From NCBI GenBank assembly GCA_002189035.1, contig CM007992.1, forward strand, positions 2,170,001-2,234,000: a stretch of DNA of 64,000 bases, given 5' to 3'. Positions 1 through 64,000 of this stretch are shown here, one piece after another. The position numbers and the translations under genes were made by a program. The stretch comes from Utricularia gibba (lineage: Eukaryota; Streptophyta; Magnoliopsida; Lamiales; Lentibulariaceae). The notes below the pieces were generated by a model. It did not search any database and was not told where the DNA came from. It saw only the letters and a program-made list of their open reading frames with translations. Position 1 is the stretch's first letter; each line of letters starts with the position of its first letter.

Positions 1-34
1 CTGTGCTGCATTGCTCGAAGGAAATTGTTAGAAG

Positions 35-65
35 GTTGGGACTAAATCGCAGATTTAATCCCAAC
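35..65. repeat. Short near-perfect inverted repeat (hairpin)
   Basis: A 14-base arm (GTTGGGACTAAATC) is followed by a 3-base loop and its complement with one mismatch. The core GGACTAAATC/GATTTAGTCC recurs as a perfect hairpin near 23,110. The function is unknown. It may be the edge of a repeat that begins outside the window. Confidence 0.6.
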
Positions 66-330
66 TACGACTAAATTGGCACTACTACGGTACTTATGTG
101 CAAAATTTTAGAACTAGGTAATAAAGCTTAATTTTTGTAGCACAAAATGAGTAAAGTCCATGCATTGAGCCACTCAAAAATATATGTTATCAGTACCTTT
201 CATGATAAGCTCCTAAGACACCAATCACCTCTACATTGGACTTGAGCAGATTATCGATCTCATCTGAATCAGTAGAAAAAACATCATCTAAGGCTTCACT
301 TGAAAAACTTGAGGAAAACATTGATGCTAT

Positions 331-461
331 ATCACTATTGCTGGAGCGTGCTTTCTTTCGTTTTAAAAACTTAATGTGCTAAATATTGGAATCAGCAATT
401 TGCCGTATAGATTTGGCAATGGAATCACTATTGCTGGAGCGTGCTTTCTTTCGTTTTAAAA
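331..461 (-). repeat. In-frame 93-bp tandem duplication in the Myb/SANT-like gene
   Basis: A 38-bp block occurs at 331-368 and again at 424-461, offset 93 bp (31 codons). Both copies encode the same basic KRKKARSSNSD segment in one frame. The stop codon at 379-381 lies between them, so only the upstream copy belongs to the predicted protein. Confidence 0.85.
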
Positions 462-1358
462 GCTGCGAACCAATGTCACTCTCCTTGTTTAAATGTGTGG
501 AAGCCTGCTTCATTGAAGGAGTACATAAATCATCAAGACAATGTGTTAGTTCAGTGTTCAAACCTGTTTCTTCATTGATTTCAATATCTGTAAAATCAAT
601 TTCACGTGATAGAATTCCTGAACTTGGAGTGAATCTATTTTGACCATATGCAACAATGTCAAATAATTGCTCTTGTAGGTCCTTGTAAGGTGGTGGTACT
701 TCACAGATCTTCTTAGCATCAGGATTTTCCTAAAATATTATATAAAAAAATAACTAAAAATGAATTACAATTAGAAAAACATCTCAAGAATCAAGTTAAG
801 ATGTTAAACTAAAATAATCAATTTCTCATTGATATCTTAAGAGGAATAAAGAGATCAACAAAAGCATAATTTGCTGCACATTTAAAGAAAAATATAATTC
901 ATTATCATCCTCTTCTTTCATGTTAAGATAACAAAATACGAAAAATATGGTTAAAAATAAAATGTTGAAACTACAAATGTTCCTTCAAATATAGAACATG
1001 GCCTTACCGCTATCCTTTCTGTCCACCACTTGTCATCAGCACGGATCGTATTTTTGGTTGAATCCCATCCGTTTCCAGTCCAATTCTTGAGTCTTATCCA
1101 AAGCGTCCAAGAAGCTCGGAGATCAAGCCACTTATTTTTGACTTGTTTGATTGTATATTCAGCTCTAGATCTTTGATTCAATTTTTCTAAAATGTTTTGC
1201 CAACCAATTTTATTAAAAGATGTTGTGGGTCTATTGCCAGCAACAAGTTCTTCTAGACATATTTCCAAGAACATTAGAAGACGTCCAGATATCTTTTCCC
1301 ATTGTGCACCTACCTTGGATCCCATTATTGCTCTAGTTGTTGAATTTCTTTTATCCAT
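379..1358 (-). CDS. Myb/SANT-like DNA-binding domain protein (two exons), possibly truncated
   Basis: Two minus-strand exons are inferred: 1008-1358 (ATG at 1358, 117 codons) and 379-729 (117 codons with stop). They are joined at a donor reading GCG|GTAAGG and an acceptor ending TTTAG, phase 0, giving 233 aa. Residues about 15-115 have the tryptophan-spaced pattern of the plant Myb/SANT-like domain seen in L10-interacting-MYB-like proteins: W20, W53, W77, W84, W87, W93 and a WW pair near 111. The second exon ends with a basic KRKKAR stretch that could be a nuclear localisation signal. A TAG stop follows at 379-381, but the same frame stays open beyond it to 190. Upstream, 1540-1740 on the minus strand begins with AAACCCTAA (a telo-box) and looks like a non-coding first exon. 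The family is common both as host genes and as transposon passengers, so which this is remains undecided. Confidence 0.55.
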
Positions 1359-2039
1359 TCATGTATACAACAAAAATGAAGTCAAACAATAGAACTATGG
1401 ATTAATCAGAATGTTAAATGCAGCAAGTAGAAAACTTTGAAGTGAAATTATCATAACCATTCTAATGCAAAAAAAAAACTACTGGGTGTAGAAAAAAGAA
1501 ATCTTGACATTCATTGAATTTGAAAACAATGTATAAACTAGAAAGATAATATATGAAAATCATATGAGAAAATAAGCAAGTTTGAAGCAACTGACTCTAA
1601 ACAAGATCTTCCTCTCGAGTAAAGGAAAGTAAGAAAATAACAAGAAATAGTGTCAATCTCAGAAGACCCGGAATGGAAGGAGCACCAAGGATAAGATTTG
1701 GGAATCGGGATATGAATTTTTCTCGTTAGGGTTTTCATTTTTTAATGAATAAAAATTATGGATATAAAGGTAATTTTATCTCTTACATTTAATAAGAAGT
1801 TAAAATGAGAATGTAAAAGTTGGTTTGGATCTCATTCCAACGTAAAGAGAATAAATGGAGAAAGAGAAAGAGAAATTTTAAAAGAAGTAAAAAGTAGAAG
1901 AACAATGTGTTCTGATAGAATTGCATTCTCATGCTTGTAAAAGTAAAATTAACTTAAAAAAGGCATCCAAAACATATGGACAATTGCACAAAACTCCCAC
2001 CCCCAAGACAGTCTTAGAAGCCTAAAGAAGGATATAATA

Positions 2040-3200
2040 GTAGCTAATTTAGAGACTTAGAGCCGATGATGTTGAAAACTGGGAGCATAAAGAACATCAT
2101 GTAGTGTGATGGTTTTGGTGAGGAAAATAGAACTTATATGAGTACCTAAGCAAGCAGAACCATCTAGTACTAAGATATTAATAGGTTTTGGAAGGATCTT
2201 TAAAGTGGAAAACATTGTTTCATCTGCACATTAATGAGAAGTGGCTCCAGTATTTATGATCCAGTGCCTACCTAATAGCAATGTTGATGCATTATTTAAC
2301 TCAATAGTAGTACCTACAAAATCCTTGAAGATATAATGTGCTTGTTCATTTGCACTAGCCTTTGATTGTGGGTTCACCAATTTCAGTAGTTCCTGTGAAT
2401 AATTTCCAAGGACTTTCTTGGCCACTAGTCAGATTTGCACCTGGAAAATTAGGAAGTGGTGCTGAATTTTATGCTTTAGTCAAATTAGCATTTTGCCCTT
2501 GGCTGACCACCTTTTTCTTCTTGTTTTCATTTGGATAACCATTCAGTTTGTAATAGGTTTCACACATATGTCCTTCTTGTTTGCAGTAGTTGCAAAAGCT
2601 TCCTTTTTTATCTTTCATAGACCTAGCCACAAAAGAAGTAGGAACTAAGGAGCAAGACTGAGCAACAACTTTATTTCCGGATTGATAATGGGCCAAGAAG
2701 GCATTCTCATGAACCTGATTCACATTAGCCAATTTCAATTGTCCTTCCATCATTATGATCATAGCATAAGCCTGATCTAGGTTTGGTTTTGGCTTCATAG
2801 TGATGACTTGATTGATTGTAGCCAAAAAGGAGTCGTCAAGACCATTTAGAAAATAGAAACTATGCAAGTTTCATTGTCTTAGTTGCCTTGGTTTCGTTGC
2901 ACATCACACAATCATTCGAAGGCATTAAACCATCTAGATCAATTCATGAATTTCGCATCTTAGAGTAATACTCATTGACAATCATCTGGTCTTATGAAAT
3001 ATGTAGAGTTGATGTTGAACTTGAAAAATAGCAACCAAATTCATTTGTCTCACCTGTTTCTCAATGGTATCCCACATTTCTTTTGCAATTCCTTGAGAGT
3101 TAAAATTACTTGTTATCCACCTTAGATCATGGGCTTATTTCCTTACAAAAGGAGTTGCAAAGAAACACCATGAGCCGCTCTACTCTCACTACACCATGAT
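2040..3200 (-). mobile_element. Ty1/copia retrotransposon remnant (gag and protease only)
   Basis: The minus strand from 3200 down to 2040 reads as a decayed copia gag followed by the start of the protease. 2469-2867 encodes the gag C-terminal half with a zinc knuckle (CNYCKQEGHMCETYYKLNGYP pattern, CX2CX4HX4-type). 2231-2425 leads into the protease motif, which here is W-I-I-N-T-G-A-T-S-H. Copia protease motifs normally read D-[ST]-G-A, so the catalytic aspartate has become asparagine (codon 2252-2254). A further protease stretch is readable in another frame to about 2060. Gag upstream of 2867 contains several stops. No LTR, integrase or RT was found nearby. Confidence 0.8.
2469..2867 (-). 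pseudogene. copia gag fragment with zinc knuckle
   Basis: An open 132-codon stretch resembles plant copia gag. A helical segment typical of the UBN2/gag family is followed by a C-X2-C-X4-H-type zinc knuckle. It is bounded upstream by stops in the same element and downstream by a frame change before the protease. It is a dead fragment. Confidence 0.75.
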
Positions 3201-4349
3201 AACACTCATGAATAAAAAACTAGGAATTTGGGCAAAAAACCAACATTGCATCTCATCTTGTAAACTGTATTTATGTCAATACATATGAGAGGCATAAATG
3301 TAAAAAAAAAATAATACAACTACAATTATCAATATAAAATGTAATCTTTCTCAACATACATATTAACAATGTTACAAAATGTGTTCCTTGTTTAAAGAAT
3401 GTTCACCGTAAACAAAATCACACGTTATCCCAATCAAGAATTTTATCATCAATTTCAGAATTTCAATAGATTCGTCAAAATTTTTGTGATTCAATTCAAA
3501 ATTTCCAAGTATGATTTACGGAAGACCCAAACGAAGAAAAAATGGATACAATGAAAAATTTTAGCACATGGATGTATTTCAGAAACCAACATAGTAGATG
3601 GGTTTATGAATATACGGATTCTTCACAAATTCCCACCATCTTGTTTATTTACGAGAAACCCGCGTATTAAACACCCATTTTGCCAATCCATCGGTTTATC
3701 CCTTTAAACCACACTACCATGCCTATCTTGATTATTGCCTTCTTTTTATTTTTTTTCACGTCTTCCTTGACAAACTACCGCAAAATCTCATTTATACCGC
3801 TAGGCCCAACCCTAATGTCAGTTGGTTTTTTCTGAATTGTATGCATCTCCGGTTCCTTCCCGCGGCAGCCGCAGCCTGTCTCGGCTTTCGCCATCCCTCC
3901 TAGTTGGTTTTTACTTGCTCTTCATCCGCGGATTTCCTTTTATCCTCGCTCTGTTGTTTTTGATTTTATTTGCTTGTTTTCTTTATTGTGTTGTCTATAT
4001 CCAGATTTTCTCTTTCTCCTAGATTGTGCTTGTTCTCTGTGTGTGTGTTTTTTTAGAGAAGTAGTTGTTTCTTGCATTTTGTTAATTGGATATGCATGTT
4101 GTTTAGATATTGAGTGCATTCTGAAGCAATAGAGGCACAGTTGGTAATGACGAGGGCGTCTTCAATGTTTCAGCTTTTGATTGTGATTGAAGAATGCAAT
4201 CGATATTTGACTACAGTGAATTTGTTTTTTAGTGATCATTGTCATGGTCTTTATCTCTTGCGTCATGTCTCAAAAATCTAAGTCACAATCTTTCTAAGTT
4301 TTCAGGTGTGATCCAGTTCGAAGAGAACCAGGCACACATTGTTTCCGGT
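3201..4349 (+). promoter_or_regulatory. Upstream region and probable 5' leader of the methyltransferase gene
   Basis: 3201-3700 is AT-rich and featureless. From about 3800 the sequence becomes GC-rich and pyrimidine-rich, as plant 5' leaders often are, with a short upstream ATG frame at 3841. A polypyrimidine tract and AG at 4304-4305 make a good splice acceptor just before the coding region, so a leader intron between about 3900-4030 and 4305 is plausible. No convincing TATA box was fixed. Confidence 0.35.
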
Positions 4350-5059
4350 ATGGAAATGCTTCAACCAGAGGAAGCCATTGAAAGCCGTGCACCAAGCCAA
4401 CAAAGTTACCATCTGGATTCCATCGATTCGAAGATAGTTATACGGCAGCTTCCCCACCAAGGCCTCTCCTTCCAGCTCTGGCCGGCATCCACAACTCTAG
4501 TCCGGCTATTGGACCGCTGCTGTAACGACCACTCCCCCCCTTTATCAACCATCTTCACCTGCCTGGATCGGCCATACCGTATTCTGGAGCTTGGCTCTGG
4601 CACTGGTCTAACTGGAATCGCAGCTGCTGCTTTATTAGGGGCAAAGGTTACCGTCACAGATCTCCCTCACGTGCTGGCGAACTTGCAATTCAACGCTGAT
4701 GCCAATGCCGGAACCGTGCGTCTGCACGGTGGTGCAGTAGATGTGGCTGCACTGTCGTGGGGGATGCTCACCAAATGGAAGCCATCGGAAGAGAGTTTGA
4801 TGTGATTCTGGGGTCTGATTTGGTGTACCATGACCACCTCTATGAACCTCTGCTTGAGACTCTGAAGTTTCTGTTGATGGGCAGAGAGAAAAGATGTGTT
4901 TTTTTAATGGCCCATTTGAAGAGATGGAAAAAGGAATCCGCTTTCTTTAAGAAGGCGAAGAGAATGTTCCATGTCGAAGTCATTCACACAGATGAACCCC
5001 CTCCTGGCTCAAGAATTGGTGTGTCTGTGTATCAGTTTGTAAGAAGAAATAATGAATGA
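4350..5059 (+). CDS. METTL21/family-16 type SAM-dependent protein methyltransferase, interrupted by a -1 frameshift
   Basis: The first in-frame ATG after the splice acceptor is at 4350. The first 138 codons carry FQLWPAS (residues 41-47), the SAM-binding motif I LELGSGTGLTG (79-89) and the acidic post-I strand VTVTD (100-104). The frame then runs into a stop at 4805. The +1 frame resumes directly with the next family motifs, DVILGSDLVY and a C-terminal VSVYQFVRR strand, ending at TGA 5057-5059. The junction is the G5 run at 4759-4763; one extra G there would give a continuous protein of about 236 aa, the normal size for this family. These enzymes methylate lysines of cytosolic proteins such as chaperones and translation factors; the substrate here is unknown. 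Either a recent pseudogene or a sequencing error. Confidence 0.85.
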
Positions 5060-5551
5060 AATGAATCCCTATTAGAAGATGAAGAATGGATTACAATTGC
5101 GATCGAAAAAATGGAATCCGTTTAATGTACAGTCGAACTCTTACAGTCATGCAAACAAAGAAGCCGCACAGGCAGTAAACACAGATTTATTTCATTGTCC
5201 AAAAGGTTGAAGCAGACGGAGCAAAATCATAACTTACAGATTCAATCTAAGAAGCCCATACACATTACTTGTGGACAAAAAACAACAGCCAGCAGGATAA
5301 GGAGAAGGGAAACCAAACATCTCCTTTCCCAAGCAACGAGCAAAAACTCAGTAGCTAACAGGCTACAAACAAGAGAAGGCTGTCGAGATTTTGATTTGCT
5401 GCATCACAAGATTTGCAGTCAAGCAAGTCAAAATCATAAGCGACCCAAAAGCAGATAGAATATGAGCTTCTAAGTCGTTCAGATCAGCTTTGTACAAGCC
5501 CGGGAAATGAAGGTTGTTGCTATATACATACAGCAGCCATTTTGCTTTCTT
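5060..5551. other. Short intergenic region between convergent genes
   Basis: The 3' ends of the methyltransferase (+) and ARM-repeat gene (-) face each other across about 490 bp, which presumably holds both 3' UTRs. Open frames here lack family features. Confidence 0.5.
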
Positions 5552-7191
5552 CTAAGGACTCGATGAAGAAGCTTCCTGCCTCAGCTCTCTTAAATACCCA
5601 AGAAGTGTTTCAGCCTATCGAGAAAGCAAAGAATCACACAGATTAAGATTTTGCAGTAGCTAAGAAAACAATCCAGTCGACTTTTGAAGCTCGACTGAAT
5701 CCAGTCACAGATTCAAAAAGTTTTCAAGATTTGCATTTAGATACTATCATGTATTAACAAAGCATGTTCAAGAACTATAGTCTCTGAATGTACAATTGCA
5801 ACGAACTCATACACAGAATGGTCATGTTCAGAAAAACGAGATTCAGTTACCAACGGCGGAATCTGAACTAACCTTATGCTTGGCTTTCACAGTGCCGTTC
5901 TGGGTCAGCGCCACCAACGGCGGAATTCCGCCCTCTCTCACAAGCAATCCTCGATTCCCGACGCTTCCTAAACAGAGCTGCAGCAAAGTCACAACTGCGA
6001 ATTCCTTCCCCTTTTCACTCCCAGCTTCAATGGCTTCAACAAGAGCAGGGATTCCACCTTCTTCCACAATCGCATCTCTTCCGATCTCAACTCCAGCCAA
6101 ACTGCTAAGCACAACCAGCGCCTTTTCCTCTAGTCCTGTTCCTTGCTCACCGACAAGACCCACCAACGGCCTCACAGCACCGGCGCAAACAGCTCTCTCT
6201 TTGTTCAATTTCACTGAACATAACTTGTACAGTGTTGTGAGAGCATCTTTTTTCCCTCTATTGGAACCGTTTATCATCAAGGAAACTAATGGAGGAATAG
6301 CCCCGGCAGCCCCAATTGATAGCTTGTACTCTTCAACCAAAGCTAAGCTCAGCAACGCGCAGGCAGCGTTCTGCTTAGAAGTCTCGGTTCCTGTTTTCAA
6401 AACGTAGATTAAAGATTTAACTGCCCCAGCGTGTGTTATTAAGCTCTTGTTGCTTTCATGAAGGGAGAGGTTGAGAATTGCAGTGACGGCGTGTTCTTGC
6501 GTCATAGCATCAGAACAACGAAGGAGCGGAATAAGTGCAGGAACTGCGCCAGATTCCCGATCAGGACGCGATTATCCGCCCGATTTTTTGCTAAAAACCT
6601 CAGCTTCGCTGCCGCCGATCTCTGCACAGCAATAGACGCCGATTGCAACCCATCGACACACAGCTTGACGGTAGGCTGAAGATCCTCCGGCGAGATGCTT
6701 TCTATAATCTCCGTCGAGAATGTTTCCCTCTCCAGAAAGCCAGCACAGGGCTCCGGCTCTGGCTCCGGCTCCGGTTTCGGGCTCGCACCCCCAACCGAAC
6801 CCGGATCAGGTAAACTAGCCAAACGCTGAAGCTCGCCAGAAATATCGCTCGAATACGCAGAGAAATCACTGAAAGCCCCAGAAATCTCCAGAATCTCACC
6901 GATATTAGAAGCAACGGTCTTAGAATTGCTCGACGATTTGTTGGCGAGCTCCCCGAGGTGGAGGTCGATATCGGCATCCGTTAGATTTTCAGGATAGTTG
7001 GGCACCTCCTCACGAGCCTTGTAAAGATTAGATCGAATAGTACGCATAGAGCGACCCATGGAGCGGGATATCCTCGCCGAGGAAGGCGGCGGAGTGTAAT
7101 AGTAGTACGGCGTCTGGGAATAAGCAGAGCAAGAGATGTTGGGATTGGAGCGTGAATCTTGCATTGAAACCATCGTAACAGAAGACTCCAA
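5552..7191 (-). CDS. ARM-repeat protein (U-box-less, plant PUB4-like), two exons, with a -1 frameshift
   Basis: Exon 1 is 7191 down to 5873 (ATG at 7191) and exon 2 is 5614 down to 5552. Exon 1 ends ...AAG|GTTAGT; exon 2 follows ...CGATAG and encodes AETLLGYLRELRQEASSSSP plus TAG, the usual tail of this ARM family. Without the splice, reading enters the intron and stops at 5843. Residues 1-130 are Ser/Tyr-rich with no U-box, a PEPEPEPEP run lies near 140-148, and ARM repeats start near 173 and fill the rest. After about residue 212 the frame breaks at the GGG run read from plus 6556-6558: one more G restores the ARM sequence (about 460 aa in all). Such proteins are adaptor scaffolds, often nuclear or cytosolic; the partner is unknown. 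The intron is 258 bp. Confidence 0.85.
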
Positions 7192-9675
7192 TAAGCCGTG
7201 GCTGAAGTGGAGTCACCGCTCTTCTTCTTCTGAGTCCGGTGGTGCTTCAAGAAACTTTCATGGCGAACTGTCGGTGCCGGAGAGAAATCGACAAAGATGA
7301 GATGGGGTTAGCCTAGTGACAAATTTCCCGTCCATTCATTATCCCATTTTTTTTTATTTTTAAACGACTTTACAACAAAAATTAGGGTACCAAATTCTCT
7401 TAAAATAATTAATGAATAAATAAATTGAAGAAAAAGCCAAAATCAATAAACCGACTTTTTTGGTACTCATGGCGTTGACAACTCGCAATTCAATTTGTTT
7501 TTTTATTTTATTTTACAGAATAAATATTCATTTCTATCCATTAGGCAGCCTTAACTGGACAATAATAAAGAGTAAAAAGTATGATATTATTTCTCTCCAC
7601 TTTTCTATTTTAAAAATTATCGAAAACTCAGAAATATCAAAGGTAATTTCCAATTAAATGGTCACAAAATGGCAGATGTAAATAGGAACGTCAACGTCAT
7701 TCTTTTTTGATCGGGTTGAAATCTTTGGAAGATATTATTCCCGCGTTACATCATGTCTGATACTTTTCAATTTGTAGAATAATCATACAACCATTGTGTA
7801 ATTAATATTAACGCGAGTTATTTTGATTAATCTGTAATTTCCTCAAAACAATTATTAATTTATATATTACATAAAATATAGATATTTGATACCTGAATCA
7901 TACGTCTCAATCACCAGCTGGAGCATAATCCTATTGAAACCCTTCTTAATTCACACATTGAGCCTAATTGCAAGCCCATTCACACAAAACACCCGGTGGA
8001 GGTCAATGCGAATGAATCAATTTTGGAAGCTGCGTACTACATGATCACTAATATAATAATATTTTTCTGTGAAAAAAAAGCTTTTTTTTCAAAATATATA
8101 TAGCAATCCTGCTTCACAAACATTCATACCAACACTATTTTCTTTTGCAGTCGTTAAAGAGTAATTAAATAATAACAATAAAATAATCCCTTAGTATTTT
8201 ATGTGTTTTGGGATGATAATAACCGGCTGAGATTGGTAACCAGATATAGATACACTGTGACTGTAGTTGTGGGTCCCATGCGAGCTGGAACCTTGCAGAA
8301 GTGGGCCCCGAACTTGGTTCCTCCACGCATCTCCCACACGGGAGAGGGTGTATCTCCTTCTGCTTCTTCTTCCTCCTTTTTTATTTTAATTCAGCTGTTT
8401 TCAAAATCTCAATTATATCGTCGTCTGGAAAGTTGCAGATGAAACAAAACCATTTTTTTTATTTTTATTTTCTATTTTTAAAAGTCAAATTCGATTTCGG
8501 CTGAATTTCGTTGATTTTCTATAGAAACGGAACATGGGGAAGATGGAGACAACTAACAGCTGCCTTCTTTTATAAAAATTATATGTATTATTTTAAATGC
8601 AATTAGGGTTGGGATTGGAATAGCATTTGGGCTCCATATGGATTGATTTTTCAACTTACTTTGTCAGAGTATTTTCATTGTTAGTGTATCTTATCTAAAC
8701 ACTTTCAACGTAATTTATTAATAATTTAAATTTAATAAGATTTTTAATTAGTAATTTACCTTGGTATTCATCTTATGACAATTTAATTACTTCTAACCAT
8801 ATGCGAATATATAAGGATCAAGTTTAAACTAGTGTCCACCATCGGATGTAATTTATTATAATTTTCTATTATGCATTATTTGACATACATTTAGAAAAAT
8901 GATCACTGCTACTTTCTTTTTTATACATTTAGATAAAAAAAAAATTATATATAGGATAGTCATTTTTTTCAAACAATTTCTAAATCATGATCACTTTTCT
9001 AATTCATAATTTGGTGTAGTTGCAATTGCTGTTATGACTTGTTCACCGTTGCTTCATTGCTTCTGACATGGTAATAATTTATTTAATATATGTACCAACG
9101 TAAGTTGTTAGAATGAGCACTATGAAGAGGTAATGAATTTAAAATTATAGTTGAGGTAACAAATTTCAATTCATTTGTTAATTAGAATAATATAAAGTTA
9201 AAAAAATAATAAATGTCAGTTCTATCCAAGAACTAAGATAAAATATTAACTTATTTATTAAAAAAATTAAAAAGAGGATAAAGTTAAGACTTTTGACAAT
9301 TCTCTCGCCAAGGCAGAGAAAAGTTCCGTATTTCTTAATATAAATATTTTTATTGAATTTATATATTCGGGCCACACGTATTCTAATTTTATTTTCTTTA
9401 CAAAAACAAAACCCTCGATTTGTAGTGGAAGTTGATAATTAGGTCAACTAATGAATTAATAGTCGTGGAATGATTCAAAGCAGTTGGGATTTGTTGCGTA
9501 ATTTTTGAATATGCCTCCAGAAAATTCAATGCTAACACTTTCAGCCTCAATGGAAGAACCTTCTACTACTATTTGGAGAACCTGAATAGAACCACATTCT
9601 ATTTTTATCATGAAAAGCTCAATGGAGGAAGCTTCTACTGCACTACGAGCTGCCTTCTTGGAGACGATAACTAAA
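7192..9675. other. AT-rich intergenic region upstream of the ARM gene
   Basis: No coding signal was seen. 7192-7320 is probably the ARM gene's 5' UTR and core promoter. A GC-richer island at 8265-8360 carries GTGGGTCCC (8269-8277) and GTGGGCCCC (8301-8309), both matching the TCP-factor core GTGGGNCC. The remainder is homopolymer-rich AT sequence. Confidence 0.5.
8269..8309. promoter_or_regulatory. Paired TCP-like sites GTGGGNCC
   Basis: Two GTGGGNCC motifs lie 32 bp apart in a short GC-rich island, about 1.1 kb upstream of the ARM-gene ATG. TCP factors bind this core in plant promoters. Whether these sites act on the ARM gene or an unseen transcript is inference. Confidence 0.3.
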
Positions 9676-9990
9676 GTTGTGTTCTAGAAAATTTGTATCA
9701 CTTATTTTTACTTTTATAAAGTTAAAAATACTTTTAATTCAGAACACTACCTTTTTTTACTTTTATTTTTTCCAAAAATATTTTTGATATTACACTTCAA
9801 AAATTGTTTTTGCAAAAGTAAAAAAAATCTACTTTTACATTCTATTTTTACTTTTCAATATAAATTCACAAGTTTTTCATTATTTTCTAGAACACCTATT
9901 TTTTATTTCTACTTTTATAAACTATTTATACTTCTACTTTTTACTTTTTCAAAAACAAAAATAGATTCTATAAATTTTCTAGAACACACC
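9676..9990. mobile_element. Small terminal-inverted-repeat (MITE-like) foldback element, 315 bp
   Basis: The left end GTTGTGTTCTAGAAAATTT (9676-9694) is mirrored by AAATTTTCTAGAACACACC at 9972-9990. The arms also share T-rich runs with repeated CTTTTA units, so the whole element can fold back on itself. An internal copy of the end motif (TTCTAGAACACC) lies near 9886-9897. It has no coding capacity. I could not settle a target-site duplication, so the superfamily is open. Confidence 0.65.
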
Positions 9991-10720
9991 TTAAGTAACC
10001 AAGCATCAACCCTTTACTCCTATTTGCATTTTTACCACCCTGCTATGTAGTAATTCTTTAATGAGGTATTTGAAATACAAATTTAATTGTTTAAAGACTT
10101 ATGGCAATAATATATGTTTGCTAGCATGTTTTTCACATGAGTATTTTACAAAATAATTGCACTAGACATTAATATATACTATATATCATAGAAACATAGA
10201 TACACAAAACATTTTTACCGGATAAACTTTCAATGTTAAACACATGACATATTGTTATTAATTTTAAAATGCATTATTAATTACTTTATTTTTAAAAAAA
10301 ATTTCCTAAAACAGTTTTCATTCACGTAATCACAAATTAAGCTTTTTTTAGAAAATGAAGTGTCATCATCAATTTAAGAGTAACAAAATTCATTCAAAAA
10401 CATTTTAAAAATATGATTTACATTTGTTTTCGTAAAAGAACCCCAACCTACAAATGTAAGTGCGTATTAAATGTTGAAATTGATTCTTAGGGGTGGGATT
10501 CGGACCTTCCTGATGAATGAATTATTTGAGTACTTAGAAGTTGTTGGTCAGATTGACTCCCAATCTCTTTTTTATCCGATGACTCTACGGATTGATATGA
10601 TATTTCATTAATGATGTACTTAATTTTTTTGATAAACATGCATTATGCGCCTAATATCTTCATCCTTGAAAGAGCTTAGGCAACAATGCAGATTACGTTT
10701 CTTCCCAAGTCCAATGTAAC
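9991..10720. other. AT-rich intergenic sequence
   Basis: No gene, repeat boundary or recognisable motif was seen in this 730-bp stretch. Confidence 0.5.
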
Positions 10721-11760
10721 TGATAACACACAAATTTTCATGTTTTAGGATATGAAAAATTATAAATTTTTAATTATGTTTGAGTGTTTATTTTATAGTT
10801 TTAAGTGTTTTTATGTAATTTAGGAAAATGTGATTTTTAATGTAATTAGTGGGCTAAATCCACTCCATGTCTAACTCGATTTTGGAGTCTAACAGCAACC
10901 CAAGAATCAAGGAAAAATCTGGATTTCGTACAAGTTACCAGGATGCAGGGGGCAATAAGTATATTGTCACGGTGATAGTCTGCAAGTCAGGGTCAGGAGC
11001 AATAAATTTGTCAGAGAATGTAATTGTCTTGGGCAGAGCGAGACGAGAGAAAGAGGAGGAGAGAGAGTCGCAAAAAGGGGACGAACCAGAATTTTCAGAG
11101 AACACACACAAGGGGGTTTCCCCCACAACTCGAACACGAAGAACACGAAAGGAGGAGGAAGAAAAAGGGATATTTTTGGAGAAGAACCTCCAGCTTGAAG
11201 GAAGAAGATCAAAACCCAATTCAATGCTACTGTTCCGGTGTAAGAACAGTAGCAAACGGAAACCAGACTTTTTAATGCGTTATTTTAGTTTGTTTATGTT
11301 TTTAGCTTCTGCAACCAACTTTTGCACGATGTTCTCAATGTTTTCGCTGTTTTATGATAATGCCATTACATTTTACCTTCAAAACATGAGTAGCTAAACC
11401 CTAGGAGTACCTTAAGGTGATGTATGGTGGTGTGGATTTAGGAGTCTTAATAAAATTAACTATTATTTCTTAGCTTTTGTTTCTATCAAATCATGGGTAG
11501 ACTTAAGGAGATGAATAAGTAGCTTCACAACTTAGATGCTTGATTTAGTGATAAACCAACAAATCAAGATGAGAGCAGTAAGTGTTAATCCGGGACATAA
11601 CCAATAGAATCGGGTAGACCTAATTCTATATACTTTCCATGCGGGTAGACCTAATTGCAAGGTTAGTGATGATATGGAGGACTAGCTTAACCGAAAATAT
11701 GATGAATAACTTGGGTAGAATTAAATTATTTGGAGTTGTGAGTGTAGAATTATGGAAGAT
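10721..11760 (+). mobile_element. Solo-LTR-like element, copy A
   Basis: It begins TGATAACACACAAATTTT. It shares a series of landmarks in the same order with the inverted copy at about 22,215-23,265: AAAAATGTGATTTTTAATG-like sequence, a GGxCTAAATCC motif, a purine-rich AGGAGGA block, the stem-loop at 11226-11253, CTTAAGGxGA, and several GGGTAGACCTA repeats, ending near GTTGTGAGTGTAG. The TGATRACACACA start is what an LTR 5' end would look like. The two copies are clearly diverged. A 176-codon open frame inside is not conserved in copy B and is not called as a gene. Confidence 0.6.
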
Positions 11761-12632
11761 TAAATTAGGAATTGAGGCAATATATGTTTAATTCTTTTAA
11801 AGTCAAGTACTATGAGGTATATTCAATACTTTTATATATTTATATTTTATTTTAAAAAGGATTTTTTGGATTCAGTATGCAGTTGGTATGATCAATCTTG
11901 CTGTGTTAAATATTTTTTCTTCAGTGAATTCAGAAAGATATGCTTTCTTCCATGGTATGCGGTATTGGATTAGTCAATGCATTCTAGCATTATTATATTA
12001 TTGAATGATTCTTTTTGGACTAACATTGATTATATTTTACAATTTACTTCTCTTCTTTATGAGATGATCTAAGGATTTGATGTATCAAATGTGATTAAAT
12101 ACAATATCTAGGGTGAAAAGAATTATATATGCTCATGAAAAATAAAGGTAATAGATTAGAAAGAAGGGTGCAATGTATAGCATCATTATATGCTTTGAAT
12201 TATTTATTAAAGTCACAGTAAATTGTTTTTATATTACATTAATATTATATTATTTTTACATATCATAGTTACATCTTCATCCTTCTTTTGTTTTTGTTTT
12301 TAGGTGTGCAACTGAACAATGAAAACATGCATAGGGTTATGTTCGGATTTTGAAGTATATGGTTATACGATCCTTTTGTGATGACCAACTAAGGGCTAAG
12401 TCGAATAATGAGTCTGCAACATTTTTAATTTAATGACAAAATTCCAAATTAGAACGTTCTAGAATGAAATTCTTAGATTGGTAGGCGTTAAATGGAGCAA
12501 TCACTTCAATTCTACAGCAATTGACGTTACGTTTATTGTGATAGGTATTATTCAATATCTTTTAAATTTAATATGTTGATTTATTGACTATTTCATTACT
12601 TCATTAGGTTTCTTCATCATTACGTTACGAAA
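11761..12632. other. AT-rich intergenic sequence
   Basis: No coding features were seen. It lies between the solo-LTR-like element and a hAT scrap and probably includes the decayed upstream part of that hAT element, but I cannot trace the transposase in it. Confidence 0.4.
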
Positions 12633-12820
12633 GGAATTGAAGCATTTTACTCATTTATACATTTAGCGAAGAGGAATAAATTAGCTCCTAAACATGCAGA
12701 AGACTTGATTTTCATTCATTCAACTCTTTGACTGTTTTCCAGAACTCTGCAGAATATAATGAAGGTGATGGTAAGATAATAATGATGTGGAAGAACAGCA
12801 AAAAATGAGAGCAAATGGGA
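12633..12820 (+). pseudogene. hAT transposase C-terminal remnant
   Basis: One frame reads GIEAFYSFIHLAKRN then KLAPKHAEDLIFIHSTL before a TGA. This is the pattern of the plant hAT dimerisation region, in which a basic K-R-N/x-R-L segment is followed by DLVxxxxNLRL. A continuation (NSAEYNEGDGK then a tryptophan) lies in another frame just downstream. No upstream catalytic core was recognised, so only the tail survives. Confidence 0.45.
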
Positions 12821-13183
12821 GAAATTGAAAAAGAAATAATAAATATTTTTTATATGATTTGATGAATAATAATTTATGAACTTCTCATCTGTTTACTTAC
12901 GGCAAAAACCTTGACCATCATATTTAGTTTATAATATGTATCTGACAAACTATGCGTTTGAATTACGTTAAACTTTATTTTATTTTATAATTATTTAAAA
13001 GTTGTTAATAATTTTATTAATAAATTAGTTCTATTTCTTACTACTTTTTAACTTATAATTGCCAATCTTTTATGGTTCCATGCTTCTTACTTTATGATTT
13101 GGAGCTCCTGCTTCGGAGTACTCATACAATGTCAATCTACCACGAAGCCATGGCAACACTCCTCCCTGAATGCAACATGACTC

Positions 13184-13432
13184 TAAACAAAATGTAAATC
13201 GCAGTGAGAGGTTCTACCACCTCAAAATACTAAAAGTAACAGTTATTCCGGAAGAAATGGATTACACACTTCTAATGTAACAGTGAGTCATTTATTTTTA
13301 CTCAATGGAAGAAAGCAAAAGCAGAACGTAACTAACGAACAAAACGGGAATGTGTGGAGAAGATTTGTTGTGGGACGTGTGATCTGCACCGGAGGTCAGC
13401 TCCCAACAATGCTTAATTGTCAGTTGTCTTCA
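13184..13432 (-). repeat. copia 3' LTR (left in window)
   Basis: A direct repeat of 17099-17348. Shared blocks include TAAACAAAATGTAAATCGCA and AGTAACTAACGAACAAAACGG-like sequence, ending at GTTGTCTTCA. The purine tract lies immediately inside. Confidence 0.8.
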
Positions 13433-13454
13433 CCCCCTCATCAAGCTTGGGCTC

Positions 13455-13925
13455 CTAAGAACGTAAGCCAAGCTTGCAAACGATGGAGCGAAACGGCAGC
13501 ATGTCAAGAGATTTAGTGCAGGTATCAGCAAGCTGCATCTGAGAAGGCACAAAAGAAGGTGTTAAGAAGCATGATTTATAGTGATCTCTAACCATATGAC
13601 AATCAATGTCAGTGTGTTTGATACACTCATGGAAAATGGGATTGGCTGTGATGAAAGTAACCGATTGGCTGTCACACCACACAAGAATAGGAAGATGCAG
13701 GGACTGATCCAAATCACAAAAGACATAGGAAATCCATAAAAGCTCCACCGTGGTTGCTGCTATGCTACGGCATTCAGCCTCTGCTATGAACGAGAAACGG
13801 TATGCTGCTTTTTAGTTTTCCAGGATATCAGACAACCTCCAAGAAAAACACAATAGCCAATGACAGATTGATGTGTAGGATGATAGGCACCCCAATTGAG
13901 AAAAGCATGGAAATACTAATCGACC
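13455..13925 (-). pseudogene. copia RNase H fragment
   Basis: The minus strand reads WKTKKQHTVSRS, then AEAECRSIAA, then VWCDSQSVTFITANPIFHE and QLADTCTKSLD, the order found in copia RNase H tails. A frame break near 13,815 separates the first part from the second. Its upstream neighbour is the N-terminal integrase core, not RT. Confidence 0.8.
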
Positions 13926-14720
13926 CCATCTTTAGATACAAGCAATAAGGTCCACGTTGCTCTAGATAAATCATCAACTATAGTAAGGAAATAGTGATTG
14001 CCAATGATGGTTGCACATTTTTAAGGATCCCATGAATCACAGTGGAGCAAAAAGAGTGTATGAGGTGCTCTAGAGACATTCAGCTGAAAGGGAAGTCTAT
14101 AAAATTTGGCAAACTGGCATATGTCACACAATGCTCAATTTAGACCACATAAAATAGACATGCTTTGCTTTAGATTTGGAGATATGGCCAGGTCGATAAT
14201 GCCATAACAAATTATCATGTGTGTTAAGGAAATGATCAGCAGAAAAACGCATTTTAGGTAGCAAAATATTCATCAATTTATTCTTGATCATCTCTACCCC
14301 TCCTAGTGTTGTAGAAAATGTGACAAGCAGAGTCGGTAAAAAAGATTGCTTGTCAAGCATATACATTCTATCCTTCACCCTATCAATATTAACTATCTTA
14401 TTTGTACCTGATCCTACAACAAGCAATAATGGCTAAAAATGTAATATTGATGCGACCATCTTTTCCTGATTTCTTCATATTTGAAATAAGGGATTAAAAA
14501 AATATTATGTAATGTCAAAGTATCTGCCAAAGTTAAATTTCTAACACTCGCAACAACCATAAATTCACCATTTGGTAGATTAACTCAAACCCTAGCAATT
14601 GGTCTTAACGAATTGAAGAATACACTTGAATATCCAATGTGTGTTATGGCACCAGAATCTACTATCCACTCTCATGAATTGCACACAAAATCCCTACAAA
14701 CATCACTTGCCAAGCATTGT
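13926..14720 (-). pseudogene. copia protease, GAG-pre-integrase and integrase N-terminal fragment
   Basis: From 14,720 downwards the minus strand gives the protease motif WIVDSGAITH with its catalytic aspartate, the pre-integrase LWHYRPGHISKSKAKH and CDICQFAK zinc-type residues, then LTIVDDLSRATW of the integrase core. Stops and shifts interrupt it. It ends at the deletion junction near 13,925. Confidence 0.75.
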
Positions 14721-14759
14721 TCAATAGATGGCATACATGCTAATGTTGAGCCAAAACGA

Positions 14760-15900
14760 GTCATATTTGTGGTGTTTTAAGTGTTAGAATAAGGAATTAG
14801 GTGAGGTAAAATAGGTAAAAATATCAAAATTAGTGTTAGTAAATTTTGTGTGTATAAAAAATGTTTTAGTCTTATTTCACCTTGATTTGCTTGTTGGGGT
14901 GAACTTATTGTTCATCCAGATCTAGGAACGGCTAGTCCATTTGGATTGGATTGTGTATTCTGACCACTCTGCAGTATTTATTACTCCACAGGTAAAATGG
15001 GAATTACGGGTCTGCATGCACAAGGCGATAAAATACTCCGCGGGAAATAGGGAATAAGAAAAACCTAAGCCTCCTCAAGTCATGCAATAGGGACAGGCAT
15101 GATTGCGTGAAGAGATAAAGAAGATTTCAGACATTGTGAGAGGTGTTTCTGGTGAGTTTGAACTAGTTTTAGGAAAGAAGATGAAGAAGAGATAATTACA
15201 ATGTGATAGTGGAACTCAACTCCAGTACTGAAACCCTATTGAATAGAGATCTGTTTGTGCGAACAAGACGACAGAAGCAGTTTCAGAGTGACATTGGAAC
15301 CACCTCTATCACTCAGAACAATAGTAGAACACTTGGAACCTTCTAGCCTGACAAGAAAAAGAAACGAACGTGTGTGAGAACGGATTTGGATAACCAAACG
15401 AACTTTATTTATTTTATGTCTTTTATTTTTGTATTTTTGCAACCTACTAGTTCACTTAAAATTTCATGTTGTATCATTCATCTCATTTGAGTGTTTTCAA
15501 CTTAGCATGTTTTTCTTCATCATGTTCTTTACTATTTTTATATGTGAATCGGAACAATAACTGGAGCATGTTCAGGTTATCTTTTAAGTATGATTAATTT
15601 TCGTATTAAGTGTAATGGTTACTTTTAAATTTCCAAAAATACTGATCTACTCATTTCGTGAATGTGATACTTACTTCCCAACAAAAACCTCCTATATAAT
15701 CTTGCTTACGCATAGGACTTACAATTGAAAATCATTTGCTCTTTGTGGATTAACCTGGACTTGCCACTCTTTTATTATTTTCTTCGTGAATATATTGTAG
15801 AATGTTTTCTCAGTTTTATAAATATCTTTTGATAGAAAAAATTTTTAAACATGTGATACTTTTAGAATTTTCCTTCTATCATCTCCAAACTCCATTCATA
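14760..15900. other. Unassigned insertion inside the copia element
   Basis: About 1.1 kb without copia similarity separates the gag linker (about 15,990) from the protease (about 14,700), which should be nearly adjacent. It has no recognisable coding region. It is probably a later insertion, perhaps a solo LTR, but I could not define ends or a duplication. Confidence 0.4.
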
Positions 15901-15999
15901 AAAAAATTATATTTTGTTGTAATGATGTTATCAACGAGAGTGTGCTTCCACTAAGTAACTTGTCCAACTCACGTTGAATAAGTTGTAGAGACTTTACAT

Positions 16000-16990
16000 A
16001 TCCGGATGGATTATCTACACTGGTACCAAAGTTTAATGGTTCATCAAGTGATGTCTCCACAATATGCTGCTGGTTTGTAGTGTCCCTGTTGCATAAGTGG
16101 TTTGAGTCCTAGGATACTATGGTAATTGTTGAGCAACACAGACCTATTGATTGCTCCTTTGATATAGTTGTTTTGCACTCTTCTTTTGCCATCAACATGG
16201 TGATTCTTTGTTTGTTAAGCAGATATCCTGAATATGTCCAAACTTTTTACATATCACACAATATCAATTATTACGTTTATGTCTTGGAACTAAGTGAGAC
16301 ATGCTCTTATACTTATTTGGCTTTGTAAACATAGCAGAATCAGTATGGATGCTAACCCTCTCCAATTGGCGCTTGTTAATTTGCTACTCCACATTTAATA
16401 AAGTTGCATATGCTGTGGAGACAGTAATGGACTCATCCATATCTTGTATTTGGTTTCGAATACCATCATGCTTAGAGTCTAATCCAATCAAAAACTAAGT
16501 TAGCTTCATGACAGTAAAGAATCTATCCACACATACAGATGTACTACGTTGTTCGCGTCTGATGTCAAGGAATAATGTGTCAAAATCCTTCCACAATGCA
16601 TTTAGTTTTGTGTAATACTGAGCTATACTCATCTCACCTTGCTTCAGATTATACAGATCAAACTGAATCTGATAGAGCATATTGCTATTCATCTATCCAT
16701 AGTAAGGCTCTAGAGTTTTTCAAAGATTGTAAAAACTCTCACAACCAATAAAGCTAGACACCAGATCTTTGGAAATTGAGTTCAATAACCTCAATATAAC
16801 CATGAAATCATTGCGCAACCAAAGCCCATAACCAGGATCTGTCTGTAAAGATTTCTTGGCATCACCATATATAAGACCTAATTTTTTTTTCTCTCCTAAC
16901 ACCAAACGGACAGCATGTCGCCAAACAAATTAATTTCATGTAGTAAGAAAATCACTTAGGTGCAGAAGATTGGCTGTATTTGTCTTTGCA
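16000..16990 (-). pseudogene. copia gag fragment
   Basis: 16,720-16,905 (minus) carries LRNDFMVILRLLNSISKDLV, and 16,495-16,692 carries LYQIQFDLYNLKQGEMSIAQ followed by YYTKLNALWKDFD, the conserved core of plant copia gag. The frame is broken between them. The 3' linker continues to about 16,000. Confidence 0.8.
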
Positions 16991-17098
16991 CTAACAAAAA
17001 CCGGCCTTGTCACATATGTATTTGAAATGATCTCTTCCATCTCAATGCATGTAGACAAAATTGATGAGAATTGCAGTTCCTCCATGCTCACAACACCA

Positions 17099-17348
17099 TA
17101 AACAAAATGTAAATCGCAATAAGAGGTTCTTCAACCTCAAAATACTAAAAGTAAAATAATTCCACGAAGAAATGAATCACACACTTTTAATGTAACAGTA
17201 AATCATATATTTATACTCATTGCAAGAAAGCAAAGGCAGAATGTAACTAACGAACAAAACGGAAAATGTGTGGAAAAGATTTGCTATGGCACGCGCGCCG
17301 TGCACTGGAGGCTAGCTCCCAAGGATGCTTAATTGCCAGTTGTCTTCT
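17099..17348 (-). repeat. copia 5' LTR (right in window)
   Basis: The partner of 13184-13432. The primer-site-like TGGTGTTGTGAGC (minus strand) lies directly inside it at about 17,086-17,098. Confidence 0.8.
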
Positions 17349-18025
17349 GAGTCATATTAGGAGAGACAGTACCATGTAAGTTCATCGTCATTAAATCTTT
17401 TTGGATGAACTCATAGGCTTTTAATGGCTCTCTTCCTGGACTATCTTATTACAGTTGAGGAAGATGCATTCGACCAAATATTATATCCACTAATCGGTGG
17501 TTATCAATCTGAGGCATTCTCATCTCATCCATAAGAGACCTCCAGCTCATGGCATTTATCATGTTACACCCAAAACAGAAGCAACATTCTTTTCACATAC
17601 AATGCAGGATTGCCATTGAATACTTTTTTTTTAAATTAATCCACATTAATGTGTAATTTTGTTTTTGGATCCGCAAGGGCACTCTGTGTGGTCAATTGCA
17701 CGTGTGGATAAAAGTGCTGGTGTGATAGCTTACGTTTACGGCATAATATATTAATTAAATGGAGGATTATTGAGCCGTCATTTTAATTTTTTATGAGTAA
17801 AATTTATAAGGTATATAATATTTTTTAGTTTCTTGGTTTGGATGATCCCATCTGCACGTAAAACTGCCCCGATGCATAATTGAAGCTCAAGTCTTCGTCT
17901 TCACCAAATTCCTAACAACTCCACGAGAACTAATTTACCAGTTCAACAACAAACAACGCGGCGTCCCTCTGCAGCTTTCTTCCTTCTTAAACTCACTATT
18001 CTCTTCCCTTCTCCTCCCGACGAAC
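17349..18025. other. Intergenic region and upstream region of the cytochrome b561 gene
   Basis: 17,350-17,620 on the minus strand has a partly open, protein-like reading that I could not assign. A TATA-like AGGTATATAATATT lies near 17,810-17,825, about 200 bp before the ATG at 18,026. The last 80 bp are pyrimidine-rich leader. Confidence 0.4.
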
Positions 18026-19359
18026 ATGGCCAAGTTTCTTAGCATACTCTCGGCTTTTACCCTCTTCATCAGCGCCGTGCACGGCCAATCCTGCGCTGGC
18101 TACGCATTTTCCGGCAACTCGTTTTTCCCTTCTTGCACTGATCTCCCTTTTTTGAACTCCTTCATCCACTGGAGCTACAACGAATCAACCAGCTCCGTTC
18201 GGATTGCATTCCGCCAACCCGCCGCTTCGGCCGATCGATGGGCGGCGTGGGCGGTGAACCCCACCGGGCTCGGAATGATCGGAGCGCAGGCGCTGGTGGC
18301 GTACCGTCAATCAAATGGCGCGATGACGGCGTACACGTCGCCGGTTACAGGGTACAGCACGGGATTGCAACAAGGGGCGTTGAGCTTCCCGGTGACGGAC
18401 TTGACGGCGAGTTTTGATCGGAATGAGATTATTATTTTCGCGACTCTGGGATTAGGTAACCTTGGATCGACGGTGAATCAGGTCTGGCAGGAGGGCCCTC
18501 TCTCCGGCGGAGTCCCGGCTAGGCACTCTGTCTCAGGTCCAAATATGCAGTCAATGGGTTCCCTAAATTTACTCTCCGGAACGACGGTGACTCCCAGCGG
18601 ATCAGGCGGAGGAGTTGTTGACGATAGACGGAGGCAAAGAAATGTGAGCAACCCCTTCCATTTTCAATATACAGGCTTTTTTAATATACTGACTTTATTT
18701 TCCAGATTCACGGAGTGTTGAACGCAGTAGGGTGGGGGACTCTGATCCCCATCGGAGCTATAATCGCAAGGTACCTCAAGGTGTTCGACTCCGCCACGCC
18801 GGCGTGGTTCTACAGCCACATCACGTGTCAGATCACCGGATACATAATCGGCGTCGCCGGATGGGCCACCGGACTCCACCTCGGTGCCCAGTCCCCTGGA
18901 ATAACCTTCTCTGCACATCGAGCAATCGGCATTGCCATATTTTGCCTCGCCACGCTTCAGGTACTCCTCTATCGTTTCCTGCCTCTGTTGCATCAAAAAG
19001 CAATTCTCTAATAACCCTTAAGTCTGAAGTAACTGCTTGTGGCACTTGGAATGCAGCTGTCTGCTCTGCTGCTGAGGCCAAAGAAGGATCACAAGTACAG
19101 AATCTACTGGAACGCGTTCCACCATTCTGTAGGGTACACCATCATACTCATCAGCATAATCAACATCTTCAAGGGCTTCAACATTCTGAATCCCGACCGC
19201 GCTTGGAGGAGAGCCTACATCGGAGTCGTCGTGGCGCTCGCCCTGATTGCGGTTATTCTGGAAGCATACACATGGATGGTGGTGATCGCGAGGAAGAAGA
19301 AGATGCAGGGGAACCAGCAGAAGAGTGGGAATGAAGAGATGGATTCATACAGAGTATAA
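18026..19359 (+). CDS. Cytochrome b561 and DOMON domain-containing protein (three exons)
   Basis: Exons are 18026-18643, 18706-18960 and 19057-19359, all phase 0, with introns of 62 and 96 bp and GT...AG borders. The product is 391 aa. A signal peptide (1-20) is followed by a DOMON domain (about 45-170) with M84 and H167 at positions suited to bind heme as in AIR12-type proteins, a short Gly/Arg linker, then a six-helix b561 core. Its four heme-ligand histidines are H208, H244, H277 and H313, spaced 36, 33 and 36. Family members move electrons across the plasma membrane, probably from cytosolic ascorbate to an extracellular acceptor. The C-terminus is basic and cytosolic (RKKKMQ). GC-rich exons, splice sites and length are all regular, so this gene looks functional. 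Confidence 0.95.
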
Positions 19360-20653
19360 AAGCGACATCTCCTTGCTTTTTGTGTAGTTTGTACAAAGTA
19401 GAGGTGTTTTCCGTATATGCTGTACGCCTAGCTTATCTTCTTTATTGCTCTGTGTAACACGTTTTCTCCTGGGTTAGTAAGCCATTACCAATGGCAGTAG
19501 TGCCTTCTCGTCTTCGAAATTTCCCTCTGTTACCACAACTAAGGAAATAACCAGAGGAGCAAGGCAGCCCAAAGAGAGAGAACCCTACAAGACCCGAACG
19601 AATGGCAGGCCCAACAGGAAGTATCGAGAGGCTTTCACCACAAGACCAACGATGAAAGACCGACCACCCGATCAGGGCTCAGGGTAGCGTCATCTCCTGT
19701 GAGGCCCACAAGCCCTCAAGAATATTCCCGACGAGCTCGGACCAACGGCCTCCCACATGTGCCCAATGGGTTTTCTAATAGAAAACCAAATGCCCATAAA
19801 ACTTGATTCAATACATGGGGGCCATGAACATCATCCTCACCCTATGTAAACACTATACCTGGATTTGTTATACACATTTCATTTAGGTAATGAGGTAGGT
19901 TTGTTGTAGTTTGCACCCAAGTATGATATTGAAGTTCAGTAGCACATATCATGCAAGCCTATGCTTGCTATTTATTCATGTTATAACCTCATCTCTGCTT
20001 GATGATAGCTTAGACACCTTTCATGGTCACCTTTCCCTATAGATTAGGAATTAATCATAGAACAATGAATTTTAATGTCAAATTCCTATGGACATCTAAA
20101 TTCCTATGCGTTTAATGTCTGTGGCCCCATCATTTTTGTAATCTTCCATGTATTTATTTTGAGGTTGAGGAGCTACTTTGAAGTTAAATGTACAGGGGAA
20201 ATTGGAAGAATATACCTGTCAATAAATGAACTCCATTTGAGTTTTCTTTAGGTGATATTTAAACGCCTCATCCTTCAAACATGTTTGATCTATAAAATGG
20301 ATTCTCTTACTCAAATGCATTTCTTCCTAGGAATAGAAATCTAATGGTTTATGAGTATTGAAAGAATCAAGAAATACCTATGGTACATACTGAATTGGTG
20401 GGGTTATGATTTAAAGGAATATTCTCAATGCCAATCTCCTCAATAGCTTTTTCCAAATCCTTATGTGAGAGAATTTCATCATGATCCAATTTCAATGTGT
20501 TTGATACGTTGTTTGTAAATAGTAAGGTTTGGAATATGTTCACAATTTTGATTTAATTTTGCGTATGGTATGCTGTGACTGTACAATGTTTGTGGCATGT
20601 AGCTTGTAAAAAAAATCACGAATTTTGATATGAAATAAAAATGATTGTGAGTC

Positions 20654-20880
20654 GATCTTTAATGCTAGTTTGGAACAAGTGGACATATACATTTACTTTC
20701 TTTTTCTAAAGGAGTTGATCCTTAATGCCACTTTTGAAATGAGTGGGCATTTTCATTTGTTTTTTTAAAGGAGTCTAGTATTACTAGCAGTTCAAATCGA
20801 GACGAGAATTTCAGTTGTTTTCCTTTTTTTTTAAAGGACTTGATGCTTAATTCTAGTTTGCAATGAATATGATTCTTGGA
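20654..20880. repeat. Degenerate tandem repeat, about 56-69 bp period
   Basis: Units start near 20,654, 20,717, 20,773 and 20,842. Each begins GATxxTTAATxCTAGTTT-like and ends in a T-run followed by AAAGGA. The copies are strongly diverged. Confidence 0.5.
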
Positions 20881-21359
20881 AAAGGTTGAAATCATTGCAC
20901 ATATATGATGATGGTGTCGAGTGGTGGAAGTTTATGTAGAAGTTAGATGACTCAAGATAGTTGATCATTGGTAGTGAAGCGTGAGCTGTTAATATTGATA
21001 TTAGAAATATACAAAATAGACATCAAATTGTTAAAAATACAGATCGTGCATACCATTGTAGCTAATTGATGCTCCTAGATAATGATAATTATTCAAAATA
21101 TACAAATCCATCTCGAATTGTGAGTTTATGGGATTCAAAACATAACATAGTATATTTTGATATGAAATCTCAATGTAACTAATATTTCAAAAATCAATAT
21201 CATAGAAATTTGTACTTAGACGAATGAACTGAAAATCAACATTGAGAACAATCTCTTGATGGATAACATTCAACAACCTACTCGAATAAATTGTAGGTTT
21301 TATTAATAATCTTCTTTAGATCTTGATTGTATGAGATAACTCCATATGAATCTCTAAGG

Positions 21360-21560
21360 CCTTGCTTGGTTGATGTGTTTTAAGTATTAGTGGGTTTAAA
21401 TTATTTGGGTTTAGTTAAACCCAAATATGTGGGTATAAAAATACCCATACCCCCCCTTAAATATACATATACCCATATATGAAGGTATTATATGAGTATA
21501 ATGATTATTATATCCATATATAAGATATAATTATACCCACATACCAAACAATAGAAATTT
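21360..21560. mobile_element. MITE-like small inverted-repeat element
   Basis: The left end TTGCTTGGTTGATGTG and the right end, read in reverse as TTGTTTGGTATGTGGG, form imperfect terminal inverted repeats. Inside is a perfect 11-bp palindrome (ATTTGGGTTTA/TAAACCCAAAT, 21403-21426). It has no coding capacity. Boundaries are approximate. Confidence 0.5.
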
Positions 21561-22059
21561 ATTAAATTTATCATAAATCAATCTTATATCCTCATATCAA
21601 AAAAGCCCTAAGAATATGACCACCGGCAAAAACTTCGATAGAAAGCAAAGACATTGTAGTTGCAAATGATGAAATGCAATTATCTAAGTGGGTGGTATAG
21701 GGTAAGATTGTAAATGGTTGTGTTGGTGAAAGTTTGGTGGGAGTGATTGAGTGGCTACCACTAAAATTGGTGAAAGTGTCCTTCAGCAAAACAGAGCATA
21801 GACGTGTTTGAGTGGTTTAGGATTTAAGGTTTTCTTTAGGGTTTTGGTTATTGGGAATAGGGTTTTTGATAAACGAAAATTCCCTAATATCATTGCAAAT
21901 AAAAATAGAAAATCCATATCAAATAAATTTATAATCTCTAATCTACACAAAATACAAATTTGGAAAACTTGTATAGTGGATATCGGGGTCGATCACGAAA
22001 AGCTTGTGCTTGCTAAGTGTTTTAGTATATGCATAATTTCGGATAATAGTAGGCCTTAG

Positions 22060-23265
22060 TCTAAGCTCGGACTAATAGTGGTAAACAAGTTTAGTAAACA
22101 AGGTAGGTAAGCAATATTAGGTCTTGATGCTAAGGTAATAGGTATTGGTTTTGACTGAGACTAATACGAAGATGCCTTAAGGATCTGTAGGTGGTGTTAT
22201 GCTAAGGTCCCTAACTTAATTTACTTTCTTCCTACACTCACAACTTCAAATAGCCTAAGTTCCAGGTTATTCACCATATTTTTGGCTAAGCTAGTCCTCA
22301 ATATCATAACCAATGTTGCAATTAGGTTTACCCGCATGCAAGGCATATAGAACTAGGTCTACCCGGTTATACCCTGAACTAACACCGACTGCTCACGTCT
22401 TAGTTTGTTGGTCTACCTCTAAACCAAGTATCTAAGTTGTGAAACTACTTGTTTCCCTCCTTAGGTCTACCCATGGTTTGTTAGAAACAAGAGTTAAGGA
22501 ATACACATAAATCTCATCATCCATTCTAAGCACACACCACACCACTTCTCCTTAAGGCATCCCTAAGACTATAGCCACTCATGCTTTGAAAATAAAACAC
22601 GATTTTATTCATATAAGTTGGCCAAAATGACAGAAACATTGTAAACAAATCAAACGCAGAAACTTGAAATGTTCAGAAAACAGAAAGTAAATAAAGATTA
22701 TTCTCCTGCCCGTTAGCTACTGTTCACAGCCCAAAACAGTAGTGCTGGACTAGACTCTGGTGCTACTCTTGGTGATGAAGGCCTTCCTTCCCCCTTCTGG
22801 TTTGTGTTTTTCCTGTTGGGGAAGAAGACCCCTTGTGCCCCCTGCTGTTCGCTTCAACTTCGCTCTCTCCTCCTTTTCAAAATAATTTTCCCTTTTGCTT
22901 CACTCCATTGCACTGTTCTTGACTGCCAGTACTGTTCTCGACCGCCAGCATTGTTCCCGGCCTGAACTTGAAGATTGCGGTGGCAGCAGAACAATGCTCT
23001 TTGTCCTTCTCCGGATTTTGCGCCCTTTTTCCCTTATTTCACATGCTTGCAAGTCTAATTTTCGGGTGATTTCCCTGCTGAACTTACTGAAACATTAGTA
23101 AAAAAAGTTGTGGACTAAATCAAAGGATTTAGTCCACTTTTCACATAATCACATGAGATTAACATAAACACCACTAAAACATGAAAAATCACATTTATCT
23201 AACCTAAACCATAATAAAATATAACCATTTTGCAATTTGAAATTTAGGAAAAATGTGTGTCATCA
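22060..23265 (-). mobile_element. Solo-LTR-like element, copy B (inverted relative to copy A)
   Basis: Read on the minus strand it starts at 23,265 with TGATGACACACATTTTTCC and repeats the landmarks of the 10,721-11,760 element in order. These include a hairpin with GGACTAAATC, a purine-rich AGGAGGAGAG block, the CTACTGTT...AACAGTAG stem-loop (22,716-22,745), CTTAAGGAGA and repeated GGTAGACCTA, ending near GTTGTGAGTGTAG (about 22,215). Sequence below 22,215 may be the remaining LTR tail. It has no coding capacity. Confidence 0.6.
23110..23137. repeat. Perfect 12-bp hairpin inside copy B
   Basis: GTGGACTAAATC (23110-23121), loop AAAG, GATTTAGTCCAC (23126-23137). The core matches the hairpin at 35-65. 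Copy A has a related but unpaired GTGGGCTAAATCCAC at the matching place. Confidence 0.8.
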
Positions 23266-24317
23266 CACTATGCTACAACGACACGAAACTTGTCCCCAAG
23301 TCCTAGCTAAGACTAACATGAAACTATTTTTGTCAGCGCCAAAGACAAACAGAAACAACTTTGATAAAATTTGGATGTATGAGCTATAGAAGTGCTGGTG
23401 TGCATGTCATGCATCACTCAAATGTGCATGCTTATATCCGGGTATAATGTCATGGCCTTTTCTATGACAGTGTTTGCCAAGCACTCATACCTTATATCCC
23501 CAGGCCTCCTTCCACTCCTCCGGATCAATCCGTCCCTTCTTACCCATTCACTATTTATTGAGTCTGCACATGCTTTTTTATTATGTGCTGCTTTTTAGGA
23601 CTTTGTTCCCAACATTTTTTTTCAGTACGGAGTTTCTTTTCTTCTTTTTTCTAAGCTGGCAACTTGTCCCAAGACGATTATCAAGTCCATCAACTCAATT
23701 GAAGCTAATCTAGATCACAATCCCTAGGTTCCTCTGTTCATGCGCATGCTCTCATAGAATAAAAGGTAAAAACATGCTCTCAGGTATATAAAAGGCATAG
23801 AAAGCTCTTACATACCATAAAACATCGACTCCAACCTGCAACCCTAAAAATCATCAAATTCAATTATCAGTCGACTTGCGAGGGCGTTAGTCCCTCAAAA
23901 CGCATGACATTTCTTATGTGCATTAACATCCCATCTAATACCAAATATGATAAGAGCATTCAGTACAGACTCACATATTCATTGTACTACACAATATCCA
24001 TGGAGGGATCATCTTTATAGGGCATCAATACCACACAAAATCCAGCTCTGCATGGTAAATTCACATCCAAAATAAAAAACCTATTCGCGAATGTTTTTCA
24101 CAAATAAAATTAACATTCAGGATAACATGGTAGAGACTATAATATTTCTTTTTCAACTTATTATAAAGAATCATTTGCATTCAATACATGAGTGTTGTTT
24201 AAGCATAGTCCTTTGGCTAAATTAAAAAAAAAAGTTTAGATGCCATTTATGCATATATCATGACTGAAATCTAATGAATTTAAGTGTAAATGGTGATCAT
24301 CCATAAATAGTATTCAC

Positions 24318-24378
<61 letters not shown>

Positions 24379-25922
24379 GGGAATGTTTTTAGATATGCTA
24401 GTGTAGCTTATATATCTTTTAGAATTTTCTTTTTGTATATTTTTCTTTGATATATTGGCGCTGTTTATGCAGAGGTGATATTGATATATATATTTTTTGT
24501 TATAAAAAGTTACGTATATTTTTTGTTTGTGTATGATCCGAAAAATATATGGATGCCATTGATTTAACACATTTTATTAGTGTTTTTATGTAATAAAATT
24601 AAGATATTTAACGGTCAAATTAGGTATTTCAATTATGATAATTAATATTATTTTAAATTTTAGTATTATTTGTATTTTATATATAACATGGTGTAAATTG
24701 ATGATTTAGTCCATATTATGATATTTAATATTTTTCTAATTGTTAGTAGCGACGTTATTAGCTAGGCTGAGTGCACAAACTTGATGGGGTGCAATATTCA
24801 AAGAGGGGGATGGAGACCAATAGGATCAAGTAGATGTAGGAAACTTAGTAAAATTAGAAATGAAAAATCATAGAGGTTAGTTTGGGTAAAACTAGACAAT
24901 CTTGAGTTTGTTAACATTTTTTAGTTCTAAGATCAAAAGTCAGATTAGTACACTTACCAAATATCCCTGAAGCACCCATGTTGATCAAAAGTAACTTGTA
25001 TAATGCCTATATATGGTTAATGCTCAGATAAGGAATCCCAAGAGTCTATGTTGATTAGGCTAACACATTTTTCCCATCTTTTCCATATGTTCCCAAAAGG
25101 TCATCGATCTTCAAATTACACTAAGCCACGTAGACTTTACTTTAGAGTTTCTACCAAAGATCTTCTTCCATGCTCGAGAGAAAAGATTTTTTGCGAGATT
25201 TGCATGATTATTGTACCTAATCTCACTAGATGCGGGAGTCAATGATAAGGTTTTTTTTAAAAAAAATAGGGTTTATGATAATCAATTTATCATTATAAAA
25301 AAACAATGAAAATTTTGTATACCAAATTGTTTATTGAAAAAATTTGGACTAAAATTTTAACTTTGGAAAAAGTAGAGATCAATTTCACTTATTTTTGTAG
25401 AAATTAATTATATATGTGTTTTAAATTAGAGAAGAATAGTTATATTTTCTTGATCAGTATCCCATAAAATAAATAATCCGTTATTTGCATAATTTTCTAA
25501 TTTTCTTTTATACAAATTATGTGAATTAATAATTATATTCTTCAACTCCTCCCTAGGCAATGATGGCCGTGGTGTTGGAAAGTAGGTGATGGTTTTTCAT
25601 CATCTAAGATGAATTTTTTCACGAGAATTGAATGAACCAATGTAATTGATGACTAAAAAATATCATAGTATTAAAAACAGTGTTATAGACTTGAACTATA
25701 TAGAAATTAAAGGAAAGAAATTTCCCTCAAATAGTTTCCTCCGAAATGGAAAATGTGGGTCCACATTAAAATCCTCCAAAATGTACTACTCCATATCCGA
25801 GTCTCCCAAAAATAGGTTTGTTCTTGTGAATTTTGAGGATAAATTTATTATTGAATACATTTGTGGTATAGTTATGATATATTGGAATATCAACATATTT
25901 ATAAGATCAACTAGTTAGTAGT
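23266..25922. other. AT-rich intergenic region
   Basis: No gene was seen. The only clear landmark is the (AT)n microsatellite at about 24,320-24,376. Open frames here are short or driven by the microsatellite. Confidence 0.5.
24320..24376. repeat. (AT)n microsatellite
   Basis: An almost uninterrupted run of TA dinucleotides of about 50 bp. Confidence 0.95.
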
Positions 25923-26228
25923 TGTATGCTAAGAATGCAAATTGGAGAGTGTTTGTGTGATTGCTAGGAATCAGTAATATAACACTGATTTGTCGTATTT
26001 GATTGCTCTTGTTATAGTAAATTTCTGTTGCTAGGAGAAATCCTAAGCCCAAGAGGTTCCCAATTGAGTTTACCTGACTAAATCTTGTTTGTCTATTCTA
26101 TTATATACACATGCATGCAGATTTACAAGAAAGCATATAGGTCTGTTCTCTTCACATAGAAACATAGGAGACTGCTGAATGTTCATATGTGACAGCAACT
26201 TAGTTGAATGTGTGCCTTTGTGCTCACA
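25923..26228 (+). repeat. copia 5' LTR
   Basis: It starts TGTATGCTAAG and ends GTGCTCACA. A primer-binding-site match to initiator Met-tRNA (GATATCGGAGC, one step from GGTATCAGAGC) lies directly downstream. A second copy in the same orientation is at 32,504-32,813. Confidence 0.85.
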
Positions 26229-28725
26229 ATTGATATCGGAGCTAGGTTATGGAGGAGGTACATGGCATGCCACAATTAACCACACCAATTACTCATTATG
26301 ATGATCAAAGATCAAGTCCATTCTTGTGTGCATGGATTTATAGGACCCTGTTGTAGATGGTACAGAGAGACTTCCTACAGTAGATGAACTAGCATGGAAA
26401 AAACTACATCTCAAGGTAGTTGCAATGATGAATTGTACATTGATAATAGCTTATCTCATAGAATCAACGGATGATGCCCAGCAGCTTTGGAAATCATTGG
26501 AAGAAATGTTTCGCCCAGACATTGCACTAACGTATGTCTCGCTTGTAAAATCACGATGGAGAATCCATGTAGGAGCACCTGAGCCAATTCAAGGGCATAA
26601 TAGACCAGATGGTAGCAGTGAAGATGAGTCTTGATGAAGAAATCCAAGTCATACAATTGCTTGATTCATTATCAGATTCATGGGAGACTCTCATTGTTAC
26701 TCTGATTTCGCTAATGGTGAATCATGATATGATGTAGTGGCAACTGCAATATTATAGGAAAAACTTCAATAGGAGTCATTTGGAGCTGATCATAATGCTA
26801 AGTCAAAAAATGGAACTGTTACCTATAGTGAGGGCAAACATTAGGGCAAATGAGAAGAAAGGATGCAAAACAAGAGAAGGGATAAATCTAAGTACTGAGA
26901 CAAGTCCTAGAGTAGACAGGGCTAGGGTGAGAAGAAGCATGAGTCACATAACTACTTTCATTGTGGCGAGAAGGGGCATATCCGAAAGGATTACTGTGGC
27001 TACAAGGCTCAACATGAGTACACAAAGGAGTGAAAGAACACAAAACCTGAAGAAGCTAACACATCTGCATACCTAGGTGTTGTGGGTGATGATCTGTTAG
27101 TGCTCTTGGTTGTAAAAGGAGGGAAACACAGGGGTGGATTGTGTATGGTATGTGGACTCAATAGCTTCATTTCATGCATCTCCTCAGAAGTCAAATATGA
27201 TCAACTACAAGCCCTATCACATCACTATGCGAATAGGTAATCACTCAAGTTTGGAGATTGTAGGTATTGGTGATTTGTTGGTAACAACAAACATGGAAAA
27301 CGAATTATAGTTCAAGGGAGTGTGCCATGTACCAACTCTCAGAGTAAACCTATTATTTGTTGGCGAGATGGATATGGATGGGGTTATAGATACAATTTTG
27401 TAGCTGAAACTTGGAAATTATTTAAAGGCTTCATTGTGGTTGCAAGAGGAGTCATGGTAAAAAGATTGTATAAGACTAATATGAAAGCAGAAGGGAATGA
27501 AGTAATAGCAGCAACACTAAATGATAACACATATGACCTTCAACACAAGCGGATGAGACATCTCTCACAAAGTGGTATGCTATGAACTTCTGGTTAGTGA
27601 GTTGCGGTTTGATACCCCCAGGCAAGTCCTCATTAGTCTCTGAGAGTTGCATTTATGGCAAGCAACACATAGTGTCCTTTTGAGCACAATTACATAGAAG
27701 TAAGAAGAGGTTGGAGGTACTTTTTTCTAATGTTGATGGACCTATAAATATTCCTATGGTTGGAGGGTTGAACCATTACTTCACTGTGGATAGTGCCACA
27801 CATAAGTCATGGGTATATTTAGTAGCATGCGACTATGAGGTGTCTGCATGCTTCAAAGCATTCCATCAAATAGTGGAATGGGAAATAAGGGATAAATTAA
27901 AGTGTTTATGGATAGAAAATGAGGATTTTACAGTGAGGAATTCAAGAAGTAATGTCTAGATTTTGGCATAAAAAAGGTTGCTATTGAGCTTGGAATACCA
28001 CAACATAATCCCATCATAGAATGCTTCAATCAAACCTTATTTTATAAGATAAGATATATGCTAAAGAGCTTTGGTTTATCAGGGCAATTCTAGGGAGAAG
28101 CCATTAAAAAAACCTGCTATATATTCAATAAAAGTCCCAAAAGGGCTTTAGAGTTGGGTATTCTTGAAGAATATTGGTCTGGCCAAATGGCTACTTTGGT
28201 ATTTTAAAGGAGCAATTGAATGGGGTCTATGCTATAGAGTTTCATCCTCTAGACTATGCATCTTTGTGGATTTAGACATGGCTGAGGATATTGATACTCG
28301 AAGATCTACCATTGGATTGATCTCAATGTTGGCAAGGGCTAGAATAGCATGGATGTCCTCACTTCAAAAATGTGTAGCTTTATCTTCTATTGAAGAAAAG
28401 TACATGGCATTAACTTAGGTTCGAAAAGAAGCAGCATGGCTGCAGAGATTGCTTGAAGAATTAGGATTACCACAACACCAGTTAATCCAAGTCCTATGTG
28501 ATAGCCAAAGTGCTATAGCACTTAGCAAAAATGTTGTTTTCCACTCTAGAACAAAGCATGTGAATATGCAATACCACTGGATCAAAGAAATGGTATAGCA
28601 AAGAAAAATTAAACTTGTGAAAGCCAAGACTAAAGAAAACATAGCTGATCTTATGACTAAGGTTCTAGGGCCCTCTTGGCACCATATGTTGGTGCAGAAA
28701 GCTGGGCTCAAAGTTATTTGCTAAA
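26229..28725 (+). mobile_element. Ty1/copia internal region, RT deleted
   Basis: In order: gag pieces (26,425-26,760, with SLDEEIQVIQLLDSL), a zinc knuckle (HCGEKGHIRKDYC near 26,957-26,995), protease with D-S-I-A instead of D-S-G-A (27,155-27,166), pre-integrase (27,540-27,580), integrase core (27,711-27,960; the usual D-N-G-x-E stretch reads ENEDF) and integrase C-terminal fragments to about 28,160. It then passes directly into RNase H (28,164-28,725), with stops. The RT domain is absent. Frameshifts and stops occur throughout. A purine stretch near 28,745-28,755 could be the polypurine tract. Confidence 0.85.
28164..28725 (+). pseudogene. copia RNase H fragment
   Basis: It carries DMAEDIDTRRSTIGLISML, then the core around WMSSLQKCVALSSIEEKYMA, then VLCDSQSAIALSKNVVFHSR and ENIADLMTK. 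Stops at 28,418 (TAG) and 28,597 (TAG) interrupt one frame. Its upstream neighbour is integrase sequence. Confidence 0.85.
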
Positions 28726-29123
28726 GGAACTCTCGCATCCAACCTAGGAGAGTGATTGTTGACATTAAGTAATGATCACATGTGTTGCACAATCTAGAAG
28801 TGAAGGAGTGGAGAAGCAGCCCATGAAAAATACGTAGGGCTCATAATCATAGCCTACTTATTTTTGAACGACAGCCTTTTTCAACAATAGCCTAAATTTG
28901 GAGGTTTGATTTTATTCCCTATATATTCTTGATTTTTTGCCATACTTTGTGGGCAAGAGTTGTTTTTTTTTTTTATTCTAATTACAATTTATCTTCACTT
29001 GTTAAAATCTGTCAACAATATTTTTCTTCTTGGATTTTAGTTGAAATTTTTTATACTTATGAGTGTTAGTTATCTAAGTCTATTATTTATGTTTGATGTT
29101 CTATTCTTCTTTGATTAGATAGT
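28726..29123. other. Sequence between copia pol and the hAT fragment
   Basis: A short stretch without coding signal. No match to the 25,923-26,228 LTR is present, so the expected 3' LTR is not here. Confidence 0.4.
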
Positions 29124-29860
29124 ATGGAAGGCAGTAGTGCTAATGAAACTCCAAAATCAGATCCACCATCACAAAATAGCAATAGAAGTGATGTTGCATA
29201 GAAATATGTACATGTGCAAAAAGTTTCTAGAAAGGATATCATAGTTTGTAATTTATGTGATAAAAAATTTCGAGAAGGTGGGATTCATCGAGTAAAGCAA
29301 CGTCTTGCTTGTATCAAAGGTCAGATGAGTAAATGCTTAAAAGTTCCTTTGGATGTGAAAGAGGAGATTTGGAAAACATTAAATCCTGAATCATCTTATA
29401 GTAAGAAAATAAAGGTTGGTGAGCAACCTAGCCCTTTATGTGATTACGATATATTTGATTTGGAAGAAAGAAATTTTGAAGAAGATACTGCAAATGCTAA
29501 AGGCAACCAAAAAGGAATGAAGCAATCTACAATGAAAAAATATTTGGTTAAGAAGGATGTAGTAGCAAAAACCAAAGTTCTTATTGCAAAGCTTTTTATG
29601 ATACAGGTATCTTCTAAGTACTTGAAGATCTAAAAGTTTTATAAAGATGTTAGTTGCAGTTTCAAAGTTGGGTGATTCTTTAGAAATTCCATCATATTAC
29701 AAGTTACACATCCCTATTATGAAGCATGCTAAACAAGATCTGATGATTTGGAAAGATGGTTTGAGTAGTAGTTTGGCTACAACGGGTATAATTGTGATGT
29801 TTGATAGTTGGATGATGGTGATTCTGCAAGTGCACAGAAACTGTCAAAGTAATAAAATAA
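29124..29860 (+). pseudogene. hAT transposase N-terminal fragment with BED-type zinc finger
   Basis: ATG 29,124 follows a plausible acceptor. After about 25 codons a TAG interrupts just before KYVHVQKVSRKDIIVCNLCD, where hAT proteins usually have tryptophan. The BED-type finger follows (C-X2-C, then RVKQRLA), then CLKVPLDVKEEIWKTL. 29,647-29,820 resembles the start of the hAT catalytic region (PSYYKLHIPIMKHA, later VMFDSWMM where D-x-W-T is usual). The DDE core and C-terminus are missing, replaced near 29,830 by an unrelated repeat. Confidence 0.75.
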
Positions 29861-30480
29861 GATCGTATCCACAGGTAATTGTTATTGGAATTTTCTTTTC
29901 AAACAAAGACTCAAAAAAACTGAAAACAAAAGAAATACTTGGGTTTAAAAACAATAAGAAAATTGGCCTTGGATCCAGGATTCACTTTGCTTAAAACTTG
30001 CTCAAACTTGTATGTGTAAACCTTGAAGACTGACCTGCTTGCACAAGCTTTAGGGGTGTTATTCTAAAGTAGTGCTATTCGGTGACCATTATAGCATCGT
30101 CCTTTGTTTTGTGGGATTATGGAATCAACTATGCCACCAGAGTCATTTCACCTCTTGTGATAACCCATGTTTTCCTCATACCCAAATCTAACCCCTACAC
30201 CTCACACCTCGCAGACAGATTAAACAGAATGTGCCTTACCAACGATGTCCGATTGAGCCCTTCTCCTTAGGTGCTTGAGGCGAACCTTTGATTCTTTCAC
30301 ACTCCCTTCGGGTTATGTGATACTAAAGAGCACGTGGATAAAGAAAAAATTGTGAAAAATAGAATCAAACCTCAATTTAAATGTCGAGAAACATAGTAAA
30401 ATAGTCATACGCGCAGGACTTGCGCAAGAAGATTGATGAATAATAAATGCGATTGCATATCTCAAACACCGATGAGAAGA
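29830..30480. repeat. Dispersed repeat, copy 1 (related to 47,180-47,480)
   Basis: It opens with GTGCACAGAAACTGTCAAAG and a CGTATCCACAGG motif, which in plants often marks the leader of decayed LTR elements. 29,990-30,240 can be aligned by eye with 47,220-47,470 through landmarks such as TTxTAAAGTAxTGxTATTCG, then TATGCCA, TTTCACCTC and CCCATACxCA. The family was not named. Confidence 0.5.
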
Positions 30481-30559
30481 TTGATGTGGTTTGCTGAAGT
30501 TTCAACTGCATTCTAGTGAGACGGTGGCCCATACAACGATTGAATGAGGTAGCCTATTT

Positions 30560-30880
30560 CTACCAGAAGTCTCTGCAGGAGCATCTTCCATCCTTGAATT
30601 GATGAAACCTCTTATTATCTCTTATAATAAACTCACGCTTCTCCAAACCTGAAAGAATCTTTATGAAATTGTGACAATCCCCACAAATTATCAAGTTCTT
30701 TATAAACCATAAATGGTGTGCCTGGAGCTTACAAAGCTGCATGCTATTGCTATTCTTTCGCCTTGGTAAAGGAGAGTTCTCTCCTTCTCTTCCTCATCAA
30801 GGTCATGGAGAACATATCTCGTCTCAGGGACGTAGCCGGCCGAATTGTTCAAGGACCAGATATTCCCATACACCATCTTC
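30560..30880 (-). pseudogene. PPR protein C-terminal (DYW domain) fragment
   Basis: Minus strand: [20 protein letters not shown] and ERIAIA in one frame, then [18 protein letters not shown] and [16 protein letters not shown] stop in the next. This is the tail of a DYW-type pentatricopeptide-repeat protein, which edits organellar RNA. The cytidine-deaminase HSE signature reads Q-G-E, so its histidine is lost. The CGDCH zinc motif and the final D-F-W are kept. A one-base shift lies near 30,715. No PPR repeats were found upstream, so this is a truncated copy. Confidence 0.8.
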
Positions 30881-32503
30881 CTACAGTTAGGTTTGAGGTT
30901 TCCATTTCCTTTCCTATATTTATTATGTCTAACTTCCACCTGCTTTACCCAATTTTCATATTTCATTATTGATTCTGTAGTCATCTTTATGTTTCCCGTT
31001 TCTCCCCTGCAGTTTCCCATAAGAATCAATTATCACACTGTTAAGTGTCATTTTTTAGTTATTATTATGTATTATTATGTATATATTTTCTTTGTCCTTT
31101 ACATGTACTTTGACCGAAATATGTCAGGAGGCAGTCGTAGAGTATTGCAGAATGCTTGCAGGAGACCAAACTCTGACTTTTCGTTGCACGCGACTTGGAA
31201 CAATGGTGGGCGAAAAACTGACACTAGTCAAGACCCCTGACTTATGGCATGTCAAAGTCTGTAGAAATGATTGGGCACTAACTTGCACACAAGAAAAAGC
31301 TGGTAACGCACGCAAGACAGAAGGAATGATGGAAAGAGGACCAGAAGAAGTTAATGAACATGGGAAGTGATAGAAAATCAATTTGAAACACTTATTTTAG
31401 GACTTTTTTTGAACCTTTTGACACTTTATCCTTGTACTTAAAACTTTTGGTTCTTCCTCTCCCTTGAGAGAGGAAGAACACTTAGCTTCCGTTTTCGTTT
31501 TTGTTTTCATGGCTCTTTGTGGCTAAACTTTCTTAGTTTCTAGAAGTAGATGAAGTTTCCTTTCAAGTCTTGAGCATTAAACTCAGTTTTTTGTTGAATT
31601 CATTCCGGATTTTGCAGTCTTTCTGTAACGACTCCTAGTCACGGTCTATGAGTAGCAGGCCACTACTCGCAGGTCTTGATGAAGAGCACCAACTCCAACC
31701 CTATTGGTTTGAGGGAAGTAGCGAATTTTTCGTGGTCGAGGTACCGCGATAGTGGACAAGTAGTGACCTCGTACTCGCCACTAGTCATTGGAAATAGCTG
31801 GGTACACGTGCACAATTCGATTTTGAAGACAATCGATGACAATCCTCTTGTCTTTCTAATCGTCTAAGGGGGAATCACATGAGGCTATTCTCGTGCCTCC
31901 TTGTCAATCAGAGTGTAAGGGAGAGTAGGCTATTCCTTACTCCTATAACCAGCTATCCGGAAGAAATCAGTGAAAACCGAGGTGATGATAGACAAAAGAA
32001 GGAAGCAGAATCTTATTTCCAGGAACTGCAACCCGTAGTCGAGATTCATCACTTAAGTTGTAACTTTTATTTCTACATTTCAAAAACTCTCTTTTACAAA
32101 TCCGTGACAATTTGTAAAAGTTTTCTACAAAACACTTTTTGCAAAACTCAACTCCTCAAGATCGATACTCGTACTACGCTCTTTTGTATTTTACATTTTA
32201 TATATTAAAATTTATTGAGAAAACGATACACAACACACATTATTTTTTTTATCACTCAAAATTAATAAGAATATTAATATTATATGATTGGTCAAACTCT
32301 TTGAACGGTTGAAACCGATTTCAAAACCGAACCGGCGTGTTACTGCTCCGGTTTTGAAAACCAGTTCTTAATCATAGAGTGAAGGTGATTCCCACATCTC
32401 ATGTTAAGGGCCACGATCCCCATGAAATGGAGGGCAGAGAAATAAAAGGGACATGAGAGGTGGGCTGGTGGTGTGTGGAGAGATAGCTGAAATTCTATAT
32501 GAT
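30881..32503. other. Intergenic region, unassigned
   Basis: A perfect 12-bp hairpin lies at 31,450-31,479. 31,625 opens with TGTAACGACTCC, reminiscent of some LTR starts, but no partner copy is present. 32,290-32,370 has an imperfect inverted repeat of AAACCG/CGGTTT blocks. No gene was recognised. Confidence 0.4.
31450..31479. repeat. Perfect 12-bp hairpin
   Basis: GTTCTTCCTCTC, loop CCTTGA, GAGAGGAAGAAC. It could be a stem-loop in a transcript or a chance palindrome. Confidence 0.7.
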
Positions 32504-32813
32504 TGTGTGCTAAGAATGCAAATTGGAGAGCGTTTGCGTGAGTGCTAGGAATCAGTACTGTAACACTGATTTGCTGTATTTGATTGCTCTTGTCATAGTG
32601 AATTTCTGTTGCTTAGGATAGATCCTAAGTGTAGGAGGTTCCCAATTGGGTTTACCTGGCTAAATCTTTTTGTCTATTCTATTATATACATATGGGCGCA
32701 GATTTACAGGAAAGCATATAGGTATGTGCTCTTCACATAGAAACACGGCAGGCTACTGAACGTGATCATTTGTGACAGCAACTTAGGTGAACGTGCGCGT
32801 TTGTGCGGACACA
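32504..32813 (+). repeat. Second copy of the copia LTR (solo LTR or displaced 3' LTR)
   Basis: It starts TGTGTGCTAAGAATGCAAAT and follows 25,923-26,228 through its full length in the same orientation, with roughly one difference in eight to ten bases by eye. No flanking duplication was seen. It is either a solo LTR from another insertion or the 3' LTR of the 25.9-kb element, pushed away by about 3.7 kb of foreign sequence. Confidence 0.8.
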
Positions 32814-33240
32814 TACCACAGATGCTTACCAGTGGTTGGTGGTCACTGGTCAGTTCCAACAGCCATGTCTCTACCTGGACAGGCATTCCGTCCAGGTTAG
32901 GACACGAGCCTTCTTCAACTGTAGATAGTGTGTTCGCACTTGCTCGCCCACCCATGTGCATAGGGTCTCCTGATGCCCACTCCCTTTGCCATTTGCTCTA
33001 ATGGCGGCCTCTATGGCTGTAGTTAATTACTCTGTTGTTGTTCATCACTCGCTTGCCACTGAGCAGTGGCCACAGACCACCACACATGAATCGTACACCG
33101 CTTTGCTTGCCCATCGTCACCATTTTGCATGGGTGGGCGAGCAGGTAGCCAGGCAGATGGATGCACGATGGCCGATGGGTGACTGGTGAGGGCTAGTGGG
33201 CAATGGGCGGCAGATGGGTGAGGGGCGGTGGGTACGCACG
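32814..33240. repeat. GC-rich foldback region
   Basis: A perfect 16-bp inverted repeat, TGCTCGCCCACCCATG at 32,941-32,956 and its complement at 33,128-33,143, is flanked by looser inverted similarity (GTGGTTGGTGGTCACTGG-like versus the complement of 33,060-33,085). The GC content is unlike the surroundings. It has no recognisable protein. Confidence 0.5.
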
Positions 33241-34419
33241 CAATTTTGGGTAATGGAATAAAAATTAGGATTTGATTTTGGGATTGATTTTTTCATTATG
33301 GAAACACAATGAGGATATAATGTTAAGTTTACCTTGAGATTAATTTGGGTCTAAACTAAATATATATGATACATCAAACAATACAAATCAGTTCTGTTAA
33401 TGGAGATTAAATACATTATTTTTATCAAATATTACGGATCAAGCATGTCATTTTAGTAAATAGAAAGAATTTTAGCAAAAAAGATTGAAAGGAAACCTAA
33501 AATAGAATACATGTTTTAGACGATATTTGACTTAAAACAATAAGCCTAATTGTATGTGCAATCATAAAGACTAATGATCGGATTCCTCCAATACTGCATT
33601 TTTATTAAAAAAAATGATCTATATGGCAAATGAATCATGATGTGAGGACATGATTTGTTAAAAAAAAAAACAAATTTGAGATTTTCATTAATTACTAAAT
33701 GATATAATAATCAGAAACAATATCTTCAAATATTATAAAAGTAAAATTTATCGACGTGGTTAATGACAAGAGGTTCGTCCAATTATAAAAAAAATGGTTC
33801 AAATAAAATTTTATTTAAAAACACATGTGTTTATTTTTCTTTATTTAAATATCTAATGAAACAATTGCGATTGATCTTTCTTGATTGTTTCATGGAAGCT
33901 ACCTGGCAATGTCACAGTTAAAAAGTTTATTTCTTTTTATATTTCAAATATAGCAATACAATATTAAGGTGATGATGATTCTCATTAATTATATGCTGAT
34001 ATTTTGGGAAGGATTTGTCATAGAATTCATTCTTCACAATTGGAAACAAATAGATCCGAACGCAGTAATTCTGTAGTAGCGAGAGTTTCTATTCGATTAC
34101 TCCTCATCAGCAAGAATTTCTACTTTTGTTGTAGAGTTAGCACTTCTACCCAATAGATAGCTAGCACTAATAGAATGAGAGGTCAATTTCATCACATGGG
34201 GTCATTCTCATCTGCTATCTCAAAAATTAAGACAATAAAAAGAGATCAGTTTCATCACATGGGCCACATTTGTAAATCATCCGAGTGAGATCTAGAGATA
34301 TGGCGAAGGTATCCCGAAGATTTTGGAACACAAACAAAGGATGCCACAATTATTTGTTTTATTCAAGCACGCACGGAATACAAGGTCACCGCTTCCGGCG
34401 AGCCGTTTCAAAAACTAGA
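33241..34419. other. AT-rich intergenic sequence
   Basis: No gene or repeat was recognised. The last 100 bp are likely the 3' UTR of the cystatin gene. Confidence 0.5.
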
Positions 34420-34770
34420 TCAGTATGAGGGACTGAAGGAAACGAGTTCGCGATAGTTCTGCCATGGCCTCACATACACAACAGCCGTGTATTTCTTTGA
34501 CACGCCGCCTTCATTGACGGCGATTACGATGCGGTAATTCGTTCCGGCGACAACCTGCGACTCCGCGCTCAAGATTTTCACGAGAACGATAGATCTCTGA
34601 AACTTCCTGTTCTGCGCCTCCACCGCGAATGTGGCGGCCTTTCGCACATCGGGATCATTCTGTGGGTTCCTGATCGGTCTGTAGCCTCCGAGGATCCTCT
34701 GGCCTTGGGTCATGACGCAAATCGACGCCGAGAAGAGTAGGAAGAGGAGAAAGCGAGATTTGGGGGACAT
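34420..34770 (-). CDS. Phytocystatin (cysteine protease inhibitor), intact single exon
   Basis: A 116-aa protein with a true ATG at 34,770. Residues 1-23 form a secretion signal. The three inhibitory contacts of cystatins are present: the N-terminal GG (28-29), the QVVAG loop (72-76, matching QxVxG) and the P-W pair (102-103). The plant-specific helix signature reads ATFAVEAQN (46-54), a variant of LARFAVEEHN. There is no C-terminal extension, so it should inhibit papain-type but not legumain-type proteases. Length and exon structure are normal for short phytocystatins. Targets may be endogenous senescence or storage proteases, or those of herbivores. No frame damage was seen despite dense transposon surroundings. 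Confidence 0.95.
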   Translation of the reverse strand: MSPKSRFLLFLLFSASICVMTQGQRILGGYRPIRNPQNDPDVRKAATFAVEAQNRKFQRSIVLVKILSAESQVVAGTNYRIVIAVNEGGVSKKYTAVVYVRPWQNYRELVSFSPSY

Positions 34771-34796
34771 TTTCCTTCTGCGTCTGTCCTACGGAT

Positions 34797-34836
34797 GGAG
34801 GGTTAGGGTTAGCGTGCCGACTGCCGCTTTTATAGG
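34797..34836 (-). promoter_or_regulatory. Cystatin promoter: TATA box and telo-box
   Basis: On the minus strand CTATAAAAG (plus 34,827-34,835) is a good TATA box, 58-66 bp before the ATG. Between it and the ATG, CTAACCCTAACCC (plus 34,799-34,811) contains the telo-box core AACCCTAA, frequent near plant transcription starts. Confidence 0.6.
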
Positions 34837-36612
34837 CACAATTTGAAAAAACCACCCAATTTTTCCCAAATGAAGAGATACTTTTTTTCAGGTCCTTGAT
34901 TTGTTCCTTATTCACAAGATGACCCCCATAGCTTATATTCTCAGTTTGGAGGTGAGGTGAGTTGCCGGTTATGGTTTTCAGTAGACGCGCACCATCCCCG
35001 GTTGGTGGACACTTGGATGGGGGTTCCGTGTCGGCATACAATACATGCACACTATCGTATTCAAGACAATGATTCGATGGAGACCCCGCTTAAATTATTT
35101 CCTTGTCGGGATAACAATAATGAATTGGGTGGACACAAAAAATGACGTGTTTTTCCACTTGTCAACTATGGCTCACTAATAACGTCACACGCTTTTTCTT
35201 TTGCTGACCTGGCTTTATTATTACTATTATCATTCATCAAACAAACAATAATGATATATTTTCCAGATAATTAAAAAATACATAGGAACGATAATAAAAT
35301 TGTGAAAATAAGAAAATTTATAGAATACTAACATCAACTTCATGATCTAAAATGTAAAAGTGTTACGATTATCATAGTATTACTATTATCATTTATCTAA
35401 AATTGTAAAAGTATTGCTGATAATTTAGGACTTGTTTGGAAGTGCTTATACTCTTTAGTAAATGTTTAGATAATATTATTATCATGAATAATCAATTTTT
35501 ATTAAAATGTTTCTAAAACTTTTTTTATATTGTAAGAAAATATGTCAAGTTGATGTGTGAAAATTTCAAATAAGAAATTCAACAACATAGTGTTGTTGAA
35601 TTCAATATTTTCAAATAATTTATTCTATACATGAATGCCTTTTACGTCTTCATTAAGAAATCCTTTACATGGATAGTGTTGGTATCTTCTTGAAACTGAC
35701 GAATTTTATATAAAACCAATGGTTTAATATTCCGACTTCGAACAAAAATCTCAAAATCTAAATCGAACAAAAATTAGAACCAAACTGTATGGTTTTGGTT
35801 CGAACCAAGATTTTGAATTCTCATTTATGTTGAAATAATACCATAGTAATAAATTTAATTCAAAGTTGCAAAAAGTTAAAAATAAAAATATTAAAAAACA
35901 TTTTCTTTTAATAATATTTACTTACTCTTTACGAATATTCATTGTCAAATAGGTGTTTAATGTCAATTACTTGCTTGTAACCAATCTTTTAAACAAATAC
36001 GTGTTTTTAAAATACTAGTGTTCAAATTTGACCATTTTGGGTAAAAATTCTTACACTTGTACTAAAAGTGCTTTTAAATGTCATTACACGTCCAATATAT
36101 GAGCAAATTTTAACCATTTTTGTAACATTGCATAATTAGTTGAGTTAGATTTTCATAAATCCAAAATATCAAAACTATCATCATCATTACTATTAAAAAT
36201 TGAAATATTATTGTATCCGTGATTTGATATATGTAATTTAAAAAAATGAAAAAGAAGAGCAAACAGATGTAATATGTTTTTTTTAAAACTTAACTAGTGG
36301 ACATGCTAGATATAGGAATATTAAAATTATTATATCTGCTAGTATAAATAGAATATATAGAGTATGCAAATTCAATTCTTCAAAATTTTTAATTGATAAT
36401 GTCAAATTATTATTGTTAAAATATTTAAAAATACAGTCAAGTAAAGTATTAATACTTTAATATTTTGCTTATGGAATCTTATCAAAATATTTTTAAAATT
36501 CATTTTTATTTTATCAATTATACATCTTAAAAAATAAATATTTTAAAATCCAGGAAATCACAAGATGAAAAGTGGCATAATAAATATCATGAAAATCTTT
36601 CTACAAGATTAA
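34837..36612. other. AT-rich intergenic sequence
   Basis: 34,840-35,160 is moderately GC-rich and probably promoter-proximal. The rest is AT-rich with no gene or recognised repeat. Some self-similar TATTACTATTATCATT blocks lie around 35,215 and 35,380. Confidence 0.5.
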
Positions 36613-36617
36613 AAATG

Positions 36618-37146
36618 TGATAGGGGATAAACCGGTCAGATATAATCGGTTCCTAAAAGGCTTCCAAAAGAGATTCCGAGGGGATAACGCCAGATGACAG
36701 ATCGGCATCTGTCAGAAATCTGACAGGTATGTCCATATGATACAGTTTGAAAAGCAGCCGAATTATGGCATGACAGGCTGCCGATATCTGAAAAGCGAGA
36801 TCGTATAGCAGGAGCAGAAAGCAACCGATATTTGCAGACACCAGAATTCAGTTAGCGTGAGCTCTCCTATAAATAGGAGGAATTATGATGAAAGGGGGGT
36901 TGGACTCAAAAAGATTTCTTCAAGTTGTATTCTCCTTTTCGCGACCTCCATCTAGTGAAACTCTTTTCCGGCGAGCTCCGGCAGCTCCGTGGTTTTTCCG
37001 CTCTCCGGCGGTTTCCACGTAAAAAATCCTTCCTCACTCTTATTTTAATCGTACCAACCGTGAAGAAGGTGACTAAGTGTGGCATTCCCGACCGCGCCTA
37101 TCACCTAAAATTGGCCTCTCACCGGATACCGATTTCACCCATAACA
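36618..37146 (+). repeat. Tat element 5' LTR
   Basis: 529 bp, TG...CA, preceded by AAATG. It contains TATAAATAG (about 36,870) as a probable promoter TATA. The only length difference from the 3' LTR is a G6 run (36,894-36,899) that is G5 in the other copy. Confidence 0.95.
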
Positions 37147-37186
37147 TATTTGGTGCCCACCGTGGGGCTACATTCCACAGTCCCAT
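37147..37186 (+). other. Primer-binding-site region of the Tat element
   Basis: TTTGGTGCCCACCGTGGGGC lies within a few bases of the LTR end, the place and general form of tRNA primer sites in plant gypsy elements. The matching tRNA was not determined. Confidence 0.6.
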
Positions 37187-37258
37187 TTGAGAAACTCACA
37201 CGAACCACTCGTTAATCACGAGTCATGGTGGAAAATAGCACAGCCACCGACCCAGCTC

Positions 37259-38460
37259 ATGACAGAAGTGCCGACGCGCATGACCCCCGGCCTTATGATC
37301 ACTAGTAGGGAGCAACTGAAGGCCCTACTAACGGAAATCCTTACCGATCTCCGGTCACTTTCAGGTCTCAACTCCAACGCTCAGGAGAGAACACCCGAAA
37401 CCGCACCACGAACGGGGAAGCAACCTTTTATTCCGGAGTACCCCCCAGATACGGAGACTGAATTCGAAATAGAGGAGGAGATGCTGCGGAGAAAGAGGCG
37501 CAACCAAGTCGTGTATGAGCCAAGAACTGATAGGGAAACATGACTAGCAAAATCTTGGAAGAAAGAGAAGAAGAGTTGAAAAGAAAGTTAGACCAGATCC
37601 GCGAAAGGAAAAGATTTATCGACAAGCGGTCGTTGACAGGAAGAAGAGAGGATAGAGGCTTCAGGGACGTTTTCGATCAGAACGTATCCACTGGGAGAGG
37701 AGATGTTTTGGCCGATATTGCTTTCGGCTTGAAGAGTGGAGTTGAGGGAGCAGCTGAAACCACAACGCTGCGTTTTGACCCTTTCTCGGACGATTTAGTC
37801 GGAGAAGAGCCCGAGAGAGGATTCAGAGTCCCAGACGGATTACCCATGTATGACGGAAAAGGGGACCCCATATCGCATGTAACTGACTTCGATATGAGGA
37901 TGTCCACGGTTCGACATTCAGAGGCCATGAAGTGTAAGCTGTTTGCGTGGCATCTTTTTGGGAGTTAGTACTGCTCTTCACTACCCGATACGCTGTTAAC
38001 ATTGAAGCTCCACCTTCAAAGGCATCACTATACTCTATTTGTTACGATCACCGAAAAGAGAGCTTGCGATGATTCATCGATCGATTCAACTGCTTGGCGC
38101 AGGATGTCCAATTGGATTTAAAAGAAAGGGTGGAAATAATGAAGCGGGCCTTAGGAACGTCGAAATTGGGACAGAGTCTATCGAAGTCCCCACCAAAGAA
38201 TCTCGGAGAATTGCTAGGAAAAATCATGAAGTACATCCGAGTGGACGACAACCTCAGGACCGAGATGAAAAGCCGCGTGGAGATTCGTCCAGTTCCACAG
38301 CAAGAGACCCAACTTAACCGGGGCCCAGGCCGAATAAGCGCCGTGAAGTATATCAGGTCGAACCAACCAGAACAGATGCCTACTGCGAAATACACAAGAC
38401 TACGGGGCATGATACTGCCCACTGCCGACTGATGAAGAGGATGATCGAGCAATATCATGC
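37259..38460 (+). pseudogene. Tat gag (broken)
   Basis: A gag-like N-terminus (ATG 37,259, TSREQLKALLTEILTDL) is joined through a shift at the GGG run 37,533-37,535 to a coiled, charged region (EEREEELKRKLDQIRERKR). The conserved RVPDGLPMYDGKGDPISHV follows, as in gag cores. A TAG at 37,966, a further shift and a TGA near 38,070 break it. The remainder reads DVQLDLKERVEIMKRALG, then a zinc-type motif with C, H, H, C residues (YCEIHKTTGHDTAHC, about 38,381-38,425). Confidence 0.85.
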
Positions 38461-38469
38461 TGGTGGGGG

Positions 38470-40395
38470 ATGAACAACGCGATACGGAACCCCGCATCAA
38501 TGACGGACCGGAAAAGAGGACGTAACGAGCGAACGGGGAACGAAGGGAACCGATATCTGAAATTCCCTCCGAAACCGGGGATGGCGAACTCGCGAGCCAA
38601 CAGGGAAAGTTCACGGAGTGCCCATCAAATGCAGGTTAGTCCCCCCTATATTCGGGAAATCCATATGATATCCGGAGGAACCGAGATGGATGTGTCCAGA
38701 AAGGAACAGAAGAGATATTTGGATGAAGTCAGAAGAGGAGAAGTTTTTGAAATCGGAAATGGTCCGATTGAGAAAGCTGCTTGGGAAAAGGAAGAGATCA
38801 GCTTCTCCAACAGAGACGTCTCGGTTGGCCCAGCCGCAAGTGATGAGCCCTTGGTGGTGTCAGGAATATGTGGGAGCACCAAGGTAAGGAGGATTCTTAT
38901 CGATCAAGGATCCTCGTGCAACATCATGAAGAAGGAAGTGGCCGAGTTACTGGCATCATCTAACGAGGGAAATATTCGCCATGTGTGCATGGAGTTGTAC
39001 GCATTCGACCAACGGGCCGTGCAAACTATCGGGAAAATAACCTTTCCCGTAACATTCGGAGCGGCAAGGCGGAGCCGAACCGAGAGGTTGGAATTCTTAA
39101 TCCTAGATTCAGAGATCTCGTACAACATCATCCTCGGGCGACCCGACATCAACCAATTCGGTATGTTACCCTCCACTGTGCATTTGAAAATCAAATTCCC
39201 AACATCGAAGGGCATTTGCACGATGAGTATCGACCAACCCACCGCTCGGTCCTGTTATGTATCTTCCTGTCGGGACCCCTGCGCGAAAAAGTCGAGAGTG
39301 ATGATTGTAGAAAAGGAACCCCCTAGACAAGCAATGGAACCAATAGGGTACAAGTCAGTGCAACTAATACCAGAAGATGCGCAGAAAGCCACCTGCATCG
39401 GTGCCAATCTAGATGCCGGATTCGAGAAAAGGTTAGTTGAACTTTTGATGAAGAACACCGATATTTTTGCCTGGACTGCTGCGGATTTTGTAGGCATTGA
39501 TCGATCCGTCGCTGAACATCACATTGATACCTACCCGAGGGCAAAACCGGTTCGGCAGAAGCAACGACATTTCTCAGAGGAAAAGTGCCGAATTATCAAA
39601 GAAAAAACAAGAGAGCTCTTGGAAGCTGGTTATGTGAAGGAGATCCAGTACTCCGAATGGGTAGCCAACCCGGTCGTCGTCCCGAAGCCTGGGGGAAAAT
39701 GGAGGATGTGCATTGACTTCACCGACCTCAACGCCTGTTGCGAAAGGGACCCTTATCCTTTGCCAAAGATCGACAGGCTAGTGGACGCCATTGCCGGATC
39801 ACGATTTCTGAGCACCATGGATGCCTATTCGGGGTATCATCAAATTTTCATTGCAGAGAAAGACCAACCGAAAACCACCTTCTACACTAAGGGTGGGGTT
39901 TACTGCTACGTGGCAATGCCTTTCGGATTGAAGAATGCTGGGCGACTTACCAGAGGTTGGTAAATAAAATATTCTCTTCTGAAATCGGTACCTCAATGGA
40001 GGTGTATGTGGACGATATGATCGTGAAATCTATGAATAAAGAAGACCATTTAGCGTATTTGGATTCGTGTTTCTCTTTATGTAGGTCATACGGGTTAAAG
40101 CTCAACCCATTGAAATGTTGCTTCGGGGTGCAAAGTGGAAAATTCCTTGGGTATTACGTATCGGAGAGAGGAATCGAGGCTGACCTCGAGAAGATTAAGG
40201 CAATATGCGAAATGCAACCCCCGAGGACAATCAAGGAATACCAGAGCCTCACGGGTAAATTGGCTGCCCTCAGCAGTTTCATATCTCGGTCAGCCGATAA
40301 GTCGGCATCCTTCTTCAAGGTCTTGCGAAAGGGAAGCGCTTTAGAATGGAACGAGGATTGCTTTTGAGAAACTCAAGGAATATCTCTCATCACCC
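38470..40395 (+). pseudogene. Tat protease and reverse transcriptase (broken)
   Basis: 38,470-39,963 encodes protease, with the RRILIDQGSSCNIM motif near 38,890-38,930 whose catalytic aspartate is present. The RT begins with HFSEEKCRIIKE and includes WRMCIDFTDLNACCERDPYP and FLSTMDAYSGYHQI. It ends at a stop caused by a shift in the GGG run 39,940-39,942. 39,957-40,367 continues the RT with the catalytic YVDDMIVKS box and GKFLGYYVSERGI. A small deletion near 40,365 and a stop near 40,397 follow. Confidence 0.9.
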
Positions 40396-40404
40396 TAGCT
40401 TCTT

Positions 40405-41598
40405 ATGGCTCCAAAAGTAGGGGAGCCCTTAGGACTATATCTATCTATATCGCCCGTTGCAGTCAGCGCAGTCTTGACAACCATCTCGGTAGATAATCAC
40501 TTGCCGGTGTATTATGTAAGCAAAGTTTTGTTACCAGCCGAAACCCGCTATACGGTGACAGAAAAATTCATCTTGGCTCTGAAGATGGCAGCCACCAAAT
40601 TGAGGTCATATTTCCAAGATCGGCATTTTGTGGTATTCACCAATCAGCCTCTGAAGAACATCCTGTCTCGTCCAGAGATTTCCGGAAGGGTTGCCAAATG
40701 GGCAGTTGAATTAAGTACAATGGATATTAAGTTTAAGTCGAGAACAACAATCAAGGCCCAACCTCTTGCTGATTTTGTGGTCGAAATGACTAGGCCTATA
40801 GACCGTTTCATGGAAGCCAATGACCGATGGGCTATGTACGTGGATGGCTCAACATGCAACGGCGCCGGAGGAGGAATAGACATTAGGACCTAAGAAGGAG
40901 AGCCTATTTGTATTACGGTGAAATTCTTATTCCCTGCCTCCAACAATGTGGCCGAATATGAAGCCCTGATTGAGGGAATGAAAATTTCCAAGGAGCTGGG
41001 AGTGGCAGAACTCAGTGTTTACACCGATTCGCGACTTGTGCAAGGGCAGTTTTCGGGAGAATACGAAACCCATGACTCCCTCATGGCTCTGTACCGTGTC
41101 CAAGTGAAGGAATTGGCTAAAACCTTCAAGGAGTTCACCCTGTCGCACGTAGCACGTGAGAAAAACGGGTCCGCGGATAGCCTCGCCCGATTCGCAGCAG
41201 AGTTTCACGAGTTAAGGGAAGGAAGTGTGACAATTCGGTTGCGGGACCAACCTTCGGTGAGCCTACGAGCTGTGAATCATATCACCCAGCAACCGGGAAA
41301 CGATGTCTCTTCACAACTGAGTCCCCTTGATGACTGGATGACTCCCTACATCCGGTATTTACAAAATGGGAAAACCCCATCTGATAAGCCGAAAGCCCGA
41401 CAATTAGAGACTAGAGTGCAGAGGTATACGTTAGTGAATGGAATTCTCTATCGCAAATCCTTAGATGGACCCTTATTGAGGTGCATCGGGGCAAAGCACT
41501 CTCAAGAACTCATAACCGATCTACATGAGGGTGAATGTGGCAGCCATATTGGAATACGATCCTTATGCAGGAAAGTTCTAAGGACCGGGTACTACTGA
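40405..41598 (+). pseudogene. Tat RNase H plus second (plant-type) RNase H domain
   Basis: The first, RT-linked RNase H reads PVYYVSKVLLPAETRYTVTE and later VVFTNQPLKNIL (to about 40,690). After the linker ADFVVEM, a second RNase H-like fold begins with WAMYVDGSTCNGAGGG (about 40,830) and continues with NNVAEYEALIEGMKISKELG, YTDSRLV and REKNGSADSLARFA, carrying the D-E-D residues typical of the added domain in Tat elements. A TAA at 40,891-40,893 interrupts it in frame. The stretch ends in the integrase zinc motif (H-H-C-C), where TGA 41,596-41,598 replaces an expected tryptophan. Confidence 0.9.
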
Positions 41599-42567
41599 CC
41601 AACTATGAAGCAGGATATTACCGATATGGTGAATAAGTGCAAAGTGTGCCAATACCATGCAAGTATACCAAGAAAACCAGTAAGCAAACTGACCTCTCTT
41701 CCACTCTCCTGCCCCTTCGACCGATGGGGGGTGGACATAATGGGGCCTTTCCCCCACACCTCGGGTCAAAGGAAATTCGACATCGTGGGTGTCGAGTATT
41801 TTTCCAAGTGGGTAGAGGCTGAAGCTATGTCAAAGATCTCGGAGGAGACCGTTATCCGATTTCTGTGGAAAAACATCTTCACCCGGTTCGGAATGCCTCA
41901 AGAGCTAGTGACTGATAACGGAACTCAATTCGCCGGGGGAAAAATGGATGCATTCCTGGATAAGTATTCAGTCAAGCACAACTTCACCTCGGTATATCAC
42001 CCGCAAAGCAATGGCCTCACAGAGGTAACGAACCGAACGCTTCGACTAGGTATGAAGACTAAGCTCGAAGATTTTGGGGGTCATGGGCAGATCGCTTAGA
42101 TGAGGTACTGTGGTCATATCGCACTACCCCTCGAACCACCACGGAAGAGTCCCCATTCTTATTGGTTTACGGTTCAGAAGCCATATGCCCTATCGAACTG
42201 ACCTTGAAGAGCTACCGGGTAGAGGGTAGAGCATTATAATAAAGAAGAGAATACTAAACTCCGAAAACTGGAATTGGAGCTGTTGGAAGAGAAGCGACGA
42301 AGCATCTATAGCCAACTAGGGGCTTATCAGAGAAGAACGGAGAAGAGTTACGACAACTCGGTATCCCCAAGGGAATTCTCCGAGGGAGATTTGATGCTCC
42401 GAAGCATCCAACCACAAAGACACGTCGAGAAATTAGACCGCAACTGGGAAGGCCCTTATCGGATTTCAAGGGTGATCGGAAAAGGAGCATATCGCCTGGA
42501 ACAATTAGATGGCGTGGAACTCCCAAGGTCGTGGAACGCATCGCATCTAAGGAAGTTCTACGCCTAA
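41599..42567 (+). pseudogene. Tat integrase (broken)
   Basis: It continues the zinc motif (CKVCQYH), then the catalytic core with GVDIMGPFP, VTDNGTQFAGG and the E of SNGLTEVTNR, so D, D and E are all encoded. The frame breaks at the G5 run 42,076-42,080. The next frames give the C-terminal core and 42,274-42,567 gives the GPY/F module (NWEGPYRISRVIGKGAYRLE) ending SHLRKFYA. No chromodomain follows, as expected for Tat. Confidence 0.9.
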
Positions 42568-42639
42568 CCGACTCAATATCAATCTCTGTCACAAGATTCG
42601 GCATTCTCTTCCCCAAAGCACTCATGCACCTATAAATTC

Positions 42640-42910
42640 CTCCGAAATGGAGATGGGAAAACAAAACACAAGCCCTGGTCGAATCGCGTAAGCCCAGGCA
42701 GACCATCAAAGATCTAAAGCTCTGGCCAAGTAACGTAAGCCCAGGCGAATCTCCTAAATCGGAGTCCCCTGCGGGATATAGCAAATCGACTCGGGGTCTC
42801 CCTCGATATATATATGCGATCCACCAACCCAGGCGTCAATAGTAAGAATAAGCCCTGGTACGATTCGGGCACCGGTTTATGTAAACCGCACGCATAAGCC
42901 CCAAAAAGCC
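42640..42910 (+). repeat. Imperfect repeats in the spacer after integrase
   Basis: The phrases GTAAGCCCAGGC (42,690s and 42,735s), CCCAGGCGTC and AAGCCCTGG recur at roughly 45-100 bp intervals. Tandem or clustered repeats downstream of integrase are known in Tat elements. The rest of 42,568-43,368 shows no coding signal. Confidence 0.55.
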
Positions 42911-43368
42911 CTTAAGTATTGACCTTATTGTCGGAATCTCGAGGCGGCAAGAGCACCCGAAGCAAACCCACCCATGTTCAAAACTATGGGGTGTGGCCAG
43001 AAGAGGGCCCTTTCGGATTGGGGAAGTCGCTCAACCCATGAGGGGTTTCAACCTACTTCCCTAGCAGCGGTTTAGCTCGCATGAGGAAATACTAAGGCAA
43101 ACTAAAATAAAAAAGCCCAATCAAAGGGTTGGCGAAAAGACATCCACCCCCAAATCACAAAAGCATAGGCGAACTTTCTAAGCCTAAACACGTGATAGAC
43201 ATAACAAACCAACTCAGGGCTTCCCCCGAAATGTGATATCATCAAAGGTAGGAATGATGCACAAAAAATGGAGCAAATCAGAAGGAAATCCCGAATCGGG
43301 ATATCAAAAATGTTCGAGAGGCCCCACAGCAGGGGGAAAATACATCAAGTTAAAAAAAATAAAAGTCA

Positions 43369-45606
43369 CTAAAGTGCTGTAGGAGATGGGGGATTAATGG
43401 GAGGATTGGTAGAGGAACCGGTATGTCGCTCCATCATGTCCCTTAACTTGGCGTCATTCTCTCGCCCTATCCTCGCCCGAATTAGCGCAATCAGCCGCTC
43501 CCGATCAGCTTCGAACCCAAACTCCGGGGCCTGGAAAGTATCCGCGATAACATCAAGCATGTTCTCATCCTTCGTCAAGGGGTTTATCCTGTCGAAGCGC
43601 GGATCCATGATTGAAAGCCCAAATTCCCGACTGAACTGTCGTCTCTGACGGTATAGAAGTAAGCCGATTAAATCTCCTACATAGATATCAGAGAGTTCGG
43701 TAAAACAGGCCGAGTTGACAAAGTCATCCAGAAGACCCTGCCGAGATGCTTGTCGATCAAGTAATTCAGCCTCCAATGCTGAAATGCGGCCCCTGGCATG
43801 CTCTAACTCCGCTTCTACCTCTTCAAATCGGACTTTGAAGCCCTCTCTCTCTAATTTAGTGTCGTCAACCGCCTTTCCCATTTCCTTGATCACATTCCGC
43901 AGTTCTTCCTCCTGGCGGCTGCGTTTCCCTAAAACAGTTTTCAGCGAACTCCCCTCCTTCTCCAACAACTTTATCTGGGCGCTCTGAGCCACAACTTGGG
44001 CTTGAACCCGAGAGACTTCCTCCGATTGACAGCCAATCTCTCTAACCATTCCCCACCCAAGAGTCAGAGTCTGAAAGAATATTCCAAGTCAAGGACCGAC
44101 TATTTAGAATTTAGTAGAGGAAATGGGATACGTACCTGCCAGATCCCTTCAAGTACCGTCTCCGGCTGAACACCCGAGGTACTAGACATAGCTCCATCCA
44201 GGATTCCCCTTAGTTCAGCTGGAACTGAGGGTAGAGGAAGCACCCGGTTGTCCCTTACTTCTACGAGGGTAGAATCCCTCTGTAACTCGATTGGAAGAGC
44301 CGATGTTGAAGCACCAGCCGAAAAGAATCTTGCATCGGGAATAGGAGTATCGCTGAGATCGGGTGATGGAGGAAGTTTCTCTTTCGTTTTCCCGGCTGAA
44401 GGACGGGAAGTCAACTCCCGGGTCTCGGAGACTTCTACTACTTGATCTTCCCCCGAGGAAGGATCAGCAGCGTCCAACTGAGCTCCAATCGTATCAGCCT
44501 GAAAGAAAAACCGAAAAAAGGTTATAATCGGGAATTCGCAGTAACTGTTAAATAGGAGACAGACTAGTGCAGGGGAGGGCTCCTCAGGTTCCTACATCCT
44601 CTGCATCTCGGCAGAGAACCGCACCATCACCGAATCTTCCAGAGAGCTTCTTCGAGCCATCTCTTCAGCTGAAAACGAAAGTAGGAAAAGCAATAAGGCA
44701 TAGTGCCGATTCTGAGACTCGGGAAAGCTGAACCCGACTACCTCTTTGCCTCTTTGAGGGTTTGTGCGCAACTGCCTTAACCCTCTTCTTTTTCTTGGGG
44801 GCCCCGGTTTGAACAGGTGGGGGAATCGGAGGTGAAGCCGAAACAAGAGGGAAGGATGAAGAGGGGCTAAGAGGAAGGCTCCTCGAATCGGTGCTGTCGA
44901 AAGGAATGATATCGAGCAAATGGAGGTCTTGAAAACTACCGATAATACCTGATCTTTTCAAAGACTCACTCGAGAACATCAAGGCACGAGACTCATACCG
45001 AACTGAGCCCCGACTAAGCCTCTCATAAAGGACTTCACGCGATTCGGAAGAAGACCGATACGCTCCCAAGATCTTGATCTTGAAAGGAGTTGGGGGATCG
45101 ACTGGGAAGTTCCACCGAAAACCCAAAGGGGGAGCTATCCAAACGAAAGAAGACCACCAATCATGATGGGTATCGGGGGCTTTAACAACAAAGTTGGGGT
45201 TATCTTTGAATCGGCGGAATTGAAAGTGAGATCGGCCATCCATCGGGGACTTAGCTTTACGAACGGCTATCTTGAAGAGATGACAGAAGTCTACCAGAGT
45301 CATAGCCGGATCCATACCGGCTGAATAGAAAAGGAAAGTAGTAAAGCGGAATATGGAATTCGGGGCGAGACAATAAATCAGAATTGCAAAGGTATAGAGA
45401 AAACGGACTATTAAAGGGTAAAGAGGGAAGCGTAAACCGCTTTCGAAATAGGCAAGTGGAATTGGGAGACTGAACGGAGGCAGGGGGTCCTCACCTACCC
45501 CCCAAGGGATTTTAGTATCCCAAGCATGAGAAAGCTGGTACTCATCAGGGATCGAGTACCGAATGCGTAGGGAGGGGATGTTTAGTTCACTAGATCTCCT
45601 ACCCAT
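43369..45606 (-). CDS. Antisense multi-exon gene of the Tat element (putative gypsy-type transposon protein, PF04195-like)
   Basis: It lies opposite to gag-pol between integrase and the 3' LTR. Predicted exons on the minus strand: 45606-44742 (ATG 45606), 44668-about 44596, 44498-44136 and 44070-43369, with donors AG|GTAGTC, AT|GTAGGA and CAG|GTACGT and acceptors TTTTCAG, TTTCTTTCAG and TTCTTTCAG. Exon 1 carries YFESGLRFPLYPLIVRFL and a tryptophan-rich region, as in the plant 'putative gypsy type transposon' family, ending in the basic PKKKKRVK, a possible nuclear signal. Exon 3 is Ser/Pro-rich and acidic. Exon 4 has a coiled coil of about 100 residues (LLEKEGSSLK to ALEAELLDRQ). The exon 1-2-3 phases are off by one, so exon 2 or one base is uncertain. 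Function unknown; antisense extra ORFs occur in Tat relatives. Confidence 0.75.
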
Positions 45607-46090
45607 TTTTAAAGAAGCCCAAAACCCTAGAACGAGACAGGAGTCAGGAAGGGGGAAGGACTTAGAATGACAAGGGGACCCATCAAAAATCCCAAAAGAC
45701 CGAACGGAAAAGACGAAGAATCGAATGATACCTGGAAAATTGGCAGTTTCCGACGGATATCGTGACAATCGAGCAGCGGACGAGTGTGATGGAGCATGGA
45801 GGGCACAAAACTCTTGCAGGCAACAAAGAGGGCAAAGTAAAGAACTGACGCAAAGGGCACTTATTTTTACCGGAAAGGTTAGGGAGACGAAGCGTCGTGA
45901 CGTTTGGGGTACCCAGAATGAGTGGGAAAAAACGTGGCGTGCTTATGAGCCGACGCATGGCAGAGATATCGGAACAAAGCGGTTTGTGGCTCATGCGAAC
46001 AAGGCGGCAACTTGGAAGTCGGCATTGTGGTGATTCTGATTCCCCGATTTATCCTAGAAGGGCCAATATCGGCAAATCAGAGGGCTTGAA
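45607..46090 (-). promoter_or_regulatory. Upstream region of the antisense gene
   Basis: These 480 bp between the antisense ATG and the 3' LTR must hold the antisense gene's leader and promoter, and also the sense polypurine tract just before 46,091 (AATCAGAGGGCTTGAA is the best candidate). The minus strand is pyrimidine-rich with possible leader introns. No firm TATA box was found. Confidence 0.35.
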
Positions 46091-46618
46091 TGATAGGGGA
46101 TAAACCGGTCGAAAATAATCGGTTCCTAAAAGGCTGCCAAAAGAGATCCCGAGGGGATAACACCAGACGACAGATCGACATCTGTCAGAAATCTGACAGG
46201 TATGGCCATATGACACAGTCTGAAAAGCGGCCGAATTACGGCATGACAAGTTGCCGATATCTGAAAAGCGAGATCGTATAGTAGGAGCAGAAAGCAACCG
46301 ATATTTGCAGACACCAGAATTCGGTTAGCGTGAGCTCTCCTATAAATAGGAGGAATTATGATGAAAGGGGGTTGGACTCAAAAAGATTTCTTCAAGTTGT
46401 ATTCTCCTTTTCGCGACCTCCATTTAGTGAAACTCTTTTCCGGCGAGCTCCGGCAGCTCCGTGGTTTTTCCGCTCTCCGGCGGTTTCCACGTAAAAAATC
46501 CTTCCTCACTCTTATTTTAATCGTACCAATCGTGAAGAAGGTGACTAAGTGTGGCATTCCCGACCGCGCCTATCACCTAAAATCGGCCTCTCACTGGATA
46601 CCGATTTCACCCATAACA
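46091..46618 (+). repeat. Tat element 3' LTR
   Basis: 528 bp, TG...CA, followed by AAATG. The counterpart of 36618-37146. Most differences are transitions. Confidence 0.95.
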
Positions 46619-47179
46619 AAATGTTTATAATAAATTTAGTAGACTTTTAATATAAAGTATATATGACAAAAATGGTTGATGATGAAGTGAAAAATAATGT
46701 GATATGTATGAAATATTTTTAAATGAATTTTTAGAGTATTTTTTTTTTTAATTTCGAGAAACTAGTTGTAACAAAAATTTCATGGGTTAGAGGTAATCTA
46801 CAATTGCTTGAATTCATGGTTTCACGATGCACAATGTTTGGAATCTATTAGATTCAAGAACTCATCGAAAATTGAAACCAAAATCAGATTTTTATGGACC
46901 CTCTGCCAACGTTCTTTATCATTTGCATAAGGACGTATGGGTTCTTCTCCTGCACTCTATTGCAGAGGTTCGAAGGCTCTATTTCCCTGCCACCTTTGCG
47001 CAAGTAGAACATACGCATCTTTTGTAAATGCCTAATCACATGCACATTCCAAGACTGATTTTCGACACCTAGTTGGCTCTTCCGACATATGATATACATA
47101 TATGACCTACATTTAGGAATGGATGCTTTTGGATTTTTTTTAAAAAAATTCAAAACGAACAACAACAAAACAATAATAT

Positions 47180-47480
47180 AGGTTTTAAAACAATATCAAG
47201 TTATGGATTTAAATTAAGAGTCTATCAATACAATAGCTTGCCTCTATGTGTAAGCACAACTCAAGACTCAATTGCACTAGTTTTCATGATGTTATTTTAA
47301 AGTAATGATATTCGATAATTGTTATAAAATCTTCTTTATTTAATAAAATTATTAAATTAATTATGCCATTAGATTCATTTTACCTCCTATAATAATTTAT
47401 TATTATGCATACACATATTTGACTCTAGAAAACAAAACATATTGAGACTTAACATAATATTTTTAACACCAACTGTTTAC
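47180..47480. repeat. Dispersed repeat, copy 2 (related to 29,990-30,240)
   Basis: It shares the ordered landmarks described for the copy near 30 kb, at much lower GC content, as expected for an older copy eroded by C-to-T change. The sequence CATACACATATTTGACTCTAGAA is itself repeated within it (about 47,409 and 47,473). Confidence 0.45.
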
Positions 47481-48180
47481 ATACACATATTTGACTCTAG
47501 AACACAAAAAATATAAAAAACTAAAAGCAAATTAAAATCTCAAAATCAATACTTTATTATAAGATTACAAGAATGATCCATAAACACTACCATACTCTCC
47601 CAAAATTTGGTGCTCATATTCATAAATAGAGGGAAAAATTTGATGTGCCTTTATCAAATTTTTTACCTGTATTATATTTAAATTTTTTTTCTAAAATTAT
47701 TTTCAAATATTTACCAAAGTTTCAAATTTTAGATCAAATTTTCATCATTAGACGTCCTCTTGCACCCTATTTTGATCGTTAGTATGTCCACGTAAATTGG
47801 ATCATGATCTAACCTTATTTTAAAAAATTATAAAATATATTTTAATTTCTAAAAGATCAAATTAATATCAAATATATAAAAATTATTTAAAAAATATTGA
47901 AAAAATATAAAATAAACGTAAATCTATTATTAAGCTTTTTTTTTTTTTATTTAACCCAAAATTATAGGGAGAGAAATAAAAATCCAGAAATGTAGAGATC
48001 TAAACAAAAAATAACTATCAATTTCCATTTGAGTCATTGTATATTTAATATTAGGCTTTGTCTTTATCTTCCAAATTTATATCAGAATAATTTATTAAAT
48101 AATTTTACATGTTTATCTTAAATTTTATATATGTGAAAAAAATTAGTTATGAAAATTATTTAAATTTTAAGATGCTATAT

Positions 48181-48187
<7 letters not shown>

Positions 48188-48215
<28 letters not shown>
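48188..48215. repeat. (AT)n microsatellite
   Basis: A run of about 14 AT dinucleotides. Confidence 0.95.
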
Positions 48216-48218
<3 letters not shown>

Positions 48219-48323
48219 TCTTAATACTATGTTTTTGCCTATTTTAAATATTGAATCGTTATTTATTGTTAATGTTTGGTCGCTCTCATTTTACACTCTG
48301 CGGAATTTGGCATGTGATTAAAG

Positions 48324-48791
48324 TTGGGGCCTAGTGGGGCAATAGATCTACGTAGATCCTTGAGGCCACCGGCAACGCATCCGATGAAAGAAGACTTCCG
48401 TTTGATGTCTCAAACTTCGACCCACGTGAGTTTCTACATCAACCACGACACGCGTAAGTCCTGTGTTGTGATTTGTCTGGAGCGCCAAGCCAACTATCGA
48501 AGTTCTGCATATTTTGGTGGATGATCGCGGCGGGGACGCCAAGAACCGAAGGGCCACGTGTTTCAAGTGATCGCCATTTACTTGTGCTCTGTCAAATCTG
48601 CCATCCCTCGAAACCTCCGTACCTCTTCACTTCAATTGTTTCTTATTTTGTCGAATTCGAGACCACCCCCATTTCTCGAACTAATTGGGGTTCATCCATT
48701 TCCTCTCTCTGTTCCTCTCTCATCTGCCTTTCAATCCTATACAGGGGAGTTCCCTTTGTTGTTTCCAGAATTCGGTATGTTTTGTTGACAG
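48324..48791 (+). promoter_or_regulatory. Orphan promoter/leader-like segment with two G-boxes, cut by a copia insertion
   Basis: GC-rich and pyrimidine-rich sequence sits between AT-rich DNA and a copia element. Perfect G-boxes CACGTG lie at 48,423-48,428 and 48,555-48,560, and CTCTCT-type Y-patches at 48,700-48,720. The end reads like a leader with splice-like TTCCAG and an ATG (48,778) just before the element starts at 48,792. No downstream coding exon was found, so a gene may have been beheaded here. Confidence 0.4.
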
Positions 48792-49656
48792 TGATAATCC
48801 AATCAAGGACTCGGCTAAGGCACTGATGGCATCTCTGATTGAAATCAAAGTGAATTACAAAGACAGTCATAATAAAAAAAATAAGAAGAAGAAGGGCAAT
48901 TCAAGAATCTGAGCTTAATCGTCTTAGGCCTGAACCTGAGTTATGGCACAAAAGACTTAGGCATCATCACTATGGCTTGATTAATACCTTACACATCAGG
49001 AGAAGTTTTCTCGTATTTGTCTTCAGTTCAAGCAAATTATCATGTCATTCCCAAAAATTGGCTCAACCGCCTTCCATAAGCTGGATGTAGTGGTCATAAA
49101 TGTGTGTGTATCTATGAATATTGCGACCAATGGAGTAAACATATATTATGTTCTATTTATACATGAATTCTCTAAATATACATGGATCTATCTACTTAAA
49201 ATAAAAATCTGAAATTCTTCACGACTTCAAGATATTAAAACTATTCTAGAAACCTAGAGCGGTAGAAAAATACTTACTTTAAGATCCAAAAATGGAGGAA
49301 AATACTCTTCTATTAAGCTGAAAGATATCTGCAAGGTCAATGAAACCATGTACTAATTCACAACTTCTTGCACACTATAACAAAATGGAATGTGTGAAAG
49401 AAAAAATTAGACCATTATGAATATGGCGAGATATCTCTTATATGAGAAGAATGTACCTTTGCGATTCTAGGAAGTCAATGAACACACTATATATATACTC
49501 AATCACCTACCTACAAAAGGAACGAAAGGAAGAAAATCACCATATGAGCTTTGGTTTAATAAAAAACCAGACCTGAAACATTTAAGAATATTCAAATCAG
49601 TTTGTTACATTCGCAATCCAAAGGAATTAAGGGCCAAGCTGGATAAAAGATCAAAT

Positions 49657-50165
49657 ATATGTGAGCCTCAAGCCTTAAGGTGTGAGGCCAATAATCTAGG
49701 TGAAGTTACTCAGCCCAATGCCCAAGCTAATGGTTAATTAATTTGGTGAAGGAATAAATGCACTTAGGACGACGCATTGACGGTTTAGATAGAGAGAGAA
49801 GAAAAAAACTAGGACCTTCTTCCTCATTGGATTTCATCAAGAATAAGGAGATGTTCTTTCTTTGATCCTTCATCAGGTTTCAATCTCACTTGATTCGCGA
49901 ACAAGGCAATCTTCATGTTATCAAATGCATTGTGTTCTTTTCATAAGTTGAAATCATTTCAGTTCAGCTTGGCCAGTTGATCTTGTAATTAGAGCTTGTT
50001 TGCTCTTGTATCGGAAACGAAGTTTAGTGGATATTTTATATCTTGGTTTGGATTCACCTATGGTTTTCCCCGCAAGGGTTTTCACATTAAAAATTACCCT
50101 GTATTCTTTACAGAATTGCAGATTTTATGGTTTGGTTGCTCTTTTCTCGGTTGCATTACAGGTTG
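49657..50165 (+). other. LTR-like insertion inside copia integrase
   Basis: Integrase sequence stops at ELRAKLDKRS (about 49,655) and resumes at STSKAYHVPN (about 50,185). The intervening 500 bp ends in GGTTTTCCCCGCAAGGGTTTTC and TTACCCTGTATTC, a phrase typical of the leader half of plant copia LTRs. A solo LTR is likely; no target duplication was found. Confidence 0.5.
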
Positions 50166-50184
50166 CCTACCCTTATAGAAAGTT

Positions 50185-52620
50185 GAAAGTACTAGTAAGG
50201 CATACCATGTTCCAAATCTCACCTCTAACACAGTGGAACTTAGTAGAAATGTTGTGGTAGACGAGTCAAAATGTTTTGATTGGAGGAATCTACCCTTTGC
50301 TCCTCAAACGGAAGCATCTATAGTCAATGTTTTCAATGTGTACCCTAAAAATGAAGAAGAATATAATAGTATCTATGATAAGAATGGTCATCTAAACTCC
50401 TATGAACTCTTTACTACCACATGCATCGATGCTAATATATCTATAACTAATATCCTAAATACCTCTAATGACCGTGACATACAATTTGGTGCCAATAAGG
50501 ATGAACTTTTCAACATAGCCAATGAACATCATCTCTTAGTACTTCTCTCAAAGAAAATACAACTACACCTGATACTTTTCATCAAAACCTCCTGCATGAA
50601 CAAAATGAGGAACCATTATAACTACCTAGAAATGATAGTCCGATGAAAAAAGCTTATGAGGAAGCTTTGCATGTTCTTCCAAAAGATTCTGATAATTAAA
50701 TGCCAGATAACAATGGATCAGAAGAACTCTCATAAGATGCCTCATACACAAGAGATGATGAAAACATTACTCCTATATTTCTTCTTAGGCTTATTCCTAG
50801 AAAACTTACGGAAGTGAATGAAGAGTATATGAAAAATCAATCTCATGATTATGAGTCTGATGATAATCTAATTCATTATTTTTAGAGCAACAATTCTAGT
50901 GATAACGAGGATTATCTAAGTGATTGACGTAACACTGGTAAGAAAATATTGGTTTCTTAAAGATATTATTGGCTGCAATCATTTGATGCTGAAGGTCAAA
51001 ACACTACAAAAATTATGAAATTCCTAGAATGAAAGAAATTCATGGTTGATGAACTTAACTCCATCAAAGATCATGACATGTGAGAAGTGGTAGATAAGCT
51101 AGAAGGTGTCAAAGTTTTGAGCTGGAAATGTCTACACAAAGAAAAATTAAATGCTAATGGAACTCACAATAGATTATCTCGCATAGTTGCTAAAGGTTAC
51201 CTCCAAAAAGCTGGTATCAACTACTAAGAGATATTTGTGCTTACGACTTGACTTGACACTATCAAATGGACTATCGCTCTGGCTACTTGTCATAATTGGA
51301 AGCTTCATCCCTTAGACATTAAATGTGCATTTCTAAATAAAGAGCTGCACATATATATATATATATATCACTCTCCCAGTTATGAAATTAAGGATGGAAA
51401 GAAAAAAGTTTTAAAGCATAAGAAAGCTTTCTATGGATTTAAACAAGCACCTAAAGAATGGTATGTTATCATAGATGCCTGCTTTATTGAGTTGGGATAG
51501 ACTCAAAGCAAAAATGATACAATTCTTTATGTCATTGAAATTGTAGTAGGCAAGGTTATCATATCCCTATATGTTGATGACATCTTGATTATTGGTAACA
51601 ATTCTGACATCATTGAAGAACAAAAGACCATGCTGAAAACCCGCCTTGAACTAGTGGACCTTGATTTGACTAGGTATTTTCTTGATATAAAATTCCTGCA
51701 AGAAAAACACTACATATATGTGAATAAAAAATATATATTGAAGACTTACTAGCCAAATATGGAATTCAAGAAGCCAAGGGGAGTTCTGTTCCATTTCCTC
51801 CAAAGATCAAGTTGAAATTCAAAAAAATGCCGAAATTGAATACTCCAATTCACAAAAATTTCAAACACCCCATGGGAGGCCTTCTATATCTAACTACTCC
51901 AAGGCTTGATATCATATTTGCTGTATCACATGTATCCGAATTTATGCACAAACCTTACAATGTGCAAGTAGCTAGGAAAATTTTCAAGTATCTGAAATCT
52001 TCTTCTAATCTTGGCTTATATTTTAAAATAGGAACTAACCCTTCATTGCAAGGATTAGTGGACTCTGATTTTGTAGTTGATGAAGAAAATTGCAGCTCAA
52101 CTACTGATTATTTGTTTAATCTTGGATCAGTAACCTTTGCTTGAAATAGCAAGAAGCAAAATACCATTGTGCAGTCTTCAATTGAGGCCGAATACATGAC
52201 TAGTGCTGTTACTAAAAACCATGCTCAATGGTTAATTAAAATATTTTTGAAGACCTGGCCATCAACATCAAGCAACCATACTCAATGGTCGATTAAAATA
52301 TTTTTGAAGACCTAGCCATCAACATCAAGAAACCCATCATCCTCAAAATTGGAAACAAATTTGCTATAAGTACAATACAATACCATGTGATGTTTGAGCA
52401 TACCAGGCACATAAAAGTTAAGTACCATGTTCTTCAAAAATATGTGAAAGAAGGGTACATCAGACTGGAATACATACCTTCAGAGATGCAAGCTGCTGAT
52501 ATCTTGATGAAATACCTCTTCCCTTCAGATTTCTGCAAGCTGCCGAAAATGTTAGAGTTAAGGAAGAATCCATTAGAAAACATAGAAGATCTTCAATTCG
52601 ATCATAAAGGAGGAATATTA
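50185..52620 (+). pseudogene. copia integrase end, RT and RNase H (broken)
   Basis: 50,233-50,646 is integrase C-terminal linker (VELSRNVVVDESKCFDW). 51,030-51,480 is the RT start (FMVDELNSIKDHDM, LHPLDIKCAFLNKELH) with an in-frame (AT)n expansion at about 51,346-51,368. The catalytic YVDDILIIG lies near 51,570. RNase H follows with GLVDSDF and IEAEYMTSA. Stops occur in every section. Confidence 0.85.
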
Positions 52621-52625
52621 GAAAG

Positions 52626-52880
52626 TGATTATCCAATCAAGGACTCAACTAAGGCATTCATGGTATCTTTGATTAAAAGTAAACTGAATTAGCAAGATAT
52701 TCGTGGTAAGAAGAAGAAAAACAATAATTTTCTCAAGAGTCTAGGTTTAATCGTCTTAAGCACAAAGCAAGTGTAATGCAGCCAAATGTAAAAGTCATTC
52801 TCAGCCCATTAACTCAAGTCCTATCATCTATGGAAGTCAAGGATATAAGGACAACGCAATGGCTCTCTTTGCAAAGCTAA
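52626..52880 (+). repeat. copia 3' LTR (5' part, abutted by Harbinger)
   Basis: It starts TGATTATCCAATCAAGGACT after a purine tract. Its end is obscured because the Harbinger element begins at 52,881. Confidence 0.7.
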
Positions 52881-53892
52881 GGGCATCTTCAACGATGGGC
52901 GGACAAACCTACGTGGCACAATTATTAATTGTCCATCCTTCTTTATTTCTGTCCGTCCATCATTATAAAATTTTTTGTATGCGTCCACCCTTTTTAACAC
53001 GGAAGTCGGACTTCTGTCGCACACTACTCTTTTCCCGCAAACTACTCACTTCTTTCTTTTTTTTTTGGCGCCATTTCTTCGTCTTCACCTAAAAATTGTC
53101 TTCTCAGATCTACACCTAATATATTTCGAAACCATAGCCAAGTGCAGAAAATCTTATTGAGTCGATGACGGTCTAGGCTTCTCTTTGATTTCTATTCTTT
53201 GGTATTTTAGTTTGTAATTACATTGTGTTTCATGTTTTATTATTTGTACTTACAGATCTGGGATTTCTCATTGACGGGATAAATTCTGTGCATCTAGAAG
53301 AACTTTGGCTGCTATAGACAAGTGACTAAAGCAATTGAGGTAAACGTAATTGGAAATTACACTGAAGCAATTGAGGTAACCGTATATAATGATTCATGGT
53401 GGTTTTTCAGATTTATTGTATAAAGGAGTAACATTAGTTTTTAAGAAAATAATTCATTTTATGGGTAGTTGAAAGAATTTGATTAAATGATTTATTGGTA
53501 CTTTTATATGTTTGTTGGAATATGAAGTAGTTTTAATTTTCAAGTAAATGATTCATTTTGTAAGTAGTTGTATAAACTTGGTTAAATCATTTTTAGATAA
53601 CTTTATTGAATTATTTGTATGTGGAGGAGCCATTTTGATTTTTTTTTTTTCAAGTAAATGATTTTTTTTTTGTATGCATAAGCAGTTTTAGTTTTGTAAA
53701 TTTGATTGTGTATGAGGTTAATTAAATCATTTTTGGGTAGCTTAGCTTTGAAAGATAGAATTGCTAACGTGATATGATTACCATATATTTATTTATGATT
53801 CAATTAATATTACTTATCACTCATAGCTCTAAGTGGTGGTGTATTAGTTGTTTTGTATTTATATTATAATATTTATGTTATCATTATTGTAG

Positions 53893-54846
53893 ATGATTGA
53901 TCAAAGTGGATTGCAATAAAAAAGATGGACTGAAGATGAAGAACTACTTCTTGTTTCAGCTTTGTTAAATGCTAGTATTGACCCCATTAGTGGAAATTCA
54001 CAGAAGGTAGACTCTTTTTGGGCAAGAGTTGCTACTTATTATTATGATGCAAGAGTTGGAAGACATCGTGATATTGATGCTTTGAGGAAAAAATGGAGCA
54101 ACTTGAATGGAGATGTCCAAAAGTTTGCTGGTTGTTATAATCAGGTCTCAGGTAGGGCAACAAGTGGAATGAATGGGCATGACTATAAACGAGATGGTGC
54201 ACCCCTCTTAAAGCAACAGACAGAGAAGGATTTTGGTCATTTGAACTGCTGGGAAATTTTGAGAAAGGAATCAAAGTGGAAAACATTAATTGTTTAAGTT
54301 TGTTTATATTAGTTTTCTCACTTATATACAATATGAATTTTTTTGTGACAATCTGTGAATCTTGGAAGCAAGAATTCATGCAAGAAAAGGCGTAATGAGA
54401 ATGAAACAGAGAAAGAAATGGAAACTCCAAAAACACAACATGATGTGCGTCTTACGGGCCAAAAAGCAGCCAAGCGAATGCGTAGTGGTGGCAGCAGTCG
54501 CTCAAGCTCCAACCCAGACTCAGAACTAAGTAAATACACTGGACATGTTGCTGGACTACAGAATGCTATTAAATCTCAAACTGGAGCATAGGATAGGTAT
54601 AATGAACTTCAAACATTAAAGGAAATTAGGAAGCTCTGTTCTCTCAAGTTGGATGATTGCACCATTGAGCAATGGAACTTGTACAACGCAGCAATGAATA
54701 GATTACAAGTTATGATGCAATCTCCATCAAATATGAATTCTACTGCTTTTGCAACAACACAAGGTGATCATAGTCAAGTAGGTGCTGAATATATTGTGAA
54801 CTTGGGAGATGATTCATGTGACTCAAATCCGATTCACTATTTTTAG
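53893..54846 (+). pseudogene. Harbinger ORF1: Myb/SANT-like DNA-binding protein (broken)
   Basis: The ATG at 53,893 follows a TTGTAG acceptor. Codon 9 is TAA; then RWTEDEEL, LLNASIDPISGNSQ, FWARVATYYYDAR, LRKKWSNLNGDVQKF and GCYNQV give the SANT-like domain of plant Harbinger ORF1 proteins. ORF1 proteins help bring the transposase to the element ends. After KWKTL the frame closes, and a non-coding stretch (about 54,298-54,355) suggests an intron. The C-terminal half (54,360-54,846) has the usual GQKAAKR motif and ends SNPIHYF. A TAG-type stop at about 54,589 also occurs. Confidence 0.85.
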
Positions 54847-55026
54847 TTTTTGTATCGTATTTCTGTAGGAAAACAATTATGTTTTATGTAGGAAAGAAGT
54901 TTCTTTCATGGACAAGTAATAGATTTTGCATTTATAAAATTGCTATTTTCATTGAAACATATGTTAGAATTGCATATAATATAAAAAATGGAATATTTTT
55001 AAGTTGTATAAAAATATAAGGCCAAC

Positions 55027-55170
55027 GAATATTTTAAAGCTACAAAATATTTTAAAGCTGTAGAATATTTCAAAGTTACAGAATATTTCCAAGCTGCAGA
55101 ATATTTCAAAGCTGCAGAATATTTTAAAGCAACAGAATATCTTAAAGTTGCATAATATTTTAAAGTAGCA
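55027..55170 (+). repeat. 18-bp minisatellite, eight units
   Basis: Eight consecutive units of consensus GAATATTTTAAAGCTGCA, period exactly 18, with one to four changes per unit. It sits in the gap between the two Harbinger genes, about 85 bp before the transposase ATG. There are no spacers between units. Confidence 0.95.
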
Positions 55171-55253
55171 GAATAATTTACAAATCGAGCCTATAAAAGA
55201 CTATGTGCTCATGATCTTATTTGCATCTCTACATCCAAATTTTATCTTTTTTC

Positions 55254-56543
55254 ATGGATCATCCAAACTTTCCATTCTTCATTCCAGGTGCTATGATGGA
55301 CTTGGAAGTGATAGCTCAAGCAAGATACAATCATATTTTAAATAATTCTGCAAATGGTGAAGGAGGATCTCAGAAATGTCGAGCATCTCGTCGTTACATT
55401 GAGCGTGAACGTGAAGCTGTTCATGCTAGATTGTATCAAGATTATTTTTCAGATCAATCTACATATAATGAAGACATATTTCAGAGACGATTTCACATGC
55501 ATTGTCCTCTATTCCTGCAGATTGTTAATGTTCTCCAACACTCTGATTCTTTTTTTCAAGATAAAATTGATGCTACTAGTCGGGTAAGCCTTTCAAGCCT
55601 CAAAAAATGTACAGCTGCTATTCATATGTTGGCATATGAGTGTAGTGCTGATTGGGTGGATGAGTATATATGTATAGGGGAGACCATTGCACTCAAGTGC
55701 CTACGTTATTTTGTTTTAGACATTTGCTTAAATTTTGAAGAGCAATACATGAGAGCTCCAACTATGGAGGACATGCAACGTTTACTAACCTTTTGAGAGA
55801 CTCGTGGATTTCCTGGCATGCTCGGTAGTGTAGATTGCACGCATTGGGAATAGAAAAATTGTCCTGTTGCATGGCAAGGATTATATTCACGTGGAGGCCA
55901 TCAAAAACCAACTTTGATGTTAGAGGATGTTGCTTCTGCTGATACCTGGATTTGGCATGCCTTCTTTGGAATGCCAGGTTCAAATAATGATTTGAATGTA
56001 TTATTTCATTCTCCTTTATTACAGGATTTTCATCATGGTGTTGCCTCAAGAGTTCAATTTGAAGTGAATGGGCACATGTATTTTTCGGGATATTATTTAG
56101 CTGATGGCATTTATCCTGATTGGCCTTTATTTGTGAAATCAATCACATTATCCCAAGGTTCCAAAAAGAAAGAGTATGCTAGACGTCAAGAGAGCACACA
56201 AAAGGATGTTGAATGAGCTTTTGGTATATTACAAAGTCAATTTGCTATTATGACCACACCTGCAAGAGTGTGGGATCGAGACACACTTGCTGATATTATG
56301 TATGCATGCATAATACTACATAATATGATTGTTGAAGATGAAGGTCATACTATTCCTGCTGCTAATGCTGAAGCTCAATATGATCAAGTGAGAGTTGAGG
56401 AACCAATATTTCATTCCAATGTAGAGCTCAACATGAATTCATTTCTTCTTCCAGTAGCTCAATCTCAAGATTACATTATACATCATCGACTTAAGAATGA
56501 TTTAGTTGAACATTTTTGGGCTAGGTTAGGGAGTCAACAATGA
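55254..56543 (+). pseudogene. Harbinger DDE transposase, single frame with three stops
   Basis: One frame runs from ATG 55,254 to TGA 56,543 (430 codons) without any indel. The N-terminal region has RREIEREREAVHARL-type charge and a helix-turn-helix-like segment (FQRRFHMHCPLFLQIV). The core shows GFPGMLGSVDCTHW, WHAFFGMPGSNNDLNVL, GYYLADGIYPDWPLFVK and KDVE before AFGILQSQFAI. The catalytic residues are all encoded: D at 55,833, D at 55,989, E at 56,211. Stops are TGA 55,794, TAG 55,851 (usually W) and TGA 56,214 (usually R). ILHNMIVEDE and a degenerate tail complete it. Confidence 0.9.
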
Positions 56544-56776
56544 AAATTGTATTTTATTTCTATATTTTTATTAATGCAGTTTTTTTATGACATTCTTCTT
56601 TTATTAGTATATTGATTTGTATTATTTATAAATTTAAACCTACAATGGTCGGATATTATTGTGTAAGGGACGGACGGACTATTAATAAGTAAAAGAATAC
56701 TATTTAATAAAATAAAATAATGACATGTAAATTGTTTTACTAATAGTACGTCCGCCTATCATTGGAGATGCCCTAA

Positions 56777-57190
56777 TGGTATATTTTTCTATATAAATAT
56801 ATATTGTAATTAGTTTACAAAATAGAACAATTCTCAAGTTTATTCTATTGAATCTTACCCTATTAGTTCTTTTACTTCCAAAGTGTTTTATGGTGAATCC
56901 GACATGATTTTTCTCTCTCAGATTTCTTGTCTTGTAGTTGCGCTCTTTAGGGAGGTTCATTTTTTTTTTCAATTCCCTGCTTGCCTGAGATATGGTTTAT
57001 TAGTTACTATTAGCTATTGTTTTGTGCTTTCTTATGTATCATTTTGCTTAGATCCTGTTAGTGAAGAAGTAGAAACAAGAGTTTGAAGAATAACCAAATG
57101 GAAACTACCATCTATAAGCTATACCATGGAGGAAACTACATATACACGAAAAGGAAACTAACTTAATGAGCAAATCAAAGTATATCAACA
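56777..57190 (-). repeat. copia 3' LTR (minus-strand element)
   Basis: Read on the minus strand it begins TGTTGATATAC directly after the purine tract TTGAGGGGG (plus 57,191-57,199) and ends AAATATACCA at 56,777, immediately beside the Harbinger TAA. The matching 5' LTR lies beyond the window. Confidence 0.7.
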
Positions 57191-58917
57191 CCCCCTCAAG
57201 ACGCAACATCTTGAATAGGAGCACTAGTAAGACACAATTGTTCTAGAAGATTTCTAAAATGGTGTGCTGACAAAGCCTTGGTAAAGATATTAACAACCCA
57301 ACTCTTAGAAGGGACATACATTGGTACTAAGAGACCAAATCTCTCACAAACAACGTGACAATCAATATCCAAGTGTTTAGTCCACTCATGAAACACAGAA
57401 TTCTTCGTGATATGAATAGCGGCTTTATTATCGCAAAACAAAGAGACGGGTTGAGGAATATCATACTTCATGTTCTACAAGATAGAAAAGAGCCACTTGA
57501 GTTCAGTAATAGTAGCTGCCATACTGTGATATCCAGCCTTAGCAGATGATCGAGAGACTGTATTCTGTTTCTTGGCTCACCAAGAGATGGATTGTCCTCA
57601 AAAATAAATGTGTTTGCCAGTAAGGGAGTGCCGAGTAACAGGACAAGCTGCTCAATCTACTTCACAAAGGCTTGGAGTATAGGATTCTAAACAAGACTAT
57701 ATCGAATGCCAAGTATAATAGTTTCATGCAAGTAGCGAACCATGGAGAGCAGCATTCCAGTGAGCTTGACGGGGTTCTTGCATAAATTGACTGAGACGTT
57801 GAGTTGCAAAAGTCAAGTCTAGTCTCGTGTAAGACAAATACAACAAGCATCTGACAAGTCGCCAATCTGGCATCGCATCTGCTAATGATGGGGATGTGTC
57901 ATCGAATAGTCTAAGCTTGGTGGGTAGTGGAGATGCTGCTGATTGGGACTCTTGAAGTCCAACATCTCGTACAATATCCAAAGAGAATTTTCGCTGGTTA
58001 ATAAAGATGCCTTTGTTGGATTGGAAAAACTCAAGACCCAAACAATACTTAGCTTGCCTAAGATCCTTGATAGTAAATTTATCATGAAGGAACGTCTTGA
58101 GTCAATCACTCTCATGTGTCAATGAGCTAGTGAGAATTATGTCATCGACATAGACAAGGAGACAAAAAAGATGCCCATCAAATATCGTAGTGAAGAGGCA
58201 AGGATCATTGATCAAGCAAGCAAAGCCATAGCGAACAAATGCCAAAGAAAGTTGTTGATTTCATTATGGAGAACAAGTGAAGCTGCCATGTGGCATTTTC
58301 ATATAAACTTCTTCATTAAATGTGCCATGAAGGAAAGAAATATTGACATCAAGCTGATGCAGTGGCCATGAACATTGTGCAGCAATGGCAATGAAAACCC
58401 AAATAGTAACATTGGCCACTACAGAAAAAACCTCAACATAATTCACTCTAGGAACTTGAGTGAATCCCTGAGCCACCAAGTGGGCATTGTACTTGTTAAT
58501 GGAGCCATCTGGATTCAATTTGATTTTATACACCCATTAACACCCTATTGATTTCTTCTCGGGTGGTAAATCAATCACTTCCCAAGTCTCATTACAAGTA
58601 AGAGCACGAAGTTCATCCTCCATTGCAGCTACCCAATGAGGATCTTGAGTTGTTTCATGATAAGAATTGGGTTCCTAAAGATTATCAAGGGCATTGAGAA
58701 AACTATATGTTGTGAACAACTATGAAGCTCATAATCAACAAGCTGACTAGGTGGGCAACGAATACGTGACGGTCATGCAACCAATGGGATGAGTGAGGCT
58801 CCTGTAAGAGGTGCAGGTTGAGCATCCAAGGTAGAATGAGCATCGGAAAAATGTTCCCCATAAGACTCAAAAGAATCTTCCTAGGAATCCGCATTGGGTG
58901 TAGGTGTTGGATCAAAT
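56777..58917 (-). mobile_element. Ty1/copia retrotransposon (minus), 3' half, interrupted at 58,918
   Basis: From 58,900 down the minus strand gives the linker before RT (PNSYHETTQDPHWVAAMEDE), RT N-terminal half (58,264-58,533; IKLNPDGSINKYNAHLVAQG and LHQLDVNISFLHGTFNEEVY), RT C-terminal half (57,724-58,041; GLEFFQSNKGIFINQRKFSL) and RNase H (57,196-57,471; [20 protein letters not shown]), then a purine tract and the 3' LTR. The reading stops at 58,917, where another element's LTR begins. The gag, protease and integrase parts are expected beyond that element, outside the window. Confidence 0.85.
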
Positions 58918-60367
58918 TGTTAGTGTATGTGTTCTAGAGACAATCAACTCATTTGCAAATCTTATTTTTTGATATTTACTTTGAATTGTGATCAAATTTA
59001 TATCATTGATAAAATCCTCTATTTGATCTATGTGCTATAGAAATTATGATGAGATCATAATGTGAGATTCTTCAAGCACTCATGATCAAGTTAAATCTCC
59101 CTGGCAAGAGTATTTGTGAAACGAGGATATCACAAATACGGACAAGGTGGCACATATTGAGTTCCCTAAACAGTTTAGGCAATGGTTCTCACAATTGATG
59201 TAATGAGATTACTAAATCCTATGTGTGGGTATCGATTAGAGAATCGATTCACTGGATGACTCATCTTCGAGATGCTACTATGGGAAGCTAACCAAGTGTC
59301 AGTAGCAAGATCTCGAATATGAGAGCCGTGCAAGTAAGCTTAGACTTGAGGTCAACAAAGTTATCTTGATCTTAAGCTCACATTTTCGCTCATTACTAAT
59401 GGGAGCCTAACCATGGCTTGCCTAGTATGGATGAGTAGGGAAGTGACTTCTTTAGGTTGGAGATAGTTGATTGATCAATAAAGGATTTATCACTCATGTT
59501 AGCAATGAGATCATATCTCAAGTAATTGCATCAAAAACTAACAGTAAGTCCTGGGGCCCAGGGTAATAACACTCGAATTGTTTGAGTAGGTCATTGAATG
59601 TTAATGCTTGAATGCAATTATAAGTTTGATACATCATAAAGACTAACACCCATGTTCTAGTACCGAATGAGATATAAGTATGATGAAAGCTGTTCATTGC
59701 ATGGTGGCTGGTCATGGAAAGGCTCAATCAGTTCACCTAATTATTCTTTAATCTTGGGGATCATGATATGTTGCTAGACATCACTCATGATCGATAATGA
59801 TGGATTTGATTAATTAAGAGTTAATTAATAAATCCATTATTACGGTCTTGATTGAGAAAGCCTATAGAGTCACACACAATAGTGGAGTCACTCATCGATA
59901 TTAAATAGAATGACACAATTACATGAGATGTAATTGGTAAAGTGGATAAATTAAATAGAGAATTATTTTGAGTTTAATATTGATTAAACTCAAAATAAAA
60001 GATCTCATATAGATATGATTTGATATGTCACAAAATATCTATCAAAAGATTTAGATCTTGAGATCTGCTCCAAGGTCTTCGTGCTCTCTGAGACTAATCC
60101 ACAAGGAGGCGTTTTTCTCTACTAGCACCTGAGAAATTCGACCAGCATTCAAGAGCCTTGAGAAGGTTATCGACGGAGTGCTCCACGTGTGGATACCATA
60201 GAGGCCGTCTGCTATTGGCGGTTCGTGAACAACGGAGTCATCTGAAAGGTATTTCCGAATCCCTTTGTCTAATGTATACCGTATTCTAAGATCTGCGTTG
60301 GGGGTTTCTCAAAATTTTTAAAATTCCGCTGCTTTTGAGACATACAATGTCTACGAGAAACCCAACA
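58918..60367 (+). repeat. copia 5' LTR
   Basis: The left end TGTTAG abuts broken copia RT-linker sequence. The right end CCCAACA is one base before the primer site. Length is about 1.45 kb. The partner LTR is outside the window. Confidence 0.8.
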
Positions 60368-60404
60368 GTGGTATCAGAGCGAGGTTATGGAATACGTGTA
60401 TACG

Positions 60405-60646
60405 TTAGAATCTTTGCTGATTTTACGAGATGTTCTCATATGCTGCCTTATCAGTGACACATTAGAATCTTTGTTGATTTTACGAGATGTTCTCATATGT
60501 TGCCTTGCCGGTGACACATTAGAATCTTTGCTAATTTTACGAGATGTCCTCGTATGTTGCCTTGCCGGCGATCATCGTAATAGCATGTGATTTTGCGAGA
60601 TGTTCTCGTATGTTGCCTTGCTGGCGATCATGATAATAGTATGTGA
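60405..60646 (+). repeat. Leader tandem repeat: three 57-bp units plus two 56-bp variant units
   Basis: Units start at 60,405, 60,462 and 60,519, each TTAGAATCTTTGxTxATTTT then ACGAGATGTxCTC. The variant form, ending ATCATxxTAATAGxATGTGA, repeats once more to about 60,646. They lie between primer site and gag. Confidence 0.9.
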
Positions 60647-61527
60647 TGCACGAAATCTGATTATGTTGGATTGTTTTGCTGCCCTAGGATGCACGAAATT
60701 TTATTGATGATTGATGCTTTCGAGAATCATATCTTACGTGTATATGCGCAACATGATGATGGTTTATATGTGAAAGTCGTGGGGCATGATGGCCTTTGCA
60801 CGAATTTTGATTATGATGATCATATTGGTGAATTATCGATGCATATGATGTTTGATAATTTATTTGTGACCAAGGCATCTAGGGTCAATTAGAATTTTCG
60901 AGCTTTATGTATGAAAATCCAGGGAAACGATGCGTTATGAACGAAAGGGCAAGGGTTGTCAGGATTCCTATCTGATAGGATATCGATATCCATAGTGCAA
61001 GTGTTGCCTATGGAAAAATCCCCTATCAAATAATTAAGCTTATTCCTTCCACTGACATAAGGAGAACGAGAGTCATTTTTAGTGCATAGAGTTGTTGGCT
61101 ACCGTCAAGCTCTCCACTACACATGACATATTCGAATTATGGAATTAGATTCACGGTGGGTTGGCTTAACTGATTTTATCAACTTGTTGACTAAAGCCAA
61201 GGTTGGTAAAATTGGAGGAAAGGTTAAGGTAAATAGTTTTTACATCAAGAGTTGATGACTCAATGATACAGTGGTTGTATGAGAGATACAATTGGCATGA
61301 GATGACTACCTGTTTCATTCATTAAAGCTTGTTGGCTACAGTCAAGTTGGAAATGAATGAAATGGGACACTATCCCACTAAGAAAATTTGATTTTCTCGT
61401 TTTGTTAGTAAGGGGCTGCTATCTCGAAAAACATAGTGGGAGTATATCACATTTAATAAAGACTAGTTAGATGTGATTTAAGGAACACTACATGATGTGT
61501 TTGCTTTCTCTTCTTCAGGTTGAAGAT
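60647..61527 (+). other. copia leader, non-coding
   Basis: Sequence between the leader repeats and gag ATG. A 73-codon open frame at 60,671 has no family features. 61,481-61,520 has a pyrimidine-rich tract and AG just before the gag ATG, so a leader intron is possible. Confidence 0.4.
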
Positions 61528-64000
61528 ATGTCTTCTAGCGTGAATTTGAGATCCATTCTAGAGTCCAACAAGTTGGTTGGCTTGAATTTTACTGATTGGC
61601 ACCGCAATTTGAGAATTGTTCTCAAGGCGGAGAAGATTGCTTGCATCCTTGAGCAAGATGTTCCTACACAACCCAGGGCTAATGCAGTTGAAGATGTTCG
61701 GCGTGCATATCAGAAGTATCTAGATGATGCTGAGCTTGTCTCCTGTATCATGCTTGCTTCGATGGCCCCTGATCTCCAAAAACAGCATGAGGCGATGACT
61801 TGCCAACAGATGATAACACACCTCAAGGATCTGTTTGGTGAGCACTCATGACTTGAAAGGTTCAAGACATCAAAGCTGTTGTTCAATTGTCGCTTGGCAG
61901 AAGGAAGTTCTGCTGCTGATCATGCGACATTGATGTTGAGTTACATTGAGAAGTTGTCCACTCTTGGTTTTGTGTTGGATAAGGACTTGAGTATTGACTT
62001 AATCCTTACCTCACTACCTGATAGCTACTCGCAGTTTGTGATGAACTATCAGATGAACAAGATGGATCAAACTGAGAAAACTATCACAAAGGAACAAAAG
62101 AATGTCATGCTTGTCTCTTCAAGAAAAAAGGTTTCCAAGAAGAAGAGTCAAGACAAGAAACTCAAAGCTAAAAGTGAGATCAAGAAGAAGAAGCTTGTTG
62201 AAAAACTGGCTAAGGGTGAATGCTTTCATTGTGGGAAATCTGGTCATTGGAAGAGAAACTGCAAAGCCTATCTAGAGTCAATCAAGGGCAAGAAGCAGAA
62301 TGAAAATTCAGCTTCAGGTATTCACATGATTGAGATTAACACTACTATCAAGAATGGTTCTTGGGTGTTAGATTCTGGTTGTGGTGCTCACATTTGCACT
62401 AACATGCAGGACCTAATGAGTAGTAGAATCTTGAAGAAAAGCGATGTTGACCTAAGAGTTGGGAATGGTGCATGAGTTGCTACCATGGCAGTTGGGACTT
62501 GCCACATCGCCCTACCTTCTGGATTATCTCTTGAATTAGATTCTGTTTATTGTGTTCCCTCATTGTCTAAGAACATCGTCTCTATTTCTTGTTTAGACAA
62601 GATTGGTTTCGAGTTTTCTATAAAGAACAATTGTTGTTCCATACGACGAGGGAATGTGCATTATGGTACTGCTACGATAGTAAACGGAATGTATGTTTTG
62701 GATCATCATGATTCAGAACAGATTAACATGTGCATAAAAAGGCCAAGGATTGACAATGTCTTGAATTCTTACCTCTGACATTGTCGTTTAGGCCATATAA
62801 ACAAGAAGCGTGTTGAGTACTTATATCGATTGGGATATTTGGACTCAGAAGATTATGAATCTTATGAAACATGCGAATCTTGTTTATTGGGCAAAATGAC
62901 AAAGCAACCTTTTCTAGGAAAAGGAACAAGAGCTGAAAACTTATTGGATTTAATACATTCTGATGTATGTGGTCCAATGAACATCACTGCTAGAGGGGGT
63001 TTCTCGTATTTTATCACTTTTACAGATGACCATTCAAGATATGGACGCATCTACTTGATGAAACGAAAATCTGAAGCCTTTGAAAAGTTCAAAGAGTTTC
63101 GGATGGAGGTCGAGAACCAACTTGAGCGTTCCATCAAGAAACTTCGATCAAATCGTGGTGGGGAATACTTGAGTAATGAATTCAAGAATCATTTGAAGGA
63201 CAATGGTATTGTCTCAGAAAGAACTCCTCCTGATACACTTGAGCACAATGGTGTTTCTAAGAGGAGAAATCGAACTTTGCTTGACATGGTTCGATCCATG
63301 ATGAGTTTTGCAGAACTACCAAAGTCCATGTGGGGATATGCTTTAGAGGCAGCGGCTCATGTTTTGAACAAAGCCCCATCGAAATCGGTTGAAACCACTC
63401 CTTATGAGATTTGGACTGGCAGAAAACCGAGTTTCTACTATCTCAAAGCTTGGGGATGCCCCGCTTATGTAAGAAGGTTGAAGTCAGATAAGTTGGAGAA
63501 CAAATCTGACAAGTGTTTCTTTCTAGAATATCCACAAGAAACCATGGGATACTACTTCTATAATCCTCAAGAGGGAAAAATTTTCATCTCGAGGAATGTC
63601 GTCTTTTTAGAGAAAGAGTTTCTCCTCAAAGAAGCAAGTGGGAGTCGTTTTGAACTTGAGGAGATGTTTGAGAATGAGCCAGTGACACCTATAGAGATGC
63701 CAGTGGGTGACTCAAAAGGTAATCTAGGCTCACCATCTCGAAATTGTGTCCTAGAAGCTGGTAATGTACTAGTGAGCAATCAACCTGAGCAATCTGACTT
63801 CCCAAATGTACCAAGCATATTTTCTGTCAGAAGATCAGTCTGACAACATAACCCTATTGTGAGATATGGTTTCATTGTTGATGCCGAAGGCATGGGAGAC
63901 CTCATATTAGATGAGGAACCTCGGACTTATGACGAAGCAATCAATAGTGATGAGTCAAGTAAATGGCTTGTTGCCATGAGAAGAATGTATGGACATTGGT
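61528..64000 (+). pseudogene. copia gag-pol, one frame with four TGA stops, partial
   Basis: ATG 61,528 opens gag (LVGLNFTDWHRNLRIVLKAE). A CCHC knuckle (CFHCGKSGHWKRNC) is near 62,221 and a protease WVLDSGCGAHIC near 62,360 with its aspartate. Pre-integrase, integrase and the start of the RT linker (DEEPRTYDEAINSDESSKWL) follow. A single frame holds over about 2.47 kb with no indel. The stops are TGA at 61,849, 62,473, 62,776 and 63,841. In integrase the first catalytic D (62,962) is kept, but the second position reads N (63,151, LRSNRGGEYL) and the third reads K (63,259, NGVSKRRNRTL). So it is dead but recent-looking. Confidence 0.9.

What the first reader, a model, noticed from the sequence alone, without database searches (positions are those of the whole stretch)
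43369..45606. Spliced antisense gene carried by the Tat retrotransposon
Opposite to gag-pol, four exons with good GT/AG borders encode a PF04195-like domain, a basic nuclear-signal-like stretch, an acidic Ser/Pro region and a long coiled coil. Two exons (363 and 702 bp) are phase-perfect. The open frames are much less damaged than gag-pol in the same element, which suggests the antisense protein may be retained. Introns can persist because an antisense transcript is not the template for reverse transcription. Its role is unknown; it could regulate the sense RNA or act in host chromatin. This is the best candidate in the window for poorly described biology.
Basis: partly seen in the sequence, partly recalled or inferred. 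Interest (0 to 1): 0.75.

Follow-up and report, generated by a model that had tools for sequence, protein, structure and literature searches.

The report
Spliced antisense gene in plant retrotransposon
A jumping element in this plant genome carries, on its opposite strand, a real four-part gene with three introns and its own promoter that evolution has protected about as strongly as the element's own replication genes, although this particular copy is broken.

Summary
Opposite to gag-pol, between pol and the 3' LTR of a Tat/Retand-type Ty3/gypsy element (LTRs 36618-37147 and 46091-46618), lies a four-exon gene: 45606-44742, 44668-44565, 44498-44136, 44070-43369. It encodes 677 residues: TRP28 region, basic stretch, acidic Ser/Pro region, 110-residue helix. 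The conserved donor lies 31 bases further on and puts all four exons in frame. The three GT-AG introns recur in about 45 copies down to about 45% exon-1 protein identity, and no intron-free copy was found. Between families dN/dS is 0.14, against 0.11 for pol. A TATA box with conserved start-region sequence lies upstream, in antisense orientation, outside the LTR. So the element carries a spliced accessory gene under selection like pol's. It is not a host-retained gene: frames decay like pol's after insertion, and this copy has a premature stop and a damaged TATA box. Antisense TRP28 ORFs are a known Retand hallmark. The intron structure, which joins ORFs usually listed separately into one gene, was not described in the papers I could read. 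Function is inferred.

The parts
36618..37147 (+). 5' LTR of the carrier element (starts TGATAGGG, ends CATAACA, 5-bp target duplication AAATG)
   Evidence: the repeat finder; LTR alignment (K2P 0.041)
37145..42567 (+). gag-pol, broken into about nine frame segments; RT (38413-39963), aRH-like RVT_3 (40894-41598) and integrase (41599-42099) detected
   Evidence: ORF list; Pfam
46091..46618 (+). 3' LTR
45862..45869 (-). TATA box of the antisense gene: TATAAATA/TATAAGTA/TATAAACA in 25 of 26 alignable copies; TAAAAATA (mutated) in the window copy
45830..45838 (-). conserved CTTTGC/pyrimidine patch 31 nt after the TATA box, the likely transcription start region
   Evidence: start site inferred
44742..45606 (-). 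exon 1: ATG, TRP28 (PF04195) region, ends in basic NLS-like PKKKKRVK...KPSKRQR; 865 nt, phase 1
44669..44741 (-). intron 1, GT-AG conserved; retention truncates the protein at a stop
44565..44668 (-). exon 2 (corrected): 104 nt; carries a premature TAG at 44594-44592 that is in this copy only among family A
44499..44564 (-). intron 2 (corrected): donor CTA|GTCTGT here, CAG|GTTT in most other families
44136..44498 (-). exon 3: 363 nt, phase 0, acidic Ser/Pro-rich, fastest evolving
44071..44135 (-). intron 3: CAG|GTACGT ... TTTCAG, with TTGAC/TTAAC/CCAAC branch-like motif in most copies
43369..44070 (-). exon 4: 702 nt, 233 aa plus stop; 110-residue helix (coiled coil) then helical C-terminal part

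Best explanation
This is the antisense accessory gene of a Retand-type (Tat clade) Ty3/gypsy element. Its true form is one spliced gene of four exons and three introns, read from its own TATA promoter just inside the 3' LTR. It encodes a protein of about 677 residues: TRP28 region, nuclear-signal-like basic stretch, acidic linker, long coiled coil. Most likely mechanism: the antisense mRNA is made and spliced independently of the genomic RNA. The protein enters the nucleus, oligomerises through the coiled coil, and acts in trans on element DNA or RNA to regulate transcription or another nuclear step of the element's cycle. Shown by sequence: gene structure, splice-site conservation, purifying selection equal to pol, conserved promoter motif, decay after insertion, damage in this copy. 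Inferred: transcription, splicing, nuclear location, oligomerisation, regulatory role. I give about 0.93 to the spliced-gene structure and about 0.4 to the regulatory role within it.
For: Splice dinucleotides are kept in 22-26 of about 26-28 copies at all six sites. Exons 1-4 end at the same residues in most of 17 further copies at about 45-72% exon-1 identity, with GT/AG at nearly all readable borders. dN/dS is 0.34 within the family, 0.21 and 0.14 between families; for pol, in a matched subset of copies, 0.24, 0.28 and 0.11. In each exon the annotated frame has the lowest dN/dS of six frames (0.12, 0.07, 0.31, 0.05), and introns show 0.69-0.88. Between families A and C introns keep only 44-60% identity. 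Intron-1 read-through meets a stop in nearly every copy. Unspliced exon 3/intron 3 border: 85 hits, 2 in the reversed control; spliced junctions: 0. The TATA octamer is among the most conserved upstream 8-mers and is followed 31 nt later by conserved CTTTGC. Exon 4 model: helix 9-118, pLDDT mostly 90-98. The basic stretch is net positive in all listed copies. Grande's antisense protein is nuclear and has its own promoter (PMC7264820, PMC11963269).
Against: No RNA data: splicing and expression are inferred. Donor 2 is the weakest site (22 of 26) and in the window family is a poor CCA|GT or CTA|GT. The AF2 model of exon 1 is poor (pLDDT 44.6), so no fold supports DNA binding by TRP28. PF04195 is below cut-off in the window copy. 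No test here separates a transcription role from RNA export, integration or silencing.
Confidence: 0.72

Rival explanations
1. Two or more separate antisense genes (a TRP28 ORF and a coiled-coil ORF, perhaps starting at the conserved ATG in exon 2) lie side by side, without splicing between them.
For: Published surveys list TRP28 and Smc-like antisense ORFs as separate ORFs (PMC11963269). A conserved ATG lies four codons into exon 2.
Against: All six splice sites are conserved while intron interiors diverge. The exon 2 codons upstream of that ATG are themselves conserved. Intron phases match in every family where the borders can be read.
Confidence: 0.07
2. The protein works as a genomic-RNA export or packaging factor (Rev-like, or like the CERV protein of Cer1) and not as a transcription regulator.
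For: A nuclear-type, coiled-coil accessory protein; the Cer1 element uses an accessory protein for nuclear export of genomic RNA (title and abstract of PMC10309623). Selection equal to pol fits an essential step.
Against: No RNA-binding motif was found in the Pfam scan.
Confidence: 0.25
3. The antisense RNA itself matters (dsRNA or interference with the sense RNA) and the protein is incidental.
For: The antisense transcript would be complementary to the 3' part of the genomic RNA; dsRNA regulation has been suggested for such elements (PMC7264820).
Against: dN/dS of 0.05-0.31 per exon in the one protein frame is not expected from selection on RNA complementarity.
Confidence: 0.05
4. A host gene captured by the element, or an element gene now retained by the host at this locus.
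For: It looks like an ordinary host gene: introns, TATA box, own promoter.
Against: 139 matches to exon 1 across the genome. It decays after insertion like pol, and this copy has a nonsense codon and a mutated TATA box.
Confidence: 0.03

Closest known systems
Antisense TRP28 (PF04195) ORFs of Retand elements (Vicient 2025, PMC11963269; Retand ORF4, RIRE2)
   Same: Same place (pol to 3' LTR), same strand, same domain, same kind of carrier element; 97% of recently active Retand clusters have it; Smc-like antisense ORFs also reported.
   Different: There described as ORFs, with no introns mentioned; here one spliced four-exon gene that joins the TRP28 ORF to the coiled-coil ORF, with a conserved antisense TATA box.
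gene23 of maize Grande (Gomez-Orte 2013, read only as cited in PMC7264820 and PMC11963269)
   Same: Antisense accessory gene between pol and 3' LTR with its own promoter; nuclear protein.
   Different: Sequence not compared here; its intron status was not stated in what I could read.
HBZ of HTLV-1 and related spliced antisense deltaretroviral genes (PMC8622228)
   Same: Works like: antisense gene in the 3' part of a retroelement; HBZ is a bZIP (basic plus zipper) regulator that lowers sense transcription; spliced antisense transcripts are reported in related viruses.
   Different: No homology shown; HBZ is bZIP and TRP28 is not; here the promoter motif lies outside the LTR. Convergent at most.
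Ogre elements (Tat clade)
   Same: Tat-clade elements in which splicing is part of gene expression (PMC6317226).
   Different: Ogre's intron is on the sense strand between PROT and RT and is partly spliced; here the introns are antisense.

Membership tests
Retand lineage (Tat clade, Ty3/gypsy) | aRH-type second RNase H between RH and integrase | tested here: met
   RVT_3 (PF13456) 59.8 bits at 40894-41598, directly before integrase; position as described for Ogre/Retand in PMC6317226
Retand lineage (Tat clade, Ty3/gypsy) | Long pol-3' LTR region (2.9-6.6 kb), LTR 315-1194 bp, internal region 7.4-12.9 kb | tested here: met
   About 3.5 kb, 530 bp and 8.9 kb against the ranges of PMC11963269
Retand lineage (Tat clade, Ty3/gypsy) | Antisense ORF with TRP28 domain between pol and 3' LTR | tested here: met
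   21.4 bits in the window (sub-threshold); sister copies over the curated cut-off
Retand lineage (Tat clade, Ty3/gypsy) | RT/INT phylogeny inside Retand | not tested
   No reference set of plant RT domains was at hand
Ogre | Sense intron between PROT and RT, extra ORF in the 5' part | not tested
   The only extra gene examined is 3' and antisense; the PROT-RT region was not tested for an intron
PF04195 Transposase_28 | Score over the curated cut-off of 26.2 bits | tested here: inconclusive
   Window copy 21.4 bits; same-family copies L014, L020, L021 score 27.9, 30.4 and 29.3 bits
HBZ-like spliced antisense retroelement regulator (works like, not a member) | Antisense, spliced, nuclear, represses sense transcription | not testable with these tools
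   Structure and splice sites fit; no RNA or protein data

The most novel reading that the evidence does not exclude
The 'antisense ORFs' of Retand elements are exons of one ancient, three-intron accessory gene with its own TATA promoter, so that a plant LTR retrotransposon lineage carries a spliced antisense regulator analogous in arrangement to HBZ of HTLV-1, under selection as strong as pol. ORF-based surveys split it and underestimate it.
Probability: 0.45. Interest if true: 0.68.

Novelty: new variant of a known kind. Interest (0 to 1): 0.5.

Why it matters
Antisense genes of plant retrotransposons are catalogued as single ORFs (for example at least 250 codons or 600 bp, PMC6317226, PMC11963269), and a 2020 review asked for a search for spliced antisense transcripts (PMC7264820). 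A conserved four-exon model gives the exact junctions, start region and full-length protein to test. It may explain why TRP28 and coiled-coil ORFs occur together, and shows that one retroelement can keep introns over long times on the strand that is not reverse-transcribed.

Tried and rejected
Intron 1 as coding read-through: rejected, a stop in nearly every copy and dN/dS about 0.7. Sense-strand coding as the cause of conservation: rejected, the annotated frame is lowest in every exon; one sense frame per exon is also low (0.17-0.42), as expected for a shared wobble position. Search for spliced retrocopies: none, with a working positive control. AF2 of exon 1: poor, not used for fold search. 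Foldseek of the exon 4 coiled coil against viral models: nothing at E <= 0.001. PDB sequence search: nothing for exon 1 (best E = 0.61), only weak coiled-coil-type matches for exon 4 (best E = 0.0035). The best PF04195 hits in the genome (L001-L008) belong to other families that do not look like Retand and were not used for intron comparison.

Full report
What was checked. The window lies at G000:C4:2170001-2234000 of a plant genome. The finding sits in an LTR retrotransposon with LTRs at 36618-37147 and 46091-46618, a 5-bp target duplication AAATG and an LTR divergence of 0.041, that is about 1.6-2.9 million years at commonly used rates (the rates are from general knowledge). Its broken gag-pol shows RT, an RVT_3 type RNase H directly before integrase, and integrase. 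[quoted passage not shown] An RT tree was not built.

The gene model. The ATG is at 45606 and the stop ends at 43369, on the minus strand. I aligned the region with 29 other copies from the same genome. The conserved donor is GT at 44564-44563: CTA|GTCTGT here, CCA|GTCTGT in most of the family, CAG|GTTT in most divergent families. With it, exon lengths 865 + 104 + 363 + 702 give 2034 nt, 678 codons with the stop, all in phase.

Splicing evidence. The six splice dinucleotides, in the order donor 1, acceptor 1, donor 2, acceptor 2, donor 3, acceptor 3, are present in 26/28, 24/26, 22/26, 22/27, 25/26 and 25/26 copies, while intron interiors keep only 44-60% identity between families A and C. In 17 further copies, about 45-72% identical to exon 1 as protein, exons 1, 2, 3 and 4 end at the same residues wherever they are readable, with GT and AG at nearly all of them. 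Reading through intron 1 meets a stop in nearly every copy. No copy without introns was found: patterns for the spliced exon 3-4 and exon 1-2 junctions gave no match with up to 3 mismatches, whereas the unspliced exon 3/intron 3 border gave 85 matches against 2 for the reversed control. This is what one expects if the genomic sense RNA, never the antisense mRNA, is reverse-transcribed.

Selection. Nei-Gojobori dN/dS for the gene is 0.34 within the family, 0.21 to family B and 0.14 to more distant families. On a matched subset of copies it is 0.32, 0.21 and 0.14 for the gene and 0.24, 0.28 and 0.11 for pol. In each exon the annotated frame has the lowest value of all six frames (0.12, 0.07, 0.31, 0.05), and introns show 0.69-0.88 in the same reading. 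The gene is therefore a protein gene of the element, constrained about as much as pol while the lineage replicates. After insertion it decays like pol: ten copies have 0.82 stops and 1.13 frameshifts per kb in the gene and 0.85 and 1.61 in pol (Fisher P = 0.30).

Promoter. In the 474 aligned bases between the gene and the 3' LTR, the octamer at 45869-45862 is TATAAATA, TATAAGTA or TATAAACA in 25 of 26 alignable copies. It is among the most conserved octamers there; most others of that rank lie next to the LTR, where the polypurine tract is expected. A conserved CTTTGC patch follows 31 nt downstream, the usual spacing of plant TATA boxes to the start site (general knowledge). The window copy reads TAAAAATA. 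With the premature TAG in exon 2, this makes the window copy itself probably silent or truncated.

The protein. Exon 1 carries the PF04195 match (21.4 bits here, below cut-off; sister copies over it) and ends in a basic stretch that is kept in divergent copies. Exon 3 is acidic, Ser/Pro-rich and the least constrained. Exon 4 is predicted as a 110-residue helix at high confidence followed by a weaker helical part. Exon 1 could not be modelled (pLDDT 44.6). No solved structure is clearly related by sequence.

How it probably works. Shown: gene structure, conservation, selection, promoter motif. Inferred: an independent antisense mRNA is transcribed from the internal TATA promoter, spliced, exported and translated; the protein returns to the nucleus, oligomerises and acts in trans on the element. 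Transcriptional regulation is my first choice because the antisense protein of Grande is nuclear with its own promoter and a DNA-binding role has been predicted for TRP28 (PMC7264820, PMC11963269), and because the arrangement resembles HBZ (PMC8622228). A role in RNA export, as reported for the CERV protein of Cer1 (PMC10309623, abstract only), is the main rival. Nothing here decides between them.

What is known and what is new. Antisense TRP28 ORFs are described as a characteristic of Retand (PMC11963269), and antisense Smc-like ORFs are listed beside them. That paper contains no word beginning with 'intron', the 2020 review asks for a search for spliced antisense transcripts, and the 2019 survey predicted ORFs without splicing. 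The four-exon model, the unification of TRP28 and coiled-coil ORFs, and the conserved antisense TATA box therefore seem new, with the caution that Kejnovsky 2006, Steinbauerova 2011 and Gomez-Orte 2013 could not be read. I rate it a new variant of a known kind.

Limits. One genome only; no RNA; the copies are related, so counts of copies are not independent events. Pol blocks were chosen from open frames of the window copy.

Noticed in passing
L022, L023, L029 compared with window 38307-41300 and 43369-45606: Copies whose pol is about 93% identical to the window element carry an antisense gene whose second half (intron 2 to exon 4) is only about 46-75% identical, while exon 1 is 87%: the 3' half of the antisense gene looks exchanged between families.
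   Followed up: partly
L002, L004, L006, L007: The best-scoring TRP28 domains of this genome do not look like Retand elements: in L002 the TRP28 ORF lies downstream of a PIF/Harbinger-type DDE_Tnp_4 ORF on the same strand (L002:47-424), followed by an ORF with a HAD/NIF-like motif (LLIFDMNGVLADIV); the four loci share most of this stretch. TRP28 may have come from, or gone to, a DNA transposon.
   Followed up: partly
L001, L003, L005, L008: A second TRP28 family that does not look like Retand, 86-92% identical between copies over 2-3 kb, with helical-looking ORFs downstream of the TRP28 ORF.
   Followed up: no
window 48787-52727: A decayed Ty1/copia-like element (integrase- and RT-like fragments on the + strand) between imperfect direct repeats 48787-48893 and 52621-52727.
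   Followed up: no
window 53920-56216: ORFs resembling a Myb-like protein and a PIF/Harbinger-type transposase next to each other, with an array of 18-bp repeats (54991-55188) between them.
   Followed up: no
window 34420-34788: Minus-strand ORF that looks like a plant cystatin, outside the 5' LTR.
   Followed up: no
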